Source of the DNA: Nymphaea colorata
Lineage: Eukaryota > Streptophyta > Magnoliopsida > Nymphaeales > Nymphaeaceae
DNA: 64,000 nucleotides
Assembly: GCF_008831285.2 (NCBI RefSeq)
Contig: NC_045140.1
Span: forward strand, 5,249,528-5,313,527
Direction of reading: 5' to 3'
How positions within the stretch are numbered: the first letter of the stretch is position 1; the number at the start of each line of letters is the position of its first letter. The position numbers and the translations under genes were made by a program. Shown here piece by piece: positions 1 through 64,000 of this stretch. The notes beneath the pieces were generated by a model, which saw only the letters and a list, made by a program, of their open reading frames with translations, did no database searches and was not told where the DNA came from.

Positions 1-1081
1 TGACGAATCAGATGAAGAGAATGAATCAGTCCGAGCTCAAGGTCATGGTGCCAATGGCAACAACATCCTTTTGTCGAGTGAGGATGCAGTAGTAAGGAGC
101 ACAACAAAATTATTGCCTGGGCTCCTTGAGTTCTCAAGATTGATAGATGGCAATGCAGAGGACCCTTCAAATGGCCCCATTACATCAGTTGAGTTCCACA
201 GGAATGCCCAGTTGTTGCTTACAGCTGGACTTGATAAAAAGCTTAGATTCTTTCAGATCGATGGAAAGAGAAACACTAAGATACAAAGCATTTTTCTTGA
301 GGATTGTCCCATTCGTAAAGCTTCATTCTTGCCTGATGGATCACAGGCCATCATCAGTGGAAGAAGGAAATTTTTTTACAGTTTAGATATAGTAAACGCC
401 AAGGTTGACAGAGTAGGCCCATTGATGGGCAGAGAAGAGAAGAGCTTGGAATCGTTTGAAGTATCCCCTGATTCTAGTACTATTGCATTTACCGGCAACG
501 AGGGATATATTCTTTTAGTCTCTTCTAAATCTAAGCAGCTAATTGGAACTCTAAAAATGAATGGAACTGCCCGATCCTTGGCATTTGCTAATGATGGACA
601 CCAGCTGTTGAGCTCGGGTGGAGATGGGCATATCTACTCTTGGGACCTTAGGACAAGAAAATGCTTCCACAAGGGCATTGATGATGGTTGCATTAATAGC
701 TCTGCTTTGAGTGTTTCAAAAGATAGTACTGTCTTTGCTGCAGGTTCGGATAGTGGAATTGTTAATGTTTATAACCGGGATGAGTTTCTTGGAGGCAAAA
801 GAAAACCAATGAAAGCTCTTACCAATTTAACTACTAAAGTGGACGGGTTGCAGTTTAATCATGATGGTCAAATCCTGGCCACCTTTTCAAGCATGAAGCG
901 TGATAGCGTAAAGTTGGTTCATGTACCATCTCTGAGTGTATTCTCAAACTGGCCCCCTTTGAAACATAACCTGCAGAATGTGCAGTGTTTAGATTTCAGT
1001 CCTCGTGGAGGTTTGATGGTCCTAGGAAATGCTGCTGGAAAGGTGCTGTTGTATAAGCTTCACCATTATGAACATGCATAA
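1..1081 (+). CDS. UTP18: UTP18 copy A, U3 snoRNP-associated WD40 protein, 5' end outside the window
   Basis: The reading frame is open from base 2 to the stop at 1079-1081 and gives 359 residues, matching residues 181-539 of the complete copy C (26884-28503). UTP18 is a WD40 protein of the UTP-B part of the nucleolar small-subunit processome and is needed for 18S rRNA maturation. The acidic stretch at the start (DDESDEENES) is followed by WD40 blades; a clear blade end is YSWDLRTRKC near 628-663. There is no intron, as in copies B and C. About 80 bases past the stop still match the 3' flank of B and C, then similarity fades. The frame is intact over the visible part and differs from C by a few substitutions (for example HHYEHA instead of NHYEHA at the C terminus), so it may be functional. 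The orientation is opposite to all other copies in the window. The family call is firm; functionality cannot be judged without the 5' part. Confidence 0.9.
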   Translation, partial: DESDEENESVRAQGHGANGNNILLSSEDAVVRSTTKLLPGLLEFSRLIDGNAEDPSNGPITSVEFHRNAQLLLTAGLDKKLRFFQIDGKRNTKIQSIFLEDCPIRKASFLPDGSQAIISGRRKFFYSLDIVNAKVDRVGPLMGREEKSLESFEVSPDSSTIAFTGNEGYILLVSSKSKQLIGTLKMNGTARSLAFANDGHQLLSSGGDGHIYSWDLRTRKCFHKGIDDGCINSSALSVSKDSTVFAAGSDSGIVNVYNRDEFLGGKRKPMKALTNLTTKVDGLQFNHDGQILATFSSMKRDSVKLVHVPSLSVFSNWPPLKHNLQNVQCLDFSPRGGLMVLGNAAGKVLLYKLHHYEHA

Positions 1082-1495
1082 TTTGATAGTAATCATATAA
1101 ATTTTCTTCTTTGCAATCATATGGCTCATTTGAATTATGTCTTATCCTTGAATACACATTGTTCTAAACATTTTTGTCATGCCACAGCCTCCCTTTGGAG
1201 TTCTAATGTGTATGTGGTAATAACAATGCATGTCTTTGCAAAATATTGCTTTAATTGGAAGAACTTTGCAATAATGCTATTCTTACATTATGTAAGGGCC
1301 TCCTTGCTTGAGTGAATTTCATTTATTCTTGCTAGATCATTTGAGGTTTTGTCGACAAAGGGACAAGGATTTATTTCTTCAAAGGGTAGAAGAAAGAATA
1401 AAAGTGGTATGGATTGCTTCTATCACTTTATTAACCATAAATCCAGTCCCTGTATGTGCCAACTCCAAGGTGAAACCAAAGGAGAAGCCTAACTG
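1082..1495. other. 3' flank of UTP18 copy A, no gene seen
   Basis: The first ~80 bases resemble the reverse complement of the 3' flanks of copies B and C (around 18540-18625 and 26800-26880). The rest is AT-rich and holds no coding signal I can support. Confidence 0.5.
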
Positions 1496-2408
1496 CCTTC
1501 AAGATCTCCATTCCGTCTTAGGTCTGAAACTTCTCAAACTCTTCATCTTCCTGTGAGGCCATCTTGGGATTCCATATTCCCTGCACTTCTTCTTCAGTAC
1601 TGTCAATCCTACGTCCATTTTCTTAGCTGCCTGTGTTATAGGCATGTAGAAGTACTTAGACAACTCGACAAAGTGATCTCCTTCCCTCTTTCACTGCCAT
1701 ACTTCTTCTTTCTCAAACTCTCGTCATTCTTCTTTTCACCATTTTCAAAGAGGCCATTTTGTACAGTGCTGCCACTGCTGCAATGCTCCACCCCTCTGTT
1801 CTCGAAGCAACAAAAAACATCACCTGGGTCAGGGAGCAGGGTATCTCCTTTCACTTGTTCACCAATTAGAAGCCCATGTTCACTGAATAAGCCTATAAAA
1901 TAAAGTGCAGAAACCGTTAGCTAGAAATGTATTGTATAGACTAAACGTCTCAGATGAGTAAAAAACCAAGATTCTTTTTGGCAGACAACTAAGACATTTT
2001 GTTGATTGGTTGATAAAGGGACAACAGACACTGATAGTGTTAATAAAACTTTATGTACATAGAATATTAAAAAAAAAGATGCATTTAGTCTCTCCAGACT
2101 GCAGTGTTCAATCGACTTCCACATTGCTATTTCAGTTCTCAGAAATTCTTACATTCTTTTCCACAGAATTTTCCCCATCACTTATGCTCACGTTATCTAA
2201 GAACAAACAGGAAAGAAAAAAAAAATGGTCCCCCAACATTTTTACTTACAAAGAAAAGGAGCCTACCTTGAAATTGGTAACGTTGAGATGACACCAGTGA
2301 ACAATTGCAGCGCAATATTTCTTCCCACGAATCGAAATCCTCTATCAGTGGTGGTAGATCGACTATGTTTTCAATGTCTACTTGAGACTGCTGCTTCTCA
2401 TATATCAT
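1496..2408 (-). pseudogene. RWP-RK domain (RKD-type) transcription factor pseudogene, one-base frameshift
   Basis: Two exons read on the minus strand. Exon 1 (2408-2267) starts with ATG and ends in phase 1 at a GT donor. Exon 2 starts at 1892 after a TATAG acceptor in the matching phase, giving a ...QGLFSEHGLL... junction. Exon 2 encodes a basic stretch (RKKKYGSERGKEITLS) and then, one frame away, LSKYFYMPITQAAKK and GIPRWPHRKMKSL, the signature DNA-binding motif of RWP-RK proteins. The frame breaks near 1664-1668, where a single missing G between TCG and AGTTG separates EITLS from LSKYFY. Restoring one base would make the join continuous, so this is a recent pseudogene or an assembly error. 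After the domain the frame stops near 1496, and no further exon was found. RKD proteins act in egg-cell and reproductive programmes; that role is family knowledge only. The start codon is tentative because an earlier exon could exist. Confidence 0.7.
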
Positions 2409-4004
2409 CGGCAGTTGCCTTTATTAATACCCACAACATGAATACTTGTTAGTATGAGCAGTTTGATGCACATTTTCTATGAAAGAATCAACGCGATAGT
2501 AAACTACAGTATAAGCAAAACAAATCAGATGAAAACGTGAAAAGTGAGAGAAATGGAAGAAAAGAAAGATGAAGATGAACACTTCAATTTCTGAAGAGTG
2601 AGTTGATTGCAAAACCAAAAGACGTGGGTGGACGAGCAGAGTATCGTTCCATCCATGGAACTTTTTCCATTAAAGAAACTGTTTTGAGCAGGAGAAAGTC
2701 ATTACATCAGTGCATAAGAGCCACTGAGGAATGATGAACGGAAAAATAGCAGCATATGACGAAAGAAATAACTCATTACTTGGGTACGTGGGTTGCTTTC
2801 TTACTCATATTTCACTGGCGCTATCTGCAGCATACGGTATGTTCTGTTGAAATCCTTCATTGCTCAACATTTCAAAAACCATTCTCTCCGCCATCTGTCT
2901 TTCCAGTTCATCCATGTACGCCACGAAGAGAGAGAGGGAGAGAGGGAAAGAAATAGAGAGAGAATGAGTTATTTCTCCTATGACTGCCGAACAGAAGGAT
3001 CTATTATAATACGGGGAGGAGATTGAAAACGGATGGAATGGAGAGTGAATGTCGTCGCGGCTTCATGGCCGCCGTTTCCAAGATACTTCTGATCCTGTTT
3101 CGTTATCTTCAACCCAGATTCTCCAATCCATCATATGTGACAAGCATGTCTTTCTTAGTGGAGATCAAGTCATTAGCTCACGGTTGTTCCATGCTCTGGT
3201 ACTTACAATTGGAATCTCATGGAGACCCATCAAACGACAAATTGATGATGCAAAGCTATTGCGCTTCTGTTCTCTAGATCCTCATGCATTTTTTATGTTC
3301 TTGTTTCAATGTTTTTTCAGGAGCATTGTCGCTATTAACTGCTAATATAACCGAAATGATCACATAAAGTCGAGCAGTTTATCGAGTTCAGATGGAGCCC
3401 ATGGTGGCGTCATGTTATGCAGCCACTTCTGCTAATCATATCTACTGATGGAAGGGGGTTGGAGGCTTTCCTCATTATTGGCACACGTTCATATAATCAA
3501 TAAAGTTAATTGAATGCCCTCCAACGTGGCGTCGCAGTTTTTGTTTCAGGTAGGCGAGTTTAAGAAACTCCCTTGTTTTGCTCGTGCTACCTTCCACCTC
3601 TGTTAAGGTATGGCTTCTGTTAAGAAAGAGTTTGTGCCCATTAGGAACCAGTGAAAAGATCAGGTAGAGTTAGATGCAGCAAAAGCAAGTCTGCGGACAC
3701 GACAGCCAGATGAGCAAAAGCTTACTATCAGGTCCACAAAAAGGGCCAATTGCTTTTTTAATATATACATAAGTATCTCAATGCCTACATTTGTATTTGG
3801 TAAACACATATAATAAAATAGATATCTCGAACGGTGGGCAGTTGGGAAAATCAAGGCTCAACGACATTAGGGTCAACCACTATTCGCATTGCAACCTTTG
3901 GCATTCCTGAGCAGAGCAAAGGATATGTCAATGAAAAGAACACCAGCATTACCACCATAGCTGACCATTAGATAAACGAAATAGATACAGCAACAAAATC
4001 ATAC
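2409..4004. other. Gene-poor stretch between the RKD pseudogene and PPR copy 1
   Basis: Nothing recognisable. It holds a GA-rich microsatellite near 2928-2965. Short open frames at 3023-3345 show no family motif. Confidence 0.4.
2928..2965. repeat. GA-rich imperfect microsatellite
   Basis: Repeated GA/GAGA units interrupted by GGGA and AAA. It is a simple purine-tract repeat about 0.5 kb upstream of the RKD pseudogene start. Confidence 0.7.
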
Positions 4005-6262
4005 TTATTGACATCAAGGATGGGAATTATTTCAAAAATTTCCTCATCCAGTCAACATTTTCCACTCCTTTTTATTCCAAAGTACCAAAATATGAAGAAT
4101 AAAAATGACCCTATTGCTTGCAGTGAGGCAGAAACAACATATTGAGCTCCATTTTTATTCTAAATTACACGAACAAAGAACACAAACAAACTCTGCTTCT
4201 CTCAGCAGTATTTGATCTGCAGTACCTTCAGAAGCCACAATTAAAACATCAAACTCGCTTCAGGACTCAGGAGATATGCATGGGTAACGGTGCACTGAGA
4301 GTTGCAAACAATAGAACCAGCCTCAGCTGATCTACCAGTACTCTCCACATGAACAAGTTCCAGTCCTGAAGTGATGGGATCTGTTAAGATCCCTTAAAAC
4401 GATCTCACGGTTAAAGATCAAGGAGATAAACTTTGCGGCAGAATGGCAATCCCCACAAACACGAAGATTTTTTACAACACGAATCGTAGTCCCAGGAGGG
4501 GTATTCAGCAACCCATAAGCAATTGCCAGTTTCTCAGTATGGTACCGAAGCGTTGCCTCCTTTTCCTCCTCCTCCATATCTGCATGGTACAGCTGGGATG
4601 TGTCGGGTACATATCCTACCAATTTCAATTGCTCAACCAATTGATCTAGCATCCCATGAAGCTTTCTGGAGTGAGGGTGTTCTCCGTCCCCTGAGAAGAA
4701 CTAATGAACTGCGTTCTCGATCTCGATTGAACTACAACCAGTGAACCAGGTACTTTAGTAATACCCCCTCTCTTTCATAAGCTTCCTAATTGCCTTCACA
4801 TCGTCCCATCTTCCAGCAGCAGCAGCACATGTTCGATAAGATCACATAGTCTCCACTGTGGGAGAGTTGTACTTCAAAAATATGGTCGACCACGTGTTTG
4901 CCCAACTCTACATTGCCATGAACAGCGCAGGCAGCTAGCAAAGTGCGCCACAGTATAAGTGTGGGCTTGATCGGTAAGCTTCGGACAAACTCATATGCTT
5001 CGTCTAGAAGCCCTGCTCTACCATAAAGATCCACCATGCAGCCGTAGTGTTTAATTCCTGGCTCGATCCCATACACTCTTGACATGCTATCAAAGTACCG
5101 GCGACCTTCCTCCACCAAGCCAGTATGGCTACATGCCATAGAGAACGCCGAGGAACGTGATGTTATCTGGCAGCATGCCTTTTCTCTGCATCTCCTCAAA
5201 GAGCAAGAATGCACTTCTTCCATGCCCATGAATAGCAAAAGCCACAATCATGGCAGACCAAGCCGGTGTATCTCGCTGCGGCATTTCCCCGAAAACCTGT
5301 TTTGCGTCATCTATGCTCCCACATTTGGCATACATGTCAATCAACCTGTGTTGACCTTTACATACACATCAAATCCATTCTTCTTAACATACTCATGAAC
5401 CCAATTTCCAAGCTGAAGGGTACCCAACAGGGCACAAGAGGAAAGCATGCTAAGCAGAGTAACATACGTTGGCCTCATGTCATCCCACGCCTGCATTTCC
5501 CGAAACAGTGCCAACGCTTCATTCGGCTGGCTGTTCCGAGCGTAAGCAGTGATCAAGGAGTTGAAAGAAACAATTTCCCTTCTCCCAGGCATTTTATCAA
5601 ACACTTTGCGTGCGGACAGAATCTGTTCACAATCTGCATACAAATTGATCAAAGTAGGAAGAATGTACACGTTGTCGTCCACCCCAAGCTTGATAACAAG
5701 GCCATGAGTGGCCTCGCCTTCTTTGAGGGCAGTCGCATTGGCACAGGCCTTGAGTACAGAAGGGAAGGAGTAGTGATCAGAAAGCAAGTCCGATTCACGC
5801 ATACGGGCGAAGAGAGAGACAGCACGAATGAGGGGCTGGTGCGGGCGTAGCCACCCATCACTGTGTTGAAGAGGATAACGTCTGGTTGGGAGATTTGCTC
5901 GAACAGGTGGACGGCGAAGTCCAAGGCATCGGGAAGCGTGAAGGAGAAGAAGCGGATGAGCCTGATGACGGATGGAACATCGCTCTGGAGGTTGGTCTTG
6001 ATGATGGTAGCTTGAATCTGCTTGAATTCTTCGATGGTTTTGCATCCTTTCAAGAGACAGAGTGTCCTTTGGTGGGTTTGGCCGTTCTGCCCTTCGAGTT
6101 TCGGCTGGCCGAGGGAGGACGGAGGGTGGCATGGCAGAGTTGTGGACACGGCCATTCCTAGTTGTAACTCTCATTCGAGTAAACTCGGCCACTCTTTTTG
6201 TATTTGGCTTCTCTGAAAGGAGGAGCTACGGCATCACGAGTTTATCGCCAATAGCCAGCTGA
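4005..6262 (-). repeat. Left arm of the inverted PPR duplication
   Basis: This arm is the reverse complement of 12112-14128. The shared part runs from the 3' flank (ending at the segment around 4005-4146) through the whole PPR gene and its 5' flank, ending just after the GCTATTGGCGATAAACTCG segment near 6240-6258. Small indels and one ~300-bp deletion in the right arm separate the copies. Confidence 0.85.
4332..6155 (-). pseudogene. DYW-class pentatricopeptide repeat protein, PPR copy 1 (OTP85-like), frameshifted
   Basis: ATG at 6155-6153; the DYW-type tail ends at 4332 with CSCGEYW and a stop. In between are PPR motifs of the PLS type (for example FNSLITAYARNSQPNEALALF, ALIDMYAKCGSIDDAKQVF in pieces), an E/E+ region and a DYW deaminase domain with HTEKLA (HxE zinc/catalytic site) and CGDCHSAAKF (CxxCH). 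By memory the closest Arabidopsis relative is At2g02980/OTP85, a chloroplast RNA-editing factor. The frame is broken at least four times: one-base deletion near 5836, one-base deletion near 5348, one-base insertion near 5137, and disruption plus an apparent 8-bp insertion near 4730-4745. Some mutations are absent from copy 2, so they arose independently. The gene is intronless like most PPR genes. It could not make a full-length protein, though the catalytic tail itself is still open (4332-4652). Confidence 0.85.
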
Positions 6263-7109
6263 AGGAGGTATCACTATCATGTCACCCTGCCGCCAACGTA
6301 AAACACTTGGCTCGTTGTCCGTCGATATTGCGTTAATCATTTTTCATACGTACTTGATGTCATTTATCACCTTTCATGCATACTTATGGGACAAGTGGGC
6401 TCACTCGATATAGAATTTCGAGTGAGTGACCGACCTGAGTCCATTTATAACAAAAGGTCTTGTGCCCATTTTAATCAGTTGAGCTAACTCGAGCACACTC
6501 AAAATCGTTAAAAAAAAAACTTTGGCCTTTCGATTTTTTGTTGTCTCTCTCTTTCATCGACCATCCTCAGTCTTCACTGCCAGTCTGCGAACTGCCAGTC
6601 TGCGAACTGCCATTGGAATCATGTTCCCTCTCTTTCGTGCACTCTTTCTTTGCCTCTCCCTCTCTCTTAAACTCTCATGGCCTCATCCTCATAGGCTCTC
6701 TGCCGCACGGCCTGCACAAGCACGGCAGCACCATCTGCATTTCCTCCCTTTTTACTTTTACAAGCAAAAAGACAATTAACTTGGCTTTAGTTTTAACATA
6801 TTCACTTTTTTTATTTTGATTCTGAAAAAACCTTCTTACCACAAAAAGATGAAGGCACTGTACACGATGCCACACCTAAGTATCAAACACTTTCAAAATG
6901 GAAAGTGATGACGAAGAAAAGCATGTCATTCCAGATAACCATGTTTTACCAAACTACTTGCAATTTCTGAGCAGAAAATAAGTATTGAAGAACTTTAACC
7001 ACTGAAATAAGATTATCGAACTAAACATGATTTAAGATCAAACGACATAAACAGATAGATAACTTTTTAAACATCAAATAACACTAAATAAATTAGGGCA
7101 GAAAACAGT
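6263..7109. other. No gene seen between PPR copy 1 and the UTP18 fragment
   Basis: AT-rich, without motifs I can support. A short direct repeat (CTGCGAACTGCCAGT) occurs at about 6580-6610. Confidence 0.4.
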
Positions 7110-7558
7110 AAAAACAATTATATATGGAACAAAATCCCATGATAAATGCAAAGTACTTTGAAATCACAACCTGAAAGTAGACTTCCTACAAAAGAGTAAA
7201 ACAATTCTAAATCTTAGCTTATTAGCCAATACAAGAAGAACCAAAAAACATGAAGTAACAAACTCTGCCAGAAAGGTGTTTGTGACCAATGAAACTGAGG
7301 TGCTCATTGATCTGGCCCTCGGTGAGAAGGGATATTTAGAACATTGTGTATTCTAAGATAAGACATAATTCACATATGATTGCAAGGAAGAAAACTTATA
7401 TGATTGCTATCAAATTATGCATATTTATAATGGTGAAGCTTATACAACAGCACCTTTCCAGCATCATTTCCTAGGACCATCAAACCTCCATCAGAAATAA
7501 AATCTAAGCACTGCACATACTACAGGCTATGTTTCAAAGGGGCCCAGGTTGGAGAGTG
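7110..7558 (-). pseudogene. UTP18: UTP18 fragment D: last ~43 codons plus 3' flank
   Basis: On the minus strand, 7558-7424 matches the end of the UTP18 coding region (the CLDF, GGLMVLGNA and AGKV part) with substitutions. 7423-7110 matches the 3' flank of copies B and C, including the TGCTCATTGATCT and CCCTCGGTGAGAAGGGA segments. It is more diverged than copies A-C, so it is an older fragment. Similarity to UTP18 stops abruptly near 7558 and copia gag sequence begins at once, so the fragment was cut by a retrotransposon or a later rearrangement. Confidence 0.85.
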
Positions 7559-8044
7559 CACCAAATAAGAGGTACCATGTCAAATTTGTGAATTAAATAA
7601 TCATAGTGCCTTCAAATATTATCACATATTTGATCATGCATATAAGCCTCGTGATATGCCCAAGCCTTTGCTACTATGAAAGTTTTCGATCCAACTGATC
7701 AAGACTGGTTGCCCGATACGGAAGCAAGTTTTCATGTGATCGATGATCCCGGTAAACTCAAGAGTTGTGTTCCCTATAATGGAACTGAAAAAATTATGAT
7801 AGGAAATGGTCAACATCTTGTTATTACACATATTGGTACTACTGATATTCATGTGGGCAGTCACACGATACCTCTAAACAATGTTCTTGTTGTGCCCGAT
7901 ATTAAGAAGAATCCTATTTCTGTCAGCACCTTACTTATTCTATGCCCTATGTGTTTGAATTCTCTTCCAATTGCTTCTTTATTAAAGACAAGGAGACCAA
8001 GGAGGTGATTGCAATGGGGTGTAGAGAATAGGACTTATATGTGT

Positions 8045-8337
8045 TCAAGACATTGGTGTATATCTCTCCAAAGCTCCAATTCTTCTTTGCGATAATATCT
8101 CTGCTCTATATACTACCATCAAACCTGCATTTCATTCTCACATGAAACATTTAGAGTTTGATTATCATTTTGTTTATGAACAAGTAGCGTTGGGCAACAT
8201 GAAAACTCAATTTGTTACAACGGAAGGCCAGCTCGCTGATCTCTTCACTAAGCCGCTGCCACTACACTGTCTCCACAACATGAAATGGGCATCTAAGAGT
8301 TCGTCAGCCACCTTATCTTTGGTTGAGGGGGAATGAT
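8045..8337 (+). repeat. Direct repeat unit 1 of the copia RNase H tail
   Basis: It starts TCAAGACATTGGTGTATAT and ends at the polypurine tract. The same stretch recurs at 8451-8745, and its first ~45 bases recur again at about 8372-8416. Confidence 0.8.
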
Positions 8338-8450
8338 AACGCATGAAAGGCTTACATGGATTAAATTTATTCTTCAAGACATTGGTGTATATGTCTCCAA
8401 AGCTCCAATTCTTCCAAAGCTGCAGAGATTAAATGGATTACATTTATTCT

Positions 8451-8745
8451 TCAAGACATTGGTGTATATCTCTCCAAAGCTCCAATTCTTCTTTGCGATA
8501 ACATCTCTGCTCTATATACTACCATCAAACCTACCTTTCATTCTCACATGAAACATTTAGAGCTTCATTATCATTTTGTTCATGAGCAAGTAGCGTTGGG
8601 CAACATGGAAACTCAGTTTGTTACAACCGAAGGCCAGCTCGCTGATCTCTCTTCACTAAGACACTGCCACAACACCATCTCCACCTTCTCATTGGGCATC
8701 TAGGAGTTCGTCAGCCATCTTACCTTCGGTTGAGGGGGAATGATA
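8451..8745 (+). repeat. Direct repeat unit 2 of the copia RNase H tail
   Basis: Second copy of 8045-8337 with substitutions and a 2-base change in the ...ADLFTKP region that breaks the frame. It ends at a second polypurine tract near 8730-8742. Confidence 0.8.
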
Positions 8746-8746
8746 A

Positions 8747-10160
8747 CACACGAAAGGAGGATGCTAACGCACGAAATCAGCAACCGACGCCAGCTTTTTC
8801 CATGTCCTCGACTCTGTTTACTTTGACTTGAAACTAGATTCAATTTTAAATATAAAATAGGACATAGTTATATGAATATTTACATGTAATCCGAAATTCA
8901 GATGTCCAAGAAAATAGAATATGAATTACTGGTAAGAAGAATTCTATACCATATATTTTGGAAAATGAATTTTCTTGTTCCAATGTTCCAACCAATATTC
9001 CAACATCTGTTAGTACGAAGCCGTTAAAAATTCCAAGTGACACACACTGGTAAAAGTTTAATAGGATAAAATTTTTAGTCTTTAGATGCAAATTAGCTTA
9101 GGGAATGTAAAGCTGAATATAATCTAGAAGATGAACACTGCAAGAAAGGATCTGTTAAATTAAGGAAGAATCAACACGGGCTAATGCTATAAGAGTAAAA
9201 GAGACCACGTTTCGATCTGAACGTGAAGAAAGATGGCCGTTTTCTTCAACCAGCCGAAGGGATGATCTTCATATACAACTGACCATATTGACAGTTGTCT
9301 GTTGAGATTGTTCTTGAGAAAAAAAAAAAAAAAGTTGAGACGAGGCCGCAACTTTAATCTTTTCTGCCCCCCTCTCTCTGCACTAAATAGAGAAAGGCAA
9401 ATAAATATTTTCTGCTTTCATCTCCATTCTTAACATTGACGTCAGTCTGCTGTTCTAGATCACTTTTTTTTTATAGTGAATGTATAAGAGTCAAGCTTTT
9501 CAATTGGTTAATTAGTTTTGTTTTCAACTTCTTGGAAGCGCAACTTCCAACAAGCTTGAACTTTTTACCGCCTACATCCATATCGATGGTGGCCCTCTTT
9601 TGTCCTGCTGATGTGATTTTAAACTTCCATCCATCAGGAATCAATAATTTTTAGATTCTGCAATCTCCTTTTGGTCACTCAAATTGAAGGGCCACGAACT
9701 ACCTGAAGTTGCAATGATAGAGAAGATTGTGCGATCCTAAAAATATTAATGGCTGATAGAAGCAAGAAATCAGCACTAGATCAATAGGGATGTGTCTGGC
9801 AGCCTCACTTCCCACATATGAGGCTGTTTATGCAGAACCCACAGTGTAATCGAACACCAGAGGTTGTCTGACCTCAAATCCAAGGATTTGAGATTCCCAA
9901 TGATCTCAAATCACATCGTATCTCAGATTCAAGGTAAACAAACATCCCCTGAGTGAAAAATTGGTGATTGTTCATCTCTGATGCAAGTTGGTAAGGCACG
10001 CAACAAAGAGATTGAAGTATCAACTTGAGAAGCAACTAATCAACTCAAAACTTGGCTCTGATAGCATATAAAAATAAATCAAAAGGTTGGAAGAAGAACA
10101 AAATAGAGACGAGTAAGAACATATATACATATATAAAAGATGAATTGAAATTTATTGCAG
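8747..10160. other. No gene seen between the copia remnant and RNase T2 pseudogene 1
   Basis: AT-rich with a poly(A) run near 9318-9335. I searched for RNase T2 exons 1-2 upstream of 10161 and did not find them. A possible MITE at about 9788-9954 is too weak to call. Confidence 0.4.
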
Positions 10161-10743
10161 ATATCAGACTTGAGGGATGAGATGGAGGAGTGGCCATCTC
10201 TGTCATGCCCAAGCGGCGACGACACCAGCTTTTGGTCCCACGAGTGGGAGAAGCACGGGACTTTTGCTCGGAGCTGGGCCAACACCAGTTCTTCCAAGCT
10301 GCGCTCAACCTCCTCCACATCCCTCAGAGCGCAGGTAGATCAGCTCTTACGTGACCTGATACTTAAAAGATGAAACAACCCTACTAGAATCACACGCTTC
10401 GAGTTAGTCATTTTGTTTCTGCTCTTCTGTCGAAAAAGTTAACAGCTAAATTCACTTGTAGTCTCTGGTATCACTTGAGGATTTATAATTGTTGGCATCA
10501 ACATGTTCCGTTAATGATCATGCCCAGGTGTTCACCCGGATGACGTAATGTGTAGCCTGGAAAGCATCAGAAACGCCGTAGAAGAAGCAACAAACCAGGA
10601 ATAGAATGCATGGCGATGAGAGCAGGCAGCGTCAACTGTACCAGATCTTCGTGTGCGTCGACACCACGGCCTCCACCTTGATCGAGTGTCCAGTGCTGCC
10701 AAGGGGAAGGTGTCCCCTTCTGATTGAGTTTCCTGCCTTCTGA
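10161..10743 (+). pseudogene. RNase T2 pseudogene 1 (exons 3 and 4 only)
   Basis: Exon 3-like sequence at 10161-10334 follows a TTATTGCAG acceptor and encodes [18 protein letters not shown] and [12 protein letters not shown], the second conserved active-site block of RNase T2. The block normally ends HGTC, so the disulfide Cys is lost, and internal deletions shift the frame. Exon 4 at 10528-10743 follows a CCCAG acceptor and holds the C-terminal part in pieces: SLESIRNAVEEAT, then in another frame QLYQIFVCVDTTAST and LIECPVLPRGRC, ending IEFPAF and a stop at 10741-10743. Active RNase T2 enzymes are secreted or vacuolar ribonucleases used in phosphate recovery and senescence, or as S-RNases. 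Exons 1 and 2, with the signal peptide and first catalytic His, are absent. Confidence 0.8.
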
Positions 10744-12111
10744 TCATTAATCACCTCCAAATTCCAACAGAAATAATGCTACCCCTTTGCAGCCACGCAG
10801 TGATCGCTAGCCAGATTCTCCGAAACATATGTTATCAAAATATAGTAAAGCTCCATTTTCACCTGTAAGTTCTTCGATCCAAGATGAAGTTCTAAGAAGC
10901 AGCAATATTCTTTTGCAAGACGCTAGATCAACGAGCCTCAAATATCTGATTTACCTTATACCTGCGGGCCTGCGGCGCCTGTGACAAGAACTATCAAACT
11001 TGGGGCTTAATAAGTTGAATGATCGAGGAAATGTGAAACTACCACTATTCTGATCAATTGTGACACACTAGCTTCCAAGTACCGGGCACGTTTCCCTAAC
11101 TACTGCAACCAGGCATCTATGGGCATGAGTTATGCATGATTTTACATATATATGCCGCAATTGTTAGATGGCACGGCACCAATGGAGTAAAGACGTAGTC
11201 AGATGGCTTATGACTTATTTGGCCGCTCCTGAATGTGAAACCAAGAATATTGGGTATTTTACGGCATTTAAGAAATGATATTAACTGATGAAAAAGGATA
11301 GTTTTTCAAAAGCGCATCTCATGAAATCTTAGGAATTAAAAATAGATAAAAAAAAAATGTAGTTGTGATGCCAACCATATGCTTTAGACCACAAGATTTT
11401 GAGTTTCAAGCTTGTGACCCGGGTCTTGATGGAGACGAGGACATCAAAACTAAGATGGTTTCGAAAAGAAAAAGAAAAGAAAAGAAGAAAAGGACATCAA
11501 ATCAAGCTTTCTAGAACACTCTTCACCACATAGGAAGATCTGTCAAAAGAGGGGCCTGTGCCAACTCAAGCTAAACAACTTATCTTTGAACTTGGTAAAT
11601 CAGAAGGCATTACTACCATCATCCTCCCAAATGCACACAAAGGCTTTCCCTCTTCAAACCATTCTCATGCATTTTTGCATTTCCTAATTTCCACATATTC
11701 CAAACTGTTATGGGAAAAGCCATATTTCAAACACTGCACAACCATTTCAGACGAAATTTTTTTCTTCCACCACCATGTAGAAGCCTCCCCAACTGAACCC
11801 CGATGGCTGATCCTCACATTGAATTTGTGTGCGTATGTGTATATAAATATCATAGGGGAGTTCAATGCTACCATGCACCAGAATGAGAAATTGCAGTCAC
11901 CCTCTCTTTCTCTCTCTTGTGCAGAATACTCGCTGCTATAAAGGATCACGCAAGGCATCATCCTTAGGAGCAGGGTACAAACGCCTCTTCCTCTTCTTCA
12001 TCATTTTCTCTCTTCATTCTATCAAGTTTGGTGGGCGGTGACCGCGGCCGTGGTTGGTGGGCAAAGATTGATCCTGCATCAGGTTCTCTGAAGATGACGA
12101 TGGTGGTCGTC
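10744..12111. other. No gene seen between RNase T2 pseudogene 1 and PPR copy 2
   Basis: AT-rich. The open frame at 11558-11941 (+) and its antisense partner have no motif I recognise. Confidence 0.4.
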
Positions 12112-12216
12112 ATCTGGCTATTGGCGATAAACTCGTGATGCCGTAGCTCCTCCATTCAGAGAAGCCAAATACAAAAAGAGTGGCCGAGATTACTCGAATG
12201 AGAGTTGCAACTAGGA

Positions 12217-13951
12217 ATGGCCGTGTCCACAACTCTGCCATGCCACCCTCCGTCCTCCCTCGGCCAGCCGAAACTCGAAGGGCAGAACGGCCAAACCCAC
12301 CAAAGGACACTCTGTCTCTTGAATGCATGCAAAACCATCGAAGAATTCAAGCAGATTCAAGCTACCATCATCAAGACCAACTTCCAGAGCGATATTCCAT
12401 CCGTCACCAGGCTCATCCGCTTCTTCTCCTTCACTCATCCCGATGCCTTGGACTTCGCCGTCCACCTGTTCGAGCAAATCTCCCAACCAGACGTTATCCT
12501 CTTCAACACAGTGATGGGTGGCTACGCCCGCACCAGCCGCCCCATTCGTGCGGTCTCTCTCTTCGCCCGTATGCGTGAATAGGACTTGCTTCCTGATCAC
12601 TACTCCTTCCCTTCTGTACTCAAGGCGTGTGCCAATGCGACTGCCCTCAAAGAAGGCGAGGCCATTCATGGCCTTGTTATCAAGCTTGGGGTGGACGACA
12701 ACGTGTGCATTCTTCCTACTTTGATCAATATGTATGCAGATTGCGAACACATTCTGTCCGCACGCGAAGTGTTTGATAAAATGCCTGGGAGAAGGGAAAT
12801 TGTTTCTTTCAACTCCATGATCGCTGCTTACGCTCGGAACAGCCGGCCGAATGAAGTGTTGCCACTGTTTCGGGAAATGCAGGCGTGGGATGACATGAAG
12901 CCAACGTATGTTACTCTGCTTAGCGCGCTTTCCTCTTGTGCCCTGTTGGGTACACCCTTCAGCTTGGAAAATGGGTTCATGAGTATGTTAAGAAGAATGG
13001 ATTTGATGTGTATGTAAAGGTCAACACAGCGTTGATTGGCATGTATGCCAAATGTGGGAGCATAGATGACGCAAAACAGGTTTTCGAGGAAATACCGCAG
13101 CGAGATACACCCGCTTGGTCTGCCATGATTGTGGCTTTTGCTATTCATGGGCATGGAAGAAGTGCGCTCTTGCTCTTTGAGGAGATGCAGAGAAAAGGCA
13201 TGCTGCCAGATAACATCACGTTCCTCGGCGTTCTCTATGCATGTAGCCATACTGGCTTGGTGGAAGAAGGTCGCCGGTACTTTGATAGCATGTCAAGAGT
13301 GTATGGGATCGAGCCAGGAATTAAACACTACGGCTGCATGGTAGATCTTTATGGTAGAGCAGGGCTTCTAAACGAAGCATATGAGTTCGTCTGAAGCTTA
13401 CCGATCAAGCCCACACTTATACTGTGGCGCACTTTGCTAGCTGCCTGCGCTGTTCATGGCAATGTAGACTTGGGCAAACACGTGGTCGACCATATTTTTG
13501 AACTACAACGCTCCCACAGTGGAGACTATGTGATCTTATCGAACATGTGTGCTGCTCCTGGGGAAGATGAGACGATGTGAAGGCAATTAGGAAGCTTATG
13601 AAAGAGAGGGGTATTACTAAATTACCTGGTTGTAGTTCAATTGAGATCGAGAACGCTGTTCATTAGTCCTTCTCAGGGGACGGAGAACACCCTCACTCCA
13701 GAAAGCTTCATGGGATGCTAGATCAATTGGTTGAGCAATTGAAATTGATAGGATATGTGCCCGACACATCCCAGGTGTACCATGCAGATATGGAGGAGGA
13801 GGAAAAGGAGGCAACGCTTGGGTACCATAGTGTGAAACTCGCCATTGCTTATGGGTTGCTGAATACCCCTCCTGGGACTACGATTCGTGTTGTAAAAGAT
13901 CTTCGTGTTTGCGGGGATCGAGCCAGGAATTAAACACTACGGCTGCATGGT
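12217..13951 (+). pseudogene. DYW-class PPR protein, PPR copy 2, nonsense mutations and 3' truncation
   Basis: ATG at 12217. The frame matches copy 1 (LFEQISQPDVILFN) but is interrupted by a TCG-to-TAG stop at 12580-12582, a two-base insertion near 12955, a CGA-to-TGA stop at 13392-13394 and a frameshift near 13545-13560. The mutations differ from those in copy 1. In the DYW domain the HxE catalytic motif reads HSVKLA, with Glu replaced by Val, and the last ~40 codons including CxxCH and the terminal EYW are gone. The 3' end is replaced at 13914-13951 by a copy of the gene's own bases 13305-13342. Clearly non-functional. Confidence 0.85.
13914..13951 (+). repeat. 38-bp templated insertion at a deletion breakpoint
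   Basis: These bases repeat 13305-13342 exactly (from GGGATCGAGCC to GCTGCATGGT). They sit where copy 1 instead continues into the DYW tail. GGGGAT is shared by the broken end and the template, so microhomology probably primed the copying. Roughly 300 bases present in copy 1 (about 4147-4448) are missing here. Confidence 0.85.
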
Positions 13952-14618
13952 GGATGAGGTCAATATGTTGTTTCTGCCTCACTGCAAGCAATGGGGTCAT
14001 TTTTATTCTTCATATTTTGGTACTTTGGAATAAAAGGGAGTGGAAAATATTGTTGACTGGATGAGGAAATTTTTGAAATAATTCCCATCCTTGATGTCAA
14101 TAAGTACGATTTTGTATTCCCCCACATTTTTCAGCTCAGGCCTGCCATGGGCTTGCAGTTCTGCTTTAAGTTCGGTGTGCTTGAAACTTTAACCTGACGT
14201 AAATGCTATTCTTTAAGATTTTGATTTCTTTTACTTCGTTCAGCAGGTTCTTTTTTTCTTTCATGAAAAATTTTCGTTATTATGCCATTATATACAGCAC
14301 CAGTAAAGAGGGAAATTGTGGAGGGTACAGTAAAGACTTAAGATGAAGGCCCTGAATGAAGATTCGGTCCTGCCATTCTGCTGCCTAATTAGTTTTAGTT
14401 TTGTTCATAGTGTTTCCCTCGTGAGGCATGGTAGCCGGGGCTCCTTTGGTGGTTTATGAACAAACCCATTGGGATTGGGCGGTCTGATCCTTGAAGGGCT
14501 CCAAGGAATTACCAAACCAGATTAGAAGTTGTCAAGTTGATGATTCATATTCTTCATTGTCATATGATAGTCTGACATTTGGATCATCAGTGTGCATCTT
14601 CTCTCGTGTTCTGCGCAG
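13952..14618. other. 3' flank of PPR copy 2 and upstream of RNase T2 pseudogene 2
   Basis: 13960-14128 is shared with PPR copy 1. From 14129 on I see no gene and did not find an RNase T2 exon 1 with a signal peptide. Confidence 0.4.
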
Positions 14619-15837
14619 TGGTCAGGCGCTTATTGTGATACCAAATTCGGCGAAGACAGGCAAGCCTGCTGTGGATTTCGGCATTCATGGCCTCTGGCCC
14701 AACTACAACGACGTCGGCTACCCTTCCCACTGCGACAATGGCAGCCCATTTCTTCCTTCCGAGGTTTGTATTTTGCCCACACAAGTCACAGATGTTCTTC
14801 TCCAATTTTCTTGGCAGATAGAAATGTCCGGATATCTTGTGTGATTGGTTTACTTCCTCATATCTTTCCATTGGGAGGTGATCTTTGAAAGGGCAGTAGG
14901 ACCCTCGCTTTTCTAAATGCTTTATTATGCCAAGTAAGGGCATCACCTGTTCGATGTTGAGGCCCTCTCTAACTTCTACTGTCATTCAGGTTCTTCTTTT
15001 TTTTGAAAAGCTTTGCGTACGATTCTTTTTAGAAACTTGTGAAAAGAATTCACGACAGAAAAGTCTACGAAAAATATTTATTATAGAATCTTAGGCCTCT
15101 ATGCTCGAGAGAGACACATCTATAATAATTATTGGTGTCCAGATGCTTCATGGGATTCACTTGCATGGTAAAGAATCCTTTCCCAATAGCACAGGCATCA
15201 TAATATTTGAAGGGAAGGGATTCACGTGTACGATACTTTTACAGGCAGAAAAGAGACCAATCTTAGTGAATCTCACTAAATGGTCCTATTTTCCTCATGC
15301 CCGCCTCCTCTTAAACATAATTATTAAGAAATTATACATAGTTTTAAAGCTAAATTAAAAGTAGGCATAATTCACTATTAAAATGTGAAAAATTGAACGG
15401 AGAAAAGTTTGAAATGAAAAAAAGGAAAACATGAGAAGCTACTTTTAGCACGCCTAACTGTGAAAAACGACGGCACTTCAAAAGGGTAGCTGCTATTCTT
15501 TAAATCCCATGCTTCTATTTGGACCATGGTATCGATTTATTTGAAAAATCTCGGAACACCACATCATTTTGATCTCGTCGCCCGCTTTTATGACTTTGTT
15601 GATGTCATTTATCTGGATGAAAGCTGTTTTAATGAAAATAGGTTTCACTTTTTTTTTTCATGATTGACAAGTTAATTATGATTATTATAGATACACAGCC
15701 TTTCTTGGATCCGGTATTTTCTGGGCAAGTGCAGGCCGGCGTCCTTCATGGTGGTTGTATTTTTTTTTGCAGTAATTCGTCATTTTTCACTCACAAATTA
15801 GCAGCATCCATATTAATTAAGGCAAATTCAATTTCTT

Positions 15838-15940
15838 GCGGTTATTATTTCTAGTGTTTGAAGAACATGTTACATATGTGTTATGTCCGCGGTTATTATT
15901 TCTAGTGTTTTCAGAACATGTTACATATGTGTTATGGTCC
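15838..15940 (+). repeat. Tandem direct repeat, two ~52-bp units
   Basis: GCGGTTATTATTTCTAGTGT ... ACATGTTACATATGTGTTAT occurs twice in a row within the RNase T2 intron, with a few mismatches. Confidence 0.8.
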
Positions 15941-16019
15941 CTAACAAAAGACTCAGCAGCAAATAACCAAAATGTCTCTACTGCTTAAATGGAAGGCATA
16001 AGCAAAAGTGAAATTTTCC

Positions 16020-16270
16020 TTATACGAGGGACGTTGTTGCTCACATCATGGCCATTTTCCCCATTCTCTCATAAAGGCATGTATCGGCTTTTGCAAGAGA
16101 AGAGCAACACTGGGAGTTGAACCAGCGACTGGTGGCTTGGCAGCCACTAGGCACCCCACTGGACAACATGGAAAGTGCTTTCGCTCCCATATTTTTCTTT
16201 CACCTTCTCGCCCTCCATACAAGACAAAGACAGGAACCGTTTGGTGTTGATGTGTGCCTTGTGAATGCAC
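16020..16270 (-). mobile_element. tRNA-derived SINE-like sequence
   Basis: On the minus strand a pol III B-box match, GGTTCAACTCC (16123-16113), lies 30 bases after an A-box-like TGCCTAGTGG (16153-16144). The intervening GGCTGCCAAGCCACC can fold like an anticodon arm. The body extends past the tRNA part without a tRNA acceptor stem, which fits a SINE better than a tRNA gene. The ends are not defined. Confidence 0.4.
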
Positions 16271-16887
16271 GCCATAGAGATTAATCCTAATTTTAAAATT
16301 AAATCTCGGTTGCTATATACTTAAAAAGTTGAAGTTGCTAGGACTGGTACAAGTCTCAATCATTTCGAGCTATTGGAACAAACGCACAAGCACAAAATGT
16401 TTTTGAAATTTGACATGTACTTTGGTTTTCAGATTTCTTTTTGAACATGGCGCTTGTTTTTTGCATTCATCATGATTCGTCACTGTCTACCTTTCTATAT
16501 ATTTTTGGTAAGGCTTTCAAAAGATCAAAGAAATATATATTATATAACTTGTAATTTATTGCAGATATCGGACTTGAGGGATGAGATGGAGAAGCAGTGG
16601 CCTTCTCTGTCATGCCCAAGCAGCGACGGCACCAGCTTTTGGTCCCACGAGTGGGAGAGGCACGGGGCTTGCTCTGAATCGGTGCTGGACCAGCACCAGT
16701 ACTTCCAAGCTGCGCTCAACCTCAAAACCCAACTCAACCTCCTCCACATCCTAACCAAAGCAGGTAAATTTTACGTTTCACACCTTGAATTAACAAAAAA
16801 AGTCGTTTAATTAGTTGCCACTTTTCAATCTTGGGTCTGTTATCTTATGCCACCGAAATTTATTGTGGGGGCGTGCGTGAGACAACC

Positions 16888-16891
16888 GGAG

Positions 16892-16946
<55 letters not shown>

Positions 16947-16947
16947 T
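16888..16947. repeat. Compound (TA)n(TG)n(AG)n microsatellite
   Basis: TA units, then TG units, then AG units in direct succession. Confidence 0.9.
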
Positions 16948-17039
16948 ATATTTCTATATATAGTAATCATATGTAATCATATATATATGAAAAAACATGC
17001 TTCTTTATGCATAGATATGATTCTATAAGGATTTTGTAA

Positions 17040-17216
17040 GCTATAAAATCTCAAATAGTTTATTACTGTCGTTAGGGAAGGGATGGTTGAGCCCATACTG
17101 CCAAAGAAGCAGAGCTGCAGCTGCCGGATCAGACTCAAACCTATGCATCAGGAAACATAATTTTGCTGCTGGACCAAGAAAGATCACATCCATGTCATTA
17201 GGTAGCAAAAAGATAC
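17040..17216 (-). other. Unidentified coding-like segment, copy in unit 1
   Basis: The minus strand is open with LPNDMDVIFLGPAAK and HRFESDPAAAALLLWQYG, ending at a stop near 17056. The same segment in unit 2 (25310-25493) has V for I and L for F changes, without stops. The composition looks like protein, but I do not recognise the family, and no partner exon was found. Confidence 0.3.
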
Positions 17217-18627
17217 ATGCACCTTACTGCACTCAAGTATATGCAATAAAAAATAGTCATACTTGTGAGCATTTCTATGTATGTATTTTCTATTTAATGT
17301 TGACCTTACAGATATCTTTGCAAGATCATCAGCTAGAAAAGACAACTTGATTTTTTTGGGCTTTTTAATTAAAGCATGACTTTAAAGCATGGAGTGACAT
17401 GAAGTCTTCGAATTCATCAACTTTTAAGATTGAAAAGACATGATATATTTCACCATGGAATGACTGTAGCGGTAGGTTCCTGTAAAGTCAATGGTGAATT
17501 CAAAGTAGGTCATTCCAAAGTCAAGCAATGTAGATGACATACGAAGCGCTTAGCAAGAGCATAATGTGGACTCGTTCTGCCAGCACCTGATGATGTATAT
17601 GAAGTTCTAGGTGGTATTTAAACTTGGTTTCCGTGTCAGGTCACTGTTCAACCTTATCCCCTCATCCTCCCATTCTACCAATTCCATCAGCCTCTGAGGT
17701 ATGTGAAAGACAGGAGATAACAGATCAAGTCTACCAGAACCTTTCTCGAGTAGGAATCACATATGCTACATGGGCTTGTCTTTGTTTCTGAACCTGTGAC
17801 AATTTATTCGATGCAAATATTAAACCAGAGGAAAGAAAATTGATCTTATGAAGTGCAGATATTCTTACTGTGTTACTGTATAAGAAAGAAACACACGCAG
17901 TGCATAGCTCTAAAAGGTTTGCAAAGGGTGTGCAGGTTCCACTAATTAGCGACCTGTAAACATATGGAGAAAGAAAATCTACAGTTCACCTTTTCTTGGT
18001 CATTCCCTGGACTTGGAAAAAGGAGAACTAAGCGACTTCTTTTAACCTGGCTACCATCAAAGTGAATGTTTGCCAACACATCTTGACACCATTTCAATTG
18101 CTTGGTGGAGACGATTGGCTATGCGAGAACTCTAGCAACAAGCCTCAAGTCAATTGAGCAACACAAACATCCAACCCTGTACCAGCCATGAAATATAATT
18201 TACATTACTGCCTTAGCTGCAGTAGATTGTGCTAAACCCACTTCGTACATTGAGGAATTGAACCTCACGATATCATGGGCCTTCCACACCACCTTCTTAG
18301 TACAATATTTAATCGACAAGCATGTAAGTTGGAGTACCATACATTAAAAACAACTATACATGGAACAGAATCTCACGATGAATGCAAAGTACTTTGGACT
18401 TCCAACAAAGAGAAGAAAACAATTCCAAATCTTAGCTTATTACCCAATACAAAAAGGACGAAAACAAGAAGCAACAATCTGTGACCAAAGATACTCAGGT
18501 GCTCATTGATCTAGCCCTCGGTGAGAAGGGACATTTAGAACAAATTACAACGTGTATTCAAGGATAAGACATAATTCAAATGAGCCATATGATTGCAACG
18601 AAGAAAATCTATATGATTGTTATCAAA

Positions 18628-20246
18628 TTATGCATGTTCATAATGGTTTAGCTTATACAATATCACCTTTCCAGCAGCATTTCCTAGGACCATCAAACCT
18701 CCACCCGGACTGAAATCTAAACACTGCACATACTGCAGGTTATGTTTCAGAGGGGGCCAGTTTGAGAATACACTCAGAGATGGTACATGAACCAACTTTA
18801 CGCTATCACGCTTCATGCTTGAAAAGGTGGCCAGGATTTGACCATCATGATTAAACTGCAACCCATCCACTTTAGTAGTTAAATTGGTAAGAGCCTTCAT
18901 TGGTTTTCTTTTGCCTCCAAGAAACTCATCACGGTTATAAACATTAACAATTCCACTATCTGAACCTGTAGCAAAGACAGTACTATCTTTTGAAACGCTC
19001 AATGCAGAGCTATTAATGCAACCATCATCAACCCCCTTGTGGAAGCATTTCCTTGTCCTAAGGTCCCAATGGTAGACAAGTCCATCTCCACCCGAGCTCA
19101 ACAGCTGGTGTCCATCATTAGCAAATGCCAAGGATCGAGCAGTTCCATTCATTTTTAGAGTTCCAATTAGCTGCTTAGATTTAGAAGAGACTAAAAAAAT
19201 ATATCCCTCGTTGCCGGTAAATGCAATAATACTAGAATCAGGGGATACTTCAAACGATTCCAAGCTCTTCTCTTCTCTGCCCATCAATGGGCCTACTCTG
19301 TCAACCTTCGCGTTTACTATATCTAAACTGTAAAAAAATTTCCTTCTTCCACTGATGATGGCCTGTGATCCATCAGGCAAGAATGAAGCTTTACGAATGG
19401 GACAATCCTCAAGAAAATGCTTTGTATCATAGTGTTTCTCTTTCCATCAATCTGAAAGAATCTAAGCTTTTTATCAAGTCCAGCTGTAAGCAACAACTGG
19501 GCATTCCTGTGGAACTCAACTGATGTAATGGGGCCATTTGAAGGGTCCTCTGCATTGCCATCTATCAATCTTGAGAACTCAAGGAGCCCAGGCAATAATT
19601 TTGTTGTGCTCCTTACTACTGCATCCTCACTCGACAAAAGGATGTTGTTGCCATTGGCACCATGACCTTGAGCTCGGACTGATTCATTCTCTTCATCTGA
19701 TTCGTCATCAAAAGCATCTCTCTCAGACTTCCACCCAAGCTCCGCCCACTCAGTTCTGGGGTTCAGCTTAACATGTTGTGACCTTAATCTTGCAACATAA
19801 TCAGCTCCACTGACCAATATCTCACCTTCTTCTCCCCTTAATTTTCTTAGCCTGTTGGTTTTGGCTATGTTGACTTTCGCTATTTGTTCTTCTTCATCAA
19901 TCCATACAGGTTTCCTTGTCTCGTGTGGCTCTCTCTCTTCATCGCTCATGGAAGTTTCACTGTCTACCTCATTATCCTCTTGAAAAATAACATCAACAGC
20001 AGATGACCGATCTTTAGATGAAAAAACACCATCCTCAATTATATCTTCCCCTGTATCTTCTGCCGCCTCTTTACCAAATCCAAAAGAAGAATGAAGAGGA
20101 CCAAACAAGAATCCCTCCAGCTTCTTCATCTCCTGCATCTCACTGGCAACTTTATGTTCCTTCTTTCTTGGCAGAAGCCTCACGTTAGCTTGATTATTGT
20201 CACTTGACCGCTTCCTAGATAGAGCATTCTGAGATACCAAACCCAT
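18628..20246 (-). pseudogene. UTP18: UTP18 copy B, full-length but frameshifted by one base
   Basis: ATG at 20246-20244, stop at 18628-18630. The first ~278 codons follow copy C, with the acidic N-terminal half (EDTGEDIIEDG, DEEREPHE) and the start of the WD40 part. One A is missing from a run of A residues near 19414 (four instead of the five in C and A), which shifts the frame and stops after 307 residues. The remaining 250 codons (19380-18628) are open in the correct frame and closely match C. The break is in a homopolymer, so a read error is possible. The 5' flank has the same likely 3' splice site as copy C (CTCTATGCAG at about 20282) and one copy of the putative first exon region. Confidence 0.85.
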
Positions 20247-23200
20247 CTCAAATTATTAACTTGCCTTGCTTTCACGTGTATCTGCATAGAGAAACAAAAA
20301 TTTGCATCAATTCCCCCGAATTGCAAGAAAACCTTTAGAATGACATTATATCAGTAGACACAAAAAAATAAAGTGCCTTTCCATGCATGCTTCCATGACA
20401 AAATCTATGTCAAACCCATCTTCCAGCTTGTTTATTATGCATTCCAAGAAATGGAAAAATGTAATTGCAAGAAATTGGAACATTAGCTAGACGGAAGCAC
20501 TAAGAATACCATAATAGATAAAACGCACCATAAAGAAAGCTTTTTTCTAGAGGGCTCTACACTTGTGTAGCATAATTAGTTCGAGCCTATATTTATACAT
20601 GTTTATGCCAGAGATATTCTAAATGAAAACAAAAAAATAACTAAACAATTAGAACAATGGATGGCCGAAGCACCTAGCATTCCCCCCCCCCCTTTTTTTT
20701 TCCAACTCACAAGTTGGGGCTAGGCAGCTGCGCGTTTCAAGCAAAGAGGTGTAATGTGGACATCAATGTCGAGAGCTATATCAACTTGATCTGAAATAAT
20801 TCAAGTTCACATGGACTAATTGATCAATCTGCTAAATTTGCAACTATGCTTCGTATATTGGCCCTTTGTGCAGTAACAAACCTGGTCTGTATTAGGTGCT
20901 TGTTCAGTTTACAATGACCAGAGCTCGTTCGCCAATTGTTCAAACTTTTCTGTTCTATAGAATGTTGCCAAGCTAGATCCTGTCCATTTGTGTTCTGAAT
21001 TTTTGTTTTTACAGTGAACTGCAGAAAGCTTTTCAACAGGTCCACGTTAATTCATATTTTGGGGTTCACTTCCTAGTTGGATTCTAAGTTGATTACTAAG
21101 GTTCTCTGTGCCTAGTAGCAGCCTTTATTGCCAACCAATCTATTCATCTGAAGCACATTTATAAAAGGAAGAAACATAAGATGCTGTCAATGTATATAAA
21201 TGGCAAGGCAGACCACAGTCCATCTCACTATGCTAGTTACAGAAACTTGTTGCTTAGATGCATTGTCTCTTTGTTGTACTCCCCTGCTCACTTGTTCTTG
21301 GTCTAAGGATGAAAATTACTTTGCATACAGGGACATTGCGAGATACAGCGTAATGAACAGCATGCCGAACTACAGTTTTCTAACAGTAGTTTCCTCAACA
21401 GAAACTCCAACAAGCACTTCCCATACATTGAAACTTGAGTTTTTTCTAAAGTTTTACTTGGGTACAGGCCCATTGTCAGATCAAAGACAAGATCTTGAGA
21501 TAAAAGTTAATCATGTTCCTACCACACAAAGGCACTACATGCATTCCAAAAATCAACGAATATTGGCATACATTGATTCAGATTGCTCGAGACAGTGCTC
21601 ATTTAAAACATTCATGATTAAATGCTCAGGAAAGTTGCACTCACAGTTGCAAATTTCAAAGCATTGTTCACAGACAAAGAAATAAACTTAATATCGAATC
21701 AAATCAACTACATTATAGTTGCGTTGTAGTTCTGCAATCCCTATCGCATTTTCTAACGAAGTATGTCTCTGCGTTAGGAAAACCTAGCACTCCTCCCACA
21801 AAAACTAAAAAATCACGCTCCCCCGAAGCTCATCTCGCTGTCGATATGTATAAATAAATGGCAAGGCAGACCACAGTCCATCTCACTATGCTAGTTACAG
21901 AAACTTGTTGCTTAGATGCATTGTCTCTTTGTTGTACTCCCCCCCTCACTTGTTCTTGGTCTAGGATGAAATTACTTTGCATACAGGGACATCGCGAGAT
22001 ACAGCGTAATGAACTGAAATAATTCAAGTTCACATGGACTAATTGATCAATCTGCTAAAGTTTCAACTATGCTTCGTATATTGGCCCTTTGTGCAGTAAC
22101 AAACCTGGTCTGTATTAGGTGCTTGTTCAGTTTACAATGAGCAGAGCTCGTTCGCCAATTGTTCAAACTTTTCTGTTCTATAGAATGTTGCCAAGCTAGA
22201 TCCTGTCCATTTGTGTTCTGAATTTTTTTCTTTACAGTGAACTGCAGAAAGCTTTTCAACAGGTCCACGTTAATTCATATTTTGGGGTTCACTTCCTAGT
22301 TGGATTCTAAGTTGATTACTAAGGTTCTCTGTGCCTAGTAGCAGCCTTTATTGCCAACCAATCTATTCATCTGAAGCACATTTATAAAAGGAAGAAACAT
22401 AAGATGCTGTCAATATGTATAAATGGCAAGGCAGACCACAGTCCATCTCACTATGCTAGTTACAGAAACTTGTTGCTTAGATGCATTGTCTCTTTGTTGT
22501 ACTCCCCTGCTCACTTGTTCTTGGTCTAAGGATGAAAATTACTTTGCATACAGGGACATTGCGAGATACAGCGTAATGAACAGCATGCCGAACTACAGTT
22601 TTCTAACAGTAGTTTCCTCAACAGAAACTCCAACAAGCACTTCGCATACATTGAAACTTGAGTTTTTTCTAAAGTTTTACTTGGGTACAGGCCCATTGTC
22701 AGATCAAAGACAAAATCTTGAGATAAAAGTTAATCATGTTCCTACCACACAAAGGCACTACATGCATTCCAAAAATCAACGAATATTGGCATACATTGAT
22801 TCAGATTGCTCGAGACAATGCTCATTTAAAACATTCATATGGTTAAATGCTCAGGAAAGTTGCACTGACAGTTGCGAATTTCAGAACATTGTTCACAGAC
22901 AAAGAAATAAACTTGATATCGAATCAAATCAACTACATTATAGTTGCGTTGTAGTTCTGCAATCTCTATCGCATTTTCTAACGAAGTATGCCTCTGCGTT
23001 AGGAAAACCTAGCACTCCTCCCACGAAAACTAAAAAATCACGCTCCCCCGAAGCTCATCTCGCTGTCGACATCTGTCACCGGCTTTTCACTCTCGTGAAG
23101 CTCCCCTTCCCCACGCTCTTGCCCTTTCCCTCGGCCCTTTTTCATTTGACAGAAACTTGGTTCTTCACCGAGAAACGATTATCAAGAGACTCATTTGAAG

Positions 23201-24027
23201 ACATGGATCATCACGAGCCACCAACCAAGAACAATATCAAAACACTGCTTAAAGACCTCAACTTGCGAGGGTCCCCATGAAGCCGCATGAAGGGAAAGAC
23301 AGAAAAGAAAACGTACAGACCATTTGAAGGACCACGGCGACGAATAGAAAAAGAAAGAACGCACGATAGGGAGAGAGGGGTTGGCGTACCTCAACTTCTT
23401 CGAAGGACCACGGCGATGGCTGGAGGCAGAGCGGCGGCGGCGGCGCACGGCGAGCGGTCGAAGAAGAAGGCAGAGAGTCGAGCAACGGGCAAAAAAACTT
23501 TTTTCCAGGAGAAGGAGAAGTTTACCCTGGATTTCATTTTTTAGCGAGGAAAATTTAACGGTGTTTGATAACACCGGTTGAAAACGTACGTTTTTTTCCG
23601 ATTTAATCAAACGGGGCCTAAGGGGAACTGTGCACATTTTTCTACTGGGGTGACTTGGGACTAAGCTTTTGCTTATTTGACTGATTCAAATTCCGCAACC
23701 TTCAACCTCACATCAAATCGTCGTCAAGCCCCACAACCTAAGTATCACATAAAGCCCAACGCACTTGGGTTCTAGACTTGTGTTTCCAGTTTTAATGACA
23801 AACCAAAATCAGTTTTCCAGGCAAAACTCAAAACCTGTTTTTACTTATAAAATAAGGTTTCATCAAAATTGGGTTTGGAAAAAATGCAGTTTTGACAAAA
23901 CCTAATTTCATAAGAAAGAGTGAAAAAGCTTCCAATCAAGTTATTCATAAAAACCAGGTTCTCAAAACCAACAAATCCAGTTTTTAAAATTCATTAACAG
24001 ACTTAAGTTTTATAAAACCAAGTTTTT
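20247..24027. other. Upstream region of UTP18 copy B: putative 5' intron with internal duplication
   Basis: No coding gene seen. Antisense to the gene it holds duplicated blocks (20787-21840, a partial block 21843-22013, then a full block from 22014). The likely UTP18 leader lies around 23160-23570. Open frames here (for example 22423-23280) are products of the repeat and have no recognisable domain. Confidence 0.4.
20787..22013. repeat. Internal tandem duplication, B unit (first block)
   Basis: The ~1.23-kb block beginning GAAATAATTCAAGTTCACATG is repeated directly from 22014. It carries a shorter inner repeat: 21195-21355 recurs at 21843-22013. The C unit has a different version with a 565-bp period. 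Confidence 0.8.
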
Positions 24028-25246
24028 GGTGTCTCTCGGTGCAGAATCCCATTCACCTGCAACTCACAAGTAAGTTGAACGTCGAGTAGAAGAAACCGTG
24101 TGCAGTCTTGAGTATTAAAACCGTCTTCTTCTCGTCTTGAATGATTTGGTAGGTCACCATTGCAGTAAGAAGATAAAGCAGTCAAGACATTGGGTTTTCA
24201 CCTTTATCCTTCCACCAACCTTTCTTTTTTCTTCTTTTTTTCTTTTTTTGGCTGTGTTTGCAGTTGAGTTTTATTTAAGTATGAAATTATTTTTAAAACA
24301 TATCATATTTAAACATGAGTGTCTATGTGTTAAGGGGTTCAAAATCATTAATTGGCGATATCTTTTTCTCGAAAAATTTTAGAAGTAATCTTGTCTAACT
24401 AGAGGTGGAACGGACGCAAGGAAGGAAAGAAGTCAGGAGACCCCCAGAAATTCTTGGATTCCTCCCAATATGAACGTTATTGAAATCACACTTAAATTTT
24501 TTATGGTTAACCAAAAAATCAAATGGTTAAAGTAGGTAGGGAATGTAGCTTTTTGTCCATAGAGCATAAAAACACCAAATGATTCAGATTTTCATGAGAG
24601 AGAAAGAGATAAATATGAGTTGTAAAATCGCGAAAAGGTAGTAAAAATTTTAATTTGAAAAAAATAGAAACAATGGCAACCAATAGGTCAAGAGGAAAAT
24701 GAGGGTGTCCTAGAGAACTTACTTTTGACTTAAACTATGTTTCTATTCGGTAGATGGAAAGGAAATGATTTTAAGGACAACCAAGATTAAGCTCAGTAAA
24801 TCTTTTACATAGACCTATTTTAAAGAAATAAATTTTAATCGGAACATTTAATTGGTCTCACCAAACGTGGCCCACGCTAAACTTATTTGCAGAGACAGGA
24901 CTGTGAACTTGGAATCGGTATTGCTTATTAGCGAAAACTTTTCCCCTTCTCAGACAAGTTCCCCAGGCAATCAAACATGAATTTCATCACTCTTACACCG
25001 CCGGACAGGTGAACTTCGAAGCGTTTTACTGACACAGCAAAATATAAAGATTTCAAACAAACTGTTTTTTCTTTTCCATTTCTTTTTGCGATTCAAGCTG
25101 GAGCTAGGCAGTCCCGTCACAGTACAAAATATGAAACTACAAGAAATTTCCACCTTAGATGCCCTTTCAAAGTTCTTCCTGATCTTCAGGTCTACTGCTA
25201 TGTTTCCATTAATAGGACAGTAAAAGCCAACTAAAAAACACTCGTG
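24028..25246. other. Spacer between segmental duplication units, no gene seen
   Basis: AT-rich unique sequence in this window. It is the only part between 16986 and 33883 not present twice. No transposon ends recognised. Confidence 0.5.
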
Positions 25247-25309
25247 TATGAAAAAACATGCTTCTTTATGCATAGATATGATTCTATAAGGATTTTGTAA
25301 GCTATAAAA

Positions 25310-25493
25310 TCTCAAACAGTTGATTACTGTCGTTAGGGAGGGGATGGTTGAGCCCATACTGCCAAAGAAGCAGAGCTGCAGCTGCCGGATCAGACTCAAA
25401 CCTATGCATCAGGAAACATAATTTTGCTGCTGGACCTAGAAAGACCACATCCATGTCATTAGGTAGCAAAAAGATACATGCACCTTACTGCAC
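25310..25493 (-). other. Unidentified coding-like segment, copy in unit 2
   Basis: Minus-strand counterpart of 17040-17216, open with PNDMDVVFLGPAAKLCFLMH. A GCAG acceptor-like sequence lies just upstream near 25493. Family not recognised. Confidence 0.3.
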
Positions 25494-26883
25494 TCAAGTA
25501 TATGCAATAAAAAAATAGTTATACTTGTACGCATTTCTATGTATGTATTTTCTATTTAATTTTGACCTTACAGATATCTTTGCAAGATCATCAACTAGAA
25601 AAGACAACTTGATTTTTTTGGGCTTTTTAATTAAAGCATGACTTTGAAGCATGGAGTGACATGAAGTCTTCGAATTCATCAACTTTTAAGATTGAAAAGA
25701 CATGATATATTTCACCATGGAATGACTGTAGCGGTAGGTTCCTGTAAAGTCAAAGGTGAATTGATGAAAGTAGGTCATTCCAAAGTCAAGCAATGTAGAT
25801 GACATACGAAGCGCTTAGCAAGAGCATAATGTGGACTCGTTCTGCCAGCACCTGATGATGCATATGAAGTTCTAGGTGGTATTTAAACTTGGTTTCCGTG
25901 TCAGGTCACTGTTCAACCTTATCCCCTCATCCTCCCATTCTACTAATTCCATCAGCCTCTGAGGTATGTGAAAGACAGGAGATAACAGATCAAGTCTACC
26001 AGAACCTTTCTCGAGTAGGAATCACATATGCAACATGGGCTTGTCTTTGTTTCCGAACCTGTGACAATTTATTTGATGCAAATATTAAACCAGAGGAAAG
26101 AAAATTGATCTTATGAAGTGCAGATATTTTTACTGTGTTACTGTATAACAAAGAAACACACGCAGTGCGTAGCTCTAAAAGGTTTGCAAAAGGTGTGCAG
26201 TCCACTAATTAGCAACCTGTAAACATATGGAGAAAGACAATCTACAGTTCACCTTTTCTTGGTCACTCCCTGGACTTGGAAAAAGGAGGCCTAAGCGACT
26301 TCTTTTAACCTGGCTACCATCAAAGTGAATGTTTGCCAACACATCTTGACAACATTTCAATTGCTTGGTGGAGACGATTGGCTATGCGAGAACTCTAGCA
26401 ACAAGTCTCAAGTCAATGGAGCAACACAGACATTCAACCCTGTACCGGCCATGAAATATAATTTACATTACTGCCTTAGCTGCAGTAGATTGTGCTAAAC
26501 CCACTTCGTATATTGAGGAATTGAACCTCACGATATCATGGGCCTTCCACACCACCTTCTTAATTCAATATTTAATCGACAAGCATGTTAGTTGGAGTGC
26601 CATACATTAAAACAACTATACAAGGAACAGAATCTCACGATGAATGCAAAGTACTTTGGACTTCCAACAAAAAGACGAAAACAATTCCAAATCTTAGCTT
26701 ATTACCCAATACAAAAAGGACAAGAAGCAACAATCTGTGACCAAAGATACTCAGGTGCTCATTGATCTAGCCCTCGGTGAGAAGGGACATTTAGAACAAA
26801 TTACAACGTGTATTCAAGGATAAGACATAATTCAAATGAGCCATATGATTGCAAGGAAGAAAATCTATATGATTGTTATCAAA

Positions 26884-28503
26884 TTATGCATGTTCATAAT
26901 GGTTTAGCTTATACAACATCACCTTTCCAGCAGCATTTCCTAGGACCATCAAACCTCCACCCGGACTGAAATCTAAACACTGCACATACTGAAGGTTATG
27001 TTTCAAAGGGGGCCAGTTTGAGAATACACTCAGAGATGGTACATGAACCAACTTTACGCTATCACGCTTCATGCTTGAAAAGGTGGCCAGGATTTGACCA
27101 TCATGATTAAACTGCAACCCGTCCACTTTAGTAGTTAAATTGGTAAGAGCTTTCATTGGTTTTCTTTTGCCTCCAAGAAACTCATCCCGGCTATAAACAT
27201 TAACAATTCCACTATCCGAACCTGCAGCAAAGACAGTACTATCTTTTGAAACGCTCAACGCAGAGCTATTAATGCAACCATCATCAATGCCCTTGTGGAA
27301 GCATTTTCTTGTCCTAAGGTCCCAAGAGTATATATGCCCATCTCCACCCGAGCTCAACAGCTGGTGTCCATCATTAGCAAATGCCAAGGATCGGGCAGTT
27401 CCATTCATTTTTAGAGTTCCAATTAGCTGCTTCGATTTAGAAGAGACTAAAAGAATATATCCCTCGTTGCCGGTAAATGCAATAGTAGTAGAATCAGGTG
27501 ATACTTCAAACGATTCCAAGCTCTTCTCTTCTCTGCCCATCAACGGGCCTACTCTGTCAACCTTGGAGTTTACTATATCTAAACTGTAAAAAAATTTCCT
27601 TCTTCCACTGATGATGGCATGTGATCCATCAGGCAAGAACGAAGCTTTACGAATGGGACAATCCTCAAGAAAAATGCTTTGTATCTTAGTGTTTCTCTTT
27701 CCATCGATCTGAAAGAATCTAAGCTTTTTATCAAGTCCAGCTGTAAGCAACAACTGGGCATTCCTGTGGAACTCAACTGATGTAATGGGGCAATTTGAAG
27801 GGTCGTCTGCATTGCCATCTATCAATCTTGAGAACTCAAGGAGCCCAGGCAATAATTTTGTTGTGCTCCTTACTACTGCATCCTCACTCGACAAAAGGAT
27901 GTTGTTGCCATTGGCACCATGACCTTGAGCTCGGACTGATTCATTCTCTTCATCTGATTCGTCATCAAAAGCATCTCTCTCAGACTTCCACCCAAGCTCC
28001 GCCCACTCAGTTCTGGGGTTCAGCTTAACATGTTGTGACCTTAATCTTGCAACATAATCAGCTCCACTAACCAATATCTCACCTTCTTCTCCCCTTAATT
28101 TTCTTAGCCTGTTGGTTTTGGCTATGTTGATTTTCGCTATTTGTTCTTCTTCATCAATCCATACAGGTTTCCTTGTCTCGTGTGGCTCTCTCTCTTCATC
28201 GCTCATGGAAGCTTCACTGTCTACCTCATTATCCTCTTGAAGAATAACATCAACAGCAGATGACCGATCTTTAGATGAAAAAACACCATCCTCATTTATA
28301 TCTTCCCCTGTATCTTCTGCCGCCTCTTTACCAAATCCAAAAGAAGAATGAAGAGGACCAAATAGGAATCCCTCCAGCTTCTTCATCTCCTGCATCTCAC
28401 TGGCAACTTTATGTTCCTTCTTTTTCGGCAGAAGCCTCACGTTAGCTTGATTATTGTCACTTGACCGCTTCCTAGATAGAGCATTCTGAGATACCAAACC
28501 CAT
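26884..28503 (-). CDS. UTP18: UTP18 copy C, complete small-subunit processome WD40 protein (539 aa)
   Basis: A single coding exon from ATG at 28503-28501 to the stop at 26886-26884. The N-terminal ~200 residues are charged: basic near RKRSSDNNQ, strongly acidic around 65-110 (GEDINEDG, MSDEEREPHE) and 175-190 (DDESDEENES). A WD40 propeller fills the C-terminal ~300 residues; visible blades include SVEFHRNAQLLLTAGLDKKLRFF and HIYSWDLRTRKC. The length fits plant UTP18 proteins. UTP18 sits in UTP-B with PWP2, UTP6, UTP12, UTP13 and UTP21 and helps assemble the U3 snoRNP on pre-rRNA in the nucleolus. Just upstream, at 28540/28539, is a strong 3' splice site (pyrimidine-rich TTTGTTTCTCTATGCAG), so an intron probably lies in the 5' UTR and the first exon lies far upstream in the 31-33 kb array. 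Of the four copies this is the one shown complete and undamaged. Confidence 0.93.
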   Translation of the reverse strand: MGLVSQNALSRKRSSDNNQANVRLLPKKKEHKVASEMQEMKKLEGFLFGPLHSSFGFGKEAAEDTGEDINEDGVFSSKDRSSAVDVILQEDNEVDSEASMSDEEREPHETRKPVWIDEEEQIAKINIAKTNRLRKLRGEEGEILVSGADYVARLRSQHVKLNPRTEWAELGWKSERDAFDDESDEENESVRAQGHGANGNNILLSSEDAVVRSTTKLLPGLLEFSRLIDGNADDPSNCPITSVEFHRNAQLLLTAGLDKKLRFFQIDGKRNTKIQSIFLEDCPIRKASFLPDGSHAIISGRRKFFYSLDIVNSKVDRVGPLMGREEKSLESFEVSPDSTTIAFTGNEGYILLVSSKSKQLIGTLKMNGTARSLAFANDGHQLLSSGGDGHIYSWDLRTRKCFHKGIDDGCINSSALSVSKDSTVFAAGSDSGIVNVYSRDEFLGGKRKPMKALTNLTTKVDGLQFNHDGQILATFSSMKRDSVKLVHVPSLSVFSNWPPLKHNLQYVQCLDFSPGGGLMVLGNAAGKVMLYKLNHYEHA

Positions 28504-31071
28504 CTCAAATTATTAACTTGCCTTGCTTTCACGTGTATCTGCATAGAGAAACAAAAATTTGCATCAATTCCCCCGAATTGCAAGAAAACCTTTAGAATGA
28601 CATTATATCAGTAGACACAAAAAAATAAAGTGCCTTTCCATGCACGCTTCCATGACAAAATCTATGTCAAACCCATCTTCCAGCTTGTTTATTATGCATT
28701 CCAAGAAATGGAAAAATGTAATTGCAAGAAATTGGAACATTAGCTATACGGAAGCACTAAGAATACCATAATAGATAAAACGCACCATAAAGAAAGCTTT
28801 TTTCTAGAGGGCTCTACACTTGTGTAGCATAATTAGTTCGAGCCCATATTTATACATGTTTATGCCAGAGATATTCTAAATGAAAACAAAAAAATAACTA
28901 AACAATTAGAACAATGGATGGCCGAAGCACCTAGCATTTACCCCCCCCCCTTTTTTTTTCCAACTCGCAAGTTGGGGCTAGGCAGCTGCGCGTTTCAAGC
29001 AAAGAGATATATAAATTGCATATCATCTCTCTCTATAGAGAAACAAATTCAGCAGCTTAAAGAAACTGATTGATAACAAGTTTTGACTTTTGAAGTTTGC
29101 TTGTTTGCAGTGTGATGAGAACAATTGACCTAAACGCCTAAACCTATGTCACATAGGGTACGGGTGCAGGTAAATTTTCCTTTTTCTTGTTTCAGGCCAT
29201 GTTTGATATGGCCTGGAATTTTTTTGAAGGGTAAAAAATGTATAGTTTGATAGACAGGAAGATTTTTTCATGGAAAATTTTTTTTACCGTTCAAATTTTT
29301 TGCTATGAATGAAGGTCAACTTTTAATGTGGACAAGAGCTATATCAACTTGATCTGAAATAATTCAAGTTCACATGGACTAATTGATCAATCTGCTAAAG
29401 TTGCAACTATGCTTCGTATATTGGCCCTTTGTGCAGTAACAAACCTGGTCTGTATTAGGTGCTTGTTCAGTTTACAATGACCAGAGCTGGTTCGCCAATT
29501 GTTCAAACTTTTCTGTTCTATAGAATGTTGCCAAGCTAGATCCTGTCCATTTGTGTTCTGAATTTTTGTCTTTACAGTGAACTGCAGAAAGCTTTTCAAC
29601 AGGTCCACGTTAATTCATATTTTGGGGTTCACTTCCTAGTTGGATTCTAAGTTGACTACTAAGGTTCTTTGTGCCTAGTAGCAGCCTTTATTGCCAACTA
29701 ATCTCTTCATCTGAAGTACATTTATAAAAGGGAGAAACATAAGATGCTGTCAATATGTATAAATGACAAGGCAGACCACAGTCCATCTCACTATGCTATT
29801 TACAGAAACTTGTTGCTTAGATGCATTGTCTCTTTGTTGTACTCCCCTGCTCACTTGTTCTTGGTCTAGGATAAAATTACTTTGCATACAGGGACATCGC
29901 GAGATACAGCGTAATGAACTGAAATAATTCAAGTTCACATGGACTAATTGATCAATCTGCTAAAGTTGCAACTATGCTTCGTATATTGGCCCTTTGTGCA
30001 GTAACAAACCTGGTCTGTATTAGGTGCTTGTTCAGTTTACAATGACCAGAGCTCGTTCGCCAATTGTTCAAACTTTTCTGTTCTATAGAATGTGGACAAG
30101 CTAGATCCTGTCCATTTGTGTTCTGAATTTTTGTCTTTACAGTGAACTGCAGAAAGCTTTTCAACAGGTCCACGTTAATTCATATTTTGGGGTTCACTTC
30201 CTAGTTGGATTCTAAGTTGACTACTAAGGTTCTTTGTGCCTAGTAGCAGCCTTTATTGCCAACCAATCTCTTCATCTGAAGTACATTTATAAAAGGAAGA
30301 AACATAAGATGCTGTCAATATGTATAAATGGCAAGGCAGACCACAGTCCATCTCACTATGCTATTTACAGAAACTTGTTGCTTAGATGCATTGTCTCTTT
30401 GTTGTACTCCCCTGCTCACTTGTTCTTGGTCTACGATGAAATTACTTTGCATACAGGGACATCGCGAGATACAGCGTAATGAACAGCATGCCAAACTACA
30501 GTTTCTAACAGTAGTTTCCTCAACAGAAACTCCAACAAGCACTTCCCATACATTGAAACTTGAGTTTTTTCTAAAGTTTTACTTGGGTACAGGCCCATTG
30601 TCAGATCAAAGACAAAATCTTGAGATAAAATTTAATCATGTTCCTACCACACAAAGGCACTACATGCATTCCAAAAATCAACGAATATTGGCATACATTG
30701 ATTCAGATTGCTCGAGACAGTGCTCATTTAAAACATTCATGATTAAATGCTCAGGAAAGTTGCACTCACAGTTGCAAATTTCAAAGCATTGTTCACAGAC
30801 AAAGAAATAAACTTAATATCGAATCAAATCAACTACATTATAGTTGCGTTGTAGTTCTGCAATCCGTATCGCATTTTCTAACGAAGTATGTCTCTGCGTT
30901 AGGAAAACCTAGCACTCCTCCCACGAAAACTAAAAAATCACGCTCCCCCGAAGCTCATCTCACTGTCGACATTTTCGATCTGTCACCGGCTTTTCACTCT
31001 CGTGAAGCTCCCCTTCCCTACGATCTTGCCCTTTCCCTCGGCCCTTTTTCATTTGACAGAAGCTTGGTTCT
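28504..31071. other. Upstream region of UTP18 copy C: putative 5' UTR intron
   Basis: No coding gene recognised. 29021-29340 is not shared with unit 1 at the equivalent place and may be an insertion. The rest is shared with the B unit. Confidence 0.45.
29356..30480. repeat. Internal tandem duplication, C unit (565-bp period)
   Basis: Block 29356-29917 is repeated from 29918; both begin GAAATAATTCAAGTTCACATG. The first block ends within the GAGATACAGCGTAATGAAC segment where the second begins. The join sequence AATGAACTGAAATAATTC is the same as in the B unit at 22010-22027, so this recombinant join predates the segmental duplication. Confidence 0.8.
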
Positions 31072-33405
31072 TCACCGAGAAACGATTATCAAGAGACTCA
31101 TTTGAAGACATGGATCATCACAAGCCACCAACCAAGAACAATATCAAAACACTGCTTAAAGACCTCAACTTGCGAGGCTCCCCATGAAGTCGCATGAAGG
31201 GAAAGACAGAAAAGAAAACGTACAGACCATTTGAAGGACCACGGCGACGAATAGAAAAAGAAAGAACGCACAATAGGGAGAGAGGGGTTGGCGTACCTCA
31301 ACTTCTTCGAAGGACCACGGCGATGGCTGGAGGCAGAGCGACGGCGGTGGCGCACAGCGAGCGGTCAAAGAAGATGTCAGAGAGTCGAATGAGGAGTCGA
31401 GCAAGACCTAACGGGCAAAACAACTTTTTGCCAGGAGAAGTTTACCCTGCATTTCATTTTCCACCGAGAAACGATTATCAAGAGACTCATTTGAAGACAT
31501 GGATCATCACAAGCCACCAACCAAGAACAATATCAAAACACTGCTTAAAGACCTCAACTTGCGAGGCTCCCCATGAAGCCGCATGAAGGGAAAGACAGAA
31601 AAGAAAACGTACAGACCATTTGAAGGACCACGGCGACGAATAGAAAAAGAAAGAACGCACAATAGGGAGAGAGGGGTTGGCGTACCTCAACTTCTTCGAA
31701 GGACCACGGCGATGGCTGGAGGCAGAGCGACGGCGGTGGCGCACAGCGAGCGGTCGAAGAAGATGTCAGAGAGTCGAATGAGGAGTCGAGCAAGACCTAA
31801 CGGGCAAAACAACTTTTTGCCAGGAGAAGTTTACCCTGCATTTCATTTTCCACCGAGAAACGATTATCAAGAGACTCATTTGAAGACATGGATCATCACA
31901 AGCCACCAACCAAGAACAATATCAAAACACTGCTTAAAGACCTCAACTTGCGAGGCTCCCCATGAAGCCGCATGAAGGGAAAGACAGAAAAGAAAACGTA
32001 CAGACCATTTGAAGGACCACGGCGACGAATAGAAAAAGAAAGAACGCACAATAGGGAGAGAGGGGTTGGCGTACCTCAACTTCTTCGAAGGACCACGGCG
32101 ATGGCTGGAGGCAGAGCGACGGCGGTGGCGCACAGCGAGCGGTCGAAGAAGATGGCAGAGAGTCGAATGAGGAGTCGAGCAAGACCTAACGGGCAAAACA
32201 ACTTTTTGCCAGGAGAAGTTTACCCTGCATTTCATTTTTCACCGAGAAACGATTATCAAGAGACTCATTTGAAGACATGGATCATCACAAGCCACCAACC
32301 AAGAACAATATCAAAACACTGCTTAAAGACCTCAACTTGCGAGGCTCCCCATGAAGCCGCATGAAGGGAAAGACAGAAAAGAAAACGTACAGACCATTTG
32401 AAGGACCACGGCGACGAATAGAAAAAGAAAGAACGCACGATAGGGAGAGAGGGGTTGGCGTACCTCAACTTCTTCGAAGGACCACGGCAATGGCTGGAGG
32501 CAGAGCGACGGCGGTGGCCCACAGCGAGCGGTCGAAGAAGATGTCAGAGAGTCGAATGAGGAGTCGAGCAAGACCTAACGGGCAAAACAACTTTTTGCCA
32601 GGAGAAGTTTACCTTGCATTTCATTTTTCACCGAGAAACGATTATCAAGAGACTCATTTGAAGACATGGATCATCACAAGCCACCAACCAAGAACAATAT
32701 CAAAACACTGCTTAAAGACCTCAACTTGCGAGGCTCCCCATGAAGCCGCATGAAGGGAAAGACAGAAAAGAAAACGTACAGACCATTTGAAGGACCACGG
32801 CGACGAATAGAAAAAGAAAGAACGCACGATAGGGAGAGAGGGGTTGGCGTACCTCAACTTCTTCGAAGGACCACGGCAATGGCTGGAGGCAGAGCGACGG
32901 CGGTGGCCCACAGCGAGCGGTCGAAGAAGATGTCAGAGAGTTGAATGAGGAGTCGAGCAAGACCTAACGGGCAAAACAACTTTTTGCCAGGAGAAGTTTA
33001 CCCTGCATTTCATTTTTCACCGAGAAACGATTATCAAGAGACTCATTTGAAGACATGGATCATCACAAGCCACCAACCAAGAACAATATCAAAACACTGC
33101 TTAAAGACCTCAACTTGCGAGGCTCCCCATGAAGCCGCATGAAGGGAAAGACAGAAAAGAAAACGTACAGACCATTTGAAGGACCACGGCGACGAATAGA
33201 AAAAGAAAGAACGCACGATAGGGAGAGAGGGGTTGGCGTACCTCAACTTCTTCGAAGGACCACGGCGATGGCTGGAGGCAGAGCGACGGCGGTGGCGCAC
33301 AGCAAGCGGTCGAAGAAGATGGCAGAGAGTCGAGTGAGGAGTCGAGCAAGACCTAACGGGCAAAACAACTTTTTTCCAGGAGAAGTTTACCCTGGATTTC
33401 ATTTT
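31072..33405 (-). repeat. Six-copy tandem array, 389-bp unit
   Basis: The reference point ATGAAGGGAAAGACAG recurs at 31194, 31583, 31972, 32361, 32750 and 33139, exactly 389 bases apart each time. The units differ by only a few substitutions, so the expansion is recent. The equivalent place in unit 1 (around 23165-23545) has one copy. On the minus strand each unit has a potential splice donor GTTGAG/GTACGCC (nearest the far end at 33242/33241, others at 389-base steps). CT-rich leader-like sequence surrounds it, so the unit may contain the UTP18 transcription start and non-coding first exon. Open frames on both strands are by-products of the repeat length. Confidence 0.9.
33236..33400 (-). 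promoter_or_regulatory. Putative UTP18 non-coding first exon and 5' splice site
   Basis: On the minus strand a G- and C-rich stretch (CCGTCGCTCTGCCTCCAGCC) leads into AAGAAGTTGAG followed by the donor GTACGCC at 33241. Paired with the acceptor at 28539/28540 this would form a ~4.7-kb 5' UTR intron. The same donor context occurs once upstream of copy B near 23385. This is an inference from splice-site shape and conservation; there is no transcript evidence. Confidence 0.4.
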
Positions 33406-33883
33406 TCACCGAGGAAAATTTAACCGTGTTTGATAACACCGGTTGACGTTTCTTTCCGATTTAATCAAACGGGTAAGCTCTTGCTAAGGGTGACTTGGGT
33501 AAGCTTTGATTTATTTGACTGATTCAAATTCCTCAACCTTCCACCTCACATCAAATCGTCGTCAACCCCCACAACCTAAGTATCACATAAAGCCCAACGC
33601 ACTTGGGTTCTAGACTTGTGTTTCCAGTTTTAATGACGAACCAGAATCAGTTTTCCAGGCAAAATTCAAAACCTGGTTTCACTTATAAAATAAGGTTTTT
33701 CCAGTCTTTGAATGTCGTCAAAATTGGGTTTGGAAAAAATGCAGTTTTGACAAAACCTAATTTTATAATAAATAGTGAAAAAGCTTCCAATCAAGTTATT
33801 AATAAAAACCAGGTTCTCAAAACCAACAAATCCAGTTTTTAAAATTCATTAACAAACTTAAGTTTTATAAAACCAAGTTTTTT

Positions 33884-35355
33884 TATTTTAATTCATAGGG
33901 GTCGAACAAACATTCTTACCAAGATTTTCAACTACTTTATGTTAGTAACATTCATGGTCCTCTTGAGAGATTATACTTCATTTATGATAGAACGTATATT
34001 GCTGGAAGCATGAGAAGCATAGTACAACCATGCAATAAGGCGGTTTATACTTAAGGGGGGTTTGAGGTTTAAATCCCATTATTATTGTCTCGTTCCATGT
34101 ATTTTCTCGTCTTTGTTTATTCAAACAAAAACATTTGCCATAAAATTAAAGGAAAAAAACTTTTTTATTTTTATTGACAACATCATGGAATATTCACATC
34201 AGCCTCGCTCTTGGAAGGAAAGACTGCTGCCTTTACCCTCTCGGTAGACCTAGAGTTGCCAGAACGTTTTGGATTGAATGGTTCCGGAAGGAAGGATGGA
34301 TCCCCACAGCCAAAAAACAGGCCTTGGCTTCCACTTTCTCATATACATAACATTATTTATTGTACTAAAAAATATTTTAGTTAATGTCATTTAAATATAA
34401 CAACATGAATTTTTAAAGTCTAAAAAAATGGTGCATCATGGACTACCGACATTTTTAGAGATTAAGATTTTCATACCTACACTGAAATTGCCCTAGCTAG
34501 GATGTGTTTCTACTAAGAAAAGTATATAAATCAAAAACCATAAGGTTGGATGCACAAGAATCATATTATTTAAGACAGATTTTTTTGTGGGTACTCTTGG
34601 AACTAGTGACTGAAGAAGAATTTAAAAAACTTTTATTAACTTTTATTGATATGGAAAGGTGTAGCGACTTATTGGGTATATTGATGTAGACTATATTGAA
34701 GAAGGAATAAGCTTTTATGAACATAGACAGGAGTCAAGATGCTTAGTCAAACTCTTCATGGTTATATTGTTGACAAGCATTTTAAAACAAGCTCACTAGC
34801 TTATAACATGAAGGATAGATGATAATATAGGGTTCTTAAAGAGACTAATTAGGTTCCATATATGATATATGTGCACCATCAAAGTTTCGACAAATCAGTG
34901 ACCGTTAAACTCAAATTTTTATCATTTGAAAAGTGCTTCACATAACAAAACCTGAAGGTTGAAATAAAAAAAAATGCTCATATAAAAGCTTGCTAAATCT
35001 TTGAATAACTGCTTTCATGAACTTATTTGATATTTTATTTTTGGTTAAGTTAGAGTATGTTGAAGAGGTCGAAACCCTTCCTTCCTCCATCTCAAGATTT
35101 CAGGTTATTTCAAGACCTAGGTGAGACTTCAAGATTTCGAGCTATCTCAGAACTTATAAGTGAAAACCAAAATACCTGACAAGTGGAACATGGTGCATAA
35201 AACAATCAGCTATGGACGACGTATTACATCCCGAAAAGCTTCCCACATCCAAGTTGAGGCATTTGGGTAATTTAATTTTCATCCCCGGAGGCACTGGAGG
35301 GAGTGGAGAGAGAGAAGAGGGAGAGAGTTGCCAGTGACCGTCGTTCCTGTCTGCG
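33884..35355. other. Intergenic, promoter side of the O-fucosyltransferase gene
   Basis: No gene seen. The frame at 34504-34689 has no motif. The last ~60 bases before the ATG are GA-rich (35293-35335), typical of a plant 5' leader. Confidence 0.45.
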
Positions 35356-38300
35356 ATGGCGGAGCTGAGGCACCAGTCGTCCAGCGTCCGGTCGAGCAGT
35401 TCGCCCATGAAGCGCGACGAGGATGCTGCTGCGAAAGTTAAGGAGGAGGACAGGCCGGAGGACGAGGCGGAGCCGTACCGCCCCCACCGGCACTACCACA
35501 TAAGGGAAAGAACCCGCTCCTTCGTCTCCAGGCTGCGCTCGTCGCTACCTTACGGGAGGGACCAGCTCTTCCGCTTCTACTCGCCCGAGCTCTTCGTCAA
35601 GCTGTTCTTCCCCGTCGCCGTCATCTTTGTCTTATTGGCCTTCATCTCCGCACCAATCCTCTGGAATCGCCTCGTGGGTTCTTGATTCTTATTCTTATAC
35701 CCTTTCATGGTTTGGAGGTTTGAGAATTGAACCGGATCTGATGGGTTTATCGTCTTTCACTGCCTGGATTTTGGGGGATTTTGTATTTTTTTCAGTTTTC
35801 TGGGACTTTTTTGATGTTTTGGCATCCGATTTTTAGTGCATTGTCTTCCTATTGGGTATATCTCTCAATGGTCTTCTTTCTTGCTGATTCTTTCTCATTT
35901 GTTGGAAGTTGGTACTTCTTTTGTGTGATGTGCATTATCATTTTATGCTGAAGTCGAGAAGGAACTTCAGTTTCTTTTGTTCTGTCGATTTACTGTCTAC
36001 CAATATGATTACTACTGCACCGACAGTTATAAGTTTTTTGAGTTTTGATTTTCATATGATACTTCGTGGGTGTCTTGCTGTCAATGACTTATCTCTGTTC
36101 TGCTCTCAATCATGATCGGATGTTAACTTAAATCACTATCCCATCCAATTGCATTTTTTCTTCATATATTTCATTAAAGAACTCATATCGTGATGTTTTT
36201 CCTTGTCAGAAATGAACTTTTATTTTGTGTGACCTTTCTACACTACTAACCTCCTCTTGTTATTGTCAGTGAAGGGTCTCTTGTATTGTATCGTCACTAT
36301 GTTTTTAAACTTTTTTTGTTTGTGTTGTAGACTGCCCCATACTTATGCACACGAGAAGATATTGTTCTTCGTTGCCCGTCTGTGAGTATTTGCTCTAACT
36401 TCCTTGTTTTATTTGATCAACTTATCCGCAATTTATGTTAAACTTATTCCCTTCCCTTTTTGGGCGACCAACTTATGATACTGATTTAATCCAATATCCC
36501 GTGTTTGCTTCTTGTTGCTAGGTGAAAGAGCCACCTTCACTTTGGGAAAATCCCCACTCAGCTACCACGTCATGGAAACCCTGTGCAGAGAGAAGACCAG
36601 ATGAAGTATCTTGTGAGACTTTCTTTTTCCTGAGTCTGTTATGCATTAGAAATTTCTGCTAGCTTGAGGACCTTAAGTCCTTTTCCCTTTCCTTGCAGAA
36701 CTGAATTATAAGATTGAGCTACAGACTTCCTTAGAAATTATCCATCGGGTAGCAGTTTATTATTTGTAACTGTTTTTTATGGCAAAAAGAAAAAAAACAA
36801 GAAGACTGTCCATCATCTCTAACTAATGATTTTTGTATTAATGCTTGCTATGGGCATAAAGGTGACAGTTTGCTATACAGGGTTTTGGCATAGAGTTATT
36901 TGGCTGATGAGTTTCTTTTTTCTCGTTGTCTCTTTCCCTTTCATTTTCTCCTCTAAAAGATTGTAACAGTATGTGTTTTTGATTTGACAAATATGCTGGT
37001 CCAAATTTGCTTAATTTTGAAATTTTAGTCATGTAAAGAATGAGGACTTAGAAGCTTCAAGTGTGGACCCTTTTGTAAGTTGCTGTCCCTTATCCATGAA
37101 ATTCTTAAGCTCTTTTTCTGCTTGTATAATTTATAAACTATGGTCCAAGCCATCTTGTTATTGTAAATTAAGAAAAAAACTCCACATGTACTTGGACATG
37201 AACCTGAACAGAGATGTGCCATGGTGTGCGTTGCAGATGATATATATTCCCATTTACTCTCCTCTGCTTGGATAAAAATGAAACAATTGTGAGAGCAGAG
37301 TGAATTAAGGAACGTAAAAAGTGGTAATTGCAAAGCTTGGTTTCCAGTAATGGAAGTAAAGCTGTTTGTACCGATCCATCTTCCATGTGAACATGTTGCA
37401 TTTGTCGGGATTTCTGTTGTTGGAAAAAATATTTTTTTGATTGTAGCGTAATGACTTAGTATGGCTAAACAGGCACTTGTAAGATTTGTTGAATACTGCA
37501 CCTCCTACTACTTAATTTGTATCATGTTCATGACTTTGTCCATGCTATTGTACAGTTCTCCCACCTGAAAATGAGACTACTGGATATATACTGGTCCAGG
37601 CTGAGGGTGGACTAAATCAGCAGAGAATAGCTGTATGAATATTTCTTACTTCTATTTTTCACTTCCAAATGTCTTTTATATTTATGATGTATGCATTTCT
37701 TCTTTTTCTTTTCATTTTTTTCTTCCTCCATTTCAGGGTTGTATATTCTTGCACTGTATATGTCATGTGGACATGAAATATGGGGAACACTAATTGCAGA
37801 CGTGCTCTTTTCATACACTAGCCCAATCAATTTGTGTAAGGACAAGTTGAAATTGAAATTTAATGCAAAAGACAAGGCTAAAAGGCAAATTCGATCTGGA
37901 TATGCTAAGGCTAGAAATGAAGTTGAGTAGCAGGTTCATTGGTAGCAGAACACTTGTCTGTAAAAAGATGTGTTTTTCACGTTCTATCTATAACATGATT
38001 TCCCAAAACCATTGACCAGTATATAGATTCTAGACTAAGTTGTTAGATGGAAGGTGATGAACAGAAAATGAAGAGTTAAAAGTCTTCCTTTAAGGAGTTC
38101 ATAACTCCTATTCACACCAAATGTGCCCCCTTCACTAGCATATAAGAGTCATTCTAGGATAGATGTTTGCAACTATCTACAGGACCTAAGTTGCAAACAA
38201 GTTCTCCAGGAGTACTAACATTTTGTTCTCAAGTGGCCTTGTCATCTGGAACACTTAAAGAGCTCCCTTGCCATTTGCCAATCATCTCCATTCATCACAT

Positions 38301-41300
38301 CAGCCCATCTCTAGTGCTCATAGCCACATCTCTAACTCTATTATCTCTTAGGATCTGTTGTATACACTCATAACACTTGACAGACGATCAAGGATAGATA
38401 TCTGAAAGCCTCATGCCTAGCAGTCCGATAGACAGCTGGGCAAAATGTTTATGAAGTCTGAACCAATATACCTCATCTTACCATCTTATTTTGATGATGG
38501 AAAGAATGAGAAAGTTCTTTGGATGTCCTCAACTCAGACTGTGCAGGTGCATATTTTTTACATTTTACAATGGCTTGTTTTAGTTTCTTGCTGTAAAAAC
38601 CCATGCATCCCTTCCTTGCCCACCAGATAATGTCCCTAAATCTTCTTTGAACTAGTTGCTCGATTGCTTACTTATTAATTTACAAAGAGTCCTGTTATTG
38701 TCTTGCTAGGACAATATTCTTCAAACTTTCTGTCATCATATTCATATTTTGTTGCAATTGCTTAAAAGTTTCTGTCTGGTTATGCTTGCCCTTCTTTCAA
38801 CTTGAACTGTTTTATGACTCTTTGATTATATCTCAGCTAAGACCTAGGTATTTTATTGCCTGAAATATCCTGGATGGTAGCATGAATTTATATTTTGATT
38901 AGAATATGAATCTCAATGAATTTTTGGCACAAGTGAAATTCCTTTAGAGGACAGCTGAAACATATTATTAATGTGATTTGTTACAGTGACCATTTTGTGT
39001 TTTACAGATATGTAATGCTGTAGCCGTTGCAAAAATAATGAATGCGACCCTTATTTTGCCACTTTTGAAGCAGGACCAGATCTGGAAAGATCAAACGTGA
39101 GATTCCATGTGGCTAAGCTTCCTTCTGTTCTTCTCTAGATTGATAATTGTCATGTATGCTTTGTCTTATGTGTTTGACATCTCAAGCTTTTATGATTATT
39201 AGTATTTATTTCATAAGCTAAGTTGAAAAGGCTCCTAATTTTTTGTAGTAGTTTACTGTGATGCTTGTTGCAAAGTGATTACTATTATATTCTTGTCATC
39301 CTTGATAGCTTAAAGCTGCTCTTTTGGTGTAACTAGTGTAAGATGAGGTTAGGATGTCTATGTTGGTTGTACGGGTAGCTTTGTTAATTTGTGTTGCCTA
39401 ATCTAAGATATGTAGATATGTCCACACACATGTGCATGTATGTTTATGTCTCTTAATATAAACATGAAAATGCATTTGCACACTTTGGCAGCTTTTCATA
39501 ATTAAATGTACAATCAATCACCCTATTTGTGTTATTTTTCACATAAACCTGAACCTTTCAGAAGTGGATCCACTATTGTGAAGCATTAAGTTCTTGTTTT
39601 TCTGATTAGGTAGTCCCATCTCTGTTTTTGCAATTGATTGTAGTGGTAATTTTCTTTTTGTGTATGCCTGTGATGCCTGTATTGCCTTGTTTGCGCAGGA
39701 AATTCGAAGACATATTTGATGTTAATCATTTCATTAAGTATTTGAAGGATGATGTACGAATTGTACGTGATATTCCCGATTGGTTTCCTGAAAGAGCAGA
39801 GCTGTTCACAAGTATAAGGTTCTTTCTCCTGTATTTATTTCCTCTTGCTTGGTAATACATACACTTCAATATAAAGATAAATCTGTGTGCATTAGATGCC
39901 TGAGTTGGATAAATTTTAGATGCTTAAATTTTTAATTTTGAAGTTCTGAAGGTGAAGATCATGGATATATCACAATCTATCACACGGACGTGCCAAAACA
40001 TGCACAGTGCCTGCATCGATGCAATGCAGGTGTGGGGGCTGATTTGGTTCTGAAACTGCACCCAACTTGGTCCATGCAAGTCGGGTTATGATGATTATTG
40101 CACCTGATACTTTTTCCGGCAAAAAAAAAAACTTTTATGTCAAAATGAAGAAAGAAAAAAGGAAAAAAAAGTGTTCTCTTCTTTCACCCATACCATTCTT
40201 TTCAGCGACTGCCGGCCTGAAAATGTCAATGGTGTTTACCCACTCTTTCTTCTTCTCTCGTGTTCCCATTGCTCTTGTTCTTCTTTTTTTGCTCTCGTGT
40301 TCCCACTTCTCTTGTTCCCATTGCTCTCGTGTTCCCATTGCTGCCGTCGAAGACCATGGAAACATACCATACCTCTAAAATAGTTGGATGCAATGAGGGA
40401 AGCATCAGTTGTACGCTTACAAGGAATGAAAAGTACCATTTCATAGAAGCAGTTGACTACCACAAGAATATGATCAAACCCCCTAACGGTCTTGTTTAAG
40501 CCTACCACAAAATCCATAGATACATGCTCCCACGGCCACAGGCAATCAAGGAGGGGAAGTGGAGTATATAAACCAACATTTTGCTTTGACCCTTAAGTGG
40601 TTTGGCACGTATGGTGATTCTTGATAAAACGAGATACATCACAACACATTTTTGGTCAAAAATATTGTTCATGACCAAAATGACCAGATAGACCACTGGA
40701 ATGTAACTCAGATATAAGAAAAAGCCGAAGAAAAGAATCAGGAATACACAACCAGTTCCATAAAAAAGATAACCATCACGGATAGAAAACTGAATATCAC
40801 TTGGAGATGACATAAAAACAATTTTCCCAAACAGTTTTGAAATTTAAGTCGGTGGGGTATAAGTCTTCGCAAATTTCAAGCCCTACAACCTGGGTGGTTA
40901 TGACACTCAAAACATGAGTTTTACGGCTGAGGGTGTCGGCTACCTTGTCCAAAGTTTTTGCATGATGCTTGATGGAAAAAGAGTATTTTTGCAAAAAGAC
41001 AATCCACTTAGCATGAAAGACCAACCTTCTTTTAATTGTTTAAAAAACGTAATGCTTCATGATCAATATAAAAAGCAAACTCTTTATAAATCAAGAAATG
41101 TCTCTAATCTCGAAGAGCCTCAACAACATAAATTCAAGGTCATAGGTAGAGTTATTGTGCTTTGCCGTCTAGCTTCTCACTAAAGAAAGCAACAAACTGG
41201 CGGTTTTGGCTCAAAACTCCCCTTATGCCTACATTTTTGAGGGATCACACTCAACATCAAAAACTTGAGAAAAATCAGGAAGTGCCAAAGTTGGGGCTCA

Positions 41301-44300
41301 CGTCATCTTTCCCTTGATGGTGTTAGATGCCTGACCCATTTCAGAAGTTGAAAGAAACTTAGTACCTTTGAGACACTTTGTAATGGATGTCATAATTGTA
41401 CTCAAGTTTTTAATAAAACGACAATAGGAAGTAGCCAACTCATGGAAACTTCGGGCTTCTCCTACAATTTTTGGGGTTGGCCAATCTATGATTGCTTGGA
41501 CCTTTGACGGATAGGCCTTTACACCATTATCAGAAACCACAGAACTCAAAAAATCAAGACTGGGACAAAAAAACACTTCTTAGCATTTACAAAAAGCTTT
41601 TTTCAAAAGACTGTAGTACTTGTTTCAAATGTGTCAAATATGCTGACCCTATGGAATTGTAAACAAAAATAAAAAATGTACAACCACAAACTTCCCAAGG
41701 AATGGTCGCAGAACTTGTCTCATGACATGCATGAATGTAGGTGCATTAGATAACCTGAAAGACATCAGTAACCACTCATAAAGCCCATGTGTAGTTCTAA
41801 AGGTTGTTTTCTATTCATCCCCTTCCCGAATACGAATCTGATGTTAGCCACTCTTAGGGTCAATGCTGGAAAAGACATGGGAACCGATTAACTAGTTTAA
41901 CATGTTATCTAGCCTAGGGATGGGAAATCGGTACTTGATCATGATTTTATTTATGGCCTATTATCGATGCACGTGTTTCGATCCGTCCTTTTTAAAGGTA
42001 AGTAGGGCAAGCACAATGCAAGGACTGACACTTTTCCTAATGGACCCTTTTTTCGGTAACTCTCCTACCTGACATTGTATCTCTGCATTGTTTGTTGGGT
42101 TCAAACGATGGATAGGCAAGTTGGGAAGACTAGACCCTGGGATAAAGTCTATGGCCGCATGGTCCGTAAGGGAGGGAGGCCAACTGGGAGATCCATAGAC
42201 ATGATGCTAGCAAACTCCTGGAGAAGGGGATGAATGCTCATGGGTATGTCAGTAGGGACAATCAAGGTGTGTTTGGCTACCAAGGTAGACAATAACTATC
42301 ACTCCTCAAGAATCTAAGAACTCCTTTTGGGAGAGGCTAGTAAACACTACTGCCTTGGCCAGTTTTCTTGTTGTGCAGTTCCCTAACTCTTTAAGGGGAA
42401 GCAGCTTAATGTTTGTTCCATACATCTTAAAAGCGTAGGTATTGTTGCACCCATCATGGATATCCTTCCTATCATACTGTCAGGGTCTCTGTAACAACAC
42501 ATGACACATATCCATGGGAGCTACTTCACGCCACATATTTTACTTATAATGTAGTCCCATAGAAAACTTGACTAAACATCAACTCATAGGACACTCATTC
42601 TTCTTTTTAAACCACAACATTCTGTAGGGATGAGGATGGTTCTCTACTACCTTAGGTTCAGAAGTTCAACTAAGGAGGCCGACACCATGTGCTCACATGC
42701 CCCACTATCAATCACCACATCGCAAATGTGACCCTCACACTTACAATGCGTGCAAAATATGACGTTCTGCGACCACTTGCTATTATCTAGGGCACACAAA
42801 GCAGACATAACAAATTTGATGGAGTTGACATCACTCCCATCAAACTTTACAAAGTCACCATCTCTCTCAGGCCACTCACTCGATGACGACTAGGACTGCC
42901 CATCCATGTCATGATCATGATCATCCTGTGTATGTTCTTGGTTTGCTAATAACGGTGGGACACTGAGATGCAATATGTCCAGACCCAACACTTAACTATT
43001 AGAATTTGAACTTCGGGTTTTAGACCTAGTGTTAAAGGCAAGACAACTGTCATTCTTGTTTGAGTCTTAGACTCGGACTTTTCTCCGAACTTTAGGAAGC
43101 TTGGTCCCCTGGCTGGAGAACCTGATTTATAATTGTTTGTTTCAATAAGTTTAGTAGGACGCTCACTATGATGCTTCAACTTGTCCTCCATATTCAATGC
43201 ATATGAGATAGCTTGATCTAAAGACATAACATGAGCACAGCAAATTCATAAAAAATAACATGGCGAAGTCTAGCAGTATACTTGGCAATATGCTGCTCTG
43301 GTGTCTCTTGGATCTGAAGTTCTAAACCCAAAGGGAGAGTTGGTGGAAGTCCTCGGTGTACCCCTACATGGTGCTAGTTCCCTGATGCAGATGAATGTAC
43401 TGGCGGTAGACTAGCTGCGCATGATCAGAAGGAACAAACTTGGCATTCATCAACCGCTTCATCTTTTTCCAAAGATGAAGCACAATAACTTTATCTATGG
43501 CCTTGAGTTTTATGTTGTTGTCCTTTACTTGGTTTATAAGGAGTTTGTTTTTATACTGATTATGAGGCATTATGTTTTTTAAATAGTCAAAAGAAGGTTA
43601 GTACTTGTCATGCTAAATGAATTGCCTTTTTGCAAAAAAGACTCTTTTTCTATTAAGCACCAGACAGAAACTTTGAACAAGGTAGCCAACGCCCTCAGCT
43701 GTGAATCATGTTTTGCCATAACCACCTAGATTGTAAGGTTTGAAATTTGCAAAGACTTATATCTCACTGATTTAGATTTCAAAACTATTTGGGAAAATTA
43801 TTTTTCTAAGCCATCTCGAAGTGATCTTCAATTTTTTACCCATGATGGTTATCTCTTTTATGGAAATTGGTTGTGTATTCCTGATTCTTCTCTTTAGCTT
43901 TTTTTTAATATACAAGTTACATTCTAGTGGCCTATCTGGTCATGATAAAACATTTGCTTTAGTGTCTAAATGATATTTTTGACCAAAAATGCATCGTAAT
44001 ATATTTCGTTTTGTCAAGATTTGTCATGTGTGCTAGACCTCTGTAAGGCAAAAGTAGAATGTTTGTTTATATACTTCACTTCCCATCCCGGATCGCCCGT
44101 GGGAGCATATGTCTATGGATTTTGTGGTAGGCTCACTCTAACTCAAGACTGTTAGGGGGTTTAATTCCATTCTTGTGGTAGTCGATCGCTTCTTTAAAAT
44201 TGTTCTTTTCATTCCCTGTAAGCATACAACTGATGCTTCCCTTATCACATCCTACTACTTTAGAGGTGCAGTATGTTTTCATGGTCTTCCTCGGTCTATC

Positions 44301-47300
44301 ACTTCAGATAGGGACATTCACTTTTTACATTTTTGAGATTTTTTGTGGGCTTTATTGAAAAAGTTTACAGTTTAGTAGCGCCTACCATTCCTAGACGGAT
44401 GGATAGACTAAGATAGTTAATTGCAATCTAGGAAATCTTTAGCATTGTCTTGTTGGGGACCATGTCAAGACATGGGATGTTGCCACAGGTTGAGTTTGCT
44501 AATAATAATTTTGTTAATAGGTTCACTGTATGACTCCTTTCCAGATTGTCTATGGTAGAACTCCTGTTTGCATATTGTTGATCTTGCTCTCACCTCTCAA
44601 GTTAATCCGTCACCACCTGTCGTCATTGAGTATAATATATATGAAGGAATTCATGCTTTGGTGAAAAGAACTCTAGAGGAAAGCTACAATGTCTACAAGG
44701 CCTGAGTCGACCAGTCATGTCATTCTTGAGTTCTGAGGTTGGGGATTTAGTCATGGTCTACTTATGTCCAGAGCGTTTCCCTGTCGGAACATGTCACTAT
44801 TGAGTCTCCACAAGTATGGTCCTTTTAGGGTCATCCAAAAGTTTAGTGACAATGCATATTTGATTGATTTGCCAGGTGATTGGAACATATCACCAATCTT
44901 TAATATTCAAATTCGTCGGAGTCGAATTCTTTCCAGCCAAAAGAGAATGATGCAGGGCAGAACTAGAGGGACCAGTAGATCTAGTCTCTCTTGATGCATC
45001 CAGACGAGAGTGTTGATCGACAACTCCATCGAGAATCCGTGCATGGGTCGAAGCTCAGGACCAGAGGAACTCTGGAAGTGTACGTAAGGAGGTCCGCGCG
45101 TACAACCAAGGGGCAAAGACGGCGAAGGTTTAGCCCTTCTCGGGCTAGTTAGTCATTTTGAGATTTTATTTAGACACTTGGACCTTTGTTCATATTTTGG
45201 ATTCAAATCTCATGTTTTGGACCCATTATTCTTTTTGTTTTGAGTGGAGGTATAAATAATTAAATACCCCCCATGTTAAGTCATTAAAGTTAGTTTTGAG
45301 AATTAGAAAAAAAAAGAAGAAAAAGTGGGTTAGAGAGAGATTATATTAACTCTTGTTGATTTTCTGTTGTTTATCTTTTTTGTTCTTCAATCAAGGGTCA
45401 TTGATTCATGATGCGGAGTGGGCGATCCTCCTTACCACTGTATAAACTTTCCTTACATGCACTTCCCTAGTTTTGAGCTTCGACTCGAGCACGGATATGT
45501 GATGGAGTTGTTGATCGGTGCCCTGGTTGGGGATGGATCCCTTGATGCATTTGGCGAGTCTGGATCTATCGAGTCCCTCTGGTTCCCCTTGCATCAAACA
45601 ACCACACCAGGTCATGCTATAAAGGATGACCAAGGTGACGTTTTTTGAAGACGCCCCCCTGTCGTCCTTTAAGAAGGATGACAGGTGGTCTGCCAACATT
45701 TTAAAAATGATTTTTTTTTTATTTTATGTAATGTAAATTTTAAAGATGGATAAAGTAAGCTTTGAATGACCTTCGACTTACAGCCAAAAGAAATATAATC
45801 ATATAACACACACACTTGCGGTAGGTGCACCCAATTTTTTTTTTTTTTTAAATTCTTGTACTTACACCTGCTTCCACACCTGTACCAATGCCCATACAAT
45901 CATTAAGTCATGAAAGATGATAACTATATGTTTTGAACTTCTGAAATTGTGATGTAATCTAAGTCCTAAGACTCTAAGTCCTAAGATTCTATAAAATTTT
46001 CAAGTTTAAAATTATAATGGATGCTTATTATGTTATTTTGAATCTCTGATTTCTTATTTTTGAATGTGTTGTCGATACACATGAATGTTTCTTATGTATG
46101 ATGATATTTTTTATATTTGAATACATTTTTCTTGATTTCTGATTTTTTGTTTATTTTTTCAGATTTTTCTCTATTTTTTAATTTTTTTTATATTTTTCAA
46201 TTAAAAAAATTAATTTTACGATACGGCGTATAGGTCGGCCCGACCGATACGCGATACACTACGCCTTTTATAACATTGATTACCACAATGTCTTCCAATT
46301 TTGTTCTGCTGTAGCATAACATGATCTGGCCTTTCTTCTTGTTGTTATCACAAAGTAAATTTCAGGGTTATTTTCGTTTTTATCTTTTCTTTCGTGTGGT
46401 ATCTACACGATCTATATAAACATAAAACATGCTTAATAATTGCTATATAAGATACTGCATGACAAATGCTGATGAACGGCTGGCATCTGATTGTTTAGGT
46501 GCATAGTGCTTACGTCCATCTGCAAAGTGCAAACTCTTCCAAGCTTTACTGAAGAATAATGCTTTCTTTTTACCTTCATTATGTGTTGTTGGAGTTGCCA
46601 GTCTAGCATGTTTTCTTCTGGTTTTCATCTTAGCAGCTTCTTTTTATTGCTTCATCTTGCTTAGGTGACTTTTTGTTGATACAAAGAGTTTCAGAGCTTT
46701 CTTGGTTTCCTTTTCATCATTGTTATTCTTGGTATTAATAGAACATATTGCATTCTTGTAAAAGTCTTTATTATTGATTACCATTTGCACCATATATTTT
46801 TTCTAAATATGTAATGAACACATCAAGTAAAAACAGTTATTGCAATGACTTATTACATATATGGGTCACCTAACTTTAGGTTAACGGCAGTGGCATCTTC
46901 CATCAGATATGTAGTTCATTCTTTTAATGAATTTCTTTATTTTGCAGGCGTACGGTGAAAAATATTCCAAAATATGCATCAGCACAGTTTTATATTGACA
47001 ATGTACTTCCTCGCATTAAGGAGAAAAAAATTATGGCTCTGAAACCTTTTGTTGATAGATTGGGGTAAGTATTAGTTGCTTCTTGGATGTCCAGTGCTTA
47101 CTAATGAATTCTGCATAAAATGAATTGGTCTCTCACTTTAAACGTCCTTAGATCCTGCCATGTTTTATGCTTACCTCTTCTCATCTGATTGCACCTGTAC
47201 ATGTTTGAATGACAAAACCAAGTTCATGTAAAATACTAATATTTTTTTTTTCTCTGGCTTCAGGTATGAAAATGTCCCGCCAGAAATCAATCGCTTGAGG

Positions 47301-48906
47301 TGCAGGGTTAACTATCACGCTTTAAAATTTTTACCTGACATTGAAGAAATGGCTGAAAAGATATATGCGAGGATGAGAAATCGAACTGGCAGCCCTAGTC
47401 CTTACATGTAATGCCTGTTTACTATTTCTTGATCATCTGAATTTTCCTGTTTTGAATGCTTAATACTGCTGTTAGGCCCTTTCATTGCCAGGCATCATCA
47501 GTGGACTCTTTGGTTAACAGGGCTCTTCACCTAAGGTTTGAGAAGGGTATGGTCGGGCTGTCATTCTGTGATTTTGTGGGGACAAGAGAGGAAAAAGCCA
47601 TGATGGCAGCATATAGAAAGAAAGAATGGCCTCGTCGCTATAAAGTAAAGAATATTCAGCTTCCACCTGTTAATTTCGTTCAGCTAAAATTGAAGTACCA
47701 CATCAGTAAATTTGTTCCTTTCTTTGTACACAGGATGGATCCCATCTTTGGCAGACAGCACTGGAGAAGAGAAAAGAAGGGCGCTGTCCTCTTGAACCTG
47801 GTGAAGTTGCTGTGATCTTACGAGCCATGGGTTACCCAAAAGAAACACAGATTTATGTAGCTTCTGGGCAGGTCTATGGTGGGCTCAACAGGATGGCTCC
47901 CCTCAGGAATATGTTCCCCAATTTGGTAAAAATTCTCCTTGAAGATTAGACAGATACATGATTTCTTACTGGTGGATGACTTTTTAATAATCAATATGCT
48001 TAATTTTGGCAATGTGGTCTGCAATTTATATGAAGTGAAAAATCGACTCACCATGGTCTTTTATCTAAGAGTTCTATTGACATAGGTTTGAACCAGCTGT
48101 AAGCTTTACGCAGGATTCTCATGCATTCTCTTGATGAAGAAAAGAGAAAAGAAGAATTAAACTTTTGTTCTCTCCTCAGGGTTGGCAGTAAAAGTCCCAG
48201 CCTCTTAGAGAGACTGGTTGCAGTGTTATAAAAATCAGTTTGCTTCGCCGATTGGGTGAATCTGCCGGTTCCCCTGTTCTGGTGAATCTGTTATGAATCA
48301 GCCTATTAAAGAAAGCATTCTAAAAATATAAATGGAAAAATGCATAAAAAACTTAAAATATATCAAAAAATTAGTTAAACTCAACATGGGACACCCTTGA
48401 ATCAACCACAAAATGGAATCTGTTAGCCATCAACTCAAATCGTGTCAGCTGATTCAGGCCCAACTTGGACCAATTCTGATAACACTGATTGGTTGTATCT
48501 TAGTTCAACCACTCTGTTATATATCATTTGACCCTTGCATTTTCAGGTAACCAAGGAGGATCTGACAAGCAAAGGCGAACTGGAAGGGCTGAAGAAACAT
48601 GTAACAAGTCTGGCTGCACTCGATTTCCTTGTATGCTTGAAGGCTGATGTCTTTGTAATGACTCATGGAGGAAATTTTGCGAAGCTGATAATGGGTGCTC
48701 GAAGATACATGGGTCACCGGCTCAAATCCATTAAGCCAGACAAGAACATCATGGCCAAGTCACTGGGTGATCCTTTCCTTGGTTGGGCCAACTTTGTTGA
48801 AGATGTTCTCATTGCACATGAGACAAAGACAGGGTTGCCTGAGCCTTCATTCCCACAATACGATCTATATGAAAATCCTCTAACCCCATGCATGTGTAGA
48901 ACATGA
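35356..48906 (+). CDS. O-fucosyltransferase family protein, 560 aa, 11 exons
   Basis: Exons by splice phase: 35356-35673, 36331-36381, 36522-36612, 37556-37632, 39008-39096, 39699-39818, 46948-47064, 47264-47407, 47521-47644, 47734-47925, 48547-48906. All borders are GT-AG, the sum is 1683 bases and phases close exactly. The protein is type II: charged cytoplasmic N terminus, one membrane segment (about 80-103, [20 protein letters not shown]), stem, then the GT domain. Family hallmarks are [11 protein letters not shown] (about 167-177), [10 protein letters not shown] (about 337-346) with the conserved Arg, and [18 protein letters not shown] and THGGNFAK near the C terminus, ending PLTPCMCRT. 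These plant proteins sit in the Golgi and are thought to transfer fucose or rhamnose to glycans in wall and adhesion pathways. The acceptor is unknown here. From memory the closest Arabidopsis relative is At3g26370. Intron 6 (39819-46947) is swollen by gypsy remnants and intron 10 holds a MITE; both leave splice sites intact. Confidence 0.92.
40240..40352. repeat. Degenerate minisatellite in intron 6
   Basis: Repeated GTTCCCATTGCTCT / TCTTGTTC units. It abuts and truncates the integrase region of the minus-strand gypsy remnant. On the minus strand it reads as a spurious QWEHE-rich peptide. Confidence 0.75.
40353..43485 (-). mobile_element. Ty3/gypsy retrotransposon remnant, minus strand, in intron 6 of the O-fucosyltransferase gene
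   Basis: Domains run right to left: gag (43470-42950, [16 protein letters not shown] and [14 protein letters not shown]), protease region, reverse transcriptase (about 42100-41580, [19 protein letters not shown], with the catalytic aspartate box lost), the RT-RNase H link (41576-41300, [11 protein letters not shown]), RNase H (41200-40920, [34 protein letters not shown]) and the integrase zinc-binding and core start (40850-40353, [17 protein letters not shown]). Stops and frameshifts are frequent, so it is inactive and old. Confidence 0.85.
43486..45120 (+). mobile_element. Ty3/gypsy retrotransposon remnant, plus strand, RNase H to pol end
   Basis: It starts inside RNase H ([24 protein letters not shown] near 43640-43710), then the integrase zinc-binding part ([20 protein letters not shown]), the core ([24 protein letters not shown] near 44260-44310) and the C-terminal chromo-like region ([21 protein letters not shown] near 44800-44860). 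It ends around 45060-45120. Many stops. It is fused head to head with the minus-strand remnant at about 43485. Confidence 0.8.
44985..45570. repeat. Inverted repeat of gypsy pol tails around an LTR-like core
   Basis: The plus strand around 44995-45100 encodes [18 protein letters not shown]. The minus strand around 45530-45410 encodes the homologous [18 protein letters not shown]. Between them (about 45130-45400) is an AT-rich stretch with GTATAAATAATT, probably LTR sequence. Confidence 0.55.
46225..46283. repeat. One end of a TIR element
   Basis: CGATACGGCGTATAGG ... CCTTTTATAACATTG reads on the minus strand as CAATGTTATAAAAGGCG. This is close to the hAT-type terminus seen at 48221. A matching left end was not confidently found. 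Confidence 0.35.
48221..48487. mobile_element. hAT-type MITE in intron 10 of the O-fucosyltransferase gene
   Basis: It starts CAGTGTTATAAAAATCAG and ends with the complement of CAGTGTTATCAGAATTGG. It is flanked by a near-perfect 8-bp target-site duplication, ACTGGTTG (48213-48220) and ATTGGTTG (48488-48495). At 267 bp with no coding capacity, it fits a non-autonomous hAT element. Confidence 0.75.
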
Positions 48907-51472
48907 AACACATTGTTTGTTCATGCTTCTACGTTGTACCTTATTGGATCTCGTCTCCTTTTTATGGTCTTCTCTTTCTGGTAGGAGAGTCATGTATATC
49001 AATTTTTGTCCAAATAATGTTGTTGTTAGCTAACTGTAGTTCAACGGACAGCTGTTGCCTTTATAAGAGCAAATAGCTTTCACCTATGTGCTTGTGGGTT
49101 TCTCTTGGCCATTTTTGAATTTCGTTCAACGTTAACTCCATGCTGGGCTTCTAGTTGAAAAGCTAGATGCAGATGATGACGCATGCAAACTCAGAGGTTT
49201 GATCTCATTCAGTAAACAGAAGGAATCTTGATCATGGAACCAGAAGGGAATTCAGTTATGGCTCCAACTGTTCCGAGTAGCAATTAATATGTGTCAGCAT
49301 CAATCACAAATATCTCCAATATCTTGCATAACGATCCCATGATTTTATTTTATAGGTTGAATAAAATGCTAAAAAATTGTATGTTTATCATTATTGATGT
49401 GTAAATCAGTACACTTGGTTATATTCCTTTCATCAGTTTCATGGTTTGGCATTCCCATTTCACTAAGCACATGGGCATGGTAAACCGCTAGTCAAAGTTT
49501 AATATGAAAATGGTTGGCTTCACTTTGGAAACGTCAGGGACGTTTATCGCTCACCAGGGGGTGCCAGGTCAATGTTTGTAAGTTAGTGACAAGAAGTTGG
49601 TGATTCATATGTTTGCGAAGAATTTGGTCAAAAAAAGAAAAAAAAATACATTTAATGTTCAAATAGTTTTCTTTTCCGGACAGAATTTGGAATAGCTCGC
49701 TGGCCCTTTTGGCTTATGCTAAAGCAATTACAAAAACCTGGTTTCAGAAGCACAAGATCGCTGGTCCCTTATGCCTATATCTAACTCTTCCCTTCACTTG
49801 ACCACACCTCAAGGTATGCCTCCTCTTTCTATTTCAGTTTATCATTTTTCCCATCTACAAGGTCATAGTGAAGAGGGAGGGCATGACCTCCCCCAGGCTT
49901 CATTCAGCTACATGCTTCCCAATTGACTAACCAAAGATGGGGTTCCTCTAAATCTCAGAATCAGGCCCTTTAACAACAATTAAGTCGATAATATATCATC
50001 ATCATCCAGATAGGGTTAAGAGTGGGGATTCGTGCCATTAGCTTAATCACCATCTCAGAAGCAATGCAGGATTGATGGATGAGAATTGGAAGGAAACAAC
50101 GGAAAAGACTTGTGCAGCTTTCCTTGCAAAATAAAATTGATTTCTTGGTGAAAAAGGGAAGACCTTGCGGCTATGAAAGAGGGAGAGTCCAGTGTTGGGC
50201 ATGAATATAAATACCATGGCTAACGACGTGCCTTTTGTGGCATCAATCCAGTTTGACCTCATCTCCCTCCTAAAAAAGGATATGTTCGATATTAGTTTCT
50301 TACTGGATGTGTGAGTTAAGGATATGGTGATTGAATGTATAGCCAAAAGAAGTGGTTGTTCATGGTGAATTCTAGCATTGATATTTTTAGATGGCCTAGC
50401 AGGGGTATTTTGCCTCTGGAATCCCAAACATATCTTCCTTTTAAGCAGTATGAAATCCAGGCAGTAGTTTGATGGATCATTCTCTATCTTAAATCTTGGT
50501 CTTAAAATTTAATGGTTGGTGTGCACCTCCCAACTACCCTTTTCACAGAATAAAAGGTCTCACAGAGCTTGGATAAAGGTTGTTTCCTTTACTTTTCCCT
50601 GACTTTAATGCAATGTGAAAGGTTCTGTGGCAAAACTAAAAGACCCCCAAACCCACCCTTGTGCAGGGCTTTTAACAGTTTTGTTGATAGATGCTGGCTA
50701 ATGTAGATTGAACACCCTTTAAGTCTTTTCCCTTGATATATTTGAAGGAGCAAAAGGGACATTTTCAATGTAAACTTAATTGGTGTTTTCTTGACCAAGC
50801 ACTGGTGCCCTCCAGATGCTTCATGGTCTCCCATGCCAAACCCATTTTAGAACATAAGGCTTTTACTTTCCATGCTTTCAATACTAGCAGTAGCTCGAGG
50901 TCTCAAAACTACCATTCCTTTATTCATATATCATGGAAGAAGAGTGTATGTAGATCAATAGCAGAGGCAGGTGTGGGTTGCTGTGGAAATTTGCCCATAC
51001 CATTCTACACAAATTGCCTTATTTATATATTGCTATAGCCATATGCTTTATTACTTATATGCAAGCGCCTCTTAAAGTTTAAAATTTGAATGATTAGTCT
51101 CTTAGGAAAAAATTCTGGCTCTACCACTCGTGTAGATCCATCATTATGGAGGAATAATATAAAAAGGATGGTGGTTGGCCTATGGTAAGTAAAGTCCTGT
51201 CAACTTAGAACAAGGACTCTTTTGGAAATCTTAAAATCAAATAACCTTATAAGGATCTCACCTCACTTCAAGAATGTATATAACAAGATATGACGAATTT
51301 TATTGAAAGAGACATTGAAATTAGTAACTCTTGGAAGAGAACGCTTCCTTGAAGAAGTAAAGGAGCAAAACTAAAGTGTGGGCGAAGAAGGATACCTGAA
51401 ACACAAAGTGTTTTCAAATGACAAATAAAATTGACAGCCTAGAAGTTGCAGGAGACATTTATCATGATCCTA
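48907..51472. other. Downstream of the O-fucosyltransferase gene, no gene seen
   Basis: The 3' UTR probably covers the first ~200 bases. A minus-strand open stretch at 50047-50834 may be degraded repeat coding sequence but shows no motif firm enough to name. Confidence 0.4.
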
Positions 51473-51481
51473 AAGGCCTCT
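51473..51481. repeat. Target-site duplication, left copy (AAGGCCTCT)
   Basis: Nine bases immediately outside the left terminal inverted repeat. The right copy at 54579-54587 is AAGGCCCCT, one mismatch. Confidence 0.65.
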
Positions 51482-52183
51482 TAGAGGTCGTTTGATTGCT
51501 GTCCATTGGGACAAGACAGACAGAACGTCCTGTCCATCAGACTACTGTCCTGTTCTTATGGACAATGATGTTCATTGTCCACCGTTTGATGATCTTAAGA
51601 ACAAAACATTATGTTCCTCTTGTCCAGCGTTTGTTTTGCATATGTCTGTTCTGTCTGTTCTATCTGGCGTTTGTTTTTGTTTTGTCCGATCATCCGTTCT
51701 GTCTGTTTTAACTTTTACCTATATGAATAAGAATTATAAGCCCTTTTAAATTGACGTGCAATAATGAGATAAGATGCAGGCTATGCACGAACTTAAGATA
51801 TCGAAAACAAGGAACGATGAATAACCTCCACAGTTTCAGACTACATCAATAGCTTGTGCTTTCTATTAGTTTAGAAGTACAACAATAGATAAGAAAATTT
51901 TAAGTACTCCAACTTGGTCGAATCATACCATCTCATAAATTGAGAAGTTGAGATATGCCCTCATCATGAAGAGGGAAAAAAATAAAAAACAAAATCAAAG
52001 CAGACATCCAAAAAAGAAGACTTTTTATTCATTCTGTATGAACATATCTTAATCTTCCTTTTTACATGATTCTTGTACATGTCTTCAAATTGCCATTACA
52101 AAATTAAAACTGAAGAGAGAGAGAGAGGGAGAGAGAGCTCGATGGAGAGCTATGCCAGGAGTCAACAGTTGCCGACTGAGAGT

Positions 52184-52442
52184 CTAGTCTGGCCATGGAG
52201 GCTGCGATGAAGAGGGTGATGCAGGGGGAATGACATCAAGGTCATTGCATGGCAGTAAAGATGAGGACGATGGTGATGGTGATAACGGGGAGGAGGGCAG
52301 CTTCCTTTTGCACGATTGAGCTTGAATCCCCTCTCCTACTTGCTCCACCACCTTCTTCCCAACAAGATAATCCTTCAACCTCTTCAAATCAGAGGGCTTC
52401 ACCGGCTTCACTATGAACTCCTCTGCCCCTTCCTCCAAGCAC
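52184..52442 (-). pseudogene. Captured last exon of a type-A response regulator (ARR8/9-like)
   Basis: The exon begins after a GTAAGTAG acceptor and reads CLEEGAEEFIVKPVKPSDLKRL, the end of the receiver domain with the conserved KP(V) Lys-Pro pair. A Ser/Pro-rich tail follows, ending PPWPD and a stop at 52186-52184. In type-A ARRs this is the terminal exon; they damp cytokinin phosphorelay signalling. The phospho-acceptor Asp lies in missing upstream exons, so the fragment alone cannot act as a receiver. The frame is intact. Confidence 0.85.
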
Positions 52443-53242
52443 CTACTTACACATTCACCATATGCTTAGAAGCAGACTCAATAAATACAAACTAGAAACT
52501 GATAATCGAAAAAGAAATATTGAGGGGCTGGTGTCATCATGTATTCTTTCAAAAAGTCAAAAGTTGTATCTGCACACCAAATTACCAAATGCATGCCTAC
52601 ACTTGCATGCACTAAGGACATTTGGTGTATGAAACATAAAACTGCATATAGGTATCCTGAACGTAACTTTTATATAGCAAGGACTTGGTATGCTCCAGGT
52701 TTTGGAGAGCTGCTTTTTACCAAAAGTGGTTATACATATCCTCAAGAGGATCCTAGGTTCACATATTTCAATCGTTTTATGAACTTTCCAAAAGGAAATT
52801 GAAATAATGTTGTACATGAAAAGGCAACCACACATAAAAGGTATGGCGGTATGGTTATGCATATCAAGAATCACAATAGAAGGATCTCAAGGATGTATAG
52901 TTAAAAGGATGTATAGTTAATGGTAGTCGTTCAAACCAAATGATCTATCTTTGCATAAACCACACTTGAGCCTCAAGCACCATGATTCCATGAATTAGTA
53001 CTTAATGCATCATCAAACATTTTGTAAGCATGATCAAATCAAGAAGAAGACATAATCGTACAGAAAATTTTGAACTACCCATGAATCTGCTTCCCTTTCT
53101 TTTCATTCATGACCTTTTATATTTATAATTACTAAGTCGGAAAATGTAAAGAAAAAGTTCAGGCAGAAAAATCCACCACGGCGAAGTGGCTCTATGCAGA
53201 GAGAGAATGAGAGAGAAGGAGAGAAAGGGGGATGAAGATTAC

Positions 53243-53465
53243 CATGATTATGGCTTTGATGTTATCTCTTGTGAGCTTTATAGAGAGGGCAGCTTCATCC
53301 GGCGCATCCCCTGTTCCTGCAAAGGCAACATCTCCAATAAAGGCTAGAAGCTCGTCCACCTTGTCGGGGTGTTGGTCAGCTTTGCTCCCCATCCTCGCCA
53401 TGTGGTCATCAATGATCCGGTCGACCAAATTAGATAATGTAGATCGAACTCCCCAACAGATTATA
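53243..53465 (-). pseudogene. Captured exon end of a CYP84 (ferulate 5-hydroxylase)-like P450
   Basis: The minus strand reads LVDRIIDDHMARMG, DKVDELLAFIGD and SIKLTRDNIKAIIM, then a GT donor at 53242. This is the segment just before the I-helix oxygen-binding motif, and the splice site falls where CYP84/F5H genes split (IKAIIM/D..GGTET). Only this part was captured; the heme-binding Cys region is absent. The frame is open across the fragment. Assignment to the CYP71 clan is firm, to CYP84 likely. Confidence 0.8.
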
Positions 53466-53949
53466 TAGGAAAGAAATTCAATGAGATCCAGAGAACAACA
53501 AAACAAAATGAAGAGGAAAAGATTGTGATGTTGCTAAATAGAACGAATCTTCAAAAGAAAATAATAGGCAAAAACAAAACTGACCAAAAGGGATCGCTTT
53601 TATTTTCCAGATGGAAAAAAAATCAGGAAGAAGTTCCAAGACTAAGAACATCAACTAAAGACTCCTTTTCGTTCTCCACCAACACATACTAAAAGGGGAA
53701 ACCAAATACTACAAGCGAAAGACAAACTGGAAATAGAAACAGCCATTTCTTTCATCGGTTTTAGGGGCAATAGTCACTCACTCGTTGGAAGAATGAAAAG
53801 AAAACATCGGTGGAAAAAGGAACTGATTCAAGATCGCACCGAATCACAGATTTAAAAACGAAAAACCTAGATTGAATCATTAGAAAACAATCTAACGAAC
53901 AAAGACATATAATCAGAAACGAATATCATAACTTCCTTTTAATCAATAC

Positions 53950-54143
53950 CTCGGCTGCGAGATACTCGAGCATGGAAAAGAGGTAGAGCGGCGCACCCGC
54001 ACCAACTCGCTCAACATACTTTCCGGCTTTGAGAAATCGGGCGATCTACCCACCGGAAATTGCAGACTGGCCTTCTGCGACCGAAATACCGACTTAGATG
54101 ACTTCAGTTTCCCATGCCCGCCCTTGGTTCCTATAGAACTCAT
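53950..54143 (-). pseudogene. Captured first exon of a histone H2A gene
   Basis: ATG at 54143 begins [19 protein letters not shown] and continues [12 protein letters not shown]. One base missing after GGTAGA shifts the frame; in the next frame it continues with the H2A histone fold ([26 protein letters not shown]). A GT donor follows at 53949/53948, matching an exon end. The captured piece brings its own start codon and probably some promoter to its right (54144-54250). Confidence 0.85.
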
Positions 54144-54399
54144 CCTCCTTTTCCTTGCGGAAGACGATAACATAAGATGCAGGAAAGCCGAAGACGATGG
54201 AGAAGGAGAGCAAACTAGATTGATCGGTGACAGATTTCGCAGCTAAAATATACAGTGATCTTTCGACGAGGGCGAGGGTGAGGGCAGCTCGGGGGCAGAG
54301 ACGGAGAAGAAGGAGAGAAAGAGAAAGGGTGACCAGCTCGCCAAAGAGACGGAGGAGGAGGAGAGAAAGCGAGGGCCGATCGGGGGCAGGAGGCTGTTC

Positions 54400-54443
54400 T
54401 GTTCCATGCTGTTCCGAGGGTTAGCTCGAAACAGCATGGAACA
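54400..54443. repeat. Hairpin-forming inverted repeat inside the right subterminal region
   Basis: Arms TGTTCCATGCTGTTCCGA (54400-54417) and TCGAAACAGCATGGAACA (54426-54443) pair with one mismatch around an 8-base loop. Confidence 0.85.
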
Positions 54444-54578
54444 AAGAATAATTTATAGTCCCTGTCCAACTGTCCGTCGTGTCCATCCTGTTCTGTGGAC
54501 GGTGTTTGATGTAAAACTCAATGGAACAGAACACGCGTGTCCTGTTCCGTGTGTCCTGTGACCATCAAACGCCCTCTA

Positions 54579-54587
54579 AAGGCCCCT
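54579..54587. repeat. Target-site duplication, right copy (AAGGCCCCT)
   Basis: Nine bases directly outside the right terminus; eight of nine match the left copy at 51473-51481. Confidence 0.65.
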
Positions 54588-54689
54588 CTTATTTTCTCTC
54601 TTCACCTCTCTCTCCGTCCAAAGATCGAACAAGAAAACAAAGGTCTCTCGCCTCTCTCGTTAGGAGAAAAAGAAGGAAGAAGGCAACGC

Positions 54690-54748
<59 letters not shown>
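54690..54748. repeat. Compound (CT)n(CA)n(GA)n microsatellite
   Basis: CT units, CA units and GA units in succession. Confidence 0.9.
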
Positions 54749-54750
<2 letters not shown>

Positions 54751-54829
54751 TCGAAGAAGAAATCTCTCCCTCTCTGTCCTCAAAGATCGAAGAAGAAATC
54801 TCTCCCTCTCTGTCCTCAAAGATCGAAGA
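54749..54829. repeat. 36-bp tandem repeat, two full units plus a partial
   Basis: The unit begins GATCGAAGAAGAAATCTCTC. Frames through it (54521-54965) give Ser/Leu-rich low-complexity peptides, not a gene. Confidence 0.85.
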
Positions 54830-55536
54830 GAAGAAGAAGGAAGACGATGCATTGTCGCCTCTCTCAGCTCGTCCCTCCTCTCTCTCCCCTCAAAGCTGGA
54901 AGAACTGTAGATTTTGCTTCTCTCTCGCCTCTTCGATTTTGTTTTGGTTAATCATATCCAATTGATCCGATGTGCACATATTTGGATCAAATAAGAATGA
55001 TAAAAAACTAAATCTGATCCAAATCCATTATTTAAATTCACAATTACATCCAAATCCAACCTTAAGTACTCAAGCAAATCCGGACTGTATTATTATATGT
55101 TAAAACCAAACTCTCAAATGTATGGGTATTAGATATATGATAGTTATTTAAAACTAAACCTGGATTGGAATCCAAATCCGAACAAATATTTGTTTAAAAC
55201 CAAATCTGAATCCAATTAGACGCCATTTTTCCAATCTAAATTTGAACTGAGTTTTTAGTTGGGTATTAAATTTTTTCCCAATATCTATCTGTCGGATATC
55301 CAATTCAAATATGACCTACCAACATTCCAATCAGAGGAAAGCCATCATTTTTGCTTTTGCATGGCTGGTCCGATCCACTGAATGATTAAGTAGATTGGGT
55401 GCGTCCGAAGTTAACTACAAATCCGACAAGTAAAAGACTGGGTTGCGGTCGAAAATTTATAAAATCTTTAGCATTAATATTGAAGAAAGAGTGTCGGTTT
55501 GGTGAAAGCAAAACTAACCATAACTCATCCGAACAA

Positions 55537-55595
<59 letters not shown>

Positions 55596-57456
55596 ACACC
55601 TGTCGTTTTCTACCCAACACACAAAAATACAAGAATGATTATGGCGTGGATGAGAAACAAAAAGACATTGAACTTTGTTAGTACTTTTGATAATGATTTA
55701 TATATTTCCTTTCTCGAGCTTAACCGAATTTAACCAAGTTGAGTCCACTTAATTAGAGCTCGATTTATATAGGTTGTCGAGTTCATTTCTTAACTCGAAC
55801 TCGACTTGTATAATAAACGAGTCGAGTTCGAATTAAGTTTGAGTCGAGCTCGAGTTAGCTCCACTCGTTGAACAACCCTAGTAAAAACTGAAAAGATTGA
55901 AGGAATAAGAAATGCCATAAATTAGTCTACAATCCAATAATCAACACAAATTTCAACATATTTTAATCATTTTGGCTATTAACTCACAGCTTCATGAGTT
56001 CATACTGCAGGAACTAAATAGGCCTATTTGTCACAAGCTGATGATGAAAAGGTGTGCATTTAGGATTGTCCCAAAAAGGGTGATAGGTTGTGATAGAGCA
56101 GCTTTTGCATTTCAATATGGGGATGTCAACGTTTTGGATTCAACTGTGGAACCTCGTAACAAATCTGAATCCAATTAGTAAGCGATCTGAATTTATCTGT
56201 TGAGTGCGATTAAATGGATTTAAATTTGGATCAGTAATCAGATAACTCAACCCATTTAGGCCCCTAACTTGGATCTTCAAGTTTAAAAGTCTCCTTGAAT
56301 CTTTCTAGTGCGGGCCACAATTCTGCTAACAACTATGAAGATTCTAATTTTAAGATTGTACATAAGATAAAGGCTATGTTTTCGACAGAAAATAACTGTG
56401 AGATTGTGAAATAGCGTTCTTTAACTTAAAAGAACGACGCCACGCTAGGCTTCAAAGCGTGAAACTTCAGTTTAAAAGTTGCCAAGTGTGATACTAATCA
56501 AGAAATGCGAATATACGAAGCGGTTTGCTACAGTTATACTAGAGAAGAAGCTTTTTCGCCGTTTGATTGTAACCGGATGAAATCTTTCCTACAAGATTAT
56601 TATGTATAGTTACTCACTCTTGAAGGTTAAGTTGTTGTGATCAAATCTAGGAAACTTGATGTAGTCTCCAGATTCTAATCTGCCAGCTGAGTTTTTTTCT
56701 TTATTGAAAAAAATTTGAGATCTTGTATACATGTTCAAGGAAGGTCTGAAGGTTTAATCGTCATCAAATAAACCACATAAATCACATATAGCCAGAGGGT
56801 ATAAGTAACCAACAAAAGCAAAAACGTTGTGATTTAAGAGAATTTATGGAACCTGGTTATATGCGTCAAAAGTGTGCACGGTTAATGACTAAAATAATTT
56901 TAGTTTACACTGGAAAAAAATGTTAAAAATAAAAAATAATTGTAGAGGACATTTCTTCCCTCATTTGCGTACCGTGCAACTTTCTCCCTTAATTTATTTG
57001 CTATCTCAGTACACAAGTTTTCCTCGAATCTCAACAGCTTGGCAGGATCTGTCGGTAGCAAATAAGAATGTGAAAAACGACACTCCGCCATTTATGTTAG
57101 GTGCATTGCTTGCTTTTCCAGATTGCCATCAGCCCATCATCCTTCGATCATATGATGTTCACAAATCTTTCTCTAAGATATAAGGACGCAATGGCTGTGA
57201 ATAGGCAGAAAAGAAGATGTACATTGACGGCCTGCCTTATCTATTGCGAAAGCTGCGCACTGTAAAAGTTGAAAACATGGGGACAGTAACTGGTGCATTT
57301 GGAAGGATAAAGACAAATCATGACAATTTAAACAAAAAAAAAAACAGCGAAAACGAATAATAAATACTGCGGCGAACTGCACATGACTATACAGATTCTC
57401 TTTCTTCAGGCGTCTCTGTTTCAGGTCGCTTTAACAGAGCCATTAGGTCGACTAGA
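54830..57456. other. Intergenic between the Pack-MULE and the GH27 gene
   Basis: No gene seen. 54990-55330 and 56150-56260 share TCTGAATCCAATTAG-type repeats. 55715-55885 is rich in TCGAGTTCGA/CTCGAGCTCGAG motifs, like ends of dispersed plant repeats. The GH27 promoter should lie in the last few hundred bases. Confidence 0.4.
55537..55595. repeat. Palindromic (CT)n(AT)n(GA)n microsatellite
   Basis: A CT tract, an AT tract and a GA tract follow directly, so the whole segment is self-complementary and can extrude as a cruciform. Confidence 0.9.
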
Positions 57457-60400
57457 ATGAGCTCCATTGCGCTTGGTTTTGTTATTTTAACCAGTCTACT
57501 AGTGTAAGTTTTGTCTACTTATCTGTTTCTCCCATTCAAGTTTTTACCTTGGAAGTATGATGTTGTTGGTGATATGAGCTGACCCATTTCAGGATCGGTA
57601 GCGCGGAGCCGTCTAGCTCTGATGGACATGCCAGTGTTCCTCCAAGAGGGTGGAACTCATACGATGCCTTCTCTTGGATTATCTCAGAGGAGCAATTCTT
57701 GCAGAATGCAGATGTTGTCTCCAAGAAACTGCTTGCCCACGGATATAAGGTCACAGAGATGCACTTTGAGTAAAGGACACTAAAAGAAAAAACCATCATG
57801 TTCATTTCGCCATTTGTTAGGTGTAGTTTTTGTTTTATCACTTTTGTGAGTGGAAATATAAAATTTTCCTTTCTCTTTTCTCTTTGCTTCTGCTGTTTCT
57901 GGTTCCAGTATGTTGTGGTCGACTATTTATGGTATCGAAGGAAAGTAGAAGGAGCATACTCGAACTCTCTAGGATTTGATGTGATTGATACATGGGGAAG
58001 GCCACTTCCTGATCCTCAGAGGTGGCCTTCTTCGAGAGGTGGCAAAGGATTCAAAAATGTGGCTGATGCTGTTCACAAGATGGGCTTGAAATTTGGGATT
58101 CATGTCATGAGGGGTATCAGCACCCAAGCAGTCAATGCCAACACCCCCATTTTGGATGTTATCACGGTACGTGGCCTTCTAATGTTTCTCCTTTATGACG
58201 ATCTTCTGCCATTTGGGGGGAAAAGGTTCTTTACAGAGCCTTCTTTATAAGTTTAGCTGCACAAGACGCCTTTAGAAGATTTGTCTACTTGAGTGCTTTG
58301 TGATTCGTACCTTTCATTTCTTCTATTGAAGTCCTTACTGAACCTTTTAGGGAGGTCAATACAACGATTCAGAGCGGCATTGGCAGGCAAAAGATATTGG
58401 CCTAAAGGAGAGGGCCTGTCCTTGGATGTCACAGGGATTTATGGCCGTAGACACTGATAAGGGAGCTGGTAGAGCATTCCTGAGGTCACTCTATCATCAA
58501 TATGCTGAATGGGGTGTTGATTTTGGTAAATCCATAACCGTTTATCTTGCAGTATTGATCAGCTCTTCTGCCTAACATCCCCTTTATAGATACTTTGCTT
58601 TTGTTGCAATGGAATATCTGCTGATTACATAAAAAGCTGTACCTGATCAAAGGTGAATTGCATGACAGCTTTAATTGTAGTCAGCATGAACTTATTCTAC
58701 GTAGAGGTATAAAAATCGTGATGCGTGATGAAATATGTTGTTCAGACCTTTCATATCCGAAGTCAACCATAGAACCTAAATAATTTATCATTATGGTCTT
58801 TTCGGTTAAGAAGTGCTGTGGTAGCATCATGTTAAACAATATTATGAGCCGTTTTGTCCTTTTGTATCGCTTTAGGGGGCACAAAGATTTATTTTCTAAT
58901 GTGTTATCATATTCTTTTTTCAATTTGCAATTCATACTTTTGTTTAACATGGCTGATTTTCAGTGAAGCATGATTGCATCTTTGGTGATGATCTAGATAC
59001 AAGCGAGATATTAATTGTATCTGAGGTAGTTTACAAACTCTGAAGTACCAGTTGCTTTTCACCGTACCTGCAATATATCACAAGAATCCAACAAAGTTTG
59101 GGCTGAGAATGTTTTGCAGGCTTTACAAAGAATAAGTCGTCCAATTGTATATTCTCTCTCACCTGGAACACATGTTACGCCAGCCATGGCTGCCAAAATT
59201 AGTAGCAGGGTGAACATGTATAGGATAACCGGTGATGATTGGGATGCATGGGAACATATCAAAGGGCACTTCAATATATCCAGGCATGGTTATTTCTAAT
59301 CCACCTATGCAGTATACTGTTATGTTCCTATGGTGTTCTGTTTAATAGTCTTCAGATTTTTCAAAAATTTACCAAGTTATTTGACAAATCAAATTCATGA
59401 GTTTAAAACATATAAATAAAAAAATTGCTGAATTTTCTATGCGGTTATCCAATTCATATCTCCGGTACCAAAAACATGGGTACTAGTTAATAAATTCAAA
59501 ACTATTTAATTTTTGGTCTCCAAATATGCTTCCCTTTACCATTTTTTACAGTCCTTACACACATAAGAAATGGAATGTATTGCACATCCTTGTCATATTT
59601 GATGCCAAATTTTTGTGCTTCAAAAGATCAGGGTAGTTTTTTTATGTAACCGATATTTTTTTGTTTGTGCAGAGACTTTGCTTCTTCTCACTTAATTGGT
59701 GCTGAAGGACTAAAGGGAAAGTCATGGCCAGACATGGACATGCTACCATTTGGCCAGCTTACTGATGTTGGTAAGGCATCCCTTTCCATCATAAACTAAT
59801 TAGTTCTTTCATAAAAGCACAAACTTTATGATGCCATAGCTACCATATTTCTTGAGGGCATCCACTTTCATATTGGTCTGGGTAGAGAACAGAGCACATC
59901 CTTCCTATTGCTTAGTAAATATTGAACATTTGAACTTTGGTCATTTGCTGACCAGCTTGAAACCCTTATCTGTTGATAAGAAGCATCAACCCGTATGGAT
60001 GATTAGTGAACCACATACCATTGGAAGATATCGGTAAACTGCCTCTCCCTCTGTATTCTGTCATCTTTCTTAATCTCTCTCTCTCTCTCACACACACGCA
60101 ACACGTAGTCCTGAACTGTCCAATCAACCATAGCGTTTAAGGCTACGGCTATCATTTTCTTTAGGAAAACATAATAAACTGTCTCCCATATGAAACTCAT
60201 CCTATATCATGTGTATTCTTCTTGTGTCCGATGTGTCTATGTTACATGAAATTTCCAGTTGCTGCTGTTGGAAAAACTTGATTCCCGTATGAGTTCTAGC
60301 ATTTATAAATAGGTACCTGCTGAATTGCAGGTCCTGACTGGTCTGACTGCCAAATGCCCCTTAGTTTGTTTTAGTTTTCTTGATTGATATATGTTGTTTG

Positions 60401-62276
60401 CATTGCAATGGCCAGCTAATTCAACAGGTAACTATCTTTTAGGTTCAAATGAAGGGCCTCACAGAAAGTGCAATCTCACCATCGATGAGCAGAGGACACA
60501 GGTAGAAGTGATTTCACTAATTAAAATGTTGTGTTTCATTTGCTGAGACTTTATGTATCCCTTTTTTTGCTCTCTCTCTCTCTCTCTCTCTCTCTCCCCC
60601 CTGTGGCAGGTTACTTTGTGGTCGATGTTCAAGTCTCCCTTGATGTTCGGAGGGGATCTGACTCAAATTGATCAGACAACGCTGGGTCTTATAACAAGTC
60701 CCACCCTTCTGGAAATTAACTCCTATAGTGGAAACAACATGGAGGTACTTATATTTAAGTTAGCATGACAGCCTTAGACAAACTAATATATTGTGTCAGT
60801 AATTGCAGCTAATGTATTCTCAGTTGATGATGATATTTTGGTGGTTAAATTTCAGTATCCTTTTGTCCATGCAAAGAGTCCACACTGTGAGAATGTTCAG
60901 ATAACAAGGCCAGTTGTACCTGTGGATGAAAACGAGGATGTCAATAATGATCTACAGTTAACTAGTTGCTCTAATGTGAGAGCAAGGGGCTTCATTTTGG
61001 AAGCTTATAATGGAGACATAGATCACATATGCTGGAAAGAAGGCATAGCTGGAGAAAATATTTCAAGATTCTGTCTGTACAAACGTCAACCTTTGTTAAC
61101 AGAGTATGAATTTTTCCTCTGTATGATGTCAATTGCTTTAGGTCCTCTTTTCAGTGATTTTCAAGTGATCTGATAATATGATACTATGATGTAGGGAAGA
61201 GCAAATTGCATATGAAAGGCGATATTCTGGAAAATTTCATTTAGTGACAGCTGCATCTGATGATCTGTGTCTTGATTCTTCTATAGACAGAAGAAATTCC
61301 ATGGAGAAATCAGCCTTCATGAAATTTTCCCCTTGTAGATATAGTGCTAACCAGGTTGATTAACCTCTATTCCTCACAAAAAAAAACTTCCATTAGTGCT
61401 TCAGATAATGCTCACGTATTTATTCTTTGTGAATTCATGTGTGTGCCATTTTTCTTTTGCATGTCTGAAGTATGTTAACTACTTTTGCGTCAAGCTCATG
61501 GTGTTTTGCAATCTCAAGATATTTTCTGTATACTAAGCCTGGATCAGATGTTTTCTTCCACATTTTTCTGCCCACTGTTGGTCTAGGATCAGGAAATTTC
61601 GATCAAAAGATAAAGAAATATTTTTGCTTCACTTGGCAGCTTTGGGATTATGTTGATGGAAAGCTTGTTGATAGCTATTATGGTCTCTGTGCAACTAAGC
61701 ACATATTAGATGGTAAACCATCCTTCATGCTGTTTGAAATTTCCTTACTTTTGTTAAATATCATCTCTAATATATGCTTTCCTGAATGATTCTTTCAGAT
61801 ACTAAATATGAAGGAGAAGTCCGTTCTTGGATTGCAACTGGAAGAAAAGGTCAGCATACTTTTGAAGCAAATTTGTTATTCAATGTCTTTTTATGAAAAG
61901 TTTGACTGAAATGTTATCGTATTGTATGATGCACACGATTGGGCATTTCAGGATCTTTCTTTCTATTGAATGCATATTGTATAAACTGATTCATATTGAT
62001 ATCATACTTCTAGTTTCAAACCTGCTAACCCTTTGGCCATCTTGTTTCTGTTTAGGTGAAATATATCTATCTTTTTTCAATCTTTTCTCTTGTAAGATGA
62101 CAATATCAACAACGATCAAGGAGTTGGCTAAGGTGCTGCCTAAGGACTACATAAGGAAAGGCTCCTGCTATTGTTCTGAAATTTGGACGAATCAGCAGCT
62201 TGGGATAATAAGAAAAGAGTTGTCCATGGAAGTCGCAGCACATGGTTGTGCAGCATTCGTCCTCAAATGCCACTAG
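57457..62276 (+). CDS. APSE: GH27 melibiase-family glycosidase, APSE-like beta-L-arabinopyranosidase/alpha-galactosidase, 635 aa, 14 exons
   Basis: Exons by splice phase: 57457-57503, 57593-57749, 57909-58166, 58351-58525, 58964-59025, 59120-59283, 59673-59770, 60443-60501, 60610-60744, 60856-61103, 61195-61354, 61640-61712, 61799-61849, 62056-62276. The sum is 1908 bases with consistent phases. The protein starts with a signal peptide (about 1-20), then the GH27 barrel: PPRGWNSYDAFSW (32-44), YVVVDYLW, WGVDFVKHDCIFGDD with the nucleophile Asp near 216, and MYRITGDDWDAW with the acid/base Asp near 272-273. WSMFKSPLMFGGDL and a C-terminal domain ending AAFVLKCH follow. It resembles Arabidopsis At3g26380 (APSE), recalled as acting on arabinogalactan side chains in the wall. 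Intron 6 begins GC instead of GT (59284); all other borders are GT-AG. It lies 8.5 kb downstream of the O-fucosyltransferase gene, same strand. Confidence 0.92.
60573..60598. repeat. (CT)n tract in intron 8 of the GH27 gene
   Basis: It forms part of the polypyrimidine region just ahead of the exon 9 acceptor at 60607-60609. Confidence 0.85.
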
Positions 62277-64000
62277 CAATATCCACACAGAGGTGAGGTA
62301 CCATGTATAAGGAGATTCACTCAACTTTCCATGTCAAATTGACGCTAGAACAGAGAAGTACGTGCATGGATCAGCATGCAGTATGCTTTATGTGGGTTGA
62401 ATTGAAATATCGCTTCAGGTAAACTATCATATTTAGGGGTTGAAAGTCCTTCCGTACGTTTAAGTGTTACCATTGTTTATTTTCGAGTCAATGTGATACC
62501 GGAACCTCTTCACTTACATAAAGCAAAACTGTACTCATCGAAATTGTGTTTAAGAATTTTTTTTGAAATCATGGTCTTAGAACAGAGATGGCAGCGAACA
62601 ACTAGTGATAGCAGTGCTCGATTCAAGCAATTATGGCCACAATCCATCACTTCAAAAATTGATGGTTGAATAAAGAGCGAAATAACACTACAAACCTACA
62701 ACCTGTGTTTGAATTAATGAGCTACAACTTCAAGTTATCATGTAAATGGTATGCATGGAGTTTCATACTTTCTAGTCTAAAGAATTTTCACCTGTAGTTC
62801 ATTTTGGCAACTTCAATCGCAGAAGAAACAATGTTCAAGGCTTGTTACTGACAAAAACAATTAAGTTTTCATTAAGCCATTTCATCATCTATTGCTAATA
62901 GATTTGATAACAAGTGTCATCTCTGATAACTGGCCCTGCGTGCTAAAAACTAAGTGAACTATATTTCCCTGTCCATTTCGCACCTATGAAAGCATCCATT
63001 GTCATCCTCACATCCACTGCAATGAAATGATCTTATCATGGATTCTGAATTCAGTTAGCAAACAGATAGTGGATAGTGTAATTTATTTTGCCAGACTAAT
63101 GATATGTGAAAAGATTTGCATAACCATTATACCGGAAGCCTGTTACCACACTCTTGTAATTAGATGCTGAGTTAGTATGTTGACTCCAGGGAGAAGCAAT
63201 TTCAATGGCAATATGTGTCACTAAAATGAAATATCTGTGCAACAAACTCAGCTTCTATTCTCCAAGTAAACAGGCTACTTGCCTAGTTTAGTTTGATGAT
63301 TTGAATTCCAAGCCTATGACAGTTATTTTCATCGTGTTCATTAAGCATTTTACCAAGAGATGTGTTCCACAAAACACTGTCTCTTCCACTTTTGAAGACC
63401 ATCATGAAATATTTTCCTTGCAAGAAACCAGTTTGCTATGGAGTTGTCCAATGTCTTCAAATTAAATGTTCTCAGTCAGTCAATTGAGGAGGTCCATATA
63501 TAGGCTGCTAATCAGCAATAGCTCTATCTCAATTTGGGTGCTATTTAAGATCTATTGTCTGGGAAGATGATTGTACCAAGTAAACTTCCTGTTAAGTCAC
63601 AAGTTTTTCATAACATAAACTTTCTTCTATGGTACTATCTATTCCACTCATGAGTCTGAAATGTACAATAAGAAAGAACAAAGAAGGAGAGGGTTCCTCA
63701 ACCTCCCCCAGTTGTTCATTGAGGAGAGGGTTCCATTACTAATTACCATCTTACAATTATTCTTGCAATCTAGTTTACAATTATTCTTGCCTCATTGGCT
63801 TTTCTTGGAGTGACCATTCTTACCAATCCACCTGGTCATTTGCATTGATTGATTGTAGAGGATCTGATTGGTGTAGCTTGACCTCGTGCTATAGTTAGTT
63901 AATGCAGTTTTAAACCGCTCTTATGTACAAAAAAAAAAAAAAAAATCTTGTTCAACTGATCTCCTATTGATTCTCTTCAAGAGTGGTGATATCCAGGCTA
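62277..64000. other. Downstream of the GH27 gene, no gene seen
   Basis: The 3' UTR, then AT-rich sequence. TTACAATTATTCTTGC is repeated twice near 63750-63790, and a poly(A) run lies at about 63929-63946, possibly the tail of a retroposed element. No coding signal. Confidence 0.4.

Follow-up and report, generated by a model that had tools for sequence, protein, structure and literature searches.

Published Pack-TYPE elements include members of the PIF superfamily that have TTA/TAA duplications and captures from multiple loci (Gisby and Catoni 2022, PMC8903248); the water lily does not figure among the species named in the passages of that paper drawn upon here. In soybean, the CACTA element Tgm-Express1 interrupts the F3H gene, in which its five fragments are spliced as cassette exons, as was proved with cDNA (Zabala and Vodkin 2007, PMC1947982). 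Over 3,000 Pack-MULEs have been counted in rice, some of them expressed as chimeric transcripts (cited in the review PMC13317346). For animal Pack-TIRs, in which the duplicated regions have a median length of 224 bp, a template-switching model named FoSTeST has been proposed (PMC8277862). In the literature library searched, no paper combined Nymphaea colorata, Harbinger and transposable element, and on N. thermarum annotation the search led to two papers, both on other plants.

The element described here lies in a 64-kb stretch of the Nymphaea colorata genome (407.8 Mb in total), C3:5249528-5313527, which was analysed as a whole and is referred to as the window. It is very probably a non-autonomous PIF/Harbinger Pack-TYPE element that took up pieces of four unlinked genes, was mobilised after their assembly and has a probable right-end promoter for its sense cargo. 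This reading builds on the element itself, its siblings, the parent loci, the orientation, the splice borders and the transposase matches in relatives, and it extends to promoter function, transcription, splicing and the order of capture as probable or possible steps.

Structure and copies of the element

The features of the element and its flanks are given in window coordinates:

51470-51483, no strand: left copy (14 bp) of a flanking near-repeat, CTAAAGGCC-TCTTA, which includes the 9 bp of the preliminary description
51481-51483, no strand: left flanking trinucleotide TTA (family target site TWA), unequal to the right one here
51484-54576, minus strand: whole element, 3,093 bp, non-autonomous, PIF/Harbinger-type, Pack-TYPE, delimited by siblings, ends and flanks
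51484-51496, plus strand: left TIR, GAGGTCGTTTGAT, where homology starts in the scored genomic copies
51497-51984, plus strand: left subterminal region of the element family, with TGTCC/TGTTC repeats
51985-52514, minus strand: captured type-A response regulator (RR) segment with the end of the last intron, acceptor AG (52444-52443), last exon (52442-52184, ending in TAG) and 3'UTR
52515-52529, no strand: 15-bp filler between the intron piece and the response regulator segment
52530-53070, minus strand: fourth captured segment, a sense intron piece of an unrelated gene
53068-53424, minus strand: captured CYP84 segment with the end of exon 1, donor GT (53242-53241) and the start of intron 1
53422-53466, minus strand: stretch of ~45 bp between the H2AX and CYP84 segments, common to the C7 element
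53467-54192, minus strand: captured H2AX segment with 5'UTR, exon 1 (ATG at 54143, 1-bp deletion), donor GT (53949-53948) and the start of intron 1
54452-54457, minus strand: TATAAA ~120 nt inside the right end, pointing inward, candidate core promoter
54564-54576, minus strand: right TIR, GAGGGCGTTTGAT
54577-54579, no strand: right flanking trinucleotide TAA
54576-54591, no strand: right copy (16 bp) of the flanking near-repeat, CTAAAGGCCCCTCTTA

Both ends carry the same 13-bp TIR, GAGGKCGTTTGAT, which is short as in the PIF/Harbinger superfamily, and the termini read GAGGKCG in a GAGG...CCTC layout. The inverted ends GAGGTCGTTTGAT and GAGGGCGTTTGAT of the preliminary description stood up as the sole two matches with 0 mismatches among 33 found in the 64-kb window at up to 3 mismatches. 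The termini were also found on other elements. With the first 201 bp of the element as query, 346 first-look candidates yielded 40 scored left ends genome-wide, the window copy included. Matches at these 40 places start at query base 1-3, with one at base 8, and two additional pieces lie next to the copy on C13. Of the 39 other places, 20 were retrieved for comparison.

Four full-length siblings with the identical cargo set, L009-L012 on C14, C11, C11, and C6, respectively, are 97.5-98.7% identical to the window element. Pairwise substitutions among the five young copies amount to 0.7-1.5%, and the window copy and L010 group together against L009, L011, and L012. With a sixth, older and decayed copy on C13 (L034, ~89% identical to the window element), six copies with full cargo are known in the N. 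colorata genome, the window's included. The old copy has an extra left segment of ~970 bp, which is common to L021 and L023 (90-93%) and to L019 (86-92%). The element is bounded by TIRs, non-autonomous and multicopy, and its host gene fragments have parents elsewhere, all of which characterise Pack-TYPE elements. Siblings at other sites and unlinked parents bear out the earlier proposal of a mobile element with captured exons of unrelated genes.

Ends of family members also occur side by side. At L015:3421-3866, the ends of two members abut, left end to left end, and near position 5311 of L012 a TIR lies beside the left end of a family member. Composite elements could arise from such a layout. 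A stretch of ~945 bp at L037:2812-3756, with the related ends GGGGTCGTTTGATGG...CATCAAACGGGCCC and TTA flanks, is located ~500 bp away from the H2AX parent sequence that was captured and is possibly a related short element.

Target sites and superfamily

Flanks were compared for 15 copies, from which L028 was left out with its right end not located, giving 13 copies besides the window's. Identical TTA or TAA trinucleotides, and thus a 3-bp TWA duplication, lie directly outside the TIRs in 12 of these 13, the only exception being L020 with TAA/TAC. The window copy is flanked by TTA/TAA and the C7 element by GTA/TTA, neither of which is a clean duplication, and the old copy L034 is flanked by TGA/TGA.

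Pack-MULEs are characterised by 9-bp target duplications. A 9-bp duplication, AAGGCCTCT/AAGGCCCCT, had been put forward as the insertion footprint, and its 8 of 9 matching bases at the window copy would suit a Mutator-like Pack-MULE. However, the four siblings match at 1, 1, 2, and 5 of the 9 positions and thus lack a Mutator-type duplication, the 3-bp TTA/TAA is found instead in 12 of the 13 other copies, the TIRs measure ~13 bp, and relatives carry DDE_Tnp_4. The 9-bp footprint was therefore abandoned, and a Pack-MULE is extremely improbable. The 9-bp repeat belongs to the longer flanking near-repeat CTAAAGGCC(CC)TCTTA, and a same-register repeat is absent from the flanks of the siblings. 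This near-repeat and the unequal TTA/TAA around the window copy perhaps stem from two insertions that lay close together and exchanged sequence. For the insertion at 51484-54576, a paralogous empty site was sought in the genome with the left flank, which is single-copy, and none was found.

A genome search for PF13359 (DDE_Tnp_4) gave 150 scored matches from 307 candidates. Five of the 40 left ends, all identified by their left ends alone, have such a match ~1.0-1.4 kb inside (C11 three times, C10, and C9), where ~0.02 would be expected by chance (150 x 40 x 1.5 kb / 408 Mb). All five matches lie on the element-minus strand and run right to left within the element. In L027, the DDE_Tnp_4 exon is open for 172 aa, which we take to resemble a plant Harbinger transposase. 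In the reading frames of nine copies, no transposase was recognised by eye. Autonomous PIF/Harbinger copies carry a second, Myb-like ORF. Judged from the TWA flanks, the short TIRs and the DDE_Tnp_4 matches in related left ends, the element fits the PIF/Harbinger superfamily. The CACTA class, to which Tgm-Express belongs, was also considered and was rejected, as the TIRs of CACTA elements begin with CACTA and the ends here read GAGGKCG. Rfam and tRNA scans of the 64-kb window gave no matches.

Origin of the captured segments

Three captured gene fragments had been listed in the preliminary description. All three were recovered, and the count had to be corrected, as 52530-53070 is a fourth segment from an intron on C6. 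Protein searches upheld the earlier identities and showed the H2A fragment to be H2AX-like, the P450 to be CYP84A1-like, and the regulator to be of type A. The best protein match of the CYP84 fragment is a CYP84A1-like protein of Nymphaea thermarum (78%, E 2.6e-25), and the regulator fragment matches N. colorata LOC116258377 at 93%. A recheck of the letters placed all fragments in sense on the minus strand with native exon borders. The first exon of H2A contains its ATG and donor as described, but its own frame is broken by a 1-bp deletion relative to the parent, which is present in all six full-cargo copies.

A genome search with the element interior located the sources of all four pieces. 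The H2AX parent is located at C3:25294165-25294965 (25.29 Mb), and its exon 2 ends with SQEF. The CYP84 parent at C2:19600305-19600661 (19.60 Mb) is 90% identical and has a long exon 1, followed by an exon 2 that begins with DVMFGG. The source of the intron piece lies at C6:1360234-1360744 (1.36 Mb, 87%). This piece appears to be a sense intron, sitting between two exon-like frames on the same strand in a gene model drawn by eye. The response regulator parent lies at C8:21953736-21954292 (21.95 Mb, 85%), and its exon matches LOC116258377 (P0152, P0153). P0152, the isoform X1 of LOC116258377, has a different N-terminus and is without a listed Pfam domain, and its last exon is the one captured by the element. 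An AATAAA occurs at 52029-52024 (minus strand) in the regulator segment. Capture of this poly(A) signal from the parent was rejected, since it is absent from the matching 600 bases of the C8 parent locus. Over the CYP84 exon (window 53243-53417), 7 of 175 sites differ between the window copy and L009, which belong to the two sibling groups, and this is more than in the other cargo outside the left end, which differs by 0-2.1%.

With parents on C3, C2, C6, and C8, the fragments are not neighbours elsewhere in the N. colorata genome. An ancestral host locus in which the segments were already adjacent and which was mobilised later has next to no chance of being the source, as the parents are unlinked, homology stops at the element ends, and relatives exist with only one of the captures.

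The segments are joined by 3-bp overlaps (CGA and TTT), the 15-bp filler, and the ~45-bp stretch at 53422-53466. An element on C7 (L036 and L059) consists of the right end, an H2AX piece, and the shared 45-bp stretch, beyond which it has other sequence and no CYP84 part. Its H2AX piece is 86% identical to the parent and 76% to the window and is without the 1-bp deletion. L042 combines the left end with part of the RR 3'UTR. Stepwise acquisition together with exchange between elements is the simplest reading of this series, the alternative being that C7 and L042 arose by loss from a complete ancestor. Under stepwise acquisition, the pieces of the four unlinked genes would have been copied into the element one after another, probably with H2AX as the first capture, and the finished element would then have been moved by the transposase of related copies.

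Right end and direction of the captures

TATAAA occurs within the first 260 nt of 21 out of 23 right ends, siblings included, and all 21 lie at 96-123 nt. It also occurs in 4 out of 20 left ends, at 220-235 nt, with three of these being one shared motif. After removal of close siblings, 12 of 16 right ends have TATAAA within a few bases of its place, a retention surpassed only by TIR and TIR-like words. Hexamer retention alone singled out the motif, which ranked 154 of 231 and 117 of 144 by column-wise conservation, partly owing to a one-base shift in its position. The right end probably supplies the promoter that drives the transposase in transposase-bearing relatives. Transcription through cargo of matching orientation would run right to left and could yield, in this order, a 5' exon, a donor, intron pieces, an acceptor, a last exon, and a 3'UTR.

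Eight interiors from the 20 loci were scanned with Pfam (L014, L017, L018, L019, L021, L024, L026, and L028). A FLZ zinc finger in L024 and kinase exons in L026, with PK_Tyr_Ser-Thr in one frame, exceeded the cut-off on the element-minus strand, and both were counted as captures. Matches below the cut-off were left uncounted, namely EXPERA in L014 (element-minus) and zf-RVT in L017 (element-plus), the latter of which, if real, goes against a shared orientation. PDB and Pfam searches with the element's own three fragments returned only weak H2A matches, and padded protein searches did identify them. Pfam thus has little power to recognise cargo as short as this, and captures could easily have been missed in the other six interiors.

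All six counted acquisitions, from three element groups (four in the element described here and one each in L024 and L026), are in the orientation of the transposase, for which the two-sided chance is 0.03 if they are independent. This counts against the view that the splice-ready order arose by coincidence from captures with no preferred place or orientation, the cargo being silent, decaying junk. That view competes with the transcription-unit part of our reading only.

Conservation and coding potential of the cargo

Identity to the parent was 89.6% in the exon and 90.3% in the intron for CYP84, and 88.7 and 91.3%, respectively, for H2A. In the RR segment, the exon (93.7%) is only slightly above the intron (90.3%) and the 3'UTR (91.7%), and identity to the source reaches 93.5% for the C6 piece, which is intron throughout. 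The CYP84 differences from the parent comprise 13 in changed codons and 6 in synonymous ones, while those of RR comprise 6 in changed codons and 10 synonymous, a count that includes change in the parent line. Most of the cargo looks as if it evolves neutrally. A protein function is unlikely for most of it, with the RR part as a possible exception, since exon identity exceeds that of the introns in neither CYP84 nor H2A and only slightly in RR, the codon differences are as given, and the frame of the old copy is broken.

The lack of better conservation in the CYP84 and H2A exons, the excess of changed codons in CYP84, and the H2A deletion, found in the six full-cargo copies and absent from the C7 element, all favour a coincidental order. 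Against it stand the shared orientation of the captures and the distribution of replacements in a N. thermarum protein described below. We regard coincidence as neither more nor less probable than its opposite.

The splice-ready order of H2AX donor, CYP84 donor, and RR acceptor found support, and these splice sites are unchanged in all five young copies. When the native H2AX donor is joined to the native RR acceptor, the predicted product is an open, in-frame chain of 150 aa in each of the five. The 1-bp H2A deletion brings the donor into the phase of the acceptor, which as a one-in-three chance event is weak evidence. In three of the five copies (L009, L011, and L012), a frame that starts with MLF in the leader of the right end continues into H2A; it is stopped in the other two (window and L010). 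The old copy L034 has a broken chimeric frame.

In N. thermarum, the annotated protein P0151 (209 aa) contains the leader, the H2A start, and the RR exon, with its model joining within the H2A exon, before the native donor. Compared with the L009 chimera, 2 of 83 residues differ in the RR part and 13 of 115 in the leader and H2A start (Fisher P 0.027). This contrast was chosen after the alignment had been seen, and L009 has replacements of its own. Among the best 120 of 236 matches, no protein of chimeric layout was noticed in N. colorata.

Going by the order of the segments in the DNA, a hybrid H2AX-RR message could be made. A working hybrid gene, with an H2AX start and a response regulator tail under selection in Nymphaea, would account for the common frame in the five copies, the annotated N. 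thermarum model with its fewer replacements in the RR part, and the surplus of synonymous RR differences, parent-line change included. Against it, translation past the deletion leaves the native H2A frame, the frame of the old copy is interrupted, two of the five copies have a stop in the leader frame, and the N. thermarum model joins elsewhere in the H2A exon, so that we consider a working gene of this kind under selection quite improbable.

Other features of the window

Two near-alike WD-repeat reading frames lie at 18628-20252 and 26884-28509 (minus strand), one of them split and the other open over 541 aa, as a local duplication; they presumably resemble the nucleolar protein Utp18. Two copies of one gene region, which we take to be PPR-like, occur in opposite orientation at 4786-6225 (minus strand) and 12924-13394 (plus strand). 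A 389-bp unit is repeated six times at 31071-33413 with 98% identity, and a piece of it is, by eye, seemingly also present near 23.2 kb.

Discussion

In an early-branching flowering plant, five young copies, an old complete one, and two elements that hold either the H2AX capture alone or part of the RR 3'UTR thus form a series with the parents. It makes the stepwise joining of exons from unrelated genes by transposons accessible to direct testing, along with a possible influence of the promoter of a transposon on which of its captures are retained. A far-reaching extension would see the family as a directional gene assembler, in which a right-end transposase promoter causes sense captures to be kept and a splice-compatible order to be favoured, maturing into transcribed hybrid genes, with an H2AX-RR hybrid shared by N. 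colorata and N. thermarum under weak selection. We consider this extension rather unlikely.

Like the Harbinger-PIF Pack-TYPE elements (PMC8903248), the water-lily element is a non-autonomous TIR element with host gene fragments. It differs from them, as far as the cited passages go, in its four segments in gene-like 5'-to-3' order with native start, donor, acceptor, and 3'UTR. Tgm-Express1 (PMC1947982) is close in layout, with several unrelated host gene fragments in one element, and its captured splice sites make chimeric RNAs, whereas the water-lily element is known here from DNA. The two differ in superfamily, CACTA against PIF/Harbinger, and the water-lily element has its own start and terminal exon. 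The rice Pack-MULEs share the capture of gene fragments but are Mutator-like and depend on another transposase. The animal Pack-TIRs (PMC8277862) are likewise multicopy chimeric TIR elements, though of animals, and template switching as proposed for them would fit the microhomology and filler at the junctions of the water-lily element. The element thus belongs to the known Pack-TYPE (Pack-PIF) kind and stands out within it by the gene-like order of its captures and by its possible intermediates.
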